Shown here one piece after another: positions 1 through 64,000 of a DNA stretch of 64,000 bases. Below the pieces are notes generated by a model. That model saw nothing but the letters and a program-made list of their open reading frames with translations, was not told the DNA's origin and did no database searches. A program made the position numbers and the translations under genes. The DNA comes from Caulobacteraceae bacterium (GTDB taxonomy: Bacteria; Pseudomonadota; Alphaproteobacteria; Caulobacterales; Caulobacteraceae): positions 1 to 64,000 of the forward strand of contig CANJPZ010000003.1 in assembly GCA_947476325.1 (NCBI GenBank), read 5' to 3'. Each line of letters starts with the position of its first letter. Within the stretch, counting starts at the first letter, position 1.

Positions 1-2438
1 CAAACGGCCTGAATGCGACGGCCACAGGTAATGCGGCCAACGCCACGGGCGCCAATGCGACCGCGGGCGGCACCACCAGTGTCGCCAACGGGGCCAACGC
101 CACGGCGTCGGGCGCAAGCTCGCTGGCCAACGGCGCCTTCGCTACGGCGGCGGGTTCTTCGTCCATCGCCAACGGCGCAGGTGCAACGGCTGACGGTGTC
201 TCGTCCCTGGCCGCCGGCGCCAACGCCACGGCCCTGGGCTCCAGCTCGAACGCCACCGGCGCTCAGGCTACGGCGGCGGGTAATGCTTCGCTCGCCAACG
301 GCGCCAATGCGACGGCCACAGGTAATGCGGCCAACGCCACGGGCGCCAACGCCACGGCCGGCGGCACCAACAGCGTCGCCAACGGCGCCAACGCCACGGC
401 TTCGGGCGCTTCCTCCCTTGCCAACGGTCAGTTCGCTACGGCGGCCGGCTCTTCGTCCATCGCCAATGGCGCGGGCGCAACGGCAGACGGTGTTTCGTCC
501 CTGGCCGCCGGCACCAACGCTACGGCCCTGGGCTCCAGCTCGAACGCCACCGGCGCTCAGGCCACGGCTTCGGGTAACGCGGCTCTCGCCAACGGCGCCA
601 ATGCTTCGGCCTTCGGTAATGCGGCCAACGCGGCCGGCGCTAACGCCACTTCGGTCGGCACCAACGGTCTGGCCAGCGGCGCCAACGCCACGGCTCTGGG
701 CGCAAGCTCGAACGCCACGGGCACGTTCGCCACGGCGGGCGGCTCGGGCAGCCGGGCGATCGGAAACGGGGCTACGGCGGATGGTACGTCATCCTTCGCC
801 AACGGGGCCAATGCTTCGGCCTTCGGCTCCAGCGCCCTGGCCCAGGGCTCCAGCGCCACCTCGATCGGTGATCTGTCCCAGGCACTCGGCAACCACGCGG
901 TTGCGGTCGGCGCGGGCGATCCGACCATCGCCAACGGCGTAAGCGCCACGGCGGTCGGCAACGACGCCAACGCTCAGGGCGCCAATGCAACGGCGCTCGG
1001 CGCCTTCGCCTTCGCCAACGGCGCCAACGCCACCGCAGGCGGCACGAGCAGTGTCGCCAACGGCGCCAACGCCACCGCGTCAGGCGCAAGCGCCACGGCG
1101 AACGGCCAGTTCGCTTCGGCGACCGGCTCTTCGTCCATCGCCAATGGCGCGGGTGCCACGGCCGCCGGCGTGTCCAGTGTCGCGGCCGGCGCCAACGCTG
1201 TCGCGGTCGGCTCCAGCGCCAACGCTACCGGTGCCAACGCTTCGGCCCTCGGCAACGCGGCTGTCGCCAATGGCGCCAACGCTTCGGCTACCGGAAACGG
1301 GGCCAACGCGACGGGCGCCAACGCTGTGGCTTCCGGCTCCCTGGCCATCGCCAACGGCGCAACCGCCACGGCGGTCGGCGCAGGCGCCAACGCCACCGGG
1401 GCTTCGGCCACGGCGCTCGGCGCAGGCGCTACGACGGCAGGCCTGGCCAATGCGGTCGCTCTGGGCTCCAGCTCGGTCGCCGTAGTCTCCAGCAACATCG
1501 CCTCCGGCGCGGTTGGCCTGAACAACTCACCCGCATTTGCCGGAACCCTGGCGACCGGTTCGGATCGGGTGGTCTCGGTGGGATCGGTGGGCAATACCCG
1601 CCAGATCACCAACGTGGCTCCGGGTCTGGTAAGCTCGACCTCCACCGACGCGATCAACGGCTCGCAGCTGTCGACCCTCAACGACCAGGTCGACGAACTG
1701 GGCCGCGACACGGCGGCGACCTTCGGCGCCGGAACGACCTACGATCCGGCGACCGGCGTCCTGGCCAACTCGTCCTTCGTGACCTACGGCTCGAACGTGC
1801 CTCCGGGTAACAACGTCGGCAACGTTGGAACCGCCCTGGATCGCATCGTCAATCTGGGACCGGTTCAGTTCTCGAACCCGCTCACGCCCACCACGGGCAA
1901 CGGGGGCCAGCGCACCAACAGCGTCACGCTGGCGGGCCTGACCTCCGGTGCGGTCACCCTGAACAACGTCGCGGCCGGCGCGGTCAACTCAACCTCCAAC
2001 CAGGCCATCAACGGCACCCAGCTGTACCAGACCGCGACCTCCACGGCCGCGGCCCTGGGCGGCGGATCGACGGCGGTCGGCGGCACCAGCGGGGCCATCA
2101 CGGCGCCGACCTATTCGGTGCAGGGTCTGAACTACAACAACGTCGGATCGGCGATCGCCGCCCTGGACGGCACGGTGTCTTCGAACTTCATCCGCACCAA
2201 TGCCGGTATCGCTTCGGCGATGGCGGCGGGTGCCCTGCAGTTCGACGCAGCACCCGGTCAGGTGTCCATCTCGGGCGCTGTTTCGGCCTACAACGGCCAG
2301 AGCGGACTGGCCATCGGCCTGGGCGGCGTCAGCGCCGACGGGACGTGGCGCTACTCGGTCACGGGCTCGATGTCCAACGCCCAGGGCCACAGCCAGGGTG
2401 GCGGCGCAGTGTCGGTCACCCATACGTTCGGCAAATAG
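1..2438 (+). CDS. trimeric autotransporter adhesin (YadA/Hia type), 5' end missing
   Basis: The frame is already open at base 3, so the signal peptide and N-terminal head lie outside the window. About 490 residues of head made of 14-residue units of the form A-x-A-x-G-x-x-A-x-x-x-G, rich in Ala, Gly and Asn, are followed by two neck motifs (ITNVAPG...DAINGSQL and LNNVAAG...QAINGTQL). A stalk segment leads to a C-terminal anchor of about 70 residues with the signature IASAMA, then ending in Phe-Lys as barrel strands do. The family forms homotrimers whose anchor makes a 12-stranded outer-membrane barrel and displays the head for adhesion. NAT and NAS tripeptides are very frequent in the head. 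The family assignment is firm; the ligand is unknown. Confidence 0.93.
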   Translation, partial: NGLNATATGNAANATGANATAGGTTSVANGANATASGASSLANGAFATAAGSSSIANGAGATADGVSSLAAGANATALGSSSNATGAQATAAGNASLANGANATATGNAANATGANATAGGTNSVANGANATASGASSLANGQFATAAGSSSIANGAGATADGVSSLAAGTNATALGSSSNATGAQATASGNAALANGANASAFGNAANAAGANATSVGTNGLASGANATALGASSNATGTFATAGGSGSRAIGNGATADGTSSFANGANASAFGSSALAQGSSATSIGDLSQALGNHAVAVGAGDPTIANGVSATAVGNDANAQGANATALGAFAFANGANATAGGTSSVANGANATASGASATANGQFASATGSSSIANGAGATAAGVSSVAAGANAVAVGSSANATGANASALGNAAVANGANASATGNGANATGANAVASGSLAIANGATATAVGAGANATGASATALGAGATTAGLANAVALGSSSVAVVSSNIASGAVGLNNSPAFAGTLATGSDRVVSVGSVGNTRQITNVAPGLVSSTSTDAINGSQLSTLNDQVDELGRDTAATFGAGTTYDPATGVLANSSFVTYGSNVPPGNNVGNVGTALDRIVNLGPVQFSNPLTPTTGNGGQRTNSVTLAGLTSGAVTLNNVAAGAVNSTSNQAINGTQLYQTATSTAAALGGGSTAVGGTSGAITAPTYSVQGLNYNNVGSAIAALDGTVSSNFIRTNAGIASAMAAGALQFDAAPGQVSISGAVSAYNGQSGLAIGLGGVSADGTWRYSVTGSMSNAQGHSQGGGAVSVTHTFGK
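12..599 (+). repeat. 294-bp tandem super-repeat inside the adhesin head
   Basis: Two long near-identical units begin at 12 and 306, exactly 294 bp apart, and a third more diverged unit begins at 600. One unit is 98 codons, seven 14-residue head repeats. A later related stretch near 1038 is offset by two residues from the 42-bp register. Exact in-frame spacing means unequal recombination would change head length without a frameshift. Confidence 0.8.
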
Positions 2439-2459
2439 TCCTTACCGGGACGAAGCCGG

Positions 2460-2498
2460 CCGGCCAGGTTGCGGGAAGCCGCAATCTGGCCGGTTTGG
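2460..2498 (+). terminator. strong hairpin after the adhesin gene
   Basis: A 15-bp stem (2460-2474 with 2479-2493, one G-U pair) closes a 4-nt GAAG loop and is followed by only three T residues. The stem strength and its place 22 bp after the adhesin stop fit transcription termination, although the T run is short. Confidence 0.65.
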
Positions 2499-2572
2499 CA
2501 TCCGGGGTTTGCGGTCCGGCGTCATTCCGCCTAGAAGCCGCCCATTAGCTCTTATCGCACAGGATATTATCG

Positions 2573-3355
2573 ATGCTGCCTGACTCGGCCCTTCGCGACA
2601 TGAAGGTCATGTTCGCCACGCCCTGCTATATTTCAGCAGTCAGCATGAACTATGTGACCAGTGTCTTCAGCCTGACCGCCGAGTCCATGCGGTTTGGACT
2701 GACCTCACTGTTGCACATGCACTCCGAGAGCCTGATCACCCGCGGTCGCAACAAGATGGTCATTGAATTCCTGGAGCGCAGCGAATTCACCCACCTGTTC
2801 TGGCTCGATTCCGATATCGCCTTTGATCCGAAGTCGGTGTTCCGCATCCTGCTGGCCGACCGTGATGTCGCCGCCGGCGTCTATCCGATGAAGAAGATGA
2901 ACTGGCCGGATGAAGGCCTGCCCCAGGGCATGACCCGCGAGCAGTTCGAGATCCAGTACACGGACTATCCGTTCAATCCGATCGCTCATGGCAAGGAGCC
3001 GGTCGGCAAGTATGTGGACGCCGACGGGTTCGTCGAGGTCGCCGAGGCGCCCACGGGCTTTATGTGCATCAAGCGTCAGGTGATCCTGGACATGATGAAG
3101 CATTATCCCGAACTGAACTACACGCCCGATGGCCCTCCGGGTCATCCCCAGGCGCATCTGCACTATCTTTTGTTCGATTGCATGGTTGATCCCGATTCTG
3201 GCCGCTATCTTTCGGAAGACTACGCGTTCTGCCGCCGCTGGCGGGATATGGGAGGCAAGATATGGGTCGATCTGCATTCACAGCTGATGCATCTGGGCCA
3301 GCACAATTACCGGGGCAACCTGGGCGCCAGCCTCACCGCGCAAGGGCGCATGTAG
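2573..3355 (+). CDS. putative GT-A type glycosyltransferase
   Basis: This 260-residue soluble protein has an N-terminal TPCY segment, an SLITRGRNKMV segment and then a hydrophobic strand ending in LDSDIAF (about residues 81-87), a DxD-like metal/nucleotide-sugar site typical of GT-A folds. A later LSEDYAFCRRW segment resembles the catalytic ED motif of GT2-like enzymes. An AGGA ribosome site lies 8 nt before the ATG. It follows the adhesin gene on the same strand, with a terminator-like hairpin between them. Donor and acceptor cannot be read from the sequence; action on the neighbouring adhesin or on surface polysaccharide is inference. Confidence 0.6.
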   Translation: MLPDSALRDMKVMFATPCYISAVSMNYVTSVFSLTAESMRFGLTSLLHMHSESLITRGRNKMVIEFLERSEFTHLFWLDSDIAFDPKSVFRILLADRDVAAGVYPMKKMNWPDEGLPQGMTREQFEIQYTDYPFNPIAHGKEPVGKYVDADGFVEVAEAPTGFMCIKRQVILDMMKHYPELNYTPDGPPGHPQAHLHYLLFDCMVDPDSGRYLSEDYAFCRRWRDMGGKIWVDLHSQLMHLGQHNYRGNLGASLTAQGRM

Positions 3356-3888
3356 CCCTGCTCTGCGCCGTCCTGATGGGGGCGGCGGCCACAGGTCACG
3401 GCGACGCCCAGATTCTCAAGGGTTTGCAGCAGATCGCACCGGCAGGCGCAGCCCAGACGCCGGCCCAGGAAGCGGCCGCTCATGGCTTGCGCCAGTGCGG
3501 CGGGATCATCGACAAGATGGTCAGCAACTCCGTCAACGGTGACAATGCCCAGTCCTCAATGTGGCGTACCCAGGATGCGGACAAGCACATCTTCCAGTCG
3601 GTAATTGGCATCAGTCAGCCCGGAACCCCGCCCGATGCCTTGGCGGCGATCATTTCGGCTCCCCTGGGCAACGGAACCTGTGACGGCGCGGCGGTTGGCA
3701 TCTATCCGCTCGCCGTCGACTGCACGACCGCCGAGGCGGCGGTTAAGAACGGCGGCCGGCTGTTGTTCATGCTGCGCAATTCGCGAGTCATGCTCGACGC
3801 CAACAACGAGCGGCTGTTCCTGCTGCCGGGCGCCAACAACACCTGTATCGCCGTAGCCGTGAAGAGCTATTTCCAGGGCGACCCCTAG
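3262..3888 (+). CDS. putative exported protein of unknown function
   Basis: The mature part (about 165 residues) is Ala/Gly/Asn rich and has cysteines near QCGG, GTCDG, VDCTT and NTCIA, which could form disulfides in the periplasm. A hydrophobic stretch HVALLCAVLMGAAA followed by GHGDAQ looks like a signal peptide core and cleavage region. The start is uncertain: ATG 3262 gives 208 residues and overlaps the upstream gene by 94 bp, while ATG 3376 would cut into the signal peptide. No standard start codon lies just before the hydrophobic core. No family is recognised. Confidence 0.55.
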   Translation: MGRSAFTADASGPAQLPGQPGRQPHRARAHVALLCAVLMGAAATGHGDAQILKGLQQIAPAGAAQTPAQEAAAHGLRQCGGIIDKMVSNSVNGDNAQSSMWRTQDADKHIFQSVIGISQPGTPPDALAAIISAPLGNGTCDGAAVGIYPLAVDCTTAEAAVKNGGRLLFMLRNSRVMLDANNERLFLLPGANNTCIAVAVKSYFQGDP

Positions 3889-4018
3889 GCCCCCGCCGCC
3901 CAGGGCGCTGAAAGATTCACCGCTTCTTGCGCAGGGACCGGGTTCACGCCCCCGTCACGTGTCAGACTCATGAAATCTGCTATAGCGGCGATAAGGAATT
4001 GAGGAGACGGCTCCACCA

Positions 4019-6280
4019 ATGGTCCTAGGCCCGCTCAGCTTGAGGGGACCCCGCAGCCTGCTTCGGCAGATTCGCGAGGCCATGGCCAGCAATGCGCCTG
4101 CCCAGGCGCGGCTGGACATGGTCGTGCGCATCATTGCCCGCTCGATGGTCGCCGAGGTGTGCTCGATCTATCTGCGCCGGGCCGATGGCGACGCCGAACT
4201 GTTCGCCACCGAAGGTCTGTCGGCCGCCGCTGTTCACGTCACCACCCTGAAGCGCGGTGAAGGTCTGGTCGGCGAGGTCATGAAACTGGGCCGGCCGGTC
4301 AATTTGTCTGACGCGCCCAGCCATCCGGCCTTCGCCTACCGGCCGGAAACCGGCGAAGATCCCTATCACGCCTTTCTCGGTGTGCCGCTGCTGCGCGGCG
4401 GGCGGGCGATCGGCGTACTGGTCGTTCAGAACCGCACGGAGCGCAGCTACACCGACGACGAGGTCGAGGACCTGCAGATCATCGCCATGGTGCTGGCCGA
4501 AATGGTGGCCGGCGAGGGTGTCGGCGAAAGCGCGCTCAAGGGCGTCGACATCGCCCCGCACAAGCCCGAGCGGATCAAGGGGGTGCGCCTGGCTGAAGGC
4601 CTGGCCTATGGCGTGGTCGTTCTGCACGAACGGCCCGTCGCCGCCAGCAAGCTGCTCTCCGATGACGCCGAGGCCGAAGAGGTGCGCCTGACCGCAGCGA
4701 TCAAGACGTTGCAGGAACAGATCGATTCCATGATGGACGGCCAGCACGGTCTGGTCGGCGCCTCGTTTGACGTGCTGGAAACCTACCGGATGTTCGCCCA
4801 CGATCGCGGCTGGAACCGCAGTCTGGTCGAGGCCGTCCGTGACGGCATGACCGCCGAGGCCGCCGTGGAGCGTACGCGCTCGGAACACCGTGCGCGGCTG
4901 GGGCAGGCGCGTGATCCGTACCTGCGCGAGCGTCTGCACGACCTGGAAGACCTGAACGACCGTCTGCTGCGTCACCTGGCGGGCGATGGCGCCGAAGAGC
5001 CGGCCTTGCCAGATAACGCCATTCTGGTGGCGCGCAATCTCGGACCGGCGGAACTGCTGGAATATGACCGCACAAAGTTGCGCGGCATTCTGCTGGAGGA
5101 AGGCTCGACGGCCAGCCACGCCGCGATCGTGGCCCGGGCGCTGGACATTCCATGCATTGGTCGGCTGGACCACCTGCGCGACCAGGTGTCGGAGGGCGAT
5201 CCGGTTGTCGTCGACGCCGAAAATGCCGAAGCCTTTCTTCGTCCGCGGCTTGACGTCATTACCGCGATCAAGGCCCGGATCGAGGTTCGCCAGCAGCGTA
5301 AGGCCGAATTCCAGAAGTTGCGCGACACCCCGGCGATCAGCAAGGACGGCGTGCGGGTTACGCTGCTGATGAACGCGGGTCTGGATGTCGACCTGCAACT
5401 GTTGTCTGAGGTCGGCGCCGAAGGCATTGGCCTGTTCCGCACCGAATTCCAGTTCATGGTCGCCGAGGAACTGCCGCGCTTCAACGCCCAGGCTGATTTA
5501 TATCGCCGGGTGCTGGATGCGGCGGGCGATCTGCCGGTTACGTTCCGCACGCTCGATCTGGGGGGCGACAAGATTTTGCCCTACATGGAGGCTGAGCGCG
5601 AAGACAATCCGGCGCTGGGCTGGCGCGCCGTGCGCATGGGTCTGGACCGTCCGGCCCTTTTGCGGCTGCAATTGAGGGCCCTGATTGCCGCCTCACGCGG
5701 CCGGTCACTGCGCATCATGTTCCCGCTGATCAGCAATGTGGACGAGTTCCGCGCCGCTCGAAGCTATGTCGATCAGGAGGTCGCCTGGGCCGAGCGCCGC
5801 GGCCGGCCCGCGCCCAGCCGCCTCGACGTCGGCGCGATGATCGAGGCGCCGGCCTTGCTCTTCCATCTGGATGCGCTGCTGCGGCTGGTGGATTTTGTTT
5901 CAGTCGGCACCAACGATCTGATGCAGTACCTGTTCGCCGCCGACAGGGGCAATCCGCGCACCGCCGATCGTTATGATCCCCTGTCGCCGCCCGCCTTGCG
6001 CGCGCTTAAACAAATCCAGATCGCCTGCGCCAGCAACGGTACGCCGGTGTCGGTATGCGGCGAAATGGCTGGCCGCACACTGGAAGCGTTCGCGCTGATG
6101 GCCCTGGGGTACGAGCGGCTTTCCATGCCACCTGCCGGCATTGGTCCCGTCAAGCGCATGGTGCTGAGCTGTGATCGCGAGGCGGCGGCCCGGGGCCTTC
6201 AAAGCCTGCTGGAGCGATCGGCCGGATCGGTCCGCAACGAGGTCGAAACCCTCGCGCGCAAGCTCTACGTCTCGCTTTAA
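4019..6280 (+). CDS. ptsP: phosphoenolpyruvate-protein phosphotransferase, nitrogen PTS enzyme I
   Basis: EI-Ntr takes phosphate from PEP and passes it to NPr (PtsO) and then EIIA-Ntr, a regulatory cascade in the cytosol sensing nitrogen and, in Caulobacter, affecting (p)ppGpp. The 753-residue length matches the family. An N-terminal GAF domain (about 20-165) precedes the phosphohistidine domain with GSTASH at H367, and the C-terminal PEP-binding barrel has LDLGGDK and the catalytic CGEMAG cysteine at C680. The ATG is preceded by GAGGAGA. A TATAGC box lies about 33 bp upstream of the start. The gene appears monocistronic. Confidence 0.95.
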   Translation: MVLGPLSLRGPRSLLRQIREAMASNAPAQARLDMVVRIIARSMVAEVCSIYLRRADGDAELFATEGLSAAAVHVTTLKRGEGLVGEVMKLGRPVNLSDAPSHPAFAYRPETGEDPYHAFLGVPLLRGGRAIGVLVVQNRTERSYTDDEVEDLQIIAMVLAEMVAGEGVGESALKGVDIAPHKPERIKGVRLAEGLAYGVVVLHERPVAASKLLSDDAEAEEVRLTAAIKTLQEQIDSMMDGQHGLVGASFDVLETYRMFAHDRGWNRSLVEAVRDGMTAEAAVERTRSEHRARLGQARDPYLRERLHDLEDLNDRLLRHLAGDGAEEPALPDNAILVARNLGPAELLEYDRTKLRGILLEEGSTASHAAIVARALDIPCIGRLDHLRDQVSEGDPVVVDAENAEAFLRPRLDVITAIKARIEVRQQRKAEFQKLRDTPAISKDGVRVTLLMNAGLDVDLQLLSEVGAEGIGLFRTEFQFMVAEELPRFNAQADLYRRVLDAAGDLPVTFRTLDLGGDKILPYMEAEREDNPALGWRAVRMGLDRPALLRLQLRALIAASRGRSLRIMFPLISNVDEFRAARSYVDQEVAWAERRGRPAPSRLDVGAMIEAPALLFHLDALLRLVDFVSVGTNDLMQYLFAADRGNPRTADRYDPLSPPALRALKQIQIACASNGTPVSVCGEMAGRTLEAFALMALGYERLSMPPAGIGPVKRMVLSCDREAAARGLQSLLERSAGSVRNEVETLARKLYVSL

Positions 6281-6353
6281 GTCATTAGAATTCAGCAGTT
6301 ATCGTACTATTGTCCTGACGTGATTCTGCGCAGCGCCGGACCGGAGTCCGCCT

Positions 6354-7487
<1,134 letters not shown>

Positions 7488-7506
7488 AGCCCTATCTTCC
7501 GCGCCC

Positions 7507-8631
7507 ATGAGCGATCTCAATCATCTGCGTCCCTGGCGGGCCATCGAACGGCGCAAGTGCCGGAAGATCCGTGTCGGCAGCGTCGAGGTTGGCGGTGATG
7601 CGCCCATAACTGTCCAGTCGATGACCAATACGATCACAGGTGACGCGGCCGCCACCATTGCCCAGGTCCGCGAACTGGAGGCAGCTGGCGCCGACATTGT
7701 GCGGGTCTCGTGCCCGGATGAGGATGCGACGGCCGCCCTGCCGACCATCGTGCGGGCCTCAAAAGTCCCGATCGTTGCGGACATCCACTTCCACTATAAA
7801 CGCGGCATTGAAGCGGCCAGGGCAGGCGCGGCCTGCCTGCGCATCAATCCGGGCAATATCGGCTCGGCCGCGCGTGTGCGCGAGGTGATCCAGGCGGCGC
7901 GGGACCATGGCTGTTCCATGCGCATCGGGGTCAATGCCGGTTCGCTGGAGCGCGACCTGCTCGAACAGTACGGCGAGCCCTGTCCGGAGGCCATGGTCGA
8001 GAGCGCCCTGCGTCACGCCCGCATCCTGCAGGACAACGACTTTCACGAGTTCAAGATCAGCGTGAAGGCCTCGGACCTGTTTCTGACTGTCGCGGCCTAT
8101 CAGCAACTGGCCGAGGTGATCGATTGTCCGCTGCACCTGGGCGTCACCGAAGCGGGGCCGACGCGGCCGGGCACAATCAAATCGGCCATCGGCATGGGCA
8201 ATCTGCTGTGGGCAGGGATTGGCGATACAATTCGGGTCAGCCTGGCCGCCGACCCCGTGGAAGAGATCAAGGCCGGCTTCGACATGCTCAAGGCGCTAGG
8301 CCTGCGTCACCGGGGCGTCAACATCATCGCCTGTCCTTCCTGCGCGCGGCAGGGCTTTAACGTCATCGAGACGGTGGCGGCGCTGGAAGAGCGCCTCGCC
8401 CACATCTCGACGCCCATGAGCCTGTCGATCATTGGCTGCGTGGTGAACGGGCCTGGCGAGGCCCTGCTGACCGATGTCGGCTTCACCGGGGGCGGAAAGG
8501 GCGCAGGCATGGTCTATCTGGCCGGCTCTCCGGATCACAAACAGGACAATGCCGGCATGATCGAGCACATCGTCGAACTGGTCGAGGCGCGCGCCGCCCA
8601 GATCGAGGCGACCATGCTGGCGGCTGAGTAG
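7507..8631 (+). CDS. ispG: 4-hydroxy-3-methylbut-2-enyl diphosphate synthase (MEP pathway)
   Basis: IspG (GcpE) reductively converts MEcPP to HMBPP in the non-mevalonate isoprenoid pathway and carries a [4Fe-4S] cluster. The 374-residue protein has the N-terminal TIM-barrel (VQSMTNT near the start, [16 protein letters not shown]) and the cluster ligands C276 and C279 (CPSC), C311 (GCVVNGPGE) and a conserved Glu at about 318. The length is that of the two-domain bacterial enzyme. It starts 19 bp after rodZ and is probably co-transcribed with it. Confidence 0.96.
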
Positions 8632-8749
8632 ACATGGCGCGCCGGGCGGAGCGGCGTCCTGATACCGCAGTGCAAGGTTTTGGCCTTAGTTGGGCCGGAA
8701 GTCGGGCTCAGAATCCTGGATCTGGGAAATGCTGGGCATGGAGCAAGGC

Positions 8750-9583
8750 ATGATGCGGGCAAGACAGACATTGGGGTGGTCGCTGGCGCTCGTTCTTGTG
8801 CCGGTGATCGCTCAGGCCCAGCCTCCGGCCGGCGCGCCGGATCGAGGAGCCCGCGTCCGCGCCGCCCCCTCCGGCCCCGCGCCCGCAACGCCTGCGGTTC
8901 CGGCTGCGCCCGAAGGCATCATCGTCAAACCAACACCGCCGCCGCCGCCTCCGCCGCCGCCTGATCCACTGGCGGGCATGGGCGGCAAGGTTGGCGCCAT
9001 CCTGGACGTGACCAGCAAGCCGCACTTGCTGATCTTCGAAGATGATCATGGCGTCACCGACACGCGAGACCTGGCGGTGGGTGATGAATACAAGGAGGGC
9101 TGGCGACTGGTATCTGTCTCCGGAAATGCCTTCACAATGGGCAAGGGTAAAAACACCCGTCAGATAGCACTCAACCTGGCTGCGCCCCGCGCCTTGCCGA
9201 ACTTTGCCGCGCCCGTGACGGCGCCCGGCGCCGCTGGGGGACCAGGAGCTGGTTTTCCCGGACGCGGTGGCTTTGGCGGACGTGCAGGATTCGGCGGTGG
9301 TGCTGGAGGGCCCCCGGCCGCGCCCGGCGCCGGCGTGCCTGCGGCCCGGTTCGGCGGCAATATCGATCCGGCCCAGGCCGCCGCCATGGCGGGTCAGCTT
9401 CAGGGGCTGATGGCCAATCTGCCCCCCGAGCTGATGGCCCGGGCGCTCAGCGATCCCCGGGGCGCATCCATTCTCGGCGCCATTCAGAGCGGCAATCCTG
9501 CGGATATCGGCGCGCTCGTGGGCCAGTTTCAGGCTGGTGGGGCCGTTCCCTTCATCCTTCCGCGGCCGGGCGGCGGCCAGTAG
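8750..9583 (+). CDS. exported Pro/Gly-rich protein with GspC-like domain, paralogue 1
   Basis: From ATG 8750 (GGAGCAAGG just upstream) the product is 277 residues: signal peptide ending near VIAQAQ, a proline run (PTP followed by ten Pro), a compact domain at about 80-140 (VGAILDVTSKPHLLIF, DDHGVTDTRDLAVGDEY, GWRLVSVSGNAF), then a glycine-rich linker and a C-terminal helical part. The VGDEY-GWRL pattern resembles the homology region of type II secretion GspC/PilP-like periplasmic proteins, by eye only. The next gene carries the same domain. A longer start at TTG 8690 is possible. Function unknown. Confidence 0.7.
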   Translation: MMRARQTLGWSLALVLVPVIAQAQPPAGAPDRGARVRAAPSGPAPATPAVPAAPEGIIVKPTPPPPPPPPPDPLAGMGGKVGAILDVTSKPHLLIFEDDHGVTDTRDLAVGDEYKEGWRLVSVSGNAFTMGKGKNTRQIALNLAAPRALPNFAAPVTAPGAAGGPGAGFPGRGGFGGRAGFGGGAGGPPAAPGAGVPAARFGGNIDPAQAAAMAGQLQGLMANLPPELMARALSDPRGASILGAIQSGNPADIGALVGQFQAGGAVPFILPRPGGGQ

Positions 9584-9649
9584 GGCTGCGCCACACTTGC
9601 GCCGGAAAGCGCCAACTGTCAGGCTCGATCAGTGCATGGGGGTGATCGC

Positions 9650-10426
9650 GTGACGCATTGGAAGTTTGCAGTCGCCGGCCTGGCCTGTATTTCGCTGGCG
9701 GCGACAGCCGCTATCGGAGCGTCTGGAGCCGATCCCCTGGCGCATCTGTCCGCGGATGTCAGCGCCGTTCTGGATGTCGGCAAGGATCCGAGCCTTCTGC
9801 TTTCCGAGAGCGATCACGGGGTCAGCAACACCCGGAGCCTGAAAGTTGGCGACGAATATCTGGACGGTTGGAGGATCACCGCGATCGCCTCGACGTCTGT
9901 GACGCTCCGCAAGGCCGGCGAAACGCAGACGATCTCACTGTCGGGCCGCCAGGCGACAAGTCTGGCCGCTGCGCCGCCGCCGATGGCGGTGGCGGCTGTG
10001 GCCAGTACGAACGCGGTCGTTGGCGGTAGTCCCCGCAATGCGCCTGCCGGACGGTCTGCAGGCGTGGCATCGGCGATCACCGCTGGAGATGTTGCGGGCG
10101 TTCTCAAAATGGGCGGCACGGCCCAGGATGCTGCCGAGGCGATGGCCGCAAAGGGCGCCTTGCCGCCCGGCGCCAATATCGATCCGAGCACGGCGTCCTT
10201 CGTACAGATTGGCGACCGGTACGGCATCGCCTTCCAGGGACCGAACGGCAATCGGCAGGTACTGGTGACGCCGGACTTTGCAGACTTCGTGCCGACGACG
10301 CCGGTCCGAAGTGTGCCGGCTCCGGATCTACCGGCCGGCGCGACGGGCGCCTTTGTCACGAACGGCAGCAACATCGTTGTGCGCCGCGCGATCACGGCGC
10401 CAGCGCCGCCTGAGGCGGCCCAGTAG
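9650..10426 (+). CDS. exported protein with GspC-like domain, paralogue 2
   Basis: From GTG 9650, preceded by a GGGGGTGATC ribosome site, the product is 258 residues with a signal peptide (AVAGLACISLAATAAIGASG). The region DPLAHL...VSAVLDVGKDPSLLL...DHGVSNTRSLKVGDEYLDGW aligns directly with DPLAGM...VGAILDVTSKPHLLI...DHGVTDTRDLAVGDEYKEGW of the preceding gene. The C-terminal half differs and has a PNGNRQVLVTPDF stretch. The two genes are tandem paralogues 66 bp apart and are probably co-expressed. GTG 9632 is an alternative start. No function is assigned. Confidence 0.7.
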   Translation: MTHWKFAVAGLACISLAATAAIGASGADPLAHLSADVSAVLDVGKDPSLLLSESDHGVSNTRSLKVGDEYLDGWRITAIASTSVTLRKAGETQTISLSGRQATSLAAAPPPMAVAAVASTNAVVGGSPRNAPAGRSAGVASAITAGDVAGVLKMGGTAQDAAEAMAAKGALPPGANIDPSTASFVQIGDRYGIAFQGPNGNRQVLVTPDFADFVPTTPVRSVPAPDLPAGATGAFVTNGSNIVVRRAITAPAPPEAAQ

Positions 10427-10514
10427 GGCGGGGCGGATTAATGACAGCCTTGCGCCGCCAGCCGGACGCTGGTTAGCTTCGCGCCATATCCACGCACAAT
10501 TGAGGACTTTCGCC

Positions 10515-10814
10515 ATGGCCAGCATCGACGGCAACTGGGACGTCACCGTGAACTCGCCCATGGGCGCGCAAAATATCAAAATGATGCTCAAGGCTGAGGG
10601 CGGGACTCTGACGGGTACGCTGGCCGGCGCCATGGGGTCGACCGAGGTGACCAACGGCGCTGCCGACGGCGATACCTTCTCGTTCGAAGCCAAGATCACC
10701 GAGCCCTTTGCGATCAACATTTCGGTCGCCGGAACGGTTGATGGCGATGCCCTGTCAGGCCAGGTCAAAACCCAGGGCTTCGGGGCCTTCCCGATGAAGG
10801 GCGTTCGGGCCTAA
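10515..10814 (+). CDS. small beta-rich hypothetical protein
   Basis: The 99-residue product begins MASIDGNWDVTVNSPMGAQ and alternates short polar strands with Gly/Asp turns (GGTLTGTLAG, NGAADGDTFSFEAKIT, GTVDGDALSGQVK), suggesting a small all-beta domain. No signal peptide or membrane segment is visible. A GAGGA ribosome site sits 8 nt before the ATG. It lies between the exported paralogue pair and prfA. Similar small proteins with internally repeated GNW and DGD patterns occur in alphaproteobacteria, but I cannot name a function. Confidence 0.7.
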   Translation: MASIDGNWDVTVNSPMGAQNIKMMLKAEGGTLTGTLAGAMGSTEVTNGAADGDTFSFEAKITEPFAINISVAGTVDGDALSGQVKTQGFGAFPMKGVRA

Positions 10815-10870
10815 CGTCTCCTTCGCGAAGGGACTAGCGGCGCAGGGCCGGTCCGCCTAAATCAGCGCCC

Positions 10871-11947
10871 ATGCAATTGCCTCAGGCACGACTCGACCAG
10901 GTTCTCGACCGCTTCCGCCAGGTGGAAGCGCGGATGGGGGCTGCCTCGGACGGGACCGAGATCGTCAAACTTTCAAAAGAGCATGCAGAGATCAAACCCG
11001 TGGCCGACGCCGTGCTGGCGCTGGAAAGGGCGCGGGGCGAACTGGCCGATCTGAAAGAGATGGCCGAGGGCGACGATGCCGACATGGCCGCCATGGCCAA
11101 CGATGAATATCATGCGCTGAAGGAGCGCATGCCCGACATCGAACGCGATGTGGCCCTGTTGCTGGCCCCGCGCGATGCCGACGAGAATGCTTCGGCGATC
11201 CTGGAAGTGCGCGCCGGCACCGGCGGCGATGAGGCGGCGCTGTTCGCGGGCGATCTGTTCCGCATGTACAGCCGCTATGCCACGACACGTGGCTGGAGGG
11301 TCGAAGTCGACAGCGTCTCCGAGGGCGAAATGGGCGGCTACAAGGAAATCATCGCCACCATCACCGGCGACGGCGTCTTTGGCCGGCTGAAGTTCGAAAG
11401 CGGCGTGCACCGCGTCCAGCGCGTGCCCGACACCGAGGCGCAAGGCCGAATCCACACCAGCGCCGCGACCGTCGCCATTCTGCCGGTGGTCGAGGACGTC
11501 GACATTGTCATCAATGACGCCGACATCCGCATCGACACCTACCGCTCGTCCGGCGCCGGCGGCCAGCACGTCAACAAGACCGATTCGGCAGTGCGCATCA
11601 CCCACATGCCCTCTGGGATCGTCGTCACCTCATCGGAAAAGAGCCAGCACGAGAACCGGCGCAAGGCCATGGCCAACCTGAAGGCCAAACTCTACGACAC
11701 CCAGCGTCAGGCCCTGGACAATGCCCGGTCCGATGCACGCAAGAGCCAGGTCGGTTCGGGAGATCGCTCGGAGCGCATCCGCACCTACAACTACCCGCAA
11801 GGCCGGGTCAGCGACCACCGCATCAACCTGACCCTCTACAACCTGCCCAAGATCATGGAGGGCGAAGCCCTCGACGACGTGATCAATCCCCTCATCGCCG
11901 AAGACCAGGCCGCAAGGCTGGCGACGCTCGAGGACGAGTTCGGCTGA
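10871..11947 (+). CDS. prfA: peptide chain release factor 1
   Basis: RF1 reads UAA and UAG in the ribosomal A site and triggers hydrolysis of peptidyl-tRNA. The 358-residue protein has the N-terminal helical domain, the codon-recognition domain beginning around [16 protein letters not shown], and the catalytic GGQ at residues 230-232 ([11 protein letters not shown]). The C-terminal motif [14 protein letters not shown] is typical. Its glutamine is the usual substrate of PrmC, which is encoded two genes downstream in the same direction. Confidence 0.97.
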
Positions 11948-12015
11948 CAGCTTGCCTGTCAGGCGCTGTTCATGCGCCTGCGTTCATCTAAGCTTGACCG
12001 CAAGAGGAGCGCGCC

Positions 12016-12744
12016 ATGGATCGCCGACTGTTTCTGCTGCTCACGTCCGGAGGGCTTTTCGCCGCGTCCGACGCGTTTTCACAAAATCTCGGACGAGCGC
12101 TGGGCTCCGCGCTCGGGTCGGGCCCCTCAAAAGGGCTGACCGGCGCCCAGGCGGAGGGCGGTCTGCGCGAGGCCTTGAGTAATGGCGCTGTCAACGCCGT
12201 CCTGCGGGTGGGCAAAACCGACGGCTACTGGCGCGATGACAAGATTCGCATTCCACTGCCCGGCGTGCTGGGCCAGACCCAGCGCACCCTCGGACGGATT
12301 GGCCTGTCCGGGCCTCTGGATGACCTGCATCACAAGGTCAACGGTGCGGCGGAAAAGGCTGCGCCCCAGGCTCGCGACATGTTCGTCGGCGCGATCCGTT
12401 CGATGACCGTCGAGGATGCCGTTGGTCTGGTTCGGGGCGGAAACACCAGCGGCACGGACTATCTGAAGAACAAGACGACGCCCCAACTGACCACCCTGTT
12501 CCGCCCGCCCATGGCCAGCGCCCTGGGCTCGACCGGTGCCCTGCAGTCGCTGGACCGCGTGGTGGCCGGCAACAAGCTTGGCGGCGCCATGGGCAAAAGC
12601 CCCAGTGACACCCTTACCGACTTCGCGGTCGGCAAGGCGCTCGATGGCCTGTTCTACTATGTGGGCGAGGAGGAGCGCGCGATCCGCACCAACCCCGCCA
12701 AACGGACCAGCGACCTTCTCAAGAAGACGTTCGGCGGGTTATAG
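12016..12744 (+). CDS. DUF4197 family exported protein
   Basis: The 242-residue product starts with a signal sequence (MDRRLFLLLTSGGLFAASDAFS) and then shows the DUF4197 pattern: an AEGGLREALSNGAVNAVLRVGKTDGY segment, a helical central part with AAPQARDMFVGAIRSMTVEDA, a FRPPMASAL segment and a C-terminal DFAVGKALDGLFYYVGEEE. Members are periplasmic or lipid-anchored proteins without an established role. It is inserted between prfA and prmC, on the same strand. AGAGGAGCGCGCC precedes the ATG. Confidence 0.8.
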   Translation: MDRRLFLLLTSGGLFAASDAFSQNLGRALGSALGSGPSKGLTGAQAEGGLREALSNGAVNAVLRVGKTDGYWRDDKIRIPLPGVLGQTQRTLGRIGLSGPLDDLHHKVNGAAEKAAPQARDMFVGAIRSMTVEDAVGLVRGGNTSGTDYLKNKTTPQLTTLFRPPMASALGSTGALQSLDRVVAGNKLGGAMGKSPSDTLTDFAVGKALDGLFYYVGEEERAIRTNPAKRTSDLLKKTFGGL

Positions 12745-12785
12745 ACAGGGTTCCCTCAAGTTGAGGGCGGGGCTATTCCTCCAGA

Positions 12786-13664
12786 ATGCCCATGACCCTC
12801 GTCAAAGCTTGGACCTCGGCCCGTGACCGCCTCACGGTGGCGGGTGTGGACTCGCCCGTCATCGACGCCCGGCTGCTGGTCGAGGCGGCCGGCGGCGTGA
12901 CCCGGCTGGACATCGTCACCGACCCGCAGCGCCTGGTGGGCGATGAAGCTCTGGCCATCCTTGACGCCTATGTGGAACGCCGGGCCCGCCGCGAGCCGGT
13001 CAGCCGCATTCTGGGCCGCAAGGGGTTCTGGAAGATTATGGTCGGTGTCGGCCCCCATGTTTTGTCGCCCCGGCCTGAGAGCGAAGTCATCGTCGAACAG
13101 GTGTTAAAGGGTTTCCCGGAGGCCATGGCGTTCAACGTCCTGGACCTGGGCGTCGGCTCGGGCGCGATCGTACTGGCCATCCTGGCCGAACGGCCAGCGG
13201 CCAGAGGACTGGGCGTCGATATCTCGGAAGAGGCTCTGGCCACGGCGCGGGAAAACGCGGCCAACCTCGATTTGAACAATCGCCTGGCACTGCTGCGCGG
13301 CGACTGGACCGCGGGCCTGGCTGAGTCCTCGTTCGATGTGGTGGTCTCCAACCCGCCCTATATCGAAACCGGCGTGATCGGCACCCTCGATCCCGAGGTG
13401 CGTGAGCATGATCCGCATCTGGCGCTGGACGGCGGTGCCGACGGACTGGACGCCTATCGTGAGCTGGCGGCGGAAATCCTACGGGTGCTGAAACCCGGCT
13501 CGCCGTTCTTTGTCGAAATCGGCGCCGATCAGAAGGCCGCGGTCGAAGCGCTGTTCAGGGAAGCGGGCGCGCAGGGCGTTGTCACCATCCAGGATCTTTC
13601 GGCTCGCGACCGGGTCGTAACCGGCTTCAAGAAAGCCCTTGGAATCCCGGCCGGTATTGGATAG
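12786..13664 (+). CDS. prmC: release factor glutamine N5-methyltransferase
   Basis: PrmC (HemK) methylates the glutamine of the GGQ motif of RF1 and RF2 using SAM. The 292-residue protein has an N-terminal helical release-factor-binding domain, the PVSRILGRKGFW substrate-recognition segment, a SAM-binding VLDLGVGSGAIVLAIL loop and the catalytic NPPY at residues 189-192. The family usually follows prfA directly; here a DUF4197 gene separates them. A close DUF4197 stop (41 bp upstream) suggests co-transcription. Confidence 0.95.
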   Translation: MPMTLVKAWTSARDRLTVAGVDSPVIDARLLVEAAGGVTRLDIVTDPQRLVGDEALAILDAYVERRARREPVSRILGRKGFWKIMVGVGPHVLSPRPESEVIVEQVLKGFPEAMAFNVLDLGVGSGAIVLAILAERPAARGLGVDISEEALATARENAANLDLNNRLALLRGDWTAGLAESSFDVVVSNPPYIETGVIGTLDPEVREHDPHLALDGGADGLDAYRELAAEILRVLKPGSPFFVEIGADQKAAVEALFREAGAQGVVTIQDLSARDRVVTGFKKALGIPAGIG

Positions 13665-13876
13665 ATCATAGGTGTCTCCACCAAATCGCGACGGATCATC
13701 CGACGGAACGGATGGCGCTGCGGGACGCCAGACAAGGCGTCAACAGTTGGCGGAAGACGAGGAATCAGCATCGTTTTTGAGGGCCATGGATCGACGCCCG
13801 TAAACCCGGCACCCGATCTTAGAATTCCAGAAAACCACAGGCCGGCCCATCCGAGGGCCTAGGACCACGGGCGCAT

Positions 13877-14851
13877 ATGAGAGACTTCAAAGGCATGAAA
13901 CGGCAACGCGGTCGCAATCGCGGCAGCGGTGGCAACAACAAGCCGCAGCAGCATAACGCCAACCGCGCGTTCGATTCGAACGGTCCGGAAGGCATCAAGG
14001 TGCGCGGCAACGCCCAGCACGTATTCGACAAGTACCAGCAGCTGGCGCGCGACGCCTCCAGCGGCGGCGACCGGGTTCTGGCCGAGAACTATCTGCAGCA
14101 CGCCGAGCACTATTTCCGCCTGATCCGCGCCACCCAGCCGAACCGGGCTATCACCGATATCGTCGGCCGCGATACCTTCTCGTCCGGCTATGACATCGAT
14201 TTCGAGGACGAAAGCGGCGCCCAGGCTTATGCCGAAGTCGAGCAGCCCGAAGCCGGTCAGAGCGATCAGCAGAACGGCCAGGACAACAACGGCCAGCGTC
14301 AAAACGGCGATCGTCCGCAGAACGAACGCTATCAGAACGACCGCCCGCGCGAAGACCGCAACAACGGCGGCGGTGATCGTCCCCGCTATGACCACCAGAA
14401 CCGCAATCGCGATGATCGCCCCAGAGATGACCGGCCCAGAGATGACCGGCCCAGAGACGACCGTCCCGGGGACGACCGCCCACGCGATGACAATCAGAAC
14501 CAGAACCGCAGCGAACGTCCCCGTGAGGAAGGCCAGGGCCAGAACCGCAACCGCGACCGCTATGAAGGCCGCCGCAACCGCGATGACCGTCCGGCCCGCG
14601 AAGAGGTCCGCGATCCTCTGGCGGTGGTCGAGCCCCAGGCCACGCCTTTGCCAAAGGCCAAGCCCGAGGCGCCGAAGGAAGCAGCGCCCCGACTGCGGTC
14701 CAGCGAAGGCGATGAAAGCCACGCGCCGGCCTTCCTGAGGGTTCGCCCCCAGGTTCCGGCCCCGGCTGCTGAAGTCCCGGCCGACGCCGAAGCCAAACCC
14801 AAGCGCCGCCGAGCCAAAGCCAGCGACGCACCGGCTTCCGAAGAAGCCTAG
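13877..14851 (+). CDS. DUF4167 protein with low-complexity Arg/Asp/Asn tail
   Basis: The N-terminal 80 residues are the DUF4167 domain common in alphaproteobacteria (KRQRGRNRGSG, NRAFDSNGPEGIKVRGNA, VFDKYQQLARDASS, GDRVLAENYLQHAEHYFR). The rest is a charged, disordered tail with DRPRDD-type repeats, many Asn/Gln/Arg residues and a C-terminal Ala/Pro/Lys segment, suggestive of an RNA-associated protein; this is inference. ATG 13877 gives 324 residues, while ATG 13895 (MKRQRGRN) has a better placed AAGG and may be the real start. A large open frame on the opposite strand is a composition shadow. Confidence 0.8.
   Translation: MRDFKGMKRQRGRNRGSGGNNKPQQHNANRAFDSNGPEGIKVRGNAQHVFDKYQQLARDASSGGDRVLAENYLQHAEHYFRLIRATQPNRAITDIVGRDTFSSGYDIDFEDESGAQAYAEVEQPEAGQSDQQNGQDNNGQRQNGDRPQNERYQNDRPREDRNNGGGDRPRYDHQNRNRDDRPRDDRPRDDRPRDDRPGDDRPRDDNQNQNRSERPREEGQGQNRNRDRYEGRRNRDDRPAREEVRDPLAVVEPQATPLPKAKPEAPKEAAPRLRSSEGDESHAPAFLRVRPQVPAPAAEVPADAEAKPKRRRAKASDAPASEEA
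14411..14485 (+). repeat. five 15-bp tandem repeats in the DUF4167 gene
   Basis: Five consecutive units related to GATGACCGGCCCAGA encode repeats of (R/D)-D-D-R-P. The second and third units are identical; the outer ones differ at a few positions. Confidence 0.85.
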
Positions 14852-14863
14852 GAATTCGCAGTC

Positions 14864-14894
14864 CCGCTCATCCCCACTTTGCGGGGGCGAGCGG
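14864..14894 (+). terminator. hairpin after the DUF4167 gene
   Basis: CCGCTC (14864-14869) pairs with GAGCGG (14889-14894), and an inner CCCC/GGGG block extends the stem. It is followed by CCAATTTG without a clean T run, so termination is likely but not certain. Confidence 0.4.
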
Positions 14895-14968
14895 CCAATT
14901 TGCCTCTGTGCAACCTTGCGCAGCTTAGCCTAAGCTCCTCCAAACCAGATTCCTGGAGGGGATGCGCC

Positions 14969-16264
14969 ATGACTGACAGCTTCACACTGGATCGCCGTGC
15001 TCTGATCGCCGGACTTGGCGCCGCAGCCGCGGTCGCGCCGTCCTTCGCCCGCGCCGCGGTCAAGGACTATCCCCAGGTCCAGGCCTTCCTTGACAAATAT
15101 GTCGACGGCAAACAGCTGGCCAATTGTGTGGTGGCCGTGGCCCGCGGCAATCGACCCGTGGAATACTTCAGCAAGGGCAACCTGGCGCTCGACGCCAATA
15201 TCGCGGCTGGTCCGTCCAGCATCTACCGCGTCTATTCGATGTCCAAGCCGGTCACCGGGGCGACCTTCATGGCCCTGGTCGAGCGCGGCATCCTGCGGCT
15301 TGATCAACCGATCTCCGACATCCTGCCCGAGTTCGCCAATCCCAAGGTGATGCTGAACGGTAATCTCGAGACCACCCGGCCAGCATCGGGCCCGATCCTG
15401 ATGCGGCATCTGGTGACCCATACTTCGGGCCTGTCCTACGGCATTGGCCAGGGACCGCTGGCCGCGGCTTATAACAGCTATGGCCTGGGCGCGGGCGGGC
15501 GCGGCGTGGCGGCGGGCAAGGTGCGGCCCACGGACGTGTTCCCGCCGGCGCGGGATCTGGAGACGTTTGGACGCCGGCTCGCCACCCTGCCGCTCAACAA
15601 CGATCCGGGGACGGTGTTCGAGTATTCCGTGGGCCTGGATCTGATGGGCCTGATCATCCAGCGCGCGTCTGGTATGCCGTTCTACGACTATATGAGACAG
15701 GTCATCCTCGATCCGCTCGGCATGGTCGACACCGATTTCGTGGTCATGGGCTCAAAGAAAAACCGGCTTACATCCGTCTATGCCGGACGGAACGGCAGCC
15801 TCAGCGTCAACGACGACCGCAACAACAGTCCCTTCAGTCGTGACCGCGACCTTCCGTCCGGCGGCGGCGGCCTGACCTCGACGGCTCAGGACTATGTGAA
15901 GTTCTGCCAGATGCTGATGAACGGCGGGACGCTGGGGCGCGCCAGGATTCTGAAGGCGGAGAGCGTGGAAACCTTCCGCACCAACCACATGGGCGCCGCC
16001 ACCATTCCCGCCAGGGGGACTTCGCCCGGCGCCGGCAACGGGTTCGGCGTCGCCGTCCAGGTGCTGGGCGCCAAATCAGCGGCGGGCGAGGGCGCAGGCA
16101 CCTACGGCTGGGACGGCGCGGCCGGAACCACCATGTGGATCGATCCGGTCAACAACGTCAGTGTTGTCGGCTTGGTGCAGATCCAGGGCGGGACCAGCAT
16201 CCACGCGCCCCTGCGCGAGGCCGTCTACAAGGATTTTCGCACGCTTGGCGCGTTAAAGGCCTAA
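14969..16264 (+). CDS. serine hydrolase, beta-lactamase/esterase family
   Basis: The 431-residue protein has a Tat-like leader (DRRALIAGLGAAAAVAPSFARA) and the class C beta-lactamase/DD-peptidase fold. The nucleophile motif S-x-x-K is SMSK (about residues 91-94), a YxN-equivalent region follows the FEYSVGLD segment, and a GWDGAAGT segment stands near the third active-site strand. Related proteins are periplasmic esterases, transesterases (EstB, LovD) or peptidases. A GGAGGGG site precedes ATG 14969. The substrate cannot be told. The true antibiotic-hydrolysing role is less likely because the KTG motif is not evident. Confidence 0.88.
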   Translation: MTDSFTLDRRALIAGLGAAAAVAPSFARAAVKDYPQVQAFLDKYVDGKQLANCVVAVARGNRPVEYFSKGNLALDANIAAGPSSIYRVYSMSKPVTGATFMALVERGILRLDQPISDILPEFANPKVMLNGNLETTRPASGPILMRHLVTHTSGLSYGIGQGPLAAAYNSYGLGAGGRGVAAGKVRPTDVFPPARDLETFGRRLATLPLNNDPGTVFEYSVGLDLMGLIIQRASGMPFYDYMRQVILDPLGMVDTDFVVMGSKKNRLTSVYAGRNGSLSVNDDRNNSPFSRDRDLPSGGGGLTSTAQDYVKFCQMLMNGGTLGRARILKAESVETFRTNHMGAATIPARGTSPGAGNGFGVAVQVLGAKSAAGEGAGTYGWDGAAGTTMWIDPVNNVSVVGLVQIQGGTSIHAPLREAVYKDFRTLGALKA

Positions 16265-16274
16265 CTGTCCTGTG

Positions 16275-16306
16275 GTCTTGTGTGGCTGACTTGCCACACC
16301 TACATC
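16275..16306 (+). promoter_or_regulatory. possible heat-shock (sigma-32) promoter of clpB
   Basis: CTTG at 16277-16280 and CCTACAT at 16299-16305 are separated by 18 bp and lie about 65 bp before the clpB start. The pair resembles an alphaproteobacterial sigma-32 promoter; expected by the role of clpB but weak on sequence alone. Confidence 0.35.
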
Positions 16307-16371
16307 CGAGGCGGCGCGGGTTGTGCTTGATCAAGGCAACCCGCCGTTAAAGGCGCCAGAGTGGGACCATC

Positions 16372-18951
<2,580 letters not shown>

Positions 18952-18994
18952 CTCTAGACCCCCGTCCTCTAGGCCCCCGTCCTCTAATCCCCCA

Positions 18995-19046
18995 TCATCC
19001 TCGCGCTTGTCGCGAGGTTCCATACGCGCAACAAGCGCGAGGATGA
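18995..19046. repeat. REP-like palindromic element
   Basis: A perfect 16-bp inverted repeat (18995-19010 with 19031-19046) surrounds a 20-bp loop, and an inner alternative stem CCTCGCG/CGCGAGG (18999-19005 with 19011-19017) gives a two-armed fold. It follows clpB. Two copies of CCCCCGTCCTCTA precede it. The form is that of dispersed extragenic palindromes, and may also serve as the clpB terminator. Confidence 0.7.
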
Positions 19047-19063
19047 CGGTGAGGGAGAGCGGA

Positions 19064-19621
19064 GTGCCGGAGGTCACCGAAGACCTCCGGGTGGCCAGAA
19101 CCCGCACCGCGATGCATCAGACGTTCCTCGATCTGGTGGCCGAGCGGCCCTATGACGAAATTACCGTTGCCGAGGTCATCACCCGCGCCGACGTGGGCCG
19201 CTCCACCTTTTACCAGCACTATTCCAGCAAGGACGAAATCCTTCGCGCCGTCATGGCCGGCGGGTTCTCGGCGCTGGCCGATACGGTCGACGGCGGGCTG
19301 CACGATGAACACCTCGAGGCCTGGCTCGGCATATTCTGGGACAACCGGCGGGCGGGCCGCATCATGCTGGTCGGCCAGATACAGGTGTTCATCGCTCGCC
19401 AGCTGGCCGGGATGGTCGAAGAGCGGCTGGAACGCCTCGCGGCCTCGTCGCCTGAGCGTCCGTCTGCCGCGACAAAGCTGGTTGCAGCCATGATCGCCGA
19501 AGGACAACTGGGTCTCATCCATGCCTGGATTATGGGCCAGACCGCCGCCACGCCGGAGGCTCTGGCGCAAACCCTGCGTCTTTCCGCGCAGGGCCTTACC
19601 CGGGCCCTGTACGGCCGCTGA
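19064..19621 (+). CDS. TetR/AcrR family transcriptional regulator
   Basis: The N-terminal helix-turn-helix is clear (TFLDLVAERPYDEITVAEVITRADVGRSTFYQHYSSKDEIL), followed by a helical ligand-binding domain, 185 residues in all. GTG 19064 is chosen because GAGGGAGAGC lies just before it; the earlier ATG at 19043 sits inside the palindromic repeat. The first codons hold a perfect 9-bp inverted repeat (19067-19075 with 19082-19090), which could form a hairpin in the mRNA. It converges with the oxidoreductase gene, leaving 3 bp between stops. The ligand and targets are unknown. Confidence 0.88.
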   Translation: MPEVTEDLRVARTRTAMHQTFLDLVAERPYDEITVAEVITRADVGRSTFYQHYSSKDEILRAVMAGGFSALADTVDGGLHDEHLEAWLGIFWDNRRAGRIMLVGQIQVFIARQLAGMVEERLERLAASSPERPSAATKLVAAMIAEGQLGLIHAWIMGQTAATPEALAQTLRLSAQGLTRALYGR

Positions 19622-19624
19622 CGG

Positions 19625-20620
19625 TCAGGCGTTCACGTCCACCACCACGCGCCCGCGCACCTGGCCGGCGATGATCTTTTCGCCCAGGCCGATGACCTGC
19701 GACAGGGTCGTCCGCTCGGTCATGGAATCCAGCAGGGCCATGTCCAGGTCACTCGCCAGGCGCGCCCAGGCATCCTTGCGGTCGGGGATCGGCCGCATGA
19801 CCGAATCGACCCCGGCCAGGGTGACGTTGCGCAGGATGAACGGCGCGACCGAAGCCGGCAGGTCCATGCCCTGGGCCAGGCCACAGGCGGCGACGCAGCC
19901 GCCGTACTTGGTCTGGGCCAGGACGTTGGCCAGGGTGTGGCTGCCGACCGCATCGATGCCAGCCGCCCAGCGCTCCTTGCCCAGCGGCCGCCCCGGTGAG
20001 GACAGTTCGGACCGGTCGATTACCTCGGCGGCGCCCAGCTTCTTCAGGTAATCGCCCTCGCTCTCGACCCGGCCGGTTGAGGCGATGACCCGATAGCCGA
20101 GCTTGGCCAGGATCGCGACCGCGACCGAACCCACGCCGCCGGCCGCGCCAGTAACGATGATGTCGCTGCGATCCGGGGTGATCCCGTTCTTTTCAAGCGC
20201 CATGACGCACAGCATGGCGGTGTAGCCGGCCGTCCCGATGGCCATGGCGCGGGCGTTGTCGATGGCGTCCGGCGCCTTGATCAGCCAGTCACCCTTGACC
20301 CGTGCGACCTGGGCGAACCCGCCGTTCCAGGTCTCGCCGACGCCGAACCCGTTGAGGATCACCCGGTCGCCGGCCGCAAAGCCGTGGTGGGAAGAGGCCT
20401 CGACATAACCGGCGAAATCGATGCCGGGGATCAGCGGCCACACCCGCACGACCGGCGCCTTGCCGGTCAGGGCCAGGCCATCCTTGTAGTTCAGGGTGGA
20501 GTATTCCACCCGCACGGTGACATCGCCGTCCATCAGATCGGCGGGGGTCAGGTCGACCAGATCGGCGCTCTGGCCGGCCTCGGTTTTGGACAGGCGAATG
20601 GCGCGGAAGGTATCGGACAT
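19625..20620 (-). CDS. acuI: YhdH/AcuI family NADPH-dependent acryloyl-CoA reductase-like oxidoreductase
   Basis: The 331-residue protein is a medium-chain dehydrogenase/reductase without the zinc ligands, with [26 protein letters not shown], the cofactor loop [14 protein letters not shown] and the C-terminal RGRVVVDV of the YhdH/YhfP quinone oxidoreductase group. AcuI members reduce acryloyl-CoA to propionyl-CoA with NADPH. The start has GAGGAG 9 nt upstream. It is transcribed leftward and converges on a TetR gene. Substrate assignment within the group is inference. Confidence 0.85.
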
Positions 20621-20659
20621 GGGGCTGGACTCCTCGATTTGAGCGCCTTCAAAGTCGGT

Positions 20660-20671
20660 TTGTGATCACAA
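20660..20671. promoter_or_regulatory. 12-bp perfect palindrome upstream of acuI
   Basis: TTGTGATCACAA lies 40 bp upstream of the acuI start codon, in its likely promoter. Its half-sites resemble CRP-like TGTGA/TCACA but without the usual six-base spacer, so which factor might bind is open. Confidence 0.35.
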
Positions 20672-20743
20672 GACAAGACTCCGTCTTTGCGGGCGCGCAT
20701 TCCGGGTCTAGGGTCGGGCTAGGAGTAGGGGCAGGTAGACGGT

Positions 20744-21232
20744 ATGGCTGACGAGACGCCACAGGACTTGATGCGCTACGACGCCATGGCCCAGGACGCC
20801 CTGCGCGGCGTGGTCAAGGCGGCGTTGAAGCGTGCAGCGGCGCCGGGCGGCCTGCCGGGCGCGCACCATTTCTACATCACCTTCAAGACCGAGGCGCCTG
20901 GCGTCTCCGGCCCGCCGGACATTTTGGGCAAGTACCCCGACGAAATGACCATCGTCCTGCAGCACCAGTACTGGGACCTAGCGCCGGGCGAGACCTTTTT
21001 TACCGTGACCCTGAAATTTGGCGGTGAGCCGCAGAAACTGTCGATCCCCTATGCAGCCGTGACCCGGTTTTATGACCCGTCGGTCCAGTTCCTGCTGCAG
21101 TTCGAGGCCCCGGCCATCGAGGCGGAAAAAAAGCCCGCCAGGCGCGTTCGGACAGCCCCGGAATCAACGGGCGAAATCGAACCGGACAACGAGCCCAAGG
21201 TCGTTTCTCTCGATCAGTTCCGGAAAAAATGA
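20744..21232 (+). CDS. sspB: ClpXP adaptor SspB, alphaproteobacterial type
   Basis: SspB tethers ssrA-tagged and some other substrates to ClpXP. This 162-residue protein has the SspB substrate-binding core (HHFYITFKTEAPGV, DILGKYPDEMTIVLQHQYWDL, FFTVTLKFGGEPQKLSIPYAAVTRFYDPS, FLLQFE), then a flexible linker and a C-terminal VVSLDQFRKK that corresponds to the ClpX-binding tail. Its stop overlaps the following thioesterase start by 4 bp. In Caulobacter ClpXP also degrades CtrA, which is encoded later in this window. Confidence 0.92.
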   Translation: MADETPQDLMRYDAMAQDALRGVVKAALKRAAAPGGLPGAHHFYITFKTEAPGVSGPPDILGKYPDEMTIVLQHQYWDLAPGETFFTVTLKFGGEPQKLSIPYAAVTRFYDPSVQFLLQFEAPAIEAEKKPARRVRTAPESTGEIEPDNEPKVVSLDQFRKK

Positions 21233-21702
21233 CCGAGGTTGCGTCCGCAGTCGCCGCCGAGCTTTCCGACGCCCAGATTCTGGCCCGTTTTCAGGGCGCG
21301 ACCCGAATTCCACCGGGTTCGGCCACAGTTGGTTTTCGTATGCTGGCGGTGCGCCGCGCGGACATGACAGTCGAAATCGGTTTTGACGCCGCTGCAGAAA
21401 AGTTCGCCAATCCGATGGGGCAGATCCAGGGCGGCTATCTTTGCGCCATGCTGGACGAGGCCATGAGTGTCGCGGTCGGAGTCGCCTCCAACATGACCTG
21501 TGTCGCCCCGACCGTCGAAATGAAGACCAGTTTCCTGCGCCCCGCCATGCCAGGACCATTGCGGGCGGTGGGCCGGGTGGTCAAATACGGCCGCACCATC
21601 GCCTTCACCGAAGGGGAGATCTTCGATGCCGAAGGCCGCCTGCTCGCCAAGGCCAGCGGCACGGCAATTCCGACCCCCTTTGCCAATTTCAGAAAGGGCT
21701 GA
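21229..21702 (+). CDS. PaaI-type hotdog-fold thioesterase
   Basis: The 157-residue protein has the hotdog core with the PaaI-like pattern NPMGQIQGGYLCAMLDEAMSVAV, in which the Gly-Gly turn and the following acidic residue form the active site, and TVEMKTSFLRPA further on. These enzymes hydrolyse acyl-CoA thioesters. It overlaps the sspB stop (ATGA), so translational coupling is likely. The acyl group is unknown. Confidence 0.88.
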   Translation: MTEVASAVAAELSDAQILARFQGATRIPPGSATVGFRMLAVRRADMTVEIGFDAAAEKFANPMGQIQGGYLCAMLDEAMSVAVGVASNMTCVAPTVEMKTSFLRPAMPGPLRAVGRVVKYGRTIAFTEGEIFDAEGRLLAKASGTAIPTPFANFRKG

Positions 21703-21705
21703 CCC

Positions 21706-22635
21706 GTGCTTCGCACCCTTCGTTTGCTAAGCGCCTTCCTGCTCCTGACGCTTTGCGCGCCACTTGCGGCATCGGCGGCCCCGGCGGGCGGACCCCTGGG
21801 CGACTGGGCCGGCATCTTCGTCTCGGGAGACTACCGGGCTCACTCGGGCTCGCCCTCCGAGGTGTTCGATAACGGCCGCCGCGACATCGGCCAAGCTTTT
21901 GTAGACTCGGGCCTAAAACCTGAAAATACCGTCCACTTCTCGGTCATGGACGCCCTGCACGGCAGTTCGCCGGAAAAGCCCCGCCATCTGGATCCTGATA
22001 CGCTGAGCAACGAAATGACGCGTATAACGGCCCAGGCCAAGGCGGGTTGCCTGTTCTTCTACACCTCCCACGGCGCGCCGGGCGCGCTCAAGATGGGCGA
22101 TTATGTGATGGAGCCGGGCGGCTTGAAGGATCTTCTGGATGGAACCTGCGGCACACGTCCTACCGTGGTGGTGCTGTCAGCCTGCTATTCCGGCAGTTTC
22201 ATTCCGGCCCTGGCCGCACCCAACCGGATGATCATGACCGCCGCACGCGAGGACCGCAGCTCGTTCGGTTGCGGTGAAGAAGACACCTACACCTTCTTCG
22301 ATGGTTGCATCCTGCAGGTGCTGCCGGCGTCCACGACCTTTGAAAACCTGGCGACCAACGTCGCGGTCTGCGTCGAGCGGCGCGAGACCCAGATGTCCCT
22401 GGTCCCGGCCTCCAGTCCCCAGATGTCGATGGGCGCCCAGTTCGGGCCCCTGGTCGCTCGCCTGGCTCTGGCCAGGACTTATACGGTCAAGGCGGGCGAC
22501 ACCCTCAGGACCATTGCGACCGCCATGTATGGTTCAGACAGCAAGGCCGGCGTGATCCTGGCTGCAAATCGCACTGTCCTGCCCAATGCGGCGGCGCTTC
22601 GCCCCGGTCAGAAGCTGAAGATTCCGCCAGCCTAG
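21706..22635 (+). CDS. secreted C13-type caspase-like peptidase with C-terminal LysM domain
   Basis: The 309-residue protein starts with a signal peptide (RLLSAFLLLTLCAPLAASA). The peptidase core shows the legumain/caspase-like strands with catalytic His122 in YTSHGAPG and Cys160 in VVLSACYSGSF. After a linker, residues about 258-308 form a LysM domain (YTVKAGDTLRTIATAMYG...LRPGQKLKIP), which binds peptidoglycan. The protein should act in the periplasm near the wall. GTG 21706 is the start, 3 bp after the thioesterase stop. Family known as Peptidase C13; this domain pairing is unfamiliar to me. Substrate unknown. Confidence 0.82.
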   Translation: MLRTLRLLSAFLLLTLCAPLAASAAPAGGPLGDWAGIFVSGDYRAHSGSPSEVFDNGRRDIGQAFVDSGLKPENTVHFSVMDALHGSSPEKPRHLDPDTLSNEMTRITAQAKAGCLFFYTSHGAPGALKMGDYVMEPGGLKDLLDGTCGTRPTVVVLSACYSGSFIPALAAPNRMIMTAAREDRSSFGCGEEDTYTFFDGCILQVLPASTTFENLATNVAVCVERRETQMSLVPASSPQMSMGAQFGPLVARLALARTYTVKAGDTLRTIATAMYGSDSKAGVILAANRTVLPNAAALRPGQKLKIPPA

Positions 22636-22997
22636 CGGACGGGCATGGCCCGCACTGTGATTCGCTCGCGCTCGCCGGCTCGGCGCTCGACCAGCAACCG
22701 CGAGACTTGGGAATCATCGTGGAAGACGTGGCCCTTGATGGCGTCCAGGATCGCCTTGGCCAGATTATCCAGGTCGAGCCACGGTGGATCGCCCTGGTAT
22801 TCCATCAGGATTTCGACATGGAACTCGCCATAAGCCGCCCTGGCGCCACGCCAGTCCTTGCGGAAAAATTCGTAGATAAGCGGCTTGTAATAACGCCCCT
22901 GGGTGGTCAGGCCGTCGACAACAATCTCCACCCCAGCGCCCCTCGCGCGGGCGCGGACCTTGCCGCTATTTGTCCATTCTGAGGGCTCGCCGGTCAT
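22632..22997 (-). CDS. RusA-like endodeoxyribonuclease family protein
   Basis: From ATG 22997 the product is 121 residues with the RusA hallmarks DLDNLAKAILDAIKG and HDDSQV, whose acidic residues coordinate metal, and a basic C-terminal VERRAGERERI. RusA resolves Holliday junctions. Many copies are phage-derived, but nothing else here looks like prophage. The open frame extends further upstream (to 23192) over the start of the divergent oxidase gene, and that extension is basic low-complexity sequence, so the shorter form is preferred. The stop overlaps the C13 peptidase gene by 4 bp in convergent orientation. Confidence 0.78.
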   Translation of the reverse strand: MTGEPSEWTNSGKVRARARGAGVEIVVDGLTTQGRYYKPLIYEFFRKDWRGARAAYGEFHVEILMEYQGDPPWLDLDNLAKAILDAIKGHVFHDDSQVSRLLVERRAGERERITVRAMPVR

Positions 22998-23074
22998 CAC
23001 GCCGTTGATACTGGTGTTTTGTGTGGGTTTTGGGCTAGCATGGGCGAAACATAAACTCTCGGGGAAACAGACCC

Positions 23075-25195
23075 ATGGCCTATGACGCACCCGCCGCCGA
23101 TCGCCGCCAGTTCCTGACATGGACCGCAGGCGGAGCCTTCCTGCTCGCCGTTGCCGGCCCGTCCGTGGCCCAGCAGGGCCGGGGCGGCGCACCGGGTGGC
23201 GCAGCGCCGGCCAATAACTCGCCCTGGTTCACCGTTGAGTCCAACGGACGGGTGACCGTCTGGTCGAGCTCTGTGGAAATGGGGCAGGGCACGCACACCG
23301 GCCATGCGGCGATTATCGCTGACGAACTGGATGTTCCCTGGAGCATGGTCGACGTGAAGATGGTCGATCTTTCGAAGTACGGGAATAGCATCTCCACCGG
23401 CGGCAGCACCGGTTTGCGCACCGCCTATCCGTTGGCTCGCCAGGCCGGCGCCACGGCGCGTATGCAGTTCAGGCAGGCTGCGGCGGCGCGCTGGAACGTG
23501 CCGGTCGATCAGGTGCAAACTGCGGGCGGCAAGGTGGTGAACACAACCACCAAGGCCGAACTGACCTATGCAGAGCTGGCCTCTGCGGCAGGCGCTCTGC
23601 CACCGCCGGCCAACGTCACGCCGAAGGATCCCGCCCAGCGCAACATCATCGGCAAGGATCAGGAAACCAAGCGTCTGCGCGAGCGGGTCTCGGGCCGCGA
23701 AATTTACGGCATCGACACCCGCGTTGACGGCATGATGCGGGCGACGATCATCCAGGCGCCGCAGTATGGCGCCAAGCTGGCCTCGGTCGATGAAGCGCCG
23801 GCGATGGCCATCCGGGGCGTCAAGAAGGTCGTCAAGCTCGACAACGCCGTGGCCGTCATCGCGTCCGACACCTGGACCGCATTCAAGGCCCGCGACGCGC
23901 TCAAGCCGGTATGGACCGGTGGTCAGACGACGAGCACCGCAGGCCTGTCTGCCCAGCTGGCCCAGACCCATGCCGCTGCTCTGGCGGCCGCGCCTTCAGC
24001 CCAGGCCGCGCCCCTGCGCGCAGCCTTCAGTTCGGCCTCGAAGAAGGTTGAGGCCAGCTATGAACTGGCGCACCTGAACCACGTGACGATGGAACCGCAG
24101 AACGCCATCGCCCATGTAACCGCCAACAAGATCGAGATCTGGGCTCCGACCCAGATTCCCACGGCGACAAAACGCGCCGCCGTCGGCTGGGCTGGAAAGC
24201 CGGCCGGAACCGAGGTTGTGCTGCATACGACCATGCTGGGCGGCGGATTCGGGCGCAGGCTGTCCAACGACTTCATCGAGCAGGCTGTGCGGATCGCCGC
24301 CCAGACTGACACCCCGGTGCATCTGGTATGGACGCGCGAAGAAGACTTCGCGCACGACATGTTCCGCCGGGCCGTGCGCCAGACCTACCGCACGGGCCTG
24401 AACGCTGATGGCATGATTGAAGGCTATGAGGCGATTTCGGCGGCCAGCGATGCGCCGGTCACGGATGGCTGGCAGCATGCGCCCTATGGCGCGATCAAGG
24501 CTTCGGCCATCACCCAGGCCGGAACGCGCGAGGCGCTGGCGGTTGGTATTCCGCAAGGCTTCTGGCGCTCGGTTGATCCCGGCATTTCGACCTGGGGACG
24601 TGAAAGCTTCATCGACGAATGCGCTCATGCGGCCGGAAAGGACCCGGTCGATTATCGTCTGGCGCACCTGGGCACAGGTGACACGGCTGATCGCGTCAAG
24701 CGCCTGATCAATACCGTCGCCGAAAAGATCGACTGGAAGAAGCGTCGTCCCGCCGGAAAGGGCGTTGGCATTGCCGTGGGAACGGGTTTTGGCTCGTACT
24801 ACGCGCACGCGATCGAGGTTGAGGTCAAGAACAAGGCCATCAAGGTCACTCGCATGGTGGTGGCCGCCGACCTCGGCACTGTGGTGGCGCCCAACCAGGT
24901 CAAGGCCCAGTTTCAGGGTGGCGGTCTGATGGCCCTCGGCGCGGCGCTTGCCGAAGCCCAAACCTTCACCAATGGCAAGTCAGACAACAACCAGTTCGGA
25001 CAGTACAACGTGCTCCGCCACCATCAGGCGCCGATCGTCGAAGTCTATCTGTTCGATTCGCCGAACGCGTCGGTCGGAGGATCGGGCGAGCCGCCGATGC
25101 CGACAGTGGCGCCGGCCCTGGCCAATGCGGTTTTTGCCGCCACCGGCCAGCGGGTGCGGTCACTGCCGTTCGCCAAGCAAGGCTATGCGGTCTAG
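23075..25195 (+). CDS. molybdopterin-binding oxidoreductase subunit (IorB/xanthine dehydrogenase family)
   Basis: The 706-residue protein has a Tat-type leader (DRRQFLTWTAGGAFLLAVAGP), as in periplasmic IorB-like enzymes, duplicated molybdopterin-binding domains (MGQGTHTGHAAIIADELD; TTMLGGGFGRRLSNDF) and the C-terminal GGSGEPPMPTVAPALANAVFAATG segment holding the catalytic Glu. Members oxidise aldehydes or N-heterocycles such as isoquinoline with a separate 2Fe-2S subunit and usually a cytochrome. Neither partner is next to this gene. A good terminator follows it. Substrate unknown. Confidence 0.9.
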   Translation: MAYDAPAADRRQFLTWTAGGAFLLAVAGPSVAQQGRGGAPGGAAPANNSPWFTVESNGRVTVWSSSVEMGQGTHTGHAAIIADELDVPWSMVDVKMVDLSKYGNSISTGGSTGLRTAYPLARQAGATARMQFRQAAAARWNVPVDQVQTAGGKVVNTTTKAELTYAELASAAGALPPPANVTPKDPAQRNIIGKDQETKRLRERVSGREIYGIDTRVDGMMRATIIQAPQYGAKLASVDEAPAMAIRGVKKVVKLDNAVAVIASDTWTAFKARDALKPVWTGGQTTSTAGLSAQLAQTHAAALAAAPSAQAAPLRAAFSSASKKVEASYELAHLNHVTMEPQNAIAHVTANKIEIWAPTQIPTATKRAAVGWAGKPAGTEVVLHTTMLGGGFGRRLSNDFIEQAVRIAAQTDTPVHLVWTREEDFAHDMFRRAVRQTYRTGLNADGMIEGYEAISAASDAPVTDGWQHAPYGAIKASAITQAGTREALAVGIPQGFWRSVDPGISTWGRESFIDECAHAAGKDPVDYRLAHLGTGDTADRVKRLINTVAEKIDWKKRRPAGKGVGIAVGTGFGSYYAHAIEVEVKNKAIKVTRMVVAADLGTVVAPNQVKAQFQGGGLMALGAALAEAQTFTNGKSDNNQFGQYNVLRHHQAPIVEVYLFDSPNASVGGSGEPPMPTVAPALANAVFAATGQRVRSLPFAKQGYAV

Positions 25196-25225
25196 GCTTT
25201 ACGCCTTCGGGATCGCTAGAACTTT

Positions 25226-25262
25226 CGGCCGCGCCCGGGCAAGGGGCGCGGCCGATTGCTTT
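25226..25262 (+). terminator. rho-independent terminator after the molybdopterin oxidase
   Basis: An 11-bp perfect GC stem (25226-25236 with 25244-25254) with a 7-nt loop is followed by ATTGCTTTT. Confidence 0.75.
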
Positions 25263-25333
25263 TGGGCCAGAGCAGCGTTGCTCCGGTCGCCGCCCGGCGC
25301 TAGACCGGCGCGGCCATATTGCGGGACACTTTC

Positions 25334-26725
25334 ATGACCAAGACGCGCACCGAAACCGATACTTTTGGCCCGATCGAGGTCGATAGCAGCCGCTACTGGG
25401 GCGCCCAGTCCCAGCGCAGCCTTGGCAACTTCAAGATCGGTTGGGAAAAGCAGCCCCAGCCGGTGATCCGCGCCCTGGGTATCGTCAAACGCGCCGCAGC
25501 CGAGACCAACGCCGCCCTCGGCCGCCTCGATCCGGCCATCGCGGCGGTTATCGTGCGTGCCGCCAATGAGGTGATTGAAGGCAAGCTCGACGATCACTTC
25601 CCGCTGGTGGTCTGGCAGACCGGCTCGGGCACCCAGTCGAACATGAACGCCAACGAGGTGATCTCGAACCGTGCCATCGAGATGATGGGCGGCGAGATGG
25701 GCTCGAAAAAGCCTGTCCATCCCAACGATCACGTCAACATGAGCCAGTCGTCGAACGACACCTACCCGACGGCCATGCACGTGGCCGCCGCTGAAGAGGT
25801 GATTCACCGTCTGGTTCCCGCTCTTCAAAAGCTGCGCAACGCCTTGAACGACAAGGCTCACGCCTGGAAGGACATCATCAAGATCGGCCGCACCCACACC
25901 CAGGATGCAACGCCGCTCACCCTGGGACAGGAATTTTCCGGCTACGCCCAGCAGATCGAGAACGGCATCTACCGCATCGAACAGACCCTGCCGCTGCTGA
26001 TGCAGCTGGCCCAGGGCGGCACGGCGGTTGGCACCGGGCTGAACGCCCCCATCGGGTTTGCCGAAGGCGTGGCGGACAAGATCGCCGCGATCACGGGCCT
26101 GAAATTCACCTCGGCCCCCAACAAATTCGAGGCTCTTGCGGCGCACGACGCCATGGTCTTCTCCCACGGCGCCATCAACACCGTCGCCGCCAGCCTGTTC
26201 AAGATAGGCAACGACATCCGGTTCCTGGGCAGCGGCCCGCGTTCGGGCCTCGGCGAACTGGCCCTGCCGGAAAACGAACCCGGCTCATCGATCATGCCGG
26301 GCAAGGTCAATCCGACCCAGTGCGAGGCCCTGACCATGGTCTGCGCCCAGATCTTCGGCAATCAGGCGACCATGACCTTTGCCGGCGCATCGGGCCATTT
26401 CGAGCTCAACGTCTTCAATCCGGTCATGGCCTACAACTTCCTGCAGTCGGTCCGTCTGATGGCCGACGCGGCGGTGAGCTTCACCGACAACTGTGTCGTT
26501 GGCATCCTGCCCCGCGAAGACAATATAAAGGCCGGCCTCAACCGGTCCCTGATGCTGGTCACCGCCCTGGCGCCGACCATCGGCTACGACGCCGCCGCCA
26601 AGATCGCCAAGACGGCCCACAAGAACGGCACCACCCTGCGCGAAGAAGCGGTCGGCGGCGGCTATGTGACAGACGCCCAGTTCGACGAGATCGTCCGCCC
26701 GGAGAAGATGATTTCCCCGGGCTGA
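25334..26725 (+). CDS. fumC: class II fumarate hydratase
   Basis: FumC interconverts fumarate and L-malate in the TCA cycle. The 463-residue protein shows the family signatures [60 protein letters not shown] and the [16 protein letters not shown] catalytic loop. ATG 25334 gives [16 protein letters not shown], the usual N-terminus; the frame reaches a TTG 15 bp earlier. The gene appears monocistronic and converges with the small DUF2171 gene. Confidence 0.97.
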
Positions 26726-26738
26726 TCAGACCCGGCAA

Positions 26739-27020
26739 TCAGATAATCGTCGCCGGGCCTTCCGGATGGTCGCGGGTCAGGGGCGTTTCCTTTTCCCGCC
26801 AGGCCGATTTGGCCGCGTCGCGGGGCAGGTTGAGACAGACCTAGTCATTCTCGACGTGATCGACCCAGCTGACCGGGATCAGGTGGTGCTGAAGACCAGC
26901 GCCCATGTCGAACTTGGCCAGCTCGATGTCGGTCCCCAGAACATGATCGACCTTGCCGACGTGTTTGCCGTCAGACCCGACGACCACCATGTGTTCCTTG
27001 ATTTCCGCGACGTTGATCAT
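26739..27020 (-). pseudogene. DUF2171 gene interrupted by an in-frame amber codon
   Basis: Read leftward from ATG 27020 (good GGAGAG site just upstream) the translation is MINVAEIKEHMVVVGSDGKH, then VGKVDHVLGTDIELAKFD and HHLIPVSWVDHVEND, a clear DUF2171 protein. A TAG at 26843-26841 then stops it after 59 residues. The same frame continues with VCLNLPRDAAKSAWREKETP, the expected DUF2171 C-terminus, to a TGA at 26741-26739 (93 residues with the amber read as sense). Either a nonsense mutation, a sequencing error, or a shortened but functional protein. DUF2171 proteins are small PRC-barrel-like proteins of unknown role. Confidence 0.8.
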
Positions 27021-27104
27021 TGGACTCTCCTTTTGGATGGTTCACCAGCAAGAACCCGCGAAACCGGGTGGAAGTTTCAGCTTGAGTTCAAAAAAGGGCC
27101 CGCC

Positions 27105-27698
27105 ATGCTCAAGGTTTATCACGCCCCACAAACCCGCTCCTCGCGCCTGATCTGGCTGCTGGAGGAACTTGGGGCCGACTATGAAATCCGCTATGTGACC
27201 ATCCAGCGGATGGACGGCTCGGGCGCGCCGGACCCGGCCAATCCGCATCCGCTGAAGCAGGTCCCGGCCATCGAGCACGACGGGGTCGTGATCACCGAGT
27301 CCGCGATCATCTTCGGCTATCTGTGCGACCTCTATCCCGGCACCGCCATGGCTCCGGCGGTGGGCGCAGCGGGCAGGGCCCAGTTCGCCGCATGGATAGG
27401 GCTCTATGCCGGGGTTCTGGAGCCCGTCATCACCGCCCGGTTCCGCAGCGCCGAAGGCCTGACCGCCACCCAGGCCGCCGCCTATGACCAGCTTACCGCC
27501 ACCCTGACCGGCGCTCTGGCGCACGGCGACTACCTGATGGGCGATGCATTTTCGGCCGCGGACATTCTTTTCGGAAGTTTGTTGATGTTTTTCCGCACCG
27601 CCCTGCCGGAAAGTTCGGTGCTCGATGGCTGGGTGGCGCGTCTTTCGGCCCGTCCGGCCCTGGCCCGGGCGCGCGCCAAGGATGCTCCCGGGGCATAA
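27105..27698 (+). CDS. glutathione S-transferase family protein
   Basis: The 197-residue protein has an N-terminal thioredoxin-like domain (MLKVYHAPQTRSSRLIWLLEELG, with RSSR near the glutathione site; KQVPAIEHDGVVITESAII with the cis-Pro and ES motif) and the all-helical C-terminal domain (YLMGDAFSAADILFG). Cytosolic GSTs conjugate glutathione to electrophiles or reduce peroxides; the substrate here is unknown. ATG 27105 is chosen because it begins the domain; the open frame runs further upstream but has no family sequence there. Confidence 0.9.
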   Translation: MLKVYHAPQTRSSRLIWLLEELGADYEIRYVTIQRMDGSGAPDPANPHPLKQVPAIEHDGVVITESAIIFGYLCDLYPGTAMAPAVGAAGRAQFAAWIGLYAGVLEPVITARFRSAEGLTATQAAAYDQLTATLTGALAHGDYLMGDAFSAADILFGSLLMFFRTALPESSVLDGWVARLSARPALARARAKDAPGA

Positions 27699-27766
27699 GA
27701 GTTGGTCCGGTCCATCCTTTCGGATAGGCTGAACGGCGCATCGACTGATCGAATACGGGACCCCGA

Positions 27767-27943
27767 ATGGCCAAGATCATCAATCTAAACAAGGCCCGTA
27801 AGGACAAGGCCAAGGCTGACGCCAAACAGAAGGCCGCCGGTAAACGCGGTCTGTTCGGCCAGACCAAACACGCCAGGACCCGGTTGCAACTCGAGCTCGA
27901 AAAGGCCCGCCAGGATCTTGATGGCCACAAGCGGGAAGACTGA
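27767..27943 (+). CDS. DUF4169 family small basic protein
   Basis: This short gene encodes 58 residues beginning MAKIINLNKARKDKAKADAK and ending HLDG-like (DLDGHKRED), the DUF4169 pattern: an INLxxARK head, a run of Lys/Ala, a FGQTK motif and a helical tail. The product is strongly basic and helical and has no known function. It stands between the GST gene and the fliF promoter, same strand. Confidence 0.82.
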   Translation: MAKIINLNKARKDKAKADAKQKAAGKRGLFGQTKHARTRLQLELEKARQDLDGHKRED

Positions 27944-27954
27944 ACATCGCACCC

Positions 27955-28005
27955 CGCCTTAAAGCGCCGTTTACCAACCACCCGGTAAATCCTGCCTAGC
28001 GGAGG
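27955..28005 (+). promoter_or_regulatory. fliF promoter with CtrA box and ftr-like FlbD site
   Basis: TTAA at 27959-27962 and TTTA at 27970-27973 are seven bases apart, a CtrA box of the class II flagellar promoter kind. Just downstream CCCGGTAAATCCTGCC (27981-27996) resembles the ftr element that FlbD binds to shut off fliF in Caulobacter. CCTAGC at 27995-28000 may be the -10. The arrangement predicts CtrA activation and FlbD repression; FlbD is encoded in this operon. Confidence 0.65.
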
Positions 28006-28040
28006 CGCCTATTGTCCCTCCAGGGTGAGGGAATTGCCGG

Positions 28041-29729
28041 GTGAACAGCTTCGCCAACTTTTTCCGGTCGTTCGGCGCAGGCCGGATGATGATCATGGTC
28101 GGCGTCGCCATAGGCGTGGCCGCGACCCTGGCGTTCACGATTTTCAACGTCGGCTCCAAGGATATGGGGCTGCTGTTCTCGGGTCTTGATCTCAAGGAAT
28201 CCAGCGCGGTGACCGCCGCCCTCGACCAGGCCGGCATCAAGTACAAGCAGATTGGCGACGGCTCGGCCATCCAGGTCGAACGCGACAAGGTGGTCTCGAC
28301 CCGCATGATGCTGTCGGGCAAGGGCCTGATCACCACCGGCTCGGTGGGCTACGAGATCTTCGACAACATCAGCGCCCTGGGTCAGACCGAGTTCCAGCAG
28401 AACATCAACAACAAGCGCGCCCTGCAGGGTGAACTGGAGCGCACCATCAAGGGCCTGAACGGGGTGACCGTCGCCCGCGTCCAGCTCAACCTGCCGGACC
28501 ATCGCCGCTTCGAGCAGACTCCCGAAGAAACCACCGCCAGTGTGGTCGTCGGCTACACGCGCCAGCCCGACGCCGAGCAGGTGGCCGCGGTGCAGAACCT
28601 GGTGGCCCTGGCCACCACCGGGCTCAAGCCCGACCACGTCGTGGTCGTCGACCAGCGCACCGGCAAGACCATGGCCGGCGGCGACAGCAACACCAGTGGA
28701 ACCCAGATGGCCGCCCAGCGCCGACTTGAGGTCGAGCAGGCCCTGGAACAGCGCGCCCGCCAGATGGTCGAGACCATCGTCGGTGTCGGCAAAGCGCACG
28801 TCTCAGTCACCGCTGACCTCGATCAGACGCGCATTACCACCCACAACGAGACCTTCGACCCCGACGGCCAGGTCGTGCGCTCCAGCCAGACCTCCGAGAA
28901 CAACTCGTCTAACGGCACGGGCGGCGTCGGTGGCCCGACCACCGTGGCGGGCAACGTTCCGGGCGGCGCGACAGACGCCACGTCCGGCACCCAGAGCTCG
29001 TCCACCGGCGGCACCAGCGAGACCACCAACTTCGAAATCTCCAAGACCGAAAAGACCGAGGTCATCGAGCCGGGCAAGATCAACCGCCTGACCGTCGCCG
29101 TGGTCGTCGACGGGATCCAGCCCCCCCCGGGCCGCGACGGCAAACCCGGCGCCTGGGCCCCGCGTTCGGCCGAAGACCTGGCCAAGATCGACGCCCTGGT
29201 GAAAACCGCCGTCGGCTACAATGCCGAGCGTGACGGGCCTAACGCCATCACCGTTTCCAACATGCGCTTCGAGCACGATGCGGTGGACAACAGCCCCGCG
29301 CCCAAGGCCAGCCTGCTGTCGGGCTTTGACAAGAACGACATGATGCGTGGCGGCGAGCTGCTGGTGCTGCTGATCGTCGCCGGTCTGACCATCTTCTTCG
29401 TCGCCCGTCCCCTGCTCAAGGGCGCGGGTGCGGGCGGTGGCGGCATGATGCCCATGCCGATGATGGCCGGCGCGGGCGGCGGCGGCTCGTCTTCAGTGCT
29501 GTCCGGCCCAAGCGGCCCGTTGAGCGCCCAGCTGGCCTACGATCCGGCCGGGGGCGGAAACGCCACCGCCCAGGCCATCGCCAACGCCCAGGCCGCCGAC
29601 CGCGGCATCGACATCGCCCGCATCGAAGGCCAGGTGAAAGCCTCGGCCGTCAAACAGGTCTCCGACTTCGTCGACCGTCACCCCGACGAAAGCGTCTCCA
29701 TCCTGCGTAGCTGGCTTCACGACGCATGA
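28041..29729 (+). CDS. fliF: flagellar MS-ring protein FliF
   Basis: FliF forms the inner-membrane MS ring on which the flagellar motor and export apparatus assemble. The 562-residue protein has an N-terminal membrane span ([19 protein letters not shown]), the YscJ/FliF ring-building domains ([30 protein letters not shown]), a Ser/Thr/Gly-rich periplasmic stretch near 290-330, a second span ([19 protein letters not shown], about 437-455) and the cytosolic FliG-binding tail ending [10 protein letters not shown]. The start is GTG 28041. It overlaps fliG by 4 bp and heads the operon. Confidence 0.97.
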
Positions 29730-30754
29730 GTATCCGCAAGACCAAGGCAGTTGTCGATTCTTCCCGGTTGAGCGGCCCTGAAAAGGCCGCCGTAGTGTTG
29801 TTGGCCCTGGGCGAGGACCACACCAACACCTGGCAGGCCCTGGACGAGGAAGAGATCAAGGATATCTCGGCCGCCATGGCCGGGCTGGGCACGGTCTCGG
29901 CCAGCGTGGTCGAGGAACTGCTGGTCGAGTTCGTCTCGGGCCTGTCCGGCTCGGGCGCGATCATGGGCTCGTACGAACAGACCCAGCGCCTGCTCCAGGG
30001 CTTCATGCCCCCGGAAAAAGTCGACAACCTCATGGAGGAAATCCGCGGTCCGGCGGGTCGCACCATGTGGGACAAGCTGGGCAATGTGAACGAGGCGGTG
30101 CTCGCCAACTATCTGAAGAACGAATACCCCCAGACCGTCGCCGTCGTCCTGTCCAAGATCAAGTCCGAGCACGCCGCCCGCGTGCTGGCCGCCCTGCCGG
30201 AAGACTTCGCCCTGGAATGCGTCAACCGCATGCTGCGCATGGAGCCGGTGCAGCGCGAGATCCTCGACAAGATCGAACAGACCCTGCGCACCGAATTCAT
30301 GTCGAATCTGGCCCGCACCTCCAAGCGCGACAGCCACGAGATGATGGCCGAGATCTTCAATAACTTTGACCGCCAGACCGAGGGCCGCTTCATCGCCGCC
30401 CTGGAAGAACGCAACCGCGAAAGCGCCGAGCGCATCCGCGCCCTGATGTTTGTCTTCGAAGACCTCAACAAGCTCGATCCCGGCGGCGTCCAGACCCTGC
30501 TGCGGGCGGTGGAAAAGAATCAGCTGGGCCTCGCCCTCAAGGGCGCCTCCGACGGCCTGCGCGAGATGTTCTTCTCCAACATGTCCGAACGGGCCGCCAA
30601 GATCCTGCGCGAAGACATGGAAAGTATGGGGCCCGTGCGCCTGAAAGACGTCGACACCGCCCAGATGTCCATGGTCCAGGCCGCCAAGGACCTGGCCGCC
30701 AAGGGAGAGATCATGCTGGCCGGACCTGGCGGCGAAGACGAGTTGATCTACTGA
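29726..30754 (+). CDS. fliG: flagellar motor switch protein FliG
   Basis: FliG sits on the cytosolic face of FliF and transmits torque from the stator. The 342-residue protein carries the N-terminal FliF-binding domain ([17 protein letters not shown]), the middle EHPQ-equivalent region ([28 protein letters not shown]) and the C-terminal domain with the charged torque helix ([19 protein letters not shown]). ATGA overlap with fliF and a 1-bp overlap with the next gene show tight coupling. Confidence 0.97.
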
Positions 30755-31401
30755 TGATCGCAACCGTCCATCGCAGGTTCAGCTTTGATACCGTCTTTGA
30801 CGGCGACGGCGTTGTCACCTCGGCACCCGTTGCGGCAAAGCGCGTCTATATGCCGGCCGAGGTCGAGGAAATCCGCGCTCGCGCCTTCGCAGAGGGCGAA
30901 CGGGCCGCTGAGGCCCGCGGCGCATCGGCCCTGGCCGAGATCTCGCGCCATTGCGCCGGAGCTCTGGGTGCGCTGGCCCAGGTGGCGCATGACCATCGCC
31001 TCGCTTCCGCGGGTCTGGCCATGGCCGTGGGCCGCAAGATCGCCGACGCCGCGCTCGACCGGTTCCCTGAGGCGCCGGTCGCTGCGGCCATGACCGAACT
31101 GGCCCGCGAAATTGAATCCCGCCCTGTGCTCAAGGTCCAGGTGGCCGAGGGTCAGGTCGAGGCCGCCCAGGCTTCCCTGCAGCAGGCTGCCGAAAGCTGG
31201 GGCTATCCCGGCTCGGTGGTGGTCACTGCCGACCTGAACCTGCCCCGCGCCGCCTTTTCCTTTGACTGGGGTGAAGGCCGCGCCGCCTTCGATCCCCAGG
31301 CCGCCGCCGAACGCGTGGCCGCCGCCCTCGAAACAGCCCTGGCCGCCGAAGGCCTGCACGCCGAACCTCTGACGCCTGAAAGCGAGACAGACCATGGATG
31401 A
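30754..31401 (+). CDS. flbE: FlbE/FliH-like flagellar export regulator
   Basis: Position between fliG and fliN is that of Caulobacter flbE, a FliH homologue that regulates the FliI ATPase in the flagellar type III export system. The 215-residue protein is Ala/Glu rich with a helical, coiled-coil-prone N-terminal half (VEEIRARAFAEGERAAEARG) and an ordered C-terminal half (VTADLNLPRAAFSFDWGEG), as in FliH. Sequence conservation in this family is low, so position carries much of the call. It overlaps fliN by 8 bp. Confidence 0.88.
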   Translation: MIATVHRRFSFDTVFDGDGVVTSAPVAAKRVYMPAEVEEIRARAFAEGERAAEARGASALAEISRHCAGALGALAQVAHDHRLASAGLAMAVGRKIADAALDRFPEAPVAAAMTELAREIESRPVLKVQVAEGQVEAAQASLQQAAESWGYPGSVVVTADLNLPRAAFSFDWGEGRAAFDPQAAAERVAAALETALAAEGLHAEPLTPESETDHG

Positions 31402-31744
31402 TCCTCAAACGCCGGTGACCCGGGGTCTGGAGCTCAACGAACTTGAGCCCTCGATGAACGCCCAGATGGATATCGGAGATGACGACAAGTCCGCGGCGGA
31501 TCTGACGCCGGTCTTCGACGTCCCGGTCAGCATTTCGGCCGTGCTCGGTCGCTCGCAAATGTCGGTCGCCCAGCTGCTGCAGCTGGGCGCCGGATCGATC
31601 GTCGAGCTGGACCGCAAGGTCGGCGAAGCCATCGACATCTACGTCAACAACCGCCTCGTCGCCCGCGGCGAGGTCGTAATCGTCGATGAACGCCTGGGCG
31701 TGACCATGACGGAAATCATCAAGGACGGCGACACCGCGGCCTGA
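31394..31744 (+). CDS. fliN: flagellar motor switch protein FliN
   Basis: FliN builds the lower C ring with FliM. The 116-residue protein has a short acidic N-terminus and the SpoA domain at about 38-110 (DVPVSISAVLGRSQMSVAQLLQLGAG, VDIYVNN-like IDIYVNNRLVARGEVVIVDERLGVTMTEII). The length is usual for alphaproteobacteria. It lies inside the fliF operon, and flbD follows 30 bp later with its own AAGGAGAG site. Confidence 0.96.
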   Translation: MDDPQTPVTRGLELNELEPSMNAQMDIGDDDKSAADLTPVFDVPVSISAVLGRSQMSVAQLLQLGAGSIVELDRKVGEAIDIYVNNRLVARGEVVIVDERLGVTMTEIIKDGDTAA

Positions 31745-31774
31745 TCGGCCCGCTGTGACGAAGGAGAGTAAGCT

Positions 31775-33139
31775 ATGAGACTTCTGGTGGTCGGACGATT
31801 GAGCGGACAGCTCTCGGTCGCGGTCAAGCTGGCGATGAGCACGGGTGCCAAGGTGGCGCACGTCGAGACCATCGAGGCGGCGACCCACGCCTTGCGCGCC
31901 GGCCAGGGCGCCGACCTGTTGATGGTCGATTGCGAACTCGACATCGCCGCCCTGATCGCCGCCAACGAGGCCGAGCGCATCCGCGTGCCGGTCGTCGCGT
32001 GTGGCGTGGATGCCGGCCCCCGTCAGGCCGCCGACGCCATCCGCGCCGGGGCCAAGGAATTCATCCCCCTGCCGCCCGACGCCGAGCTGATCGCCGCCGT
32101 TCTGGCCGCCGTCTCGGACGATGACCGCCCACTGGTGGCCGCCGATCCGGCCATGCAGGCGGTGCTGAAACTGGCCGACCAGGTCGCCGCATCCGACGCC
32201 TCGATCCTGATCACTGGCGAGAGCGGCGTCGGCAAGGAAGTCATGGCCCGCTACGTCCATGGCAAATCGCGCCGCGCGCAAAAGCCGTTCATCTCGGTCA
32301 ACTGCGCCGCCATCCCGGAGAACCTGCTGGAGAGCGAACTGTTCGGCCACGAGAAAGGCGCCTTCACCGGCGCCGTGGCCCGCCGCATCGGCAAGTTCGA
32401 AGAGGCCGACGGCGGCACCCTGCTGCTCGACGAAATCAGCGAAATGGACGGCCGCCTTCAGGCGAAACTCCTTCGCGCCCTTCAGGAGCGTGAGATCGAC
32501 CGCGTCGGCGGCTCCAAGCCGGTCAAGGTCAACATCCGCATCCTGGCCACATCGAACCGCGATCTGGTCCAGGCGGTGAAAGAGGGCGTGTTCCGCGAAG
32601 ACCTGCTCTATCGCCTAAACGTCGTGAACCTGCGCCTGCCGGCGCTGCGTGAGCGGCCGGGCGACATCCTGCCGCTAGCCGAATGCTTCATCAAGAAATA
32701 CGCCGCCGCCAACGGCGTGCCGGTGCGCCCGCTTGCCCCCCAGGCCCGCCAGCGTGTCGCCGCCCACCGCTGGAGCGGCAACGTTCGCGAGCTGGAAAAC
32801 GCCATGCACCGGGCGGTCCTGCTCTCGTCCGGCGCCGAGATCGAGGAATTCGCCATCCGTCTGCCGGACGGCCAGCCCCTGGGCGCCAATCCGGACACCG
32901 CCGTGGCCCGCACCGCCTCCATGGCGGCCGAGGCGGTCAGCCGCAACTTCGTCGGCCAGACAGTGTCCCAGATGGAGCAGGCCCTGATCATCGACACCCT
33001 GCGTCACTGCCTGGGCAACCGCACCCATGCGTCCAACATCCTGGGCATCTCGATCCGCACCCTGCGCAACAAGCTCAACGAGTACACCGCCGCGGGCGTC
33101 GATGTCCCCGCGCCCCAGGGCAACGTCAGTGCGGCGTGA
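31775..33139 (+). CDS. flbD: sigma-54-dependent flagellar regulator FlbD
   Basis: FlbD activates sigma-54 promoters of late flagellar genes and represses fliF in Caulobacter, with its activity tied to flagellar assembly through FliX. The 454-residue protein has an unusual receiver-like domain (1-118) lacking the usual double-Asp pocket, the AAA+ domain with Walker A GESGVGKE, the sigma-54 contact loop GAFTGA and Walker B TLLLDEI, and a C-terminal Fis-type helix-turn-helix ([20 protein letters not shown]). A palindromic repeat separates it from flhA. Confidence 0.95.
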
Positions 33140-33151
33140 AGCAGAACAAAT

Positions 33152-33314
33152 GCCTTTCTCCCCTTGTGGGAGAAGGTGGCCGCTTGGCGGCCGGATGAGG
33201 GGTCGCACCGGCCTCTCCACTGCCGGCTGCGCGGGGCCGCTCAAGCGGATGGGTTCGCGCGACCCCTCATCCGACGCCGTGCGGGCGCCACCTTCTCCCA
33301 CAAGGGGAGAAGGC
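33152..33314. repeat. nested palindromic element between flbD and flhA
   Basis: Outer arms of about 28 bp (33152-33180 and 33287-33314) are complementary except for one extra T. A second pair of perfect 15-bp arms (33192-33206 and 33259-33273) is nested inside. The outer arm also folds on itself as CTCCC-CTTGT-GGGAG. The 163-bp element looks like a dispersed miniature palindrome, and carries no gene. Confidence 0.85.
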
Positions 33315-33344
33315 GACTTCTCATTGGGGACACGCACCCGCTAG

Positions 33345-35441
33345 ATGGCCGACACCTCCATCCCCTTCTCGGCGACCAACCAGCCCACGGGCCGGGACGT
33401 GCTGTCGTGGGTGATGCGCGGCGAGGTCGCCCTTTCGATCGGCGTTATCGGCGTCATCGTTCTTTTGATCCTGCCGATTCCGGCCTTCATGCTGGATCTG
33501 CTGCTGTCGGTCGGCATCACCAGCGCCGTGCTGATCCTGATGACCTCGCTGATGATCAAGCGGCCGCTGGAATTCACCGCCTTTCCGACGGTGCTGCTGG
33601 TCTCGACCCTGTTCCGTCTGGCGCTCAACATCGCCTCAACGCGTCTGATCCTCAGTCACGGCCAGGAAGGCACCGAGGGGGCCGGCCACATCATCAACGC
33701 CTTCGGCAAGCTGATGACGGGCGGCTCGTTCATCATCGGGGTGATCCTGTTCATCATCCTGGTGATCGTCAATTTCGTGGTCATCACCAAGGGCTCGGGT
33801 CGCATCGCCGAAGTCGCCGCCCGCTTCACCCTCGACGCCATGCCAGGCAAGCAGATGGCCATCGACTCCGACCTGTCGTCGGGCCTGATTGACGAGACCG
33901 AAGCCAAGAAGCGCCGCAAGGAGCTGGAACAGGAATCCACCTTCTTCGGGGCCATGGACGGCGCCAGCAAGTTCGTGCGCGGCGATGCGATCGCCGGCCT
34001 GATCATCGTCGCCATCAATCTGATCGGCGGCATCCTGATCGGAGTGCTGCAGCACAAGATGGCGATCGGCGACGCCACCGCCACCTACACCACCATGACC
34101 ATCGGCGACGGACTGGTCAGTCAGATCCCGGCCCTGGTCATCTCCATCGCCGCCGGCTTTCTCGTCTCCAAGGCCGGCGTCGAGGGTGCCGCCGACAAGG
34201 CCCTGGTCACACAGCTGGCCATGAATCCCATCGTGCTGGGCATGGTCGCCGCCTCGGCCCTTGTGCTGGCCCTTGTGCCAGGCATGCCCAAACTGCCATT
34301 CATCGGCATCGCCGGCGGCCTGGGCTACCTGGCCTGGCGACGGTCCCAGGACGCCAAGAAACCGAAAGCCGCTCCCGTCATCGAAAAGCCGGCCACCGAC
34401 GCCGAAGAGCCGATCGCCGCGACGCTGGCCATCGACGACATCAAGATCGAGCTGGGCTACGGCCTCCTGCCGCTGATCAACGATCTGGAGGGCCGCCGCC
34501 TGACCGACCAGATCCGCGCCCTGCGCCGCACCCTGGCCACCGACTTCGGCTTCGTCATGCCGCCGGTGCGCATCCTCGACAACATGCGCCTGCCCACCCA
34601 GGGCTACTCCCTGCGCATCAAGGAAATGGACGCCGGCTCCGGCGAGGTGCGCCTTGGCTCGCTCATGGCCATGGACCCGCGCGGCGGCCAGGTGGAACTG
34701 CCGGGCGAGCATGTGCGCGAGCCGGCCTTTGGCCTGCCGGCCTCATGGATCGACGAGAACCTCAAGGAAGAGGCGACCTTCCGCGGCTACACCATCGTCG
34801 ATCCGGCCACGGTGCTGACCACCCACCTGACCGAGGTTCTGAAAGACAACATGGCCGAGCTGCTCTCCTATGCCGAGATGCAAAAGCTCATCAAGGATCT
34901 GCCGGCCGAACAGAAAAAGCTCGCCGACGACCTGATCCCCGGCGTGGTCAGCCCCACCACGGTCCAGCGCGTTCTTCAGGCCCTGCTGCGCGAACGCGTC
35001 TCGATCCGCGACCTGCCGACCATTCTCGAGGCCCTGGGCGAGGCCGCTCCCCACACCACCAACATCCTCAACCTTGTCGAAGCGGTGCGCTCGCGTATGG
35101 CCCGTCAGCTGTGCTGGCAGAACCGCGCCGACGACGGCGCCCTGCCCATCGTCACCCTGTCTCCGGATTGGGAACAGGCCTTCTCCGAGGCGCTCATCGG
35201 CCCACCCGGCGAAGAGCGGCAACTGGCGCTCGCCCCCTCGCGTCTGCAGGCCTTCATCAAGGCCGTCCGCGAAGCCTTCGAGCGCGCCGCCCACGCCGGC
35301 GAGACCCCCGTCCTGCTCACCAGCCCCCAGATCCGCCCCTACGTCCGCTCGATCATCGAACGCTTCCGCAGCCAGACGGTGGTCATGTCCCAGAACGAGG
35401 TCCACGTGCGGGCCAAGCTGAGGACGGTGGATTCGGTTTAG
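33345..35441 (+). CDS. flhA: flagellar type III export gate protein FlhA
   Basis: FlhA forms the nonameric gate of the flagellar export apparatus. The 698-residue protein has about eight membrane spans in the first 330 residues, the FHIPEP-type conserved segment (FPTVLLVSTLFRLALNIASTRLIL), a cytoplasmic linker and the four-subdomain cytosolic part ending near RFRSQTVVMSQNEVHV. The ATG has no strong ribosome site directly before it, and the upstream sequence is the palindromic element, so expression may depend on read-through from flbD or a promoter close to the start. Confidence 0.97.
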   Translation: MADTSIPFSATNQPTGRDVLSWVMRGEVALSIGVIGVIVLLILPIPAFMLDLLLSVGITSAVLILMTSLMIKRPLEFTAFPTVLLVSTLFRLALNIASTRLILSHGQEGTEGAGHIINAFGKLMTGGSFIIGVILFIILVIVNFVVITKGSGRIAEVAARFTLDAMPGKQMAIDSDLSSGLIDETEAKKRRKELEQESTFFGAMDGASKFVRGDAIAGLIIVAINLIGGILIGVLQHKMAIGDATATYTTMTIGDGLVSQIPALVISIAAGFLVSKAGVEGAADKALVTQLAMNPIVLGMVAASALVLALVPGMPKLPFIGIAGGLGYLAWRRSQDAKKPKAAPVIEKPATDAEEPIAATLAIDDIKIELGYGLLPLINDLEGRRLTDQIRALRRTLATDFGFVMPPVRILDNMRLPTQGYSLRIKEMDAGSGEVRLGSLMAMDPRGGQVELPGEHVREPAFGLPASWIDENLKEEATFRGYTIVDPATVLTTHLTEVLKDNMAELLSYAEMQKLIKDLPAEQKKLADDLIPGVVSPTTVQRVLQALLRERVSIRDLPTILEALGEAAPHTTNILNLVEAVRSRMARQLCWQNRADDGALPIVTLSPDWEQAFSEALIGPPGEERQLALAPSRLQAFIKAVREAFERAAHAGETPVLLTSPQIRPYVRSIIERFRSQTVVMSQNEVHVRAKLRTVDSV

Positions 35442-35774
35442 GGGAAGTACGACAAAATCCGACTTGCCGCCCGGGCCGGACAGGGCTCAGGCTTTCGGGC
35501 TCAATGCCGCCCAAGCCGCCAAACCGATCCGAATTCCTGCTTCGATGCCGGGCGATTCCCGCGCGCCTGAAAACGCCAGACGGCGAACAGCGGCTGGCGG
35601 ACGTCGAGGCCCTTCGATCTGACGGCGAACTGATGATGGCTGGCGGCAGGCTGACTCATCCTGACGCCGCGCACACAGGCGAAAATCCGCCATTCCCTTA
35701 TCTGGAAACGATTTTCCCAACGCGGGGCTCGCCGCGAATGACACCAAACGCGAAAAAACTGATTTTGCTGTCAA
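35442..35774. other. intergenic stretch after flhA with no recognised gene
   Basis: About 330 bp between flhA and the convergent methyltransferase gene. Both strands have open frames of about 95-110 codons, but none shows family sequence, a credible ribosome site or periodic codon use like its neighbours. No T-rich terminator or repeat was found. Confidence 0.5.
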
Positions 35775-36395
35775 TCAGGGCAGGCGCAGCAGAACGGGCA
35801 GAACGTCCGCCGCATGCAGCCAGCCGAAACCCAGAGCCAGAGGCACGGCCACCAGGAACACCAGGCCGTCGACGAAGGTGCGTATGACCAATCTTGGCTG
35901 CACCTCCAGCACGTCCACGCCGCGCCACAGGGCCGGGTTGGGCAGGAACCGGGGGGTGGTGGTCAGATAGTGCGCATAGGGCTCGCCCAGCGCGCCCTTC
36001 AGGTGCGCTTCCTCGCGGCCCACCAGGCGGCGGAAGACGATCCACACCACCACGGTGAACAGCACCGTGACCACCGCGCTGCCGGTCTGGGCGGCAAAGC
36101 CGGCCGTGCCGACGAAGGAGAAGAAGTAGAGTGGGTTGCGGCAGACCGAATAGGGGCCGGTGTCGACCAGCTGCTGGGCCTTGCGTCCGCCGATATAGAG
36201 CGTGCACCAGCAACGTCCCAGGATCGCCGCGCAGATGGCCAACCGCCCCAAATAGACGACTGTTGTCTGGGTCCAGCCGCCAGAGCCGGTCACCAGGGCG
36301 AAGATGGCCACGAACAGCACCGCCACGGCGGTCAGGACGCCGCGCCGCCGGTTCTGCACGTCGTGCAGGAAATTGGCCCCGCGCGGTTTGCCCAT
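35775..36395 (-). CDS. isoprenylcysteine methyltransferase-like (ICMT/PEMT) membrane protein
   Basis: From ATG 36395 (AAGGAAC upstream) the product is 206 residues with about five membrane spans and the ICMT/phospholipid methyltransferase signature near TGPYSVCRNPLYFFSFVG and LKGALGEPYAHY, where SAM is bound at the membrane face. Bacterial members methylate lipids or unknown small molecules. The reading frame extends upstream to 36551 but those residues are not membrane-like. Substrate unknown. Confidence 0.85.
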   Translation of the reverse strand: MGKPRGANFLHDVQNRRRGVLTAVAVLFVAIFALVTGSGGWTQTTVVYLGRLAICAAILGRCWCTLYIGGRKAQQLVDTGPYSVCRNPLYFFSFVGTAGFAAQTGSAVVTVLFTVVVWIVFRRLVGREEAHLKGALGEPYAHYLTTTPRFLPNPALWRGVDVLEVQPRLVIRTFVDGLVFLVAVPLALGFGWLHAADVLPVLLRLP

Positions 36396-36600
36396 GGTGG
36401 GTTCCTTTGATTCGAAGGGCCTTCGTATCCGCCGCTCCCGCGTGAGGCAATGACGGGGATGCCGGCCTGCCTGTGTTCGATGCGAAGCGGCCACACATTG
36501 CAGGCCAGCCGCGCTCGGGCGTTGCGGGAAGCCTCCGGCCCTGTTAGCCATTCACTCCTCAAGGGGAGGGGCCTTAGCGCCCGGTCAGGATCGTCGACCC

Positions 36601-36948
36601 ATGCGGCCAAGTGGCAGAACTACAGGATCGTTTCTGGCGGACTTCTTGAGTCTCGACCGGGTCATGGCCGGCGAGGTGCTCAAGCTTGTCTACTGGGCCG
36701 GCCTGGCCATGGTGGCGCTGATCGGCTTCTCGTTCTTCGGCGTCAGTATCGGGATGGTGATCAACGACTTCCCGCGCGGCCTGCTGATCGCCTTCCCGGG
36801 CATCATCGGCGGGGTTCTGGTGACCGTAGCCCTGGCCCTGATCTGGCGGGCGTTCTGCGAATTCGTCACCGCCATCTTCCGGATCAGCGAAGACCTGCGC
36901 GCCCTGCGCCAGGCTCAGGACGCCGACCGCCGCAACCAGGGCCGCTAG
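36601..36948 (+). CDS. DUF4282 membrane protein
   Basis: The 115-residue product has the DUF4282 layout: a short head (FLADFLSLDRVMAGEVLKLVYW), two membrane spans (LAMVALIGFSFFGVSIGMV and FPGIIGGVLVTVALALIW) and a conserved WRAFCEFVTAIFRISEDLRALR stretch before a charged tail. The family has no known role. AGGA stands 9 nt before the ATG. It converges with the deleted xylanase gene and overlaps its end by 4 bp. Confidence 0.85.
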   Translation: MRPSGRTTGSFLADFLSLDRVMAGEVLKLVYWAGLAMVALIGFSFFGVSIGMVINDFPRGLLIAFPGIIGGVLVTVALALIWRAFCEFVTAIFRISEDLRALRQAQDADRRNQGR

Positions 36949-37421
36949 CCCAGCAAAACCCGGGTCAGGGCGTCCAGCGCCGGCTTGGGTGCGCCCGCAT
37001 CGTCAAACATCGATGGCCGGTCGGCTGGGCCCGTCCCGTTCGGGCCCTTCAGCTTCTGGAACGCCTCGCCGTCCTGAGCGTACCAGATCAGGGTGTGCCC
37101 GTGCAGGCGCATGGCGTGGGCCCTAGCATAGTCTGCGATCTGGTCGGGGGCGTCGAACTTCAGCCTGCCGTCTGGCTTGAGGATGTATTCCATCTTCATT
37201 TCCCACTCGGGCGTGAGCTGGGAGATGTGCCGGTCCAGAATGCCGGTGAACACCGGATCGCGCAGCTGGCCGGTCATCACCGAGGCGCCGACGGGAAAGG
37301 GCGCGCACTTCAGCGATCGGGTCGGGCCCGGAGCCGGCTGGCTCTGCGCGGCCTTGCCGCACGCGGCCAGGGCCAGGGTGGAGCCCAGAAAGGCGCGGCG
37401 GCCGAGGGGCCGGCCGGTCAT
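36945..37421 (-). pseudogene. internally deleted GH10 xylanase remnant
   Basis: The intact 158-codon frame begins with a Tat-like leader and a lipobox-like ALAAC (Cys21), then matches the start of a GH10 endo-1,4-beta-xylanase: VGASVMTG, HISQLTPEWEMKMEYI (about 65-80) and RLHGHTLIWY (105-114). Within about 20 residues it jumps to RPSMFDDAGAPKPALDAL (135-152), which is the extreme C-terminus of the same fold. The middle of the barrel, including the acid/base WDVVNE and nucleophile TE-D regions, is absent, so xylanase activity is not expected. It overlaps the fliJ stop (ATGA) and so is coupled to fliIJ. Confidence 0.75.
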
Positions 37422-37825
37422 TTCGACACCATCCGCAATCCGACTTCGTCCATCTCGGCGGTCTCGCGCCGGTCACGTTCCTTGGCGTCGGCGGCGCGGG
37501 CCGCCTCCAGGACGTGCTCGTATTTCTTCAGGGCCTCAAAGGCCTCAGCCAGGGCGTCGCGGGCGCCGGACTCCTCGACCGCGATGACGGCCAGCTGTTC
37601 CTCAAGCGCCGCCTTGCGAATACGCACGCCCTCGACGAAGCCGGCCAGGTAAAGCCCGGCCGCCTCGATGCGTGCGGCGCCTGCGCGCTCGGCGGTCAGT
37701 TCGGCCTCCAGGGCGGCCATTTGCATCTCTATGCCGATGCGCCGCTCGACGATCTCGGCGACGCGCTTTTGCACCGTCTCGACCTCGTGGTTCGAGATCC
37801 GGATCAGCGACCTGGCCCATTTCAT
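37418..37825 (-). CDS. fliJ: flagellar export chaperone FliJ
   Basis: FliJ is a small coiled-coil protein that couples the FliI ATPase ring to FlhA. The 135-residue product is almost entirely helical and charged ([48 protein letters not shown]), as FliJ is. Its ATG overlaps the fliI stop by 4 bp. The family is weakly conserved, so position after fliI supports the call. Confidence 0.9.
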
Positions 37826-39198
37826 CCCGGCGCGCTCACGATCTGTTCAAGCCGGGCGAAGGATTCATCCAGGCTGGTCACCTCATCCTTGTCCTGGGAC
37901 AGGAAGGCTTCGAGGTCGGGGTTCAGGCGAATGGCCCGGTCAACATCGGGGTCGGCGCCCATGCGGTAGGCGCCGATGCGGATCAGCTCTTCCATGTTGG
38001 AATAGGCGGCCAGGGACTTGCGCGCCTTGGCGGCGATCTCGCGCTCATGGGGCAACTGGCAACCGGGCATGGTCCGGGAGATTGACTTCAAAACGTTTAT
38101 GGCCGGAAAACGCCCGCGCTCGGCGATGGCCCGCTCCATGACGATGTGCCCGTCCAGAATGCCTCGCACCGCATCGGCGATCGGCTCGTTATGATCATCG
38201 CCGTCCACCAGGATCGTGAACAGGCCGGTGATAGGCCCCGCCGTCGTGCCGTCGGGCCGCACGGGCCCCGGACCGGCGCGCTCCAGCAGCTTGGGCAACT
38301 CGGTGAAGACCGTCGGGGTATAGCCCTTGGTGGTCGGCGGCTCGCCGGCGGCCAGGCCGATCTCGCGCTGGGCCATGGCAAAGCGCGTTACGCTGTCCAT
38401 CAGGCAAAGCACTTCCTGGTCCTGGTCACGCAGATACTCGGCTACGGCCAGGGTCATGTAGGCCGCCTGACGCCGCTTCAGCGCCGGCTCGTCCGAGGTG
38501 GCGACCACGACGATGGCCCGCTTCAGGCCTTCAGGGCCCAGGGTTTCCTCGATGAATTCCCGCACCTCGCGGCCCCGCTCGCCGATCAGTCCGACGACGA
38601 CGGCGTCGCAGGTGGCGTGGCGCGCCAGCATGGACATCAGCACAGACTTGCCGACGCCGGATCCGGCAAAGATGCCCAGGCGCTGGCCCCGGCAGGTGGT
38701 GGTGAACACATCCATGGCCCGCACGCACAGGTCCAAGCGCTCGCCCACGCGGCCCCGCGTGTGAGCCGGAGGCGGCGGCGCGCGCAAGGGATAGGCGGCC
38801 GGCCCCTGCGGCAAGGGACCCTTGCCGTCGATGGGATCGCCAAAGGCGTCAATGATGCGCCCCTTCCAGGCGAGCGTCGGCCGCACCGTGGCGGCTTCAG
38901 GCATGATGCGGATGTCGGCGCCCGGAGCCACGCCTTCCAGCGCGCCGAAGGGCATCAGCAGGGCGCGGGTCTCGCGAAAGCCGACGACCTCGGCCGCCAG
39001 GGGTCCTGCGCCCATCCGCTCGATCTCGGCCCGCGCGCCGATCGCCAGCCGGGTCAGACCGCCGCGGGCCTCGACCAGCAGACCGTTCACCGCCGAGACC
39101 CTGGCCGAGACGGTCAGGGGATCAATGCGATCAACGGCGGCGATAAGGTTTCGCAAGGGCTGGCGGCCTCTTCGGATAAGACGGCCAGTGTCGATCAC
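37822..39198 (-). CDS. fliI: flagellum-specific ATPase FliI
   Basis: FliI is the hexameric ATPase of flagellar protein export. The 458-residue protein has the F1-beta-like core with Walker [27 protein letters not shown], Walker [19 protein letters not shown], and [14 protein letters not shown]. The only suitable start is GTG 39198, which lies within GGGAGGTGATC, a complete anti-Shine-Dalgarno match with no spacing, so the true start may be the TTG 14 codons downstream or translation may be unusual. It is divergent from ctrA. Confidence 0.95.
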
Positions 39199-39443
39199 CT
39201 CCCGTTAACCATGAATGAAGGCGCCGGCTTTCAAGGCCGATCACGAAAGATTCATCACGGGTGCGACTTGCGGGCGCCGATGGACTCTTGCGGCCGATTC
39301 GCAATCGGCGTTAACGATTCGGTTAGAAGGTTTTCATTATTAACGAGAGTTGAATTAACCCGCTGGCAATCGATTTGGCGGGTGCGGGAGCGGATTCCTA
39401 TAGTCCGCGGGCTGATCGCGCCGTTTGGCGCAAAGGGGACGAG
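39199..39443. promoter_or_regulatory. divergent fliI/ctrA control region with clustered GANTC and CtrA-like boxes
   Basis: Five GANTC sites (39249, 39283, 39296, 39316, 39393) fall in 245 bp. TTAA-N7-TGAA occurs at 39205-39219, close to the fliI start, and again at 39340-39354, followed by TTAACC at 39355-39360. TTGGCG (39375) and TATAGT (39399), 18 bp apart, form a candidate ctrA promoter with GATTC in its spacer. In Caulobacter, ctrA is controlled by GcrA, CcrM methylation and CtrA itself; this layout fits that. Confidence 0.65.
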
Positions 39444-40145
39444 ATGCGCGTTCTGTTGATTGAAGACGACAGCGCCACCGCACAGAGCATCGAGCTGATG
39501 CTTAAGTCGGAAGGCTTTAATGTATACACGACAGACCTCGGGGAAGAGGGCGTCGACCTGGGGAAGATCTACGATTATGATTTGATCCTGCTCGATCTGA
39601 ATCTACCGGACATGAGCGGCATCGATGTGCTGCGAACCCTGCGGGTCGGAAAGATCAATACGCCGGTGATGATCCTGTCGGGAACCAGCGAGATCGACAC
39701 CAAGGTCAAGACCTTCGGCGCTGGCGGCGACGACTACATGACCAAGCCCTTCCACAAGGACGAACTGGTGGCTCGCATCCACGCCGTCGTCCGCCGCTCC
39801 AAGGGCCACGCCCAGTCGGTCATCAAGACCGGCGACATCACGGTCAACCTCGACGCCAAGACGGTCGAAGTGAACGGCCTGCGGGTCCACCTGACCGGCA
39901 AGGAATACCAGATGCTGGAGCTGCTCTCCCTGCGCAAGGGCACGACCTTGACCAAGGAAATGTTCCTCAACCACCTCTATGGCGGCATGGACGAGCCCGA
40001 GCTGAAGATCATCGACGTCTTCATCTGCAAACTCCGCAAAAAGCTCGCCCTTGCCACCAACGGCAAGCACCACATCGAAACTGTCTGGGGCCGCGGCTAC
40101 GTTCTGCGCGACCCGGCCGAAGGTCATCAGGCGGCCGCCGCCTGA
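39444..40145 (+). CDS. ctrA: cell-cycle response regulator CtrA
   Basis: CtrA is the master cell-cycle regulator of Caulobacter: phosphorylated through CckA-ChpT, it binds TTAA-N7-TTAA, blocks origin firing and controls flagellar and division genes. The 233-residue protein has a receiver domain with phospho-acceptor D51 ([11 protein letters not shown]), K104 region (TKPF) and an OmpR-type winged helix ([27 protein letters not shown]). It ends in HQAAAA; a C-terminal alanine pair is the ClpXP degron in Caulobacter CtrA. AAAGGGG precedes the ATG. Confidence 0.98.
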
Positions 40146-40498
40146 GCCGTAAAATCGTAACAGAAATCGAAAGGCCGTTCCGGTTGTCCGGGGCGGCCTT
40201 TTGCTTTAAGGGGGGCCGTTAGACCTAAATCGACAATCAAGCCTGACGAATCAATACTGTAAAGCTTGAGTGCAGTTGAAGGCCCTATCAGGAGTCGCGC
40301 CGCGACCGCCTGACGCAGGCTGCTTCGCGCAAACGCTGATCCCGCAACAAAATCAGTGCGCAACCTGTGGACGAATTCCCGACTCAGCCTATTCAGTTAA
40401 CTCGAGATTAACTTCGAAGGGCGTTCAGTTAACCCTTCATAATCCATAACGCGGCGAGCGGGTCGCAGCGTTGGGGGCGGGATACAAGAGGGTCTTTC
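40146..40498 (+). promoter_or_regulatory. ftsZ upstream region with a consensus CtrA box and GANTC sites
   Basis: This 353-bp stretch contains the ctrA terminator and then the ftsZ promoter. A perfect TTAA-N7-TTAA CtrA box lies at 40397-40411, and TTAACCC-type sequence follows at about 40430. GANTC sites are at 40248, 40292 and 40381. In Caulobacter, CtrA represses ftsZ and CcrM methylation promotes its transcription, which matches this content. No gene is seen in it. Confidence 0.7.
40170..40206 (+). terminator. rho-independent terminator of ctrA
   Basis: AAAGGCCG (40170-40177) pairs with CGGCCTTT (40194-40201) around an inner CCGG-TTGT-CCGG stem with two wobble pairs, followed by TTTGCTTT. 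Confidence 0.85.
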
Positions 40499-42058
40499 AT
40501 GTCGATTCACCTTTCAGCGCCGAAGGCCACCGAGCTGAAGCCGCGTATCGTCGTGTTCGGCGTCGGCGGCGCAGGCGGTAACGCGGTCAACAACATGATC
40601 GACGCCGGGCTTGAAGGCGTCGAGTTTGTCGTCGCCAACACCGACGCCCAGTCGCTCAGCCTGGCCAAGACTCCGCTCCGTATTCAGCTCGGCGTACAGA
40701 CGACCCAGGGCCTGGGCGCCGGCGCCCACCCCGACGTCGGCATGAGCGCCGCCGAAGAATCCATTCCCGAAATCGGCGAGCACCTCGACGGCGCCCACAT
40801 GGTGTTCATCACCGCCGGCATGGGTGGAGGCACCGGCACAGGCGCTGCGCCGATCATCGCCAAACTGGCCCGCGAGCGCGGCATCCTGACCGTTGGCGTC
40901 GTCACCAAGCCCTTCACCTTTGAGGGCCGCCACCGCACGCGTCTGTCGGAGGCCGGCATTGCCGAGCTGCAGCGCTATGTCGACACCCTGATCATTATTC
41001 CCAACCAGAACCTGTTCCGCATCGCCAATGAGCGGACCACCTTCACCGAAGCCTTTGGCATGGCCGATCAGGTGCTGCACTCGGGCGTGCGCTCTATCAC
41101 CGACCTGATGGTGCTGCCCGGCCTGATCAACCTCGACTTCGCCGATGTGCGCACCGTCATGACCGAGATGGGCAAGGCGATGATGGGCACCGGTGAGGCG
41201 ACTGGCGAGGACCGCGCCTTGATGGCCGCACAGAACGCCATCCAGAACCCGCTGCTGGACGAGATTTCCCTGAAGGGCGCCAAGGCTGTGCTGGTCAACG
41301 TGACCGGTGGCCTCGACATGACCCTGCTCGAAGTCGACGAAGCCGCAAACGCCATTTCCGAACAGGTCGACCCCGACGCCAACATCATCTTTGGCGCAGC
41401 CTTCGATCCGTCACTTGAAGGCATGATCCGCGTGTCGGTCGTCGCCACCGGCATGGACGGCGCCTCGATCTCGGCCATCGAGCCCAAGAGCCGCCCCAGC
41501 CATATCGAGACCCCGATCCTGCGCGTCCGTGAAGCGCCCGTGCCGGAACCGGTGATCGAGCCGGAGTATGAAGCAGAGCCCGAGCCGGTCGCCGCCTATA
41601 TCCCGACGCCCGCGCCGATCACGCCCGTGCGCGCCGCCCAGGAGCAGATCGCCCAGGAGTTCAATGCGCAGGCCTGGACGCCGGCGATTGAAGAGCCGGT
41701 CGCCCGCGAACCGGAGGAAATCGATCTGCCCTTCGACATGGGCGTTGAGGCCCAGGTCGTTGAAATGACGGACGGATTCGATGCGCCTGTGGACGAAGAG
41801 CCCGTCCGTCAGGTCGAGGATGCGCCCCTGTTTCCCGAGCCCCGCGCCAACGAAGAGCGCCGCGGATTTTTCAGCCTGTTCGGTCGCAGCCGCCAGGACG
41901 ATCCACCTGCGCTGCGCGACTGGCGCAATGACCCGACCCCGGCGATAAACGCCCGGATCGCCATGGGCGGAGCGGCTGTTGCGCCGAAGATGGAAGAAGA
42001 ACCGGACTCAGCTGAGGACCTGGAAATTCCGTCCTTCCTGCGCCGACTCGCCAACTAG
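40499..42058 (+). CDS. ftsZ: cell division protein FtsZ
   Basis: FtsZ is the tubulin-like GTPase of the division ring. The 519-residue protein has the GTP-binding core ([16 protein letters not shown]; tubulin signature [11 protein letters not shown]), the T7 loop region [11 protein letters not shown], a long acidic Pro/Glu linker (about 335-490) and the conserved C-terminal peptide [11 protein letters not shown] that binds FtsA and other partners. It lies next to ctrA rather than after ftsQ-ftsA, and is followed by lpxC as in the dcw cluster. Confidence 0.98.
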
Positions 42059-42157
42059 GTTTGTCGCGGCGCAAACCCTGTTCCAGCAAGGGTTACAGTG
42101 GCTAACATTCTGAAACACGACTTGTTTTGCGGCGCCGCACAAAATCGCCGATAGAAA

Positions 42158-43099
42158 ATGCTGTGTGTTAGCTATGCCGCGCGTCTTGCGGCCTGTAGGA
42201 AAGTCGAAGCGTTGTCACGTTTTCAGCAAACCCTTGCGGGGCCTGCGATTTTTGCCGGTGTCGGCGTTCACACCGGCGCGCATGTCCGCGTGTTTGTCCG
42301 ACCTGCGCGCGCTGACGCCGGGATCGTTTTCATGCGCACTGACATCACCGATCGTGACAATCGCGTCAGCTCGTTTGGCGAATGCGTGACCAAGACTCAG
42401 CTGGGTACGGTGGTCTCCAACAACGCGGGCGTATCGGTCGCCACCATTGAGCATATGATGGCTGCTTTCTGGGCGATGGGCATCGACAACGCTGTGGTCG
42501 AACTCGACGGACCGGAAGTTCCGATCATGGACGGCTCGTCCGAGCCCTTTATCCAGATTCTCGACCACGTCGGCGTGCGTGAGCTGCAGGCGATCCGCCA
42601 GTCCATCGAGATCCTTGAGACCATTGAGGTTGTCGATGGCGACAAGGTCGCGCGCCTAGTGCCTGCCGAGCGCTTCGAGATGGCTTTCGAGATCGATTTC
42701 ACCAATGCCGCTGTTGGCCGTCAGGCCATGGACATGCCGATGGACGGTGCGGCCTTCCGGGCTGAACTGGCCGACTGCCGCACCTTTGGCTTCCTGACCG
42801 AAGTCGAGATGCTTCGCGCCATGGGTCTGGCCCGTGGCGGCAGCCTTGAAAACTGCGTCGTCATCGACGGTGACCGGGTTCTGAACCCCGAAGGCCTTCG
42901 CCGGCCCGACGAGTTTGTGCGCCACAAGGCGCTTGATGCGATCGGCGATCTTTATCTGCTCGGCAAGCCGATTATCGGCCGGTTTGAGGGCGTTCGCGCG
43001 GGTCATAGCATCAACAATGCCCTGGTTCGCGCCCTGCTGGCTCAACCCCATGCGTGGCGCTTGCGTCCGGCCAGCGAAGAACTGGCCCAAGCGGTCTGA
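42158..43099 (+). CDS. lpxC: UDP-3-O-acyl-N-acetylglucosamine deacetylase
   Basis: LpxC performs the committed step of lipid A synthesis using zinc. The protein shows FQQTLAGPAIFAGVGVHTG near the start, the metal-binding ATIEHMMAAFWAMGIDN, VELDGPEVPIMDGSS, and the second histidine/aspartate site HKALDAIGDLYLLG, then GHSINNALVRAL. ATG 42158 gives 313 residues; TTG 42212, in front of SRFQQTLAG, would give 295 and fits homologues better at the N-terminus. It follows ftsZ by 99 bp, as in the Caulobacter dcw end. Confidence 0.96.
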   Translation: MLCVSYAARLAACRKVEALSRFQQTLAGPAIFAGVGVHTGAHVRVFVRPARADAGIVFMRTDITDRDNRVSSFGECVTKTQLGTVVSNNAGVSVATIEHMMAAFWAMGIDNAVVELDGPEVPIMDGSSEPFIQILDHVGVRELQAIRQSIEILETIEVVDGDKVARLVPAERFEMAFEIDFTNAAVGRQAMDMPMDGAAFRAELADCRTFGFLTEVEMLRAMGLARGGSLENCVVIDGDRVLNPEGLRRPDEFVRHKALDAIGDLYLLGKPIIGRFEGVRAGHSINNALVRALLAQPHAWRLRPASEELAQAV

Positions 43100-43227
43100 T
43101 TTCGGCCCAAAAGGCTATGCACTAGTCGTTTGCGCGCGCCTCTCTTGAACGATAGAAGGTGGCGCCCGGCGAGGATTATTGTGATCTCTCGGCGGGGCTC
43201 GGGCGCTTGGGGGCGTCTGGTTTGGGA

Positions 43228-44139
43228 ATGTCGCTGTTGCCTCGTATAATTCGCGCCCCGGCGCACATCCTGATTGTTGTCATGGCTGCCGCTCTCGCCA
43301 CGAGCGGCTGCGCGCTGTTCAACAATAAAAAGGCGCCACCAGCCTATCAGGAACGTCCTGTCGAAGTTCTGTATGCGGTAGCAGGCTCGCTGCTGGACGC
43401 CGGTGCCTGGCCCGATGCGATCCTGTATTTCCGCGAGGTTGAGCGCCAGCATCCCTATTCCGAATGGGCGCGGCGCGCGATCATGATGGAGTCCTTCGCA
43501 TCGTACCGGCAAGGTGACTACCAGGGCGCGATCGCCGATTCCGACCGTTTCATCGGCCTGTATCCCGGCAATCCCACAGCGGCCTACGCCTACTACATCA
43601 AGGCGATGTGTTATTACGACCAGATCGTCGACGTCGGCCGTGACCAGGGCCAGACCGAACAGGCCCAGGCTGCCCTGCGAGAAGTTGTTCGTCGGTATCC
43701 CGGCAGCGACTATGCCGCCGACGCGCGCCTGAAACTCGATCGGGTGGATGACCATCTGGCCGGCAAGGAAATGACCGTCGGCCGGTTCTATCTGCGCAAC
43801 GGCGACACTTTCGCCGCGATCACCCGGTTCAAGACTGTGCTCGACCGTTACCAGACCACCAGCCACGCGCCCGAGGCGCTGTACCGCATGGTGGAAGCCA
43901 ATCTGACTCTCGGGATCACCAGCGAGGCCCAGCGCAACGCCGCCATCCTGGGGACCAACTTCCCCGGCAGTGAGTGGTACGCGGACGCTTATGCCCTGAT
44001 GACGGACCGCGGTCAGCGTCCTGCGGTGCGGCCGACCGGCAAACGGCACGTCACCAATCTGTTCGGTCTGTTGCCGGCCAAGGGCGACAAGCTGCCTGTC
44101 GATCCGGCTGGCACAATCAAACCGCCCCAGACGCCCTGA
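43228..44139 (+). CDS. bamD: outer-membrane assembly lipoprotein BamD
   Basis: BamD (ComL, YfiO) is an essential TPR lipoprotein of the BAM complex that inserts beta-barrel proteins. From ATG 43228 the product is 303 residues with a signal peptide and lipobox ending TSGC, then five TPR-like helical pairs (ERPVEVLYAVAGSLLDAGAWPDAILYFREVERQHPYSEWA onward; ADARLKLDRVDDHLAGKEMTVGRFYLRNGD). The C-terminal tail is Pro/Lys rich. The frame reaches upstream to 43159 but those residues are not family sequence. It lies between lpxC and recN. Confidence 0.95.
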   Translation: MSLLPRIIRAPAHILIVVMAAALATSGCALFNNKKAPPAYQERPVEVLYAVAGSLLDAGAWPDAILYFREVERQHPYSEWARRAIMMESFASYRQGDYQGAIADSDRFIGLYPGNPTAAYAYYIKAMCYYDQIVDVGRDQGQTEQAQAALREVVRRYPGSDYAADARLKLDRVDDHLAGKEMTVGRFYLRNGDTFAAITRFKTVLDRYQTTSHAPEALYRMVEANLTLGITSEAQRNAAILGTNFPGSEWYADAYALMTDRGQRPAVRPTGKRHVTNLFGLLPAKGDKLPVDPAGTIKPPQTP

Positions 44140-44190
44140 TCCGTCTAATCGCTGGTTGAACCCGCCCGGAATCGGGGCGATGCTTCACGC

Positions 44191-45891
44191 ATGTTGATTG
44201 GCCTGGCCATACGAGACGTCGTGCTGATCGAAGCCCTCGATCTGTCGGTCGGGCCGGGCTTCACTGCGCTTACCGGCGAGACGGGGGCGGGCAAATCTAT
44301 ACTGCTGGATGCTCTGGGGCTGGCGACCGGCGCGCGCGCTGACGCTGGCCTTGTTCGGCGGGGCGCAGCCTCGGCGCAGGCTACGGCTCTGTTCGCTCTG
44401 CCGGCAGACCATGCGGTCTGGGCCTATCTCGACGACAAGGGCCTGGCCTATGTGCGGGATGAGGATCTGGTCCTGCGCCGCACCCTCGGGGCCGACGGCC
44501 GCAGCCGGGCCTTCGTCAATGACCAGGCGACCAGCGTTGCGGTCCTGCGCGACCTTTCTGCCCTGCTGCTCGAGGTTCACGGCCAGCATGAGACCGTTGG
44601 CCTGCTGGACGCGGCGACCCACCGGCCGCTGCTGGACGCCTTTGGCCGCAATGCCAGTGAACTGGCGGCCGTGGCCCAGACCTGGAGCGCCTGGCGGGCG
44701 GCGCGGGCCGCTGCCGATGATCTCAAGGCAAGGGCTGGCCGGGCGGCGGCCGAGACCGAAGAAATCACCCTGCGCCTGGCCGAACTGGACCGGCTTGACC
44801 CCCGCGAGGGGGAGGAGGCGGCCCTGGCCGAGGAGCGCGGCCTGCTGGGAGCCTCCGAGAAGGCCCTGGGAGACATCGCCTCAGCCCGTGACGCTCTGGA
44901 CGGCGACAACCTGACCCATCGCCTCGCCCAGGCCCAGAGGGCCCTGGAGCGGGCTCGAGACCGCGCCCTGCAGGCCGGGGCCGGCGAGGACGCCCGGGCG
45001 CTTCGCCTGATAAACGAGGCCGGCGCGGCAGCCGAACGAGCCCTGACCGAGACGATCGAGACCATCGCCGCCGTCGATGCAGCCGCGGCGGCTCTCGACT
45101 TCGAACCGGATCGCCTGGAGAAGGCCGAGGAGCGCCTGTTCGCCCTGCGCGCCATGGCCCGCAAGCTGGGGGCCGCGGTCGAGGATCTGCCCGGCCTGCG
45201 CGCCCGCTTTGCCGCCGAGCTACAAGGTGTTGAAGACATCGAGGCGGCGATCGCCGCGGCGGAACGCAGCGCTCACGCGGCGAGGGCGACCTATATCGAG
45301 GCGGCGGCGCGGCTGACCGCGGCGCGCCGGGCGGCCGGCGACCGGCTATCGCTGGCCATGTCGGAAGAACTTGGGCCCCTGAAGCTCGACAAGGCCCAGT
45401 TCCGGGTGACCCTGGAGCCCTTTGCCGAGGACCGCATGGGCCCGGCCGGGGCCGACAAGGTGGCCTTCGAAGTCTCAACCAATCTGGGCGCGCCGTTCGG
45501 GCCGCTGGGGCAGATCGCCTCGGGCGGCGAACTGGCGCGGTTCGCCCTGGCCCTGAAGGCCTGCCTGGCAGGCCGCGACCAGAGCCAGCCCCTGATGATC
45601 TTCGACGAGGTCGACCAGGGCGTGGGCGGCGCTGTGGCCGATGCGGTGGGCCTGCGTCTGCGCCGGCTGGCCTCGGAGGCCCAGGTTCTGGTGGTGACCC
45701 ACTCGCCCCAGGTCGCGGCGCGCGCCACAGCCCACTGGCGGGTCTCCAAAAGCGGCGAGGGCGCCGGTGTGCGCACCCTGGTCGAGCAACTCTCTCCGGC
45801 CCAGCAGGAAGAAGAAATCGCCCGGATGCTGGCCGGCGCGGCGATAACGCCGGAAGCGCGGGCCGCCGCGCGCGCCCTGATCGCCGGATAG
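44191..45891 (+). CDS. recN: DNA repair protein RecN
   Basis: RecN is an SMC-like ATPase for double-strand break repair. The 566-residue protein has Walker A GETGAGKS beginning at residue 29, a long coiled-coil region (about 150-370, rich in Ala/Glu/Arg), the signature QIASGGELARFALALK and Walker B PLMIFDEVDQGVGG, and a C-terminal VTHSPQVAA. The length is usual. The order bamD-recN-ligA is conserved in Caulobacter. Confidence 0.96.
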   Translation: MLIGLAIRDVVLIEALDLSVGPGFTALTGETGAGKSILLDALGLATGARADAGLVRRGAASAQATALFALPADHAVWAYLDDKGLAYVRDEDLVLRRTLGADGRSRAFVNDQATSVAVLRDLSALLLEVHGQHETVGLLDAATHRPLLDAFGRNASELAAVAQTWSAWRAARAAADDLKARAGRAAAETEEITLRLAELDRLDPREGEEAALAEERGLLGASEKALGDIASARDALDGDNLTHRLAQAQRALERARDRALQAGAGEDARALRLINEAGAAAERALTETIETIAAVDAAAAALDFEPDRLEKAEERLFALRAMARKLGAAVEDLPGLRARFAAELQGVEDIEAAIAAAERSAHAARATYIEAAARLTAARRAAGDRLSLAMSEELGPLKLDKAQFRVTLEPFAEDRMGPAGADKVAFEVSTNLGAPFGPLGQIASGGELARFALALKACLAGRDQSQPLMIFDEVDQGVGGAVADAVGLRLRRLASEAQVLVVTHSPQVAARATAHWRVSKSGEGAGVRTLVEQLSPAQQEEEIARMLAGAAITPEARAAARALIAG

Positions 45892-46190
45892 TCAGCAATA
45901 ACAGCTTTTTTGCGTTTTGATGACGGGTGTTTGGCGGCGACCGGACGAAAACACCTTGAAATATAACGGTATTGCCTGAGGGGTTGGGCCTGGCGGGGCG
46001 CAGACTTCGTCAGTTTCCCGACCGCTGTCGTCAGTTTTCTGTACGGGCGTTGACAGCCCGGGGCATTTTGCGATCAGCGCGGGACAGACTGGCGTCGGCG
46101 CAGGCAGGAAAAGACAATCGGGCATGGCGCCGGCGAGACTGACCGCCACTTGGCCCCGGCCGCAAGCGCTGTTTCGTCATACCGCCGGGG
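45892..46190. other. intergenic stretch between recN and the LprI-like gene
   Basis: About 300 bp, locally AT-rich near 45895-45975. GGTGTTT (45926-45932) and AAACACC (45949-45955) form a 7-bp hairpin with a 16-nt loop. The one 85-codon frame on the minus strand has no family sequence or good ribosome site. No gene is supported. Confidence 0.45.
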
Positions 46191-46715
46191 CTATTTCCGG
46201 ACAGGTTCCGGCAGGTCCGGCGGGGCGGAGTCCGGATAGGTCAGGTAGTCATGCCAGAGCTGATGCGTGCGGTCGGCGGCTAGGTCGGCCCGGCAGGCCA
46301 GGGTCTTTGCGGTGCGGATGGTCCCGTCCTTCCACATGTCCTGAACGGCATTGCAGTAGGCGTCGCGATAGGCGGTCCAGGCGGTCTGGGACGGGGTGAT
46401 GGCAGCGGTGTCAGCTTGCAGTTTGGCTAGGTGTTTGGCGGCGGCTTCGAGGTACTGCTGCACAGCGCTCTCGCGCGCCTTGGCCTCGGTCTCGTAGCAG
46501 GTGTTGACGGCGGTAGTCACCGAATTGGCGGCGTTGACGCAGATTTCGAGCGTCGACAGGGCCGCGACCGGCGCGCTGGCCGCGGCCTGGATTTTGGCCG
46601 GGGGCGGGGGCTCGGCCGGGCGATTGTCCAAGGCCTTCTGGTCCACGGGCTCTCCGCAGGCCGCCAGGGCCGCGCAGGCGATGAGCAAACCGGCGAGACT
46701 TGCGTGTTTGACCAT
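46191..46715 (-). CDS. LprI-like (DUF1311) lipoprotein
   Basis: From ATG 46715, preceded by GGAGAG, the product is 174 residues. The leader ends with the lipobox LAAC (Cys19-20 region), so it is probably a lipoprotein. After a Pro/Ala linker, a four-helix domain has C-x-A-A-N, QYLEAAAKHLAKL, a QTAWTAYRDAYC motif and a second conserved cysteine in TLACRADLAADRTHQL, the pattern of DUF1311/LprI. Some relatives inhibit lysozyme. It is divergent from ligA. Confidence 0.78.
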   Translation of the reverse strand: MVKHASLAGLLIACAALAACGEPVDQKALDNRPAEPPPPAKIQAAASAPVAALSTLEICVNAANSVTTAVNTCYETEAKARESAVQQYLEAAAKHLAKLQADTAAITPSQTAWTAYRDAYCNAVQDMWKDGTIRTAKTLACRADLAADRTHQLWHDYLTYPDSAPPDLPEPVRK

Positions 46716-46717
46716 GA

Positions 46718-49292
<2,575 letters not shown>

Positions 49293-49296
<4 letters not shown>

Positions 49297-49577
49297 AGAT
49301 CAACCGGCCTTCCGGTGTCCACGATCCGGTCAAGTTCAATACCCTCAAGCGGCGCGGCGACCAGCAGCGCCTTGAGGCCGGTGGGCGCGGGTCCGGTGAA
49401 ATGCTTGCGCAGAATGGAGCGCGCTTCAGGCGCTTGTTGAGGGTCGGCCAGCACATCCGCGATGCGCCGCATCAATGTGACGTCATTCTTGCCCACCTTG
49501 ACCTCAAGGCGGACGATCCCGTCTCGCTTGAGGCGTTCGCGATGGGCTGCGACCGGATTTTTAGGCTGAGACTTCAT
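49293..49577 (-). CDS. VapB-like antitoxin
   Basis: The 94-residue protein precedes the PIN toxin with a 4-bp overlap. It has a KNPVAAHRERLKRDGIVRLEVKVGKNDVTLMRRIADVL region that looks like a short beta strand followed by helices, as in ribbon-helix-helix or related DNA-binding antitoxins, and a C-terminal half that would wrap the toxin. GGAG stands 7 nt before the ATG. The exact antitoxin family is not certain. Confidence 0.75.
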
Positions 49578-49589
49578 AACATCTCCGAT

Positions 49590-49614
49590 TACCGGAAATA
49601 TATCCGGAAATATA
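49590..49614. promoter_or_regulatory. direct-repeat operator candidate of the toxin-antitoxin operon
   Basis: CCGGAAATATA occurs twice, at 49592-49602 and 49604-49614, with a 12-bp period, 15-37 bp upstream of the antitoxin start. The TATATCCGGAAATATA core is nearly palindromic. Such repeats usually bind the antitoxin for autoregulation. Confidence 0.55.
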
Positions 49615-49705
49615 ACCTGCGCAAGTGCTTGATCTGCGGGGTTGACCGCAGTCCCGCGGCTCGCCTTGTTGGGCGCCTTAATAAGAGGCCAGGGGAGAGA
49701 CCAGC

Positions 49706-50470
49706 ATGCAGCGATCCATCGTGGGCGAAGTGGCCTGGATCACCGGCGCTGGCACCGGCATCGGCCGGGCGGGCGCGATTGCCCTGGCGGCGGCCGGCGC
49801 CAAGGTGGTGCTGACGGGACGGCGCATTGAACCTCTGGAAGAGGTGGCGGCGCGGGTGCGCGAGGCCGGCGGCGAGGCCCTGGTCGCGCCGGGCGACTTC
49901 ACCGACGCCAAGGTCGCCAGGACGATCGTCGACCAGATCATGGCGGCGTACGGGCGCTGCGACATCCTAGTGAACAGCGCCGGGATCAATATCCCCAAGC
50001 GCAGCTGGGCAGATGTGACGGTAGAGGGTTTCGACTCCGTCGTCGCCGCCGACCTGAGCGGGCCGTTCTACACGACCCACGCCGTCCTGCCGGTGATGCG
50101 GGCGCAGGGCGGCGGGCTGATGATCCAGATCTCGTCCTGGGCCGGGGTCTATGTGCCGCTGCTGACGGGTCCGGCCTATACCGCCGCCAAGCACGGCCTT
50201 GTGGCGATGAGCGAGAGCATCAACCAGGCTGAATGTATCAGCGGCATCCGCTCGTGCTGCATCAACCCCGGCGAGGTCGCCACACCGATCCTCGACAATC
50301 GCCCGATCCCGGTGCCGGACGAGGAAAAGGCCCGGATGCTGCAGTCAGAGGACTTGGGCGAGACCATCCTCTACGTCGCCCGCATGCCTAAGACCGTCTG
50401 CGTCAACGAAATCCTGATCAGCCCGACCTGGAACCGGGTCTATGTCGCCAACCTGGGTCACAGGCTGTAG
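49706..50470 (+). CDS. short-chain dehydrogenase/reductase
   Basis: The 254-residue SDR has the cofactor loop TGAGTGIG, NSAG, the catalytic Ser in QISSWAG and the YTAAK tetrad residues at the usual spacing. The arginine after LTG (LTGRR) suggests NADP preference, by inference. It stands alone between the toxin-antitoxin pair and the aminopeptidase operon and converges with the latter. Substrate unknown. Confidence 0.92.
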   Translation: MQRSIVGEVAWITGAGTGIGRAGAIALAAAGAKVVLTGRRIEPLEEVAARVREAGGEALVAPGDFTDAKVARTIVDQIMAAYGRCDILVNSAGINIPKRSWADVTVEGFDSVVAADLSGPFYTTHAVLPVMRAQGGGLMIQISSWAGVYVPLLTGPAYTAAKHGLVAMSESINQAECISGIRSCCINPGEVATPILDNRPIPVPDEEKARMLQSEDLGETILYVARMPKTVCVNEILISPTWNRVYVANLGHRL

Positions 50471-50478
50471 GGGCTCGG

Positions 50479-52311
50479 CTAGAGCGGAGCGCAGGCCTCG
50501 TCCAGCCAGGCTTTGACCACCGGCTCCACCAGCGGTCCGGCCTTCTCCAGCACCCGGGCGTGATAGGCGTCGAGCTGATCGCGTTCCTCGGCCGTGAGCA
50601 ACGAGACCTCGATGCAGCGGCGGTCGATGGGAGCCAGCGTCAGGGCCTCGAAGCCCAGCATCGGGCGCTCGCCGCCGGGGATGGGCTCTGCAGGAACCAC
50701 GACCTGCAGGTTCTCGATGCGGATGCCAAAGGCGCCTTCCTTGTAATAGCCCGGCTCGTTGGAGACGATCATGCCGGGCTGGAAGGCGGTGGCGTTGGCG
50801 CGCTTTGAGATGTTGTGCGGGCCTTCGTGGACGCCCAGATAGCTGCCGACGCCATGGCCGGTGCCATGGTCGAAATCCAGCCCCGCCGACCACAGGGGCG
50901 CGCGGGCCAGGACGTCCAGTTGCGAGCCCGTGGTCCCCGCCGGGAACCGGATGCGGGTCAGGGCCAGGTGGCCTTTCAACACGCGTGTGAAGCGGTCCTT
51001 CATCTCGGCGGTCGGCTGGCCGATGGCGACGGTTCGGGTGACGTCCGTGGTGCCGTCCAGGTACTGGCCGCCGGAATCGATCAGCAGCAGCGAGTTGTTC
51101 TCAAGCCTGCGGTTCAGCCGTTCTGTGACGCGGTAGTGGATGACGGCGCCGTTCGAGCCTGTGCCGGTGATGGCGTCAAAAGACAGGTCCTTCAGGGCGC
51201 CGGTTTTCTGGCGGAAGCGCTCCAGCGTGCGGGCGACGGTGATCTCGTCGGGCAGCGTGGTCTGGGCTTCCGTCGCCAGCCAGTGCAGGGCGTTCGATAG
51301 GGCCGCGCCGTCGCGCAGGTGGGCGGCGCGGGTCCCGGCGACCTCGACCTCGTTCTTGATGGCGCGCGGCAGGATGGTGGGGTCTGCGCCCTTGATGGCC
51401 TGGGCGCCGGCGGCCTCGAGCTGTTCGAAGTGCCAGGCCGACGACAGGGCCGGGTCGATCAGCACACGCTTGCCCTTGAGGGCGGCGATGGCGGCGGGCA
51501 ACTCGTCCGGTGACTTGAGCGCCACCTCATTGCCTAGCCAGGCCGGCAGGTCAGCGGTCACCTTGGCCGGATCGAGGAACAGGGCGGCCGAGCCGTCGGC
51601 GTTGAGGATGGCCTGGGACAGGGGCAGGGGGCTGCGGATGACATCGCCGCCGCGGATGTTGAACAGCCAGGCGACCGAAGCCGGCGCGGTGATGATGGCG
51701 GCGTCGGCGGTATGGCCGGTGATGGTCTGGCCCAGGCGCGCGCGTTTGGCGGCCGAGGCCTCACCCGAGAACTCCAGCGGGTGGGGGGTGACGGGCGCGG
51801 CCGGCTGGGCCGGGCGTTCGGCGCCCCAGGCGGTATCGACCGGGTTGGCGGCGACGGCGACCAGTTTGGCGCCGGCCTTGTCGGTGGCGTGACGCAGGCG
51901 GTCCAGAGCGTCAGGGCTGTGCAGGCGCGGGTCGTAGCCGATGCGCGCGCCGGATCGGGCGGCCTCTTCCAGATACTGCGGCACGCCGCCTTCGACGAGG
52001 TCGCGGATCTCAAAGGTGGCGGCATCGACCTGGTCACGGACCTGAACGGTGTAGCGGCCATCGACAAAAATCGCGGCCTTGTCGGCCAGGATGACCGCCG
52101 CGCCGGCCGAGCCGGTGAAGCCCGAAATCCAGCCCAGCCGGTCGTTGGCGGCCGGAAGATACTCGTTCTGGTGCTCGTCTTCGTGGGGCACGAGGAAGCC
52201 GTCCAGACCCTGCGCGGCCATGGCCTTGCGGATCAGGGGCACATGTTTCGGCCCAAAGGACGGATCGGTCTTTTCGTCAAAGGTCTGGCGCATGGGCAAG
52301 GTGTAAAGCAT
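50479..52311 (-). CDS. Xaa-Pro aminopeptidase family metallopeptidase
   Basis: The 610-residue protein has two creatinase-like N-terminal domains and the C-terminal pita-bread domain with metal ligands at LLLIDSGGQYLDGTTDVTRT (two Asp), GHGVGSYLGVHEGPH (His), IVSNEPGYY (Glu) and a Glu in GFEALTLAP. Such enzymes release N-terminal residues linked to proline. The three-domain size matches eukaryote-like aminopeptidase P1. ATG 52311 and ATG 52293 (MRQTFDEK) are both possible; neither has a clear ribosome site. It follows prmA. Confidence 0.92.
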   Translation of the reverse strand: MLYTLPMRQTFDEKTDPSFGPKHVPLIRKAMAAQGLDGFLVPHEDEHQNEYLPAANDRLGWISGFTGSAGAAVILADKAAIFVDGRYTVQVRDQVDAATFEIRDLVEGGVPQYLEEAARSGARIGYDPRLHSPDALDRLRHATDKAGAKLVAVAANPVDTAWGAERPAQPAAPVTPHPLEFSGEASAAKRARLGQTITGHTADAAIITAPASVAWLFNIRGGDVIRSPLPLSQAILNADGSAALFLDPAKVTADLPAWLGNEVALKSPDELPAAIAALKGKRVLIDPALSSAWHFEQLEAAGAQAIKGADPTILPRAIKNEVEVAGTRAAHLRDGAALSNALHWLATEAQTTLPDEITVARTLERFRQKTGALKDLSFDAITGTGSNGAVIHYRVTERLNRRLENNSLLLIDSGGQYLDGTTDVTRTVAIGQPTAEMKDRFTRVLKGHLALTRIRFPAGTTGSQLDVLARAPLWSAGLDFDHGTGHGVGSYLGVHEGPHNISKRANATAFQPGMIVSNEPGYYKEGAFGIRIENLQVVVPAEPIPGGERPMLGFEALTLAPIDRRCIEVSLLTAEERDQLDAYHARVLEKAGPLVEPVVKAWLDEACAPL

Positions 52312-52362
52312 TCTGGCGGGCGATTGGAGAGCCAGTTCTGCGTGAACGGCGATGGCCTTATG

Positions 52363-53223
52363 TCAGGCCCGCTTCAAAACCAGGGTCGCCCAGGCGTCGC
52401 GGTGGATGTGGCGCACGAAACGGAAGCCCTTGGCCAGCCAGGCGGCCTTGACCGCCCGCTCCTGGGTGCGCAGCAATCCGGACAGGATAGCGTAGCCGCC
52501 GGGCTTGAGCGCATCGTGGATATCGCCCGACAGGAAGATCAGCGGACGGGCCAGAATGTTGGCGAACACCAGGTCATAGGGCGCGTGGCGGGCGACGGCC
52601 TTGTTCGCCAGGCCGTTGGCATAGACAAAGCGGGCGTGGGCGCCGTTCAGGGCGGCGTTCTCGCCGGCGATGCGCACCGAGGGGCGGTCTATGTCGGTGC
52701 CGATGGCCAGGGGTGAACCGGTTTTCGCCGCTGCGATGGCCAGGATGCCGGTGCCGGCCCCGACGTCGAGTACGCGGGCAAAGCGGCGGGCCTTGAGCAA
52801 GTCGTCATAGGCCAGCAGGCAGCCGACGGTGGTACCGTGATGGCCGGTGCCGAAGGCGGCGCCCGCCTCGATGCGCAGCTTCACCGCGTTGGCCGGCACG
52901 CGGCCCAGGTCGTGGGCGCCATAGACGAAGAACCGTCCGGCCCGCACCGGCGGCAGGCCCGACAGAGACATGGCCAGCCAGTCGGCGTCGGCCAGCTTGT
53001 CGACCACGACTTTCAGGCCGCCGGCCTCGAGAATGGCCTGCAGACCCGCAGCTTCGTGGTCCTCGGTCGGGAAGGCGTCGATGCGCCAGACGTCGCGGTC
53101 TTCGTCTTCCTCGAGGATGGAATAGGTGACGCCTTCGAGACCGGGATCGGTGTCGATAACCAGGGCGGCGGCTTCGGCGCGGGCGCGCGGCCCGCGGGCG
53201 ACGACCTGAACGGGATCGGACAT
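52363..53223 (-). CDS. prmA: ribosomal protein L11 methyltransferase
   Basis: PrmA trimethylates lysines and the N-terminus of ribosomal protein L11. The 286-residue protein has a substrate-recognition N-domain, a GTGHHGTT turn, the SAM loop [17 protein letters not shown] and the NILARPL catalytic segment. Its start overlaps the bioD stop by 1 bp. Its joining to biotin genes is not a usual arrangement, as far as I know. Confidence 0.94.
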
Positions 53224-53885
53224 CAGGCGCCGACCAGATGGGTGGCCAGGGCGGACGCGTCCCAGTCAGGGGCACGCGGGGCGACGAAGACGGGAATTCC
53301 ACGAACGAATTCGGCCATGGCCAGGGTCATTTCCTCGAGGTCGGGATTGTCGCCGGCGCTTTCGCTGACGATGACGGCGCTGATTGGCACATAACGGGCC
53401 TTGAGCGATTCAATGGCGGTCAGGGTGTGGGTCACCGAGCCGAGATAGCTGCCGGCCACCAGGATGGCGGGGACTTCCAGGTCGCAGATCAGATCGATGC
53501 TGGTGGCGCCGTCGGCGATGGGTGACATCACGCCGCCGATGCCCTCGATCAGCAGCAGGCCTTCGCCGATCTCGCCCATGCGGATACGGCAAAGCCGGTT
53601 GAGCACGCCCTGATCGACGCTCTTGCCCTCGGCGCGGGCGGCCGACGGCGGGGCGAGCGCCGCGGCGAACCGCAGGGGCGACATGCGATCGACGCCGGAA
53701 GCAGGCTGTCCCAGGGCATCCAGCAACAGGGCCGCGTCGCTGCCCTCGTACCGGGTGTAGCCGCTCAGCGCCGGCTTGAAGGCATCGACGGCCCGGCCCT
53801 GGGCGCGCAGGGTGCGGATCAGGGCGCAGGTGACGTAGGTCTTGCCCACGTCGGTGCTGGTGGCGGTGACAAACAGCGTCGGCAT
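53223..53885 (-). CDS. bioD: dethiobiotin synthetase
   Basis: BioD closes the ureido ring of dethiobiotin from DAPA, CO2 and ATP. The 220-residue protein has the P-loop [13 protein letters not shown], a FKPALSGY segment with the carbamate-site Lys, and [13 protein letters not shown]. The length fits. It overlaps bioF by 1 bp upstream and prmA downstream, as a translationally coupled operon. Confidence 0.95.
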
Positions 53886-55024
53886 CAGGAGGCCAGTTTC
53901 CTCAAGGCTGCACCGAGGCGTTCTATGTCCGCGTCCGGGTGTCCTGAAGTAACGGCGATACGTAAACGTGACGTTCCCGCCGCCACCGTGGGCGGACGGA
54001 TGGCGACGACCAGAAAGCCCTCAGCCTCCAGTGCGGCCTGGGCGTCCAGTGCGGTCTGTGGCTCGCCCAGAATGATCGGGACAATGGCGCTTTCAGCCTC
54101 GGGAAGGTTGGCGGCGCGGGTCAAGAGGCTAGCCTTGGCCAGGGGCAGGGCGCACAGTTCGGGCCGGGCCTCGATGACCTCGAGGGCGGCCAGGGCGGCC
54201 GACGCGCTGGCCGGTGGCAGGCCGGTGGAATAGACGAAGCTGCGGGCCCGGGTCTTGATCAGGTCGATGGCCGCCTTTGAGCCGCAGACATAGCCGCCCG
54301 AGCTGGCCAGGGCCTTGGACAGGGTGCCCATCTGCAGGTCGATGCGGGCGGCGGGGAACAGGGCGTTTGAGCCCCGGCCCTCGGCCAGGACGCCGACCCC
54401 GTGGGCGTCGTCGGTCATCAGCCAGGCGCCGTAGCGCCCTGCCAGAGCCGCGATCTCGCCGATCGGCGCACGGTCGCCGTCCATGGAGAAGACGCCTTCG
54501 GTGATGATCAGGCTGGCGCCGGTGGCTGGTTGCCTGAGCAGGGATTCAAGATGGTCCAGGTCGTTGTGGCGGTAGGTAAGGACCTCGGCGTCCGACAGCT
54601 TGGCGCCGGCCCAGATGCAGGCGTGGGCGCGCGCATCGACCAGAACCCGGTCGCCCTTGCCGACGAAGACGGGAATCGTCCCGGTATTGGCGGCATAGCC
54701 GGTCGCGAAGACACAGGCAGCCTCGGCCCCCTTGAAGCGGGCCAGGCGCGTCTCCAGCGCCTCCATCAGAGGATGATCGCCGGTGACCAGGCGCGAGGCG
54801 CCGGCGCCGGTCCCGTAATCGGTGATCGCCTGGCGGGCGGCGGCCACGACGTCCGGGTGGTGGGTGAGGTTCAGATAGTCGTTGCAGGAAAAGGACAGAC
54901 AGGTTTTTCCCGCCCGTTCGACCCACGGCCCGGCCAGCCTGCGCGTGCGGATCAGCGAGCGGCGCAGGCCGCCGGCCTCGAGGGCGGCAAGTTTTGAGCG
55001 GGCGAACCCGTCTAGGCTGTGCAT
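53885..55024 (-). CDS. bioF: 8-amino-7-oxononanoate synthase
   Basis: BioF condenses pimeloyl thioester with alanine using PLP. The 379-residue protein has the alpha-oxoamine synthase motifs: SFSCNDYLNLTHHP, GTGAGASRLVTGDHPLMEALE, the DDAHGVGVLAEGRG segment and the PLP lysine in MGTLSKALASSGGY. No ribosome site is visible before the ATG. It is divergent from bioA with 25 bp between the start codons. Confidence 0.95.
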   Translation of the reverse strand: MHSLDGFARSKLAALEAGGLRRSLIRTRRLAGPWVERAGKTCLSFSCNDYLNLTHHPDVVAAARQAITDYGTGAGASRLVTGDHPLMEALETRLARFKGAEAACVFATGYAANTGTIPVFVGKGDRVLVDARAHACIWAGAKLSDAEVLTYRHNDLDHLESLLRQPATGASLIITEGVFSMDGDRAPIGEIAALAGRYGAWLMTDDAHGVGVLAEGRGSNALFPAARIDLQMGTLSKALASSGGYVCGSKAAIDLIKTRARSFVYSTGLPPASASAALAALEVIEARPELCALPLAKASLLTRAANLPEAESAIVPIILGEPQTALDAQAALEAEGFLVVAIRPPTVAAGTSRLRIAVTSGHPDADIERLGAALRKLAS

Positions 55025-55049
55025 GGGTTTTGGAGCATAGCAGGAGCCG

Positions 55050-56312
55050 ATGGAAAAGGAACCTGATTGGTTGGCGGCCGGCGGTGCCCATGTGTGGCGG
55101 CCCTACTGCCAGATGCACACCGCCAGCCCGCCGCTTGCCGTGGCGCGGACCGATGGCGTGCGGCTTTATCTCGAGGACGGCCGGGCGCTGGTCGACGGCA
55201 TCGCCAGCTGGTGGACGGCCTGTCACGGCTATAACCACCCGCATATCCGCCAGGCGGTGGAGCGGCAGTTGTCGCTGATGCCCCACGTGATGTTTGGCGG
55301 CCTGGCGCACGCGCCGGCCTACCGGCTGGCCAGCCGGCTGGCGGCCATGCTGCCGGGTGATCTGAACTATGTGTTCTTCGCCGAGTCCGGGTCGGTGTCG
55401 GTCGAAATCGCCATGAAGATGGCCCTGCAGTACTGGATCAACCAAGGCGTTGCGGGGCGGTCCCGGTTCCTGAGCTTTCGCGGCGGCTATCACGGCGACA
55501 CCCTGGCGACGATGACGGTTTGCGACCCGGAAGAGGGGATGCACAGCCTGTTTGCGGGCGTCATGCCGGCCCAGATCATCGCTGACCTGCCGGTGGATGC
55601 GGCCAGCGAGGCGGCGCTGGACCGGTTGCTGAGCGAACGTGGCGGCGAGGTGGCGGCGATCCTGACCGAGCCGCTGGTGCAGGGCGCAGGCGGCATGCTG
55701 TTTCATTCGCCCGAGGTGCTGCGGTGCCTGCGGCGGCTGGCCGACCGGCACAATACCTTGCTGATCTTCGACGAAATCTTCACCGGCTTTGGCCGCACGG
55801 GCAGCCTGTTCGCCATGAATCAGGCGGGCATCGAGCCGGATATTGTCACCCTGTCCAAGGCGCTGACCGGCGGCACCCTGCCGCTGTCGGCGGCCGTCGC
55901 CTCGACGACGGTGTTCAACGCCTTCCTGTCGGATGATCCGGGCGCCGCCCTGATGCACGGGCCGACCTATATGGCCAATCCGCTCGCCTGCGCCGCAGCC
56001 AACGCCTCACTGGACCTGATCGAGCAGGGCGGATGGCGCAGCGCCGTCCCCCGCATCGAAGCGGGCCTGCGCCAGGGTCTTGAGCCCTGCCGGCGCCTTG
56101 ATGGCGTCGTCGATGTCCGGGTCATGGGCGCGATCGGCGTGGTCGAGTTCGAGGGCGCCGTCGATGTCGGCGGTCTTTGCCGCCGCTTCGCCGAGCTGGG
56201 CGCCTGGATCCGCCCGATGGGCAAGGTCGTCTATCTGACGCCCTGCCTCATTACGGGCGATGAGGACCTGGCCCTACTCACCGGCGCCATCCGGGCCGGG
56301 CTCGGCGGCTAG
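55050..56312 (+). CDS. bioA: adenosylmethionine-8-amino-7-oxononanoate aminotransferase
   Basis: BioA uses SAM as the amino donor to make DAPA from KAPA. The 420-residue class III aminotransferase has HVWRPYCQMHTASPP, ASWWTACHGYNHPHI, RGGYHGDTLATM, DEIFTGFGRTG and the PLP lysine in VTLSKALTGGTLPLSA, the BioA pattern. A GGAG lies 8 nt before the ATG. The reading frame ends inside the small convergent gene after it. bioB is not in the window. Confidence 0.96.
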   Translation: MEKEPDWLAAGGAHVWRPYCQMHTASPPLAVARTDGVRLYLEDGRALVDGIASWWTACHGYNHPHIRQAVERQLSLMPHVMFGGLAHAPAYRLASRLAAMLPGDLNYVFFAESGSVSVEIAMKMALQYWINQGVAGRSRFLSFRGGYHGDTLATMTVCDPEEGMHSLFAGVMPAQIIADLPVDAASEAALDRLLSERGGEVAAILTEPLVQGAGGMLFHSPEVLRCLRRLADRHNTLLIFDEIFTGFGRTGSLFAMNQAGIEPDIVTLSKALTGGTLPLSAAVASTTVFNAFLSDDPGAALMHGPTYMANPLACAAANASLDLIEQGGWRSAVPRIEAGLRQGLEPCRRLDGVVDVRVMGAIGVVEFEGAVDVGGLCRRFAELGAWIRPMGKVVYLTPCLITGDEDLALLTGAIRAGLGG

Positions 56313-56549
56313 GGCGGCCGTCTCGTAGCCATCGCCATAGGGATGGGCCAGTTCCCCCCAGTGGTTCGCACCATAGGCCGCGTCGGCGTGCTGAACCGGC
56401 GGCGCAAGGCTGCGGGTCATTACATCCAGGTCGCTGAACACCTGATGTGGGCCGCCCGGCTTGATCGCGGTCGCATAAGGGGCGAGGGCCACGCCCAGAC
56501 CGACGGCAGACGCCATCGACAGTCCTGCACCGATACTGAAGATATTCAT
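56274..56549 (-). CDS. small hypothetical exported protein
   Basis: The 91-residue product has an N-terminal hydrophobic stretch (FSIGAGLSMASAVGLGVALAP) like a signal peptide or anchor, then a Pro/Ala/His-rich polar tail (GGPHQVFSDLDVMTRSLAPPVQ). A GAAGGCGAG site lies just before the ATG. The last 39 bp overlap bioA antisense. No family is recognised, and it may not be a real gene, though codon use and the ribosome site support it. Confidence 0.55.
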   Translation of the reverse strand: MNIFSIGAGLSMASAVGLGVALAPYATAIKPGGPHQVFSDLDVMTRSLAPPVQHADAAYGANHWGELAHPYGDGYETAALAAEPGPDGAGE

Positions 56550-56631
56550 CGCACTCGCCTTCGAAGAGGAGAGCGCTTCACGCGGCGAAAGGTTCTCGGC
56601 AAATCCGGTTTTCTGTAGCTAGTGTGCGGGC

Positions 56632-57405
56632 ATGAGCGAACCTGAACCTCCGTGCGTGATTCTGAACGAGCCGCAGCTGGCCGAAAACATCGGCGCCGTG
56701 GCCCGCGTCATGGCCAATTTCGGCCTGTCAGAGCTGCGCCTGGTGCGCCCGCGCGACGGCTGGCCGCAGGAGCGGGCCTGGGCATCCGCCTCGGGCGCCG
56801 ACTGGCCTCTGGACAATGCGAAGATTTATCAAAGGCTTGAGGCCGCCGTCGCCGACCGCCAGATCCTCTATGCCACCACTGCCCGCAATCGCGAGCTGCG
56901 CACCCCGGTCATGACCCCGCGCGAGGCGGCAGGACGCCTGCATGAGGCCGCCGCCCTGGGCCGCAAGACCGCCCTGCTGTTCGGCGGCGAGCGGGCGGGT
57001 CTGGAGACCGGCGATATCGCGCTGGCGCAAGGGATCATCACCATCCCCATTGATCCGAAGTTCCACTCGCTGAACCTGGCCCAGGCCGTGGCGGTCACCG
57101 CCTATGAGTGGCGCACGGCCACGGCGGACGTTGCTCCGCCGCGCTTTGCCGAAGCTGATCCGCCGGCGCCGCAGGAGACGGTGATCGGCATGTACGAGCA
57201 CCTGGAGGCCGAGCTGGAGGCCGGCGGCTTCTTCCATCCGCCCGAGAAAAAGCCGTCGATGGTCCAGAACCTGCGCGGCATGTTCGCCCGCGCAAACCTG
57301 ACCGACCAGGAAGTGCGCACCTTCCGCGGCGTGATCACGGCGCTGTCGAAAGGGCGGGGCAGGGTGCTGGAGAAACTGGCGCGGCAGAGAGGCGAAATTC
57401 CGTGA
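56632..57405 (+). CDS. TrmJ-type tRNA 2'-O-methyltransferase (SpoU family)
   Basis: The 257-residue protein belongs to the knotted SpoU methyltransferases: CVILNEPQLAENIGAVARVMANFG (motif 1, with an N-x-G-A loop), LFGGERAGLE (motif 2) and IPIDPKFHSLNLAQAVAVTAYEW (motif 3), followed by a C-terminal helical part. Such enzymes 2'-O-methylate tRNA position 32. The stop overlaps the next gene by 4 bp. Substrate position is inferred from the group. Confidence 0.9.
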   Translation: MSEPEPPCVILNEPQLAENIGAVARVMANFGLSELRLVRPRDGWPQERAWASASGADWPLDNAKIYQRLEAAVADRQILYATTARNRELRTPVMTPREAAGRLHEAAALGRKTALLFGGERAGLETGDIALAQGIITIPIDPKFHSLNLAQAVAVTAYEWRTATADVAPPRFAEADPPAPQETVIGMYEHLEAELEAGGFFHPPEKKPSMVQNLRGMFARANLTDQEVRTFRGVITALSKGRGRVLEKLARQRGEIP

Positions 57406-58466
57406 GCCTGCTGGAGACCCTCGCCATTCCCATCATCCAGGCGCCGATGGTCGGCGCGGCGGGTGTCGACATGGTGGTGGCGGTCAGCGTTGCGGGCGGC
57501 CTCGGCTCGCTGGGGGTTGCCAGCATGGCGCCCGGTGAAATCACCTCTGCTGCACGGGACATCCGTGCGGCTACGGATGCGCCCTTTGCGCTCAACATGC
57601 TGGTCACCCGGCCGGGCGATCCTTCGCCGGAAGCGGTCGATGCGGCGCTTGAGCGTCTTCGTCCCTGGTACGCGCGCGTCGGCGCAGCCCTGCCGGATCG
57701 TCCAAACCAGTTCGCCTACGACTTCGCCGACCAGTTCCGGGCTGTGGTCGAGGCGGCCCCGGCAGTTGCCTCCTTCGCCTTTGACATCCTGACGCGCGAT
57801 GAGGTCGCCGCCCTGCATGCGGCGGGCTCAATGGTCGTCGGCACGGCCAACTCCGTCGCCGAGGCTCGCGCCTGGGCCGCCGTCGGCGCCGATGCGGTCT
57901 GTGCGCAGGGCATGGAGTCGGGCGGTCACCGGGGCGCATTCCTTGCGCCGCCAGAAGATAGCCTTGTCGGAATCCTGCCGCTGGTCGCGACCATTGGTGC
58001 GGCGGTGGATATCCCGGTCATTGCGGCCGGCGGGATCATGGACGGGCGAGGCGTGGCCGCAGCGCTGGCCCTGGGCGCGGTCGCCGCCCAGATGGGCACC
58101 GCGTTCCTGCTGGCCGATCAGTCCATCGCCAACGCCGCCTGGAAAAAGGCGATCCGTGAGGCGGGCGATGACGTCACCCGCCTGACCCGCGCCATCAGCG
58201 GCCGTTGTGCCCGCGGCATCGAAAACGACTTCATGCGCCAGATGCGCGCCGTCGAGCATGACGTCCCCGCCTATCCGGTCCAGAACCGTCTGACCCAGGC
58301 CCTGCGCGCCGCCGCTGCGGCCAGGGGCGACCCTTCGGTTGGCTCGCTCTGGGCCGGGCAGGCCGTGACGCTGGCGCGCGGCGGCGACGCCGGCGAGCTG
58401 GTCGAGGCCTGGTGGCGTGAGGCGCGTGAAGCTGCCCAGGCCCTGGCTGAGCGAACTTCGCGCTGA
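57402..58466 (+). CDS. nitronate monooxygenase family FMN enzyme
   Basis: The 354-residue TIM-barrel protein has PIIQAPMVGAAGVDMVVAVSVAGGLGSLG at the N-terminus, GMESGGHRGAFL with the catalytic-region His, and an FMN-phosphate site near AAGGIMDGRGVAAALALGAVAAQMGTAFL, the signature of 2-nitropropane dioxygenase-like enzymes. They oxidise alkyl nitronates. GTG 57402 overlaps the methyltransferase stop by 4 bp. Substrate unproven. Confidence 0.92.
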   Translation: MSLLETLAIPIIQAPMVGAAGVDMVVAVSVAGGLGSLGVASMAPGEITSAARDIRAATDAPFALNMLVTRPGDPSPEAVDAALERLRPWYARVGAALPDRPNQFAYDFADQFRAVVEAAPAVASFAFDILTRDEVAALHAAGSMVVGTANSVAEARAWAAVGADAVCAQGMESGGHRGAFLAPPEDSLVGILPLVATIGAAVDIPVIAAGGIMDGRGVAAALALGAVAAQMGTAFLLADQSIANAAWKKAIREAGDDVTRLTRAISGRCARGIENDFMRQMRAVEHDVPAYPVQNRLTQALRAAAAARGDPSVGSLWAGQAVTLARGGDAGELVEAWWREAREAAQALAERTSR

Positions 58467-58471
58467 CTTTG

Positions 58472-58619
58472 TTGACTTGTCGGCTGCTTTTCCTCATACA
58501 CCGCCCCTTCGCGCGCGGGCTTGCCCGTGTGCAGGACGGATGATGCGTGGACCGCCGTTGAGATCGCCCTTTCAATCGTGAAGGGGCCGGGCCGCATTGA
58601 AGACGAAGAGTGACCACCC
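58472..58619 (+). promoter_or_regulatory. rpsD promoter and structured leader
   Basis: TTGACT (58472-58477) and CATACA (58495-58500), 17 bp apart, make a good sigma-70 type promoter. The leader of about 110 nt contains a perfect 9-bp stem (58566-58574 with 58579-58587, one wobble) with an ATCG loop. S4 autoregulates its own mRNA in other bacteria, so the hairpin is a candidate site, by inference. Confidence 0.5.
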
Positions 58620-59237
58620 ATGTCCAAGCGCCATAGCGCCAAGTATAAAATCGACCGCCGGATGGGCGAAAATATCTGGGGCCGGCCGAAGAGCCCGGTC
58701 AACCAGCGCCAGTACGGCCCCGGCCAGCACGGCCAGCGCCGCAAGAACAAGGTCTCCGATTTCGGCCTGCAGCTGCGCGCCAAGCAAAAGCTAAAGGGCT
58801 ATTACGGCAACATCACCGAAAAGCAGTTCTCGAGCCTGTACAAGAAGGCTGACGCCAAGAAGGGTAACACCGCCGAGGTTCTGATAGGCCTGCTGGAAAG
58901 CCGTCTGGACGCCGTGGTCTACCGCGCCAAGTTCGTGCCGACCCCGTTCGCCGCCCGCCAGTTCGTCAATCACGGCCACGTGCAGGTCAACGGCAAGCGC
59001 GTGAACATCGCCAGCTATTCGGTCAAGCCGGGCGACATCGTCTCGGTGCGTGAGCGTTCGCGCAACATGGCCCTGGTGCTGGAAGCCATGCAGAGCGTCG
59101 AGCGCGAGACGCCCGACTATATCGAAGTGGACGCCAAGGGCCTGTCGGCCAAATTCATCCGTCAGCCGGAACTGGCAGAAGTGCCCTATCCGGTGAAGAT
59201 GGAGCCCAACCTGGTCGTCGAATACTATTCGTCCTGA
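58620..59237 (+). CDS. rpsD: 30S ribosomal protein S4
   Basis: S4 is a primary binder of 16S rRNA 5' domain. The 205-residue protein has the N-terminal [41 protein letters not shown], a YGNITEKQF segment and the S4 RNA-binding domain ([34 protein letters not shown]). Length and N-terminus match alphaproteobacterial S4. It stands alone with its own promoter and a strong terminator. Confidence 0.98.
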
Positions 59238-59262
59238 TCTGAGCTTTGGCTCTTGTGGAATT

Positions 59263-59298
59263 GCGAAAGGCCCCGGATTTTTCCGGGGCCTTTTTCGC
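59263..59298 (+). terminator. rpsD terminator
   Basis: A perfect GC-rich stem (59263-59276 with 59283-59298, the latter ending in TTTTT then CGC) forms a rho-independent terminator that would work in both directions. Confidence 0.92.
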
Positions 59299-59321
59299 GT
59301 CTGCAGCGTTATGGGACGAGC

Positions 59322-59714
59322 ATGAGACAGAAATTGATTTTGGCCCTGCTGGGCGTTGAACTGGTCGGCGCCTGCGCGAGCGGCGCAGCAGCGCAACCCA
59401 AGCTGGGCGGCATGGTGGAACTGCCGGCGCGCGACAAGCTTGAAGCCGTCTACGCAGTTCAGGCCGGCAAGCAGACCGTGCGGGTGCGAGTCTCATCGAA
59501 TGGATGCACGAAAAAGGATGATTTTTTGGCCCGGCTGGCTGAGTCCGGTCCGCCGCCGGTCATTCTTCTGATCCGCCGCAAGCCGGATCAGTGCCGATCA
59601 TTCGCCATGGGCTCGGCGTGGCTTGATTTCAGTTATGCGGAGTTGGGCGTCGAGCGAGCCAGAAGCTTTTCCCTGGCCAACCCGCTTACCGCTTGGACCG
59701 GACCGGGCGACTGA
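59322..59714 (+). CDS. hypothetical exported protein
   Basis: From ATG 59322 (GGGACGAG upstream) the product is 130 residues. The signal peptide LILALLGVELVGACASGAAAQ contains a Cys in a weak lipobox context (VGAC). The mature part has a pair of cysteines (NGCTKKDDF and DQCRSFAMG) that may form a disulfide, and a C-terminal segment with SFAMGSAWLDFSYAELGV. No family is recognised. The tail converges with grxD, 5 bp away. Confidence 0.65.
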   Translation: MRQKLILALLGVELVGACASGAAAQPKLGGMVELPARDKLEAVYAVQAGKQTVRVRVSSNGCTKKDDFLARLAESGPPPVILLIRRKPDQCRSFAMGSAWLDFSYAELGVERARSFSLANPLTAWTGPGD

Positions 59715-59719
59715 TCTAT

Positions 59720-60076
59720 TCAGGCCGTGTGAAGCGGCACGCCCTTGTCGGCCATCAAGGTTTTGAGTTCGCCGTTACCGAACATTTCGCGCACGATATC
59801 CGCGCCACCGAGGAATTCGCCCTTCACATAGAGCTGGGGAATGGTCGGCCAGTCGGAGAAGGCCTTGATGTCTTCGCGCAGTTCCTCGTTGGCCAGGACG
59901 TTTACGCCGGCGAATTCGACGCCCAGATGATCCAGGATCTGCACCACCAGGGCCGAGAAACCGCACTGCGGCTGGTCCGGCACGCCCTTCATGAACAGCA
60001 CGACGTCATGGTCGCGCACGGCGCCTTCGATGAAGGCGCGGATCGGGGTGACTTGGGTATCGGAGGCGTCGGACAC
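59720..60076 (-). CDS. grxD: monothiol glutaredoxin, Grx4 family
   Basis: Grx4 proteins bind and deliver [2Fe-2S] clusters, often as heterodimers with BolA. The 118-residue protein has the CGFS active site in MKGVPDQPQCGFSALVVQILDHLGV and the IPQLYVKGEFLGGADIV glutathione-binding part. The bolA gene lies upstream in the same leftward operon. The AKR gene sits between them. Confidence 0.96.
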   Translation of the reverse strand: MSDASDTQVTPIRAFIEGAVRDHDVVLFMKGVPDQPQCGFSALVVQILDHLGVEFAGVNVLANEELREDIKAFSDWPTIPQLYVKGEFLGGADIVREMFGNGELKTLMADKGVPLHTA

Positions 60077-60138
60077 GAGCAGGGCCTTGGCGTTTGAGGA
60101 AACCGTCAGCCTTCAGCTAGGCGCCCCGGCCCTTCGGG

Positions 60139-61038
60139 TCAAGCCTGAGCCTGGGACGGCATGTTGCCAAAACGGGCCATTTCGATGCGCGGCGCAAGGC
60201 CCGGCGGCATGTCGCGCTCGGGCACCGCGGCCAGTTCGGCCAGCCTGGACGCATGATCCGGCGTGATCTGAACGGTCGCCAGCGCAGGCTGGGTCAAGGC
60301 ATAGGCCAGGCAGATCTCTTCGGCCGTCCAGTTATAGGTTTCGTGCAGGAAGGCGTAGGTGTCGAGATGGGCCTGGGCTTCATCGGCCTTGGCGTTCCAC
60401 AAAAGGCGCCGGGGAATCAGGGGTTTGGACGCAGGCGCGCTAAGCGCGACCGGCAAGAAGCCATAGCCCATGATGGCCATGTTCTGGTCGACGGCGTCAC
60501 GGATGCGGTTGCGGCTGATCCATCCCGAAGTGAGATTGTACGGCATCGACAGGACGTTGAACTTGCCGGACGAGATATAGGCGTCGATCGCCGGGCCTTC
60601 GCCGGTAATGCCGATCTGCCGCGCCTGGCCGTCGTCGCGCATGGCGATGAGCGCATCCAGAGCGTCTTTTGTCAGGGCCTCTTCCGACGGGTCATTGAGC
60701 ATTACGGCGTCAAGGTAGTCGAAGCCGCAGCGGGCGATTGTGGCCTCGACTGTACGGACCATGCCCATGGCTGAGAAATCGTTTCCGCCGGTCGGCGTCG
60801 GCCCCAGTCGCTTGGCCACAAACACCAGATGCCGGTCAATGGATTGCAGGGCCTCGGCCAGTCCGTCGAGAATAGCCGGATCCTGCCCGACGATTTCGAA
60901 GGCGTTGATGCCGTTTTCCAGGGCGCCGTAGACCAGACCCTTCCAGTCAAAACGGGCCCGTCCGTGGGGCGAGTCCGTGAGGGCGAGGGAGACAACCGAG
61001 ATGGCCATATTGGCCGCGCCGAAGGGACGGTAGCGCAT
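60139..61038 (-). CDS. aldo/keto reductase-like protein lacking most catalytic residues
   Basis: The 299-residue barrel protein aligns with the aldo/keto reductase family, but three of the four catalytic tetrad positions are changed: the Asp region reads INAFEIVGQD (Glu instead of Asp, no Tyr), the Lys (VFVAKRLG) is kept, and the usual His of the IHxP turn is Asn (AVMLNDPS). NADPH-binding C-terminal Arg motifs are not obvious. It lies between bolA and grxD, 3 bp after bolA. It may be a non-enzymatic or altered-substrate protein. Confidence 0.7.
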   Translation of the reverse strand: MRYRPFGAANMAISVVSLALTDSPHGRARFDWKGLVYGALENGINAFEIVGQDPAILDGLAEALQSIDRHLVFVAKRLGPTPTGGNDFSAMGMVRTVEATIARCGFDYLDAVMLNDPSEEALTKDALDALIAMRDDGQARQIGITGEGPAIDAYISSGKFNVLSMPYNLTSGWISRNRIRDAVDQNMAIMGYGFLPVALSAPASKPLIPRRLLWNAKADEAQAHLDTYAFLHETYNWTAEEICLAYALTQPALATVQITPDHASRLAELAAVPERDMPPGLAPRIEMARFGNMPSQAQA

Positions 61039-61041
61039 GGT

Positions 61042-61284
61042 CTAATCCTTCGCCGGAGGGGTAGAGGTTTCAAGAGCCAAGGCGTGCAACTCGCCGCCCA
61101 CCAAGCCTTTCAGGGCCGCGTAGACGAGCTGGTGCTGGCGGACCCGGGGCAGGCCGCGGAAGGCCTCGTCGACGATTCGCGCCTTGTAGTGATCGCCGTC
61201 GCCAGCCAGATCCTCGATCGCGATCTGCGCCGCCGGAAACGCGGCGCGCAGTTCAGCTTCCAGTCTGGCCGCGGGCATGGGCAT
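61042..61284 (-). CDS. bolA: BolA family protein
   Basis: From ATG 61284 the product is 80 residues with the BolA fold: ARLEAELRAAFPAAQIAIEDLAGDGDHYKARIVDEAFRGLPRVRQHQLVYAALKGLVGGELHALALET. The DHYKARIV segment and the RVRQHQLVY helix are the family signature. BolA partners with monothiol glutaredoxin in iron-sulfur handling. A longer frame upstream has no family sequence. GGAGGA lies about 10 nt before the start. Confidence 0.93.
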   Translation of the reverse strand: MPMPAARLEAELRAAFPAAQIAIEDLAGDGDHYKARIVDEAFRGLPRVRQHQLVYAALKGLVGGELHALALETSTPPAKD

Positions 61285-61337
61285 CGAACAATCGTCCTCC
61301 AGCCATGATGAATGCCGCAGAAACCTTAAGAGGCGGC

Positions 61338-61856
61338 TTACGGCCGGCCCATCAGAACGCCCGGCGAAGGTCCGCCCAGAACCATCAGCCAGCCGGCCAC
61401 GACGATCCAGTGAACCACCACGCCGGGCCAGATCGAACCAGAGCGCATGCGCAAGGTCGCGCAGACCACACCCAGACAGGCCGAGGTGGCCAGAAAGTCG
61501 GGACGCAGGAAGATCGGTCCGGCCCCCGGCAGGATGAGGGTCAGAACCCCGTGCCAGGCGACGAAGATGGCGGTGGAGACGGCGATCCACAGTCGCGGGC
61601 GGGAGGTCTGCGCCCGGTTCGGCAGGTAGCCGCGAAACAGGGTCTCTTCAGCCAGGGCCGGGATGAAAGGCGTGATCAGCACGATTCGAAGGGCGATCGG
61701 GCCGCTGACCGGCTCGAACTTCAAAAACCCGGTCATCAGGCCCAGCAGTCCGGTGACGTGGACGAACAGCATGAGCAGAAGAGCGGCAAGGGCCCAGTAC
61801 GGCAAGGCCGGAACCGTTCGAAGTGCGGTCCAGGTGCGCAGAAGGGCAGTCTTCAC
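61338..61856 (-). CDS. CPBP family intramembrane metalloprotease
   Basis: The 172-residue membrane protein has about five spans and the CPBP motifs: EETLFRGYL (motif 1), WHGV (motif 2 with His) and a third His in VVHWIVVAG. CPBP (Abi) proteins cleave proteins within the membrane; bacterial substrates are mostly unknown. The start is GTG 61856, overlapping the P450 stop by 1 bp. Confidence 0.88.
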   Translation of the reverse strand: MKTALLRTWTALRTVPALPYWALAALLLMLFVHVTGLLGLMTGFLKFEPVSGPIALRIVLITPFIPALAEETLFRGYLPNRAQTSRPRLWIAVSTAIFVAWHGVLTLILPGAGPIFLRPDFLATSACLGVVCATLRMRSGSIWPGVVVHWIVVAGWLMVLGGPSPGVLMGRP

Positions 61857-63238
61857 TATCGCTTCGTAACCCGCAGCCGGATGCCATGTCTGGCCCGCAG
61901 GGTGATGCGGTGGCTGGGCATGGGTTCGGCCTCGCCGGGCGGGTCGACGCGGTAGCGTTTCACCACTTCGGCCAGGGCGATCATCGCCTCCTGCATGGCG
62001 AAAGCCGCGCCGATGCAGATACGCGGGCCCTGGCTGAACGGGATGTAGGCGAACCGGTCAATTTTCTCGCGATTGCCCTGCAGGAAGCGTTCCGGTTTGA
62101 AGGCGTCGGGGTCATCCCACAGCAGCTTGTGGCGGTGAACGACGTAGGGCGTGATCAGCACCGCGGTTCCGGCCGGAATGGCCTGACCGCAGATCACATC
62201 ATCGGCCCTGGCCCGGCGGGTCAGGGACGGGGCGGGCGGGAACAGCCGCATGGACTCCTCGATCACCGCACGGGTCCAAGGCATGGCCTCCGCCCAGTTG
62301 GGGTCAGCCAGGTCAAAGACGTCAGCCTCGGCCTGGACCCGCTGCTGGGCGGCCAGGTCATGGGACAACAGGTGCAGGGTCCAGCCTAGGGTCCGGGCGG
62401 TGGTCTCGTGCCCGGCCAGGATGAAGGTCAGGATGTTGGCGGCCACTTCGCGCTCGGACAGGGCGCCGCCGCCGTCGACGTCCTGGGCGGTGATCAAGGC
62501 CGACAGCAGGTCGTCGGGCGCGGGCGCGCCGCCGTCGATCAGGGCTCGGCGGTCCCTGACCAGTTGGGCCACGCGGGTTTCGAAGAACCTGGCCATGCCG
62601 CCGCCGGCGATCTGGCCCAGGCGCGGCAGCCAGCGCGGCGCATCCAGCACATCAAGCGGATCGATCCGCGCGGCGGTGTCCAGAAAGCCCGTCAGGGCGC
62701 GCTCGAACTGCGCGGCCTCGCCACCCAGCATGTCGGAGAACATGGTGGCCGAGATGATTTCGAACGTCAGGCCGGTCATCTCGCGATCGATGTTGATGAT
62801 CCCGGCCGTGCGACCGTCGAGCCAGTGACTGACGCGGGCCTCGCAGACCTCACGCATGCGGGCCGCGCTGGTCGCTGTACGGGCTGGGGTGAACAGCGGT
62901 GCCATGATCCGGCGCGCGCGCTTCCAGTCGTCGCCCTCGACCAGCAGCAGGCCATCGGCCAGCATGGGGCCCAGCACCCGGCGCTGCAGTTCGCCCTTGT
63001 CGTAATTCTTGGCGTTTTCCAGCAGGACGTAGCGGATTCCCGCCGGGTCGCTGACGTTGATCGCATAACCCAGGGCGCTGCGGCCAAACAGGATCGGCTC
63101 GGCAAAATGCCGCTCGGACCACATGTTCAGCGGCTCGCGCCAGGCGATCCACAAAAAGCGCGGAATGCTGACCGGCTTGCCCGAACGGCGGGTCGGCGTG
63201 ACGGGGCGGAAGGGGTGATCAACAGCGCCGTCGGCCAT
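61856..63238 (-). CDS. cytochrome P450
   Basis: The 460-residue protein has all P450 hallmarks: I-helix AGHETTA, K-helix EESMRLFPP (ExxR), PERFLQGNREKIDRFAYIPFSQGPRICIG with the heme cysteine C408, and the meander region before it. The length and FSQGPRICIG match the class I bacterial P450 group that uses separate ferredoxin. No ferredoxin or reductase gene lies next to it. It starts 5 bp after purL. Substrate unknown. Confidence 0.95.
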   Translation of the reverse strand: MADGAVDHPFRPVTPTRRSGKPVSIPRFLWIAWREPLNMWSERHFAEPILFGRSALGYAINVSDPAGIRYVLLENAKNYDKGELQRRVLGPMLADGLLLVEGDDWKRARRIMAPLFTPARTATSAARMREVCEARVSHWLDGRTAGIINIDREMTGLTFEIISATMFSDMLGGEAAQFERALTGFLDTAARIDPLDVLDAPRWLPRLGQIAGGGMARFFETRVAQLVRDRRALIDGGAPAPDDLLSALITAQDVDGGGALSEREVAANILTFILAGHETTARTLGWTLHLLSHDLAAQQRVQAEADVFDLADPNWAEAMPWTRAVIEESMRLFPPAPSLTRRARADDVICGQAIPAGTAVLITPYVVHRHKLLWDDPDAFKPERFLQGNREKIDRFAYIPFSQGPRICIGAAFAMQEAMIALAEVVKRYRVDPPGEAEPMPSHRITLRARHGIRLRVTKR

Positions 63239-63243
63239 GGTGG

Positions 63244-64000
63244 TTATGCCTTTGCCGCCATGTAGTCCGGCATCCAGTGCTCGTTGGCGGCCCGAAGCGC
63301 CGGCATGGCGATACTGAACAACTCTTTCGAGGCGAAGGCCTCGCCGCCCGCCTCGCCCGCCACGATGGCGTGGACGCCGGCCGCCCCGGCGTCGGCGAGA
63401 ACCCGGGCTGCGTCGCGGGTGGCGACCAGATAACGGCCCTGATCCTCGCCGAAGAGGAACGGGTGAGCGTGGGCGCCGCTCGAGGCGGAGAGTGTCACCC
63501 CGATGCTGGACGCCAGCGCCATTTCGGCGGCGGCAATGACCAGGCCGCCGTCCGACAGGTCGTGACAGGCGGTGATCAGCTTGCCGTGGATCAGACCGCG
63601 CACGAAATCGCCGTTACGGCGCTCGGCGACCAGATCAACCGGAGGCGGCGCGCCATCTTCGCGGCCCAGAAGTTCGCGCAAATACAAACTCGCGCCCAGC
63701 TCGCCGTGATTGTCGCCGATCAGGATCAGCATATCGCCGTCGCGCAGGTTCGAAAAGTCCATGTGATCGTCGTAGTCGGCCAGCAGGCCAACAGCCCCGA
63801 CGGTGGGCGTCGGCGGAATGGCTGCGCCATTGGTCTCGTTGTAGAGGCTCACATTGCCGCTCACGACCGGGAAATCCAGTTCCCGGCAGGCCAGGGCCAT
63901 ACCGTCGATGGCCCGGACGATCTGGCCCATGATCTCGGGGCGTTCAGGGTTTCCGAAGTTCAGATTGTCGGTGATGGCGATGGGATCGGACCCGACGGCG
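63244..64000 (-). CDS. purL: phosphoribosylformylglycinamidine synthase subunit PurL, 5' part outside window
   Basis: The leftward frame enters at base 64000 and ends with TAA at 63246-63244. It shows the middle/C-terminal AIRS-like domain of PurL: VGSDPIAITDNLNFGNPERPE, ACRELDFPVVSGNVSLYNETNG, DLSDGGLVIAAAEMALASSIGV. PurL catalyses the fourth step of purine synthesis with PurQ and PurS. The N-terminal part is not in the window. The P450 gene follows 5 bp later. Confidence 0.96.
   Translation of the reverse strand, partial: AVGSDPIAITDNLNFGNPERPEIMGQIVRAIDGMALACRELDFPVVSGNVSLYNETNGAAIPPTPTVGAVGLLADYDDHMDFSNLRDGDMLILIGDNHGELGASLYLRELLGREDGAPPPVDLVAERRNGDFVRGLIHGKLITACHDLSDGGLVIAAAEMALASSIGVTLSASSGAHAHPFLFGEDQGRYLVATRDAARVLADAGAAGVHAIVAGEAGGEAFASKELFSIAMPALRAANEHWMPDYMAAKA

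Follow-up and report, generated by a model that had tools for sequence, protein, structure and literature searches.

A GT-A-fold glycosyltransferase gene linked to trimeric autotransporter adhesins, and a candidate acceptor strand in the adhesin head

The adhesin locus

The window, the whole stretch of 64,000 nucleotides analyzed here, opens contig C3 in a genome of 2.65 Mb and has a GC content of 66%. The features at its beginning are the following.

3..2438, forward strand: trimeric autotransporter adhesin (TAA), C-terminal part of 811 residues, 5' end lost at the contig edge (Pfam)
3..1472, forward strand: YadA-like head of 14-residue left-handed parallel beta-roll (LPBR) layers, 26 sequons (repeat analysis)
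39..1397, forward strand: eight predicted outward N12-x-T14 sequons (strand from the hydrophobic residue at position 7, orientation from LPBR rules)
39, 249, 333, 543, 711, 1221, 1305 and 1389, forward strand: Asn codon starts of these outer N12-x-T14 sequons (strand assignment)
2460..2493, forward strand: 15-bp stem-loop 3' of the adhesin stop, probable terminator (read by eye)
2573..3355, forward strand: GT-A-fold glycosyltransferase of 260 residues (phrog_1574 match, AF2 model, Foldseek)
3262..3888, forward strand: orf3, a short protein of secreted appearance that contains four cysteines; its start is uncertain (sequence reading)

The first reading frame matches Pfam YadA_head (5e-23), YadA_stalk (3e-12) and YadA_anchor (2e-6), all above cut-off, and judged by these matches its product is a type Vc TAA with head, stalk and anchor. 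Contig C7 ends in the N-terminal part of the adhesin (L027 7018–8886, 623 residues, 25 sequons), and there a signal-like stretch ending in AHA was read by eye upstream of the head; the stretch joining C7 to C3 is unassembled, and some of the head is missing between the two parts. A plasmid search with the adhesin head as query gave no match.

The adhesin is flanked upstream by what we take to be lysC (L027 5508–6755) and the enzyme side by what we take to be ptsP (4019–6280 in the window), both named by reading the sequences, without a family search. In genome G002 of the same genus and in many other relatives lysC lies directly upstream of ptsP, and G002 is without the adhesin–enzyme–orf3 insertion. 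Because lysC and ptsP are neighbors in relatives, contigs C7 and C3 most likely join inside the adhesin. The window genome (G000) carries TAA, enzyme and orf3 between lysC and ptsP, and in G001 a contig-cut TAA, the enzyme and orf3 precede ptsP, the insertion being seen at least on the ptsP side. From this gene order, adhesin, glycosyltransferase and orf3 are most likely a joint insertion between lysC and ptsP. The lysC–adhesin intergenic region (L027 6756–7017) is A+T-rich, with 41% GC compared to 66% for the window, which would fit a promoter region that was inserted or is under special regulation. Two tandem TAAs with few sequons (0.9–1.3 per 100 residues) and almost no outer-strand Asn12 are found at a different site in G002 (L206 7088–12306), where the enzyme is absent.

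The stem-loop is probably the terminator of the adhesin gene. The sister genome retains it, with bases changed (L061 2335–2375, within the region L061 2300–2480 read by eye); a simple terminator scan did not report the copy at 2460–2493. A conserved hairpin between TAA and enzyme suggests separate transcripts, so that co-transcription may not occur and a separate promoter for the enzyme is likely.

No Pfam or NCBIfam match was obtained for orf3. Its homologues (66% in G001; 41–44% in L252 10937–11329 and L254 10690–11076) adjoin the enzyme in G844 and G915. Found with enzyme and adhesin in three lineages, orf3 may assist assembly or export. Another possible TAA accessory is a proline/alanine-rich, secreted-looking protein located after TAAs at L062 10483–11253 (G794) and at L102 2552–2899 (a Caulobacteraceae genome), with 45% identity.

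Family and fold of the enzyme

The DxD-like LDSDIAF and the ED motif pointed out in the initial annotation are both present in the enzyme, the DxD being coded at 2807–2815 and the ED (SEDYAFC) at 3215–3220, and residues D79, D81, E215, D216 and the C-terminal H240 are invariant in 57 homologous sequences. An AlphaFold2 model (pLDDT 91, pTM 0.90) was compared with solved folds using Foldseek. STIV A197 ranks first (E 1e-8), ahead of the glycosyltransferase portion of human LH3 (E 6e-8), and further GT-A enzymes come after these two; protein O-glycosylating domains, namely those of LH3 (a collagen-lysine glycosyltransferase) and POMGNT1, are among the near folds. By its motifs and the fold match of the model, the product is a GT-A-fold glycosyltransferase, in line with the earlier impression that it looks GT-A rather than HMW1C-like. 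Inspection by eye revealed neither a signal peptide nor a membrane segment.

Family scores, which the initial annotation had proposed to compare, place the enzyme with phrog_1574 (E 3.4e-40; residues 6–245 of 260 on profile positions 9–233 of 240), a phage family without assigned function, and many relatives of the enzyme lie on viral contigs. Nothing in Pfam or NCBIfam exceeds the cut-off. The sole sub-threshold Pfam matches are Anp1 and Glyco_transf_21, with GT2 (Glycos_transf_2) not among them; there is no HMW1C/GT41 match in Pfam down to E 1, nor a heptosyltransferase-type match, as in the BAHT enzymes, in Pfam or NCBIfam. HMW1C_N gave no match in a search of the enzyme's own genome, although the control set was silent too.

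For the glycosylation of autotransporters in the cytoplasm, a review describes just two mechanisms, NGT and BAHT (PMC8151025). NGTs (GT41, HMW1C-like) are cytoplasmic and modify N-x-S/T acceptors in the type V adhesins HMW1A, EtpA or the TAA Knh (PMC8151025, PMC9592894). The present enzyme would resemble them in being dedicated to, or acting on, a type V adhesin, and Knh is itself a TAA with a YadA-like head. NGTs, however, are GT-B enzymes of another family, whereas for the present GT-A enzyme the acceptor is a prediction. The analogy to HMW1C-type N-glycosyltransferases drawn at the outset thus fails on fold and family, and HMW1C/GT41 identity is excluded by the lack of a family match and a model that is GT-A, not GT-B. 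The BAHT enzymes TibC and Aah are dedicated enzymes encoded beside autotransporters and produce rows of sugars on a beta-helix surface (PMC8151025). They share with the present locus an adjoining enzyme gene and, as predicted here, rows on a repeat surface, but they put heptose on Ser/Thr and belong to an unrelated family to which our enzyme has no sequence or fold match; BAHT identity was likewise excluded, by the missing family match and the GT-A fold.

NleB and SseK have the GT-A fold and provide a precedent for GT-A enzymes that make N-linked protein sugars. A review describes both as arginine N-glycosyltransferases (PMC7142665). They differ from the present enzyme in their arginine acceptor and in being injected effectors, and no sequence relation to it was found. 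STIV A197 may glycosylate the coat protein of its virus, according to PMC10551542, and the likeness of the enzyme to phrog_1574 and STIV A197 lies in the family match (E 3e-40) and the GT-A fold. The phage member of phrog_1574 examined in detail (L133) is located within a virion gene block, whereas the present clade is chromosomal and TAA-linked. About 1.5 kb downstream of that family member is a fibre-like protein with NTTG/NTAVG repeats and 36 sequons (L133 7333–9570). A general phage pattern of sequon-rich neighbors was considered and dropped, as such a fibre-like protein was seen at only one viral locus.

Linkage of the enzyme clade to adhesins

The close relatives of the enzyme (62–91% identical to the window protein) form one clade with support 100/100. 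The clade comprises nine loci (the window, G001, G794, G844, G1128, G915, G944, G992 and G1010) and spans two orders, since all except the window and G001 belong to the order of the Roseiarcaceae record. A TAA lies within 3 kb in six of the nine (the window, G001, G844, G1128, G794 and G915), compared to none near 60 distant homologues (Fisher 7e-7), a zero also stated for 1.5 kb; at the 1.5 kb limit the ratio is 4/9 to 0/60 (p 1.5e-4). The co-occurrence with sequon-rich adhesins that the initial annotation had suggested looking for is found within the clade, where the linked heads carry 2.4–7.1 sequons per 100 residues, and not among the distant homologues, which were dropped as support for the link. 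Gene order varies: the TAA is upstream in g1 and G1128 and downstream in G794, and orf3 lies in between in G844 and G915; relative orientations of TAA and enzyme also differ among the linked loci. Linked TAAs have anchors that are polyphyletic and not one clade (AU p 8e-4), so adhesins of different lineages have come to be paired with the enzyme. These neighborhoods support an enzyme–adhesin link beyond expectation.

The same comparison bears on the proposal that the enzyme stands near TAAs by chance or through a shared island, being either an enzyme for another glycan, such as LPS or capsule, or a domesticated phage gene. Phages commonly carry the wider family, which is also scattered in Caulobacteraceae without TAAs, and a terminator-like hairpin separates adhesin and enzyme. 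Two clade members keep the enzyme with no TAA on a 37 kb contig (G944) or within about 100 kb (G992). Against this stand the linkage of 6/9 versus 0/60, the varied gene orders and the spread over two bacterial orders, and we consider the proposal quite unlikely. In G1010 the enzyme is truncated and no TAA was found nearby.

Asparagines on the outer strand and the predicted acceptor

The first 490 residues of the window adhesin contain 21 NAT and 5 NAS tripeptides, which are all the N-x-S/T sequons there and agree with the earlier estimate of about twenty NAT and several NAS; the remaining 321 residues contain five. Their regular placement in the 14-mer also holds, with an identity of 0.53 at lags 14 and 28 and with registers N3 and N12: 17 of the 26 sequons are inner-strand N3-x-S/T5 and eight are outer-strand N12-x-T14. 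Shuffling of residues yields 13.5 ± 3.1 sequons, fewer than the 26 observed, while a shuffle preserving both the repeat columns and the phase in the 14-mer yields 25.4 ± 2.2, so the total follows from the repeat composition. According to PMC9543794, positions 5 and 7 of the inner strand face the trimer core in left-handed beta-roll heads, and Asn at 3 and 10 of BpaC forms hydrogen-bond ladders; the inner N3-x-S/T5 sequons occupy structural positions.

BpaC, whose left-handed beta-roll head (PDB 7O23) is the nearest solved head by sequence (E 9e-31), is likewise sequon-rich through repeat composition. Its crystallized head fragment reaches 10.8 sequons per 100 residues. PMC9543794 places its Asn at 3, 7 and 10, and our count of the fragment has none at outer 12 or 14. 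Linked heads exceed the median of 1.24 sequons per 100 residues in 36 unlinked heads (p 3e-4), although one unlinked head reaches 5.2, inside the linked range. The raw sequon count was rejected as evidence, being explained by the repeat columns and surpassed in BpaC, and the abundance of NAT, most of it structural N3-x-T5, does not argue for glycosylation as the initial annotation had it. Asn content of the head is also higher in linked heads, but L082, an unlinked head rich in Asn, falls within their range, which is why counts were made position by position.

Of the two core positions, 7 is the more constrained one according to PMC9543794, and a hydrophobic residue there served to call the inner strands; a split using positions 5 and 7 together gave mixed classes, whereas position 7 alone gave clean ones. 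Solvent exposure of 12 and 14 is predicted from beta-strand alternation using the LPBR rules in the same text. Control heads came from Caulobacteraceae, five other Alphaproteobacteria and the BpaC fragment, with no Rhizobiales. In this outer-strand test, designed after the data had been seen, Asn stands at outer position 12 in 25–42% of layers in each of six linked heads (pooled 36%, versus 1.4% unlinked), and Asn12 or Asn14 is present in 50–80% of their layers versus 0–30% in 27 unlinked heads, with no overlap. At inner positions 5 and 7, Asn is nearly absent from linked and unlinked heads alike. Asn14 is also enriched in linked heads, mostly outside sequons. Only two phylogenetically independent pairs are available, both of which agree, a number with which significance cannot be reached.

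Ser/Thr14 is present in 55% of layers with Asn12, compared to 29% of those with another residue at 12 (p 5e-5), while inner Asn3 is uncoupled to Ser/Thr5 (0.81 versus 0.80). At heptad level the coupling holds for unique heptads stratified by genome (p 1e-5; p 9e-9 without G794), although heads evolve by repeat duplication and may share ancestry, so that heptads are not independent. In G794, where the strand call is ambiguous (hydrophobic-7 18% versus 17%), just two of 14 outer Asn12 are in sequons. The tripeptide thus arises from repeat composition in relatives without the enzyme for N3-x-T5, the outcome that the initial annotation had named as a refutation, and not for N12-x-T14.

The TAA identity, the GT-A fold with its catalytic motifs, the gene pairing, the joint insertion and the outer-strand Asn signature are computed features, and we give a probability of roughly one half to the reading that the enzyme is a GT-A glycosyltransferase dedicated to the neighboring TAA, which would modify the solvent-facing head strand, most probably at Asn12. 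The cytoplasmic enzyme would sugar the head ahead of export, targeting the solvent-facing strand of each beta-roll layer, with Asn12 (N12-A13-S/T14) the most probable acceptor and perhaps also Asn14, and the resulting rows of sugars along the fibre could stiffen it, protect it or alter its stickiness. What we infer beyond the computed features is that the enzyme acts catalytically on the adhesin and that Asn is the acceptor, together with the sugar donor and any consequence for adhesion. The shared adhesin-glycosylation function first suggested from NAT abundance loses that ground, and is now favored by the gene pair in two orders, the joint lysC–ptsP insertion and outward Asn only in linked heads.

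Asn is a plausible acceptor residue on this sequence pattern. That the enzyme instead glycosylates outward Ser/Thr at 12 and 14, with the Asn enrichment a by-product or recognition feature, seems unlikely to us. It would fit the O-glycosylating LH3 and POMGNT1 folds, the G794 Asn12 residues mostly outside sequons, and Ser/Thr at outer position 14 in 21–52% of linked layers, but unlinked heads are equal or higher there (33–100%), so that Asn, not Ser/Thr, marks linked heads. It is also unlikely, in our view, that the Asn/Thr rows serve structure or ligand binding (for example of ice or mineral) as the surface of one inherited head type, the enzyme being uninvolved. Repeats spread by duplication, which makes a head type inheritable as a block, and BpaC is known to have polar cores as well as Asn ladders, the latter at 3 and 10, where the consulted passages of PMC9543794 name no partner enzyme; this proposal nevertheless leaves the same enzyme clade beside TAAs of different anchor lineages unexplained, and no such heads occur among 26 unlinked TAAs of relatives.

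We know of no asparagine N-linking transferase with the GT-A fold. The full form of the dedicated-enzyme reading, in which a GT-A enzyme of phage-family origin N-glycosylates outward Asn12-x-Ser/Thr14 rows of beta-roll heads in Alphaproteobacteria, as a third, unrelated class of autotransporter glycosyltransferase and the first asparagine-modifying GT-A, is tentative and rather doubtful. If true, a GT-A enzyme paired with TAAs would make a third type beside NGT and BAHT, in environmental bacteria, and would suggest a function for the large phage family phrog_1574. With just two genes and a predicted acceptor array, the locus is a compact system open to simple co-expression and mass spectrometry.
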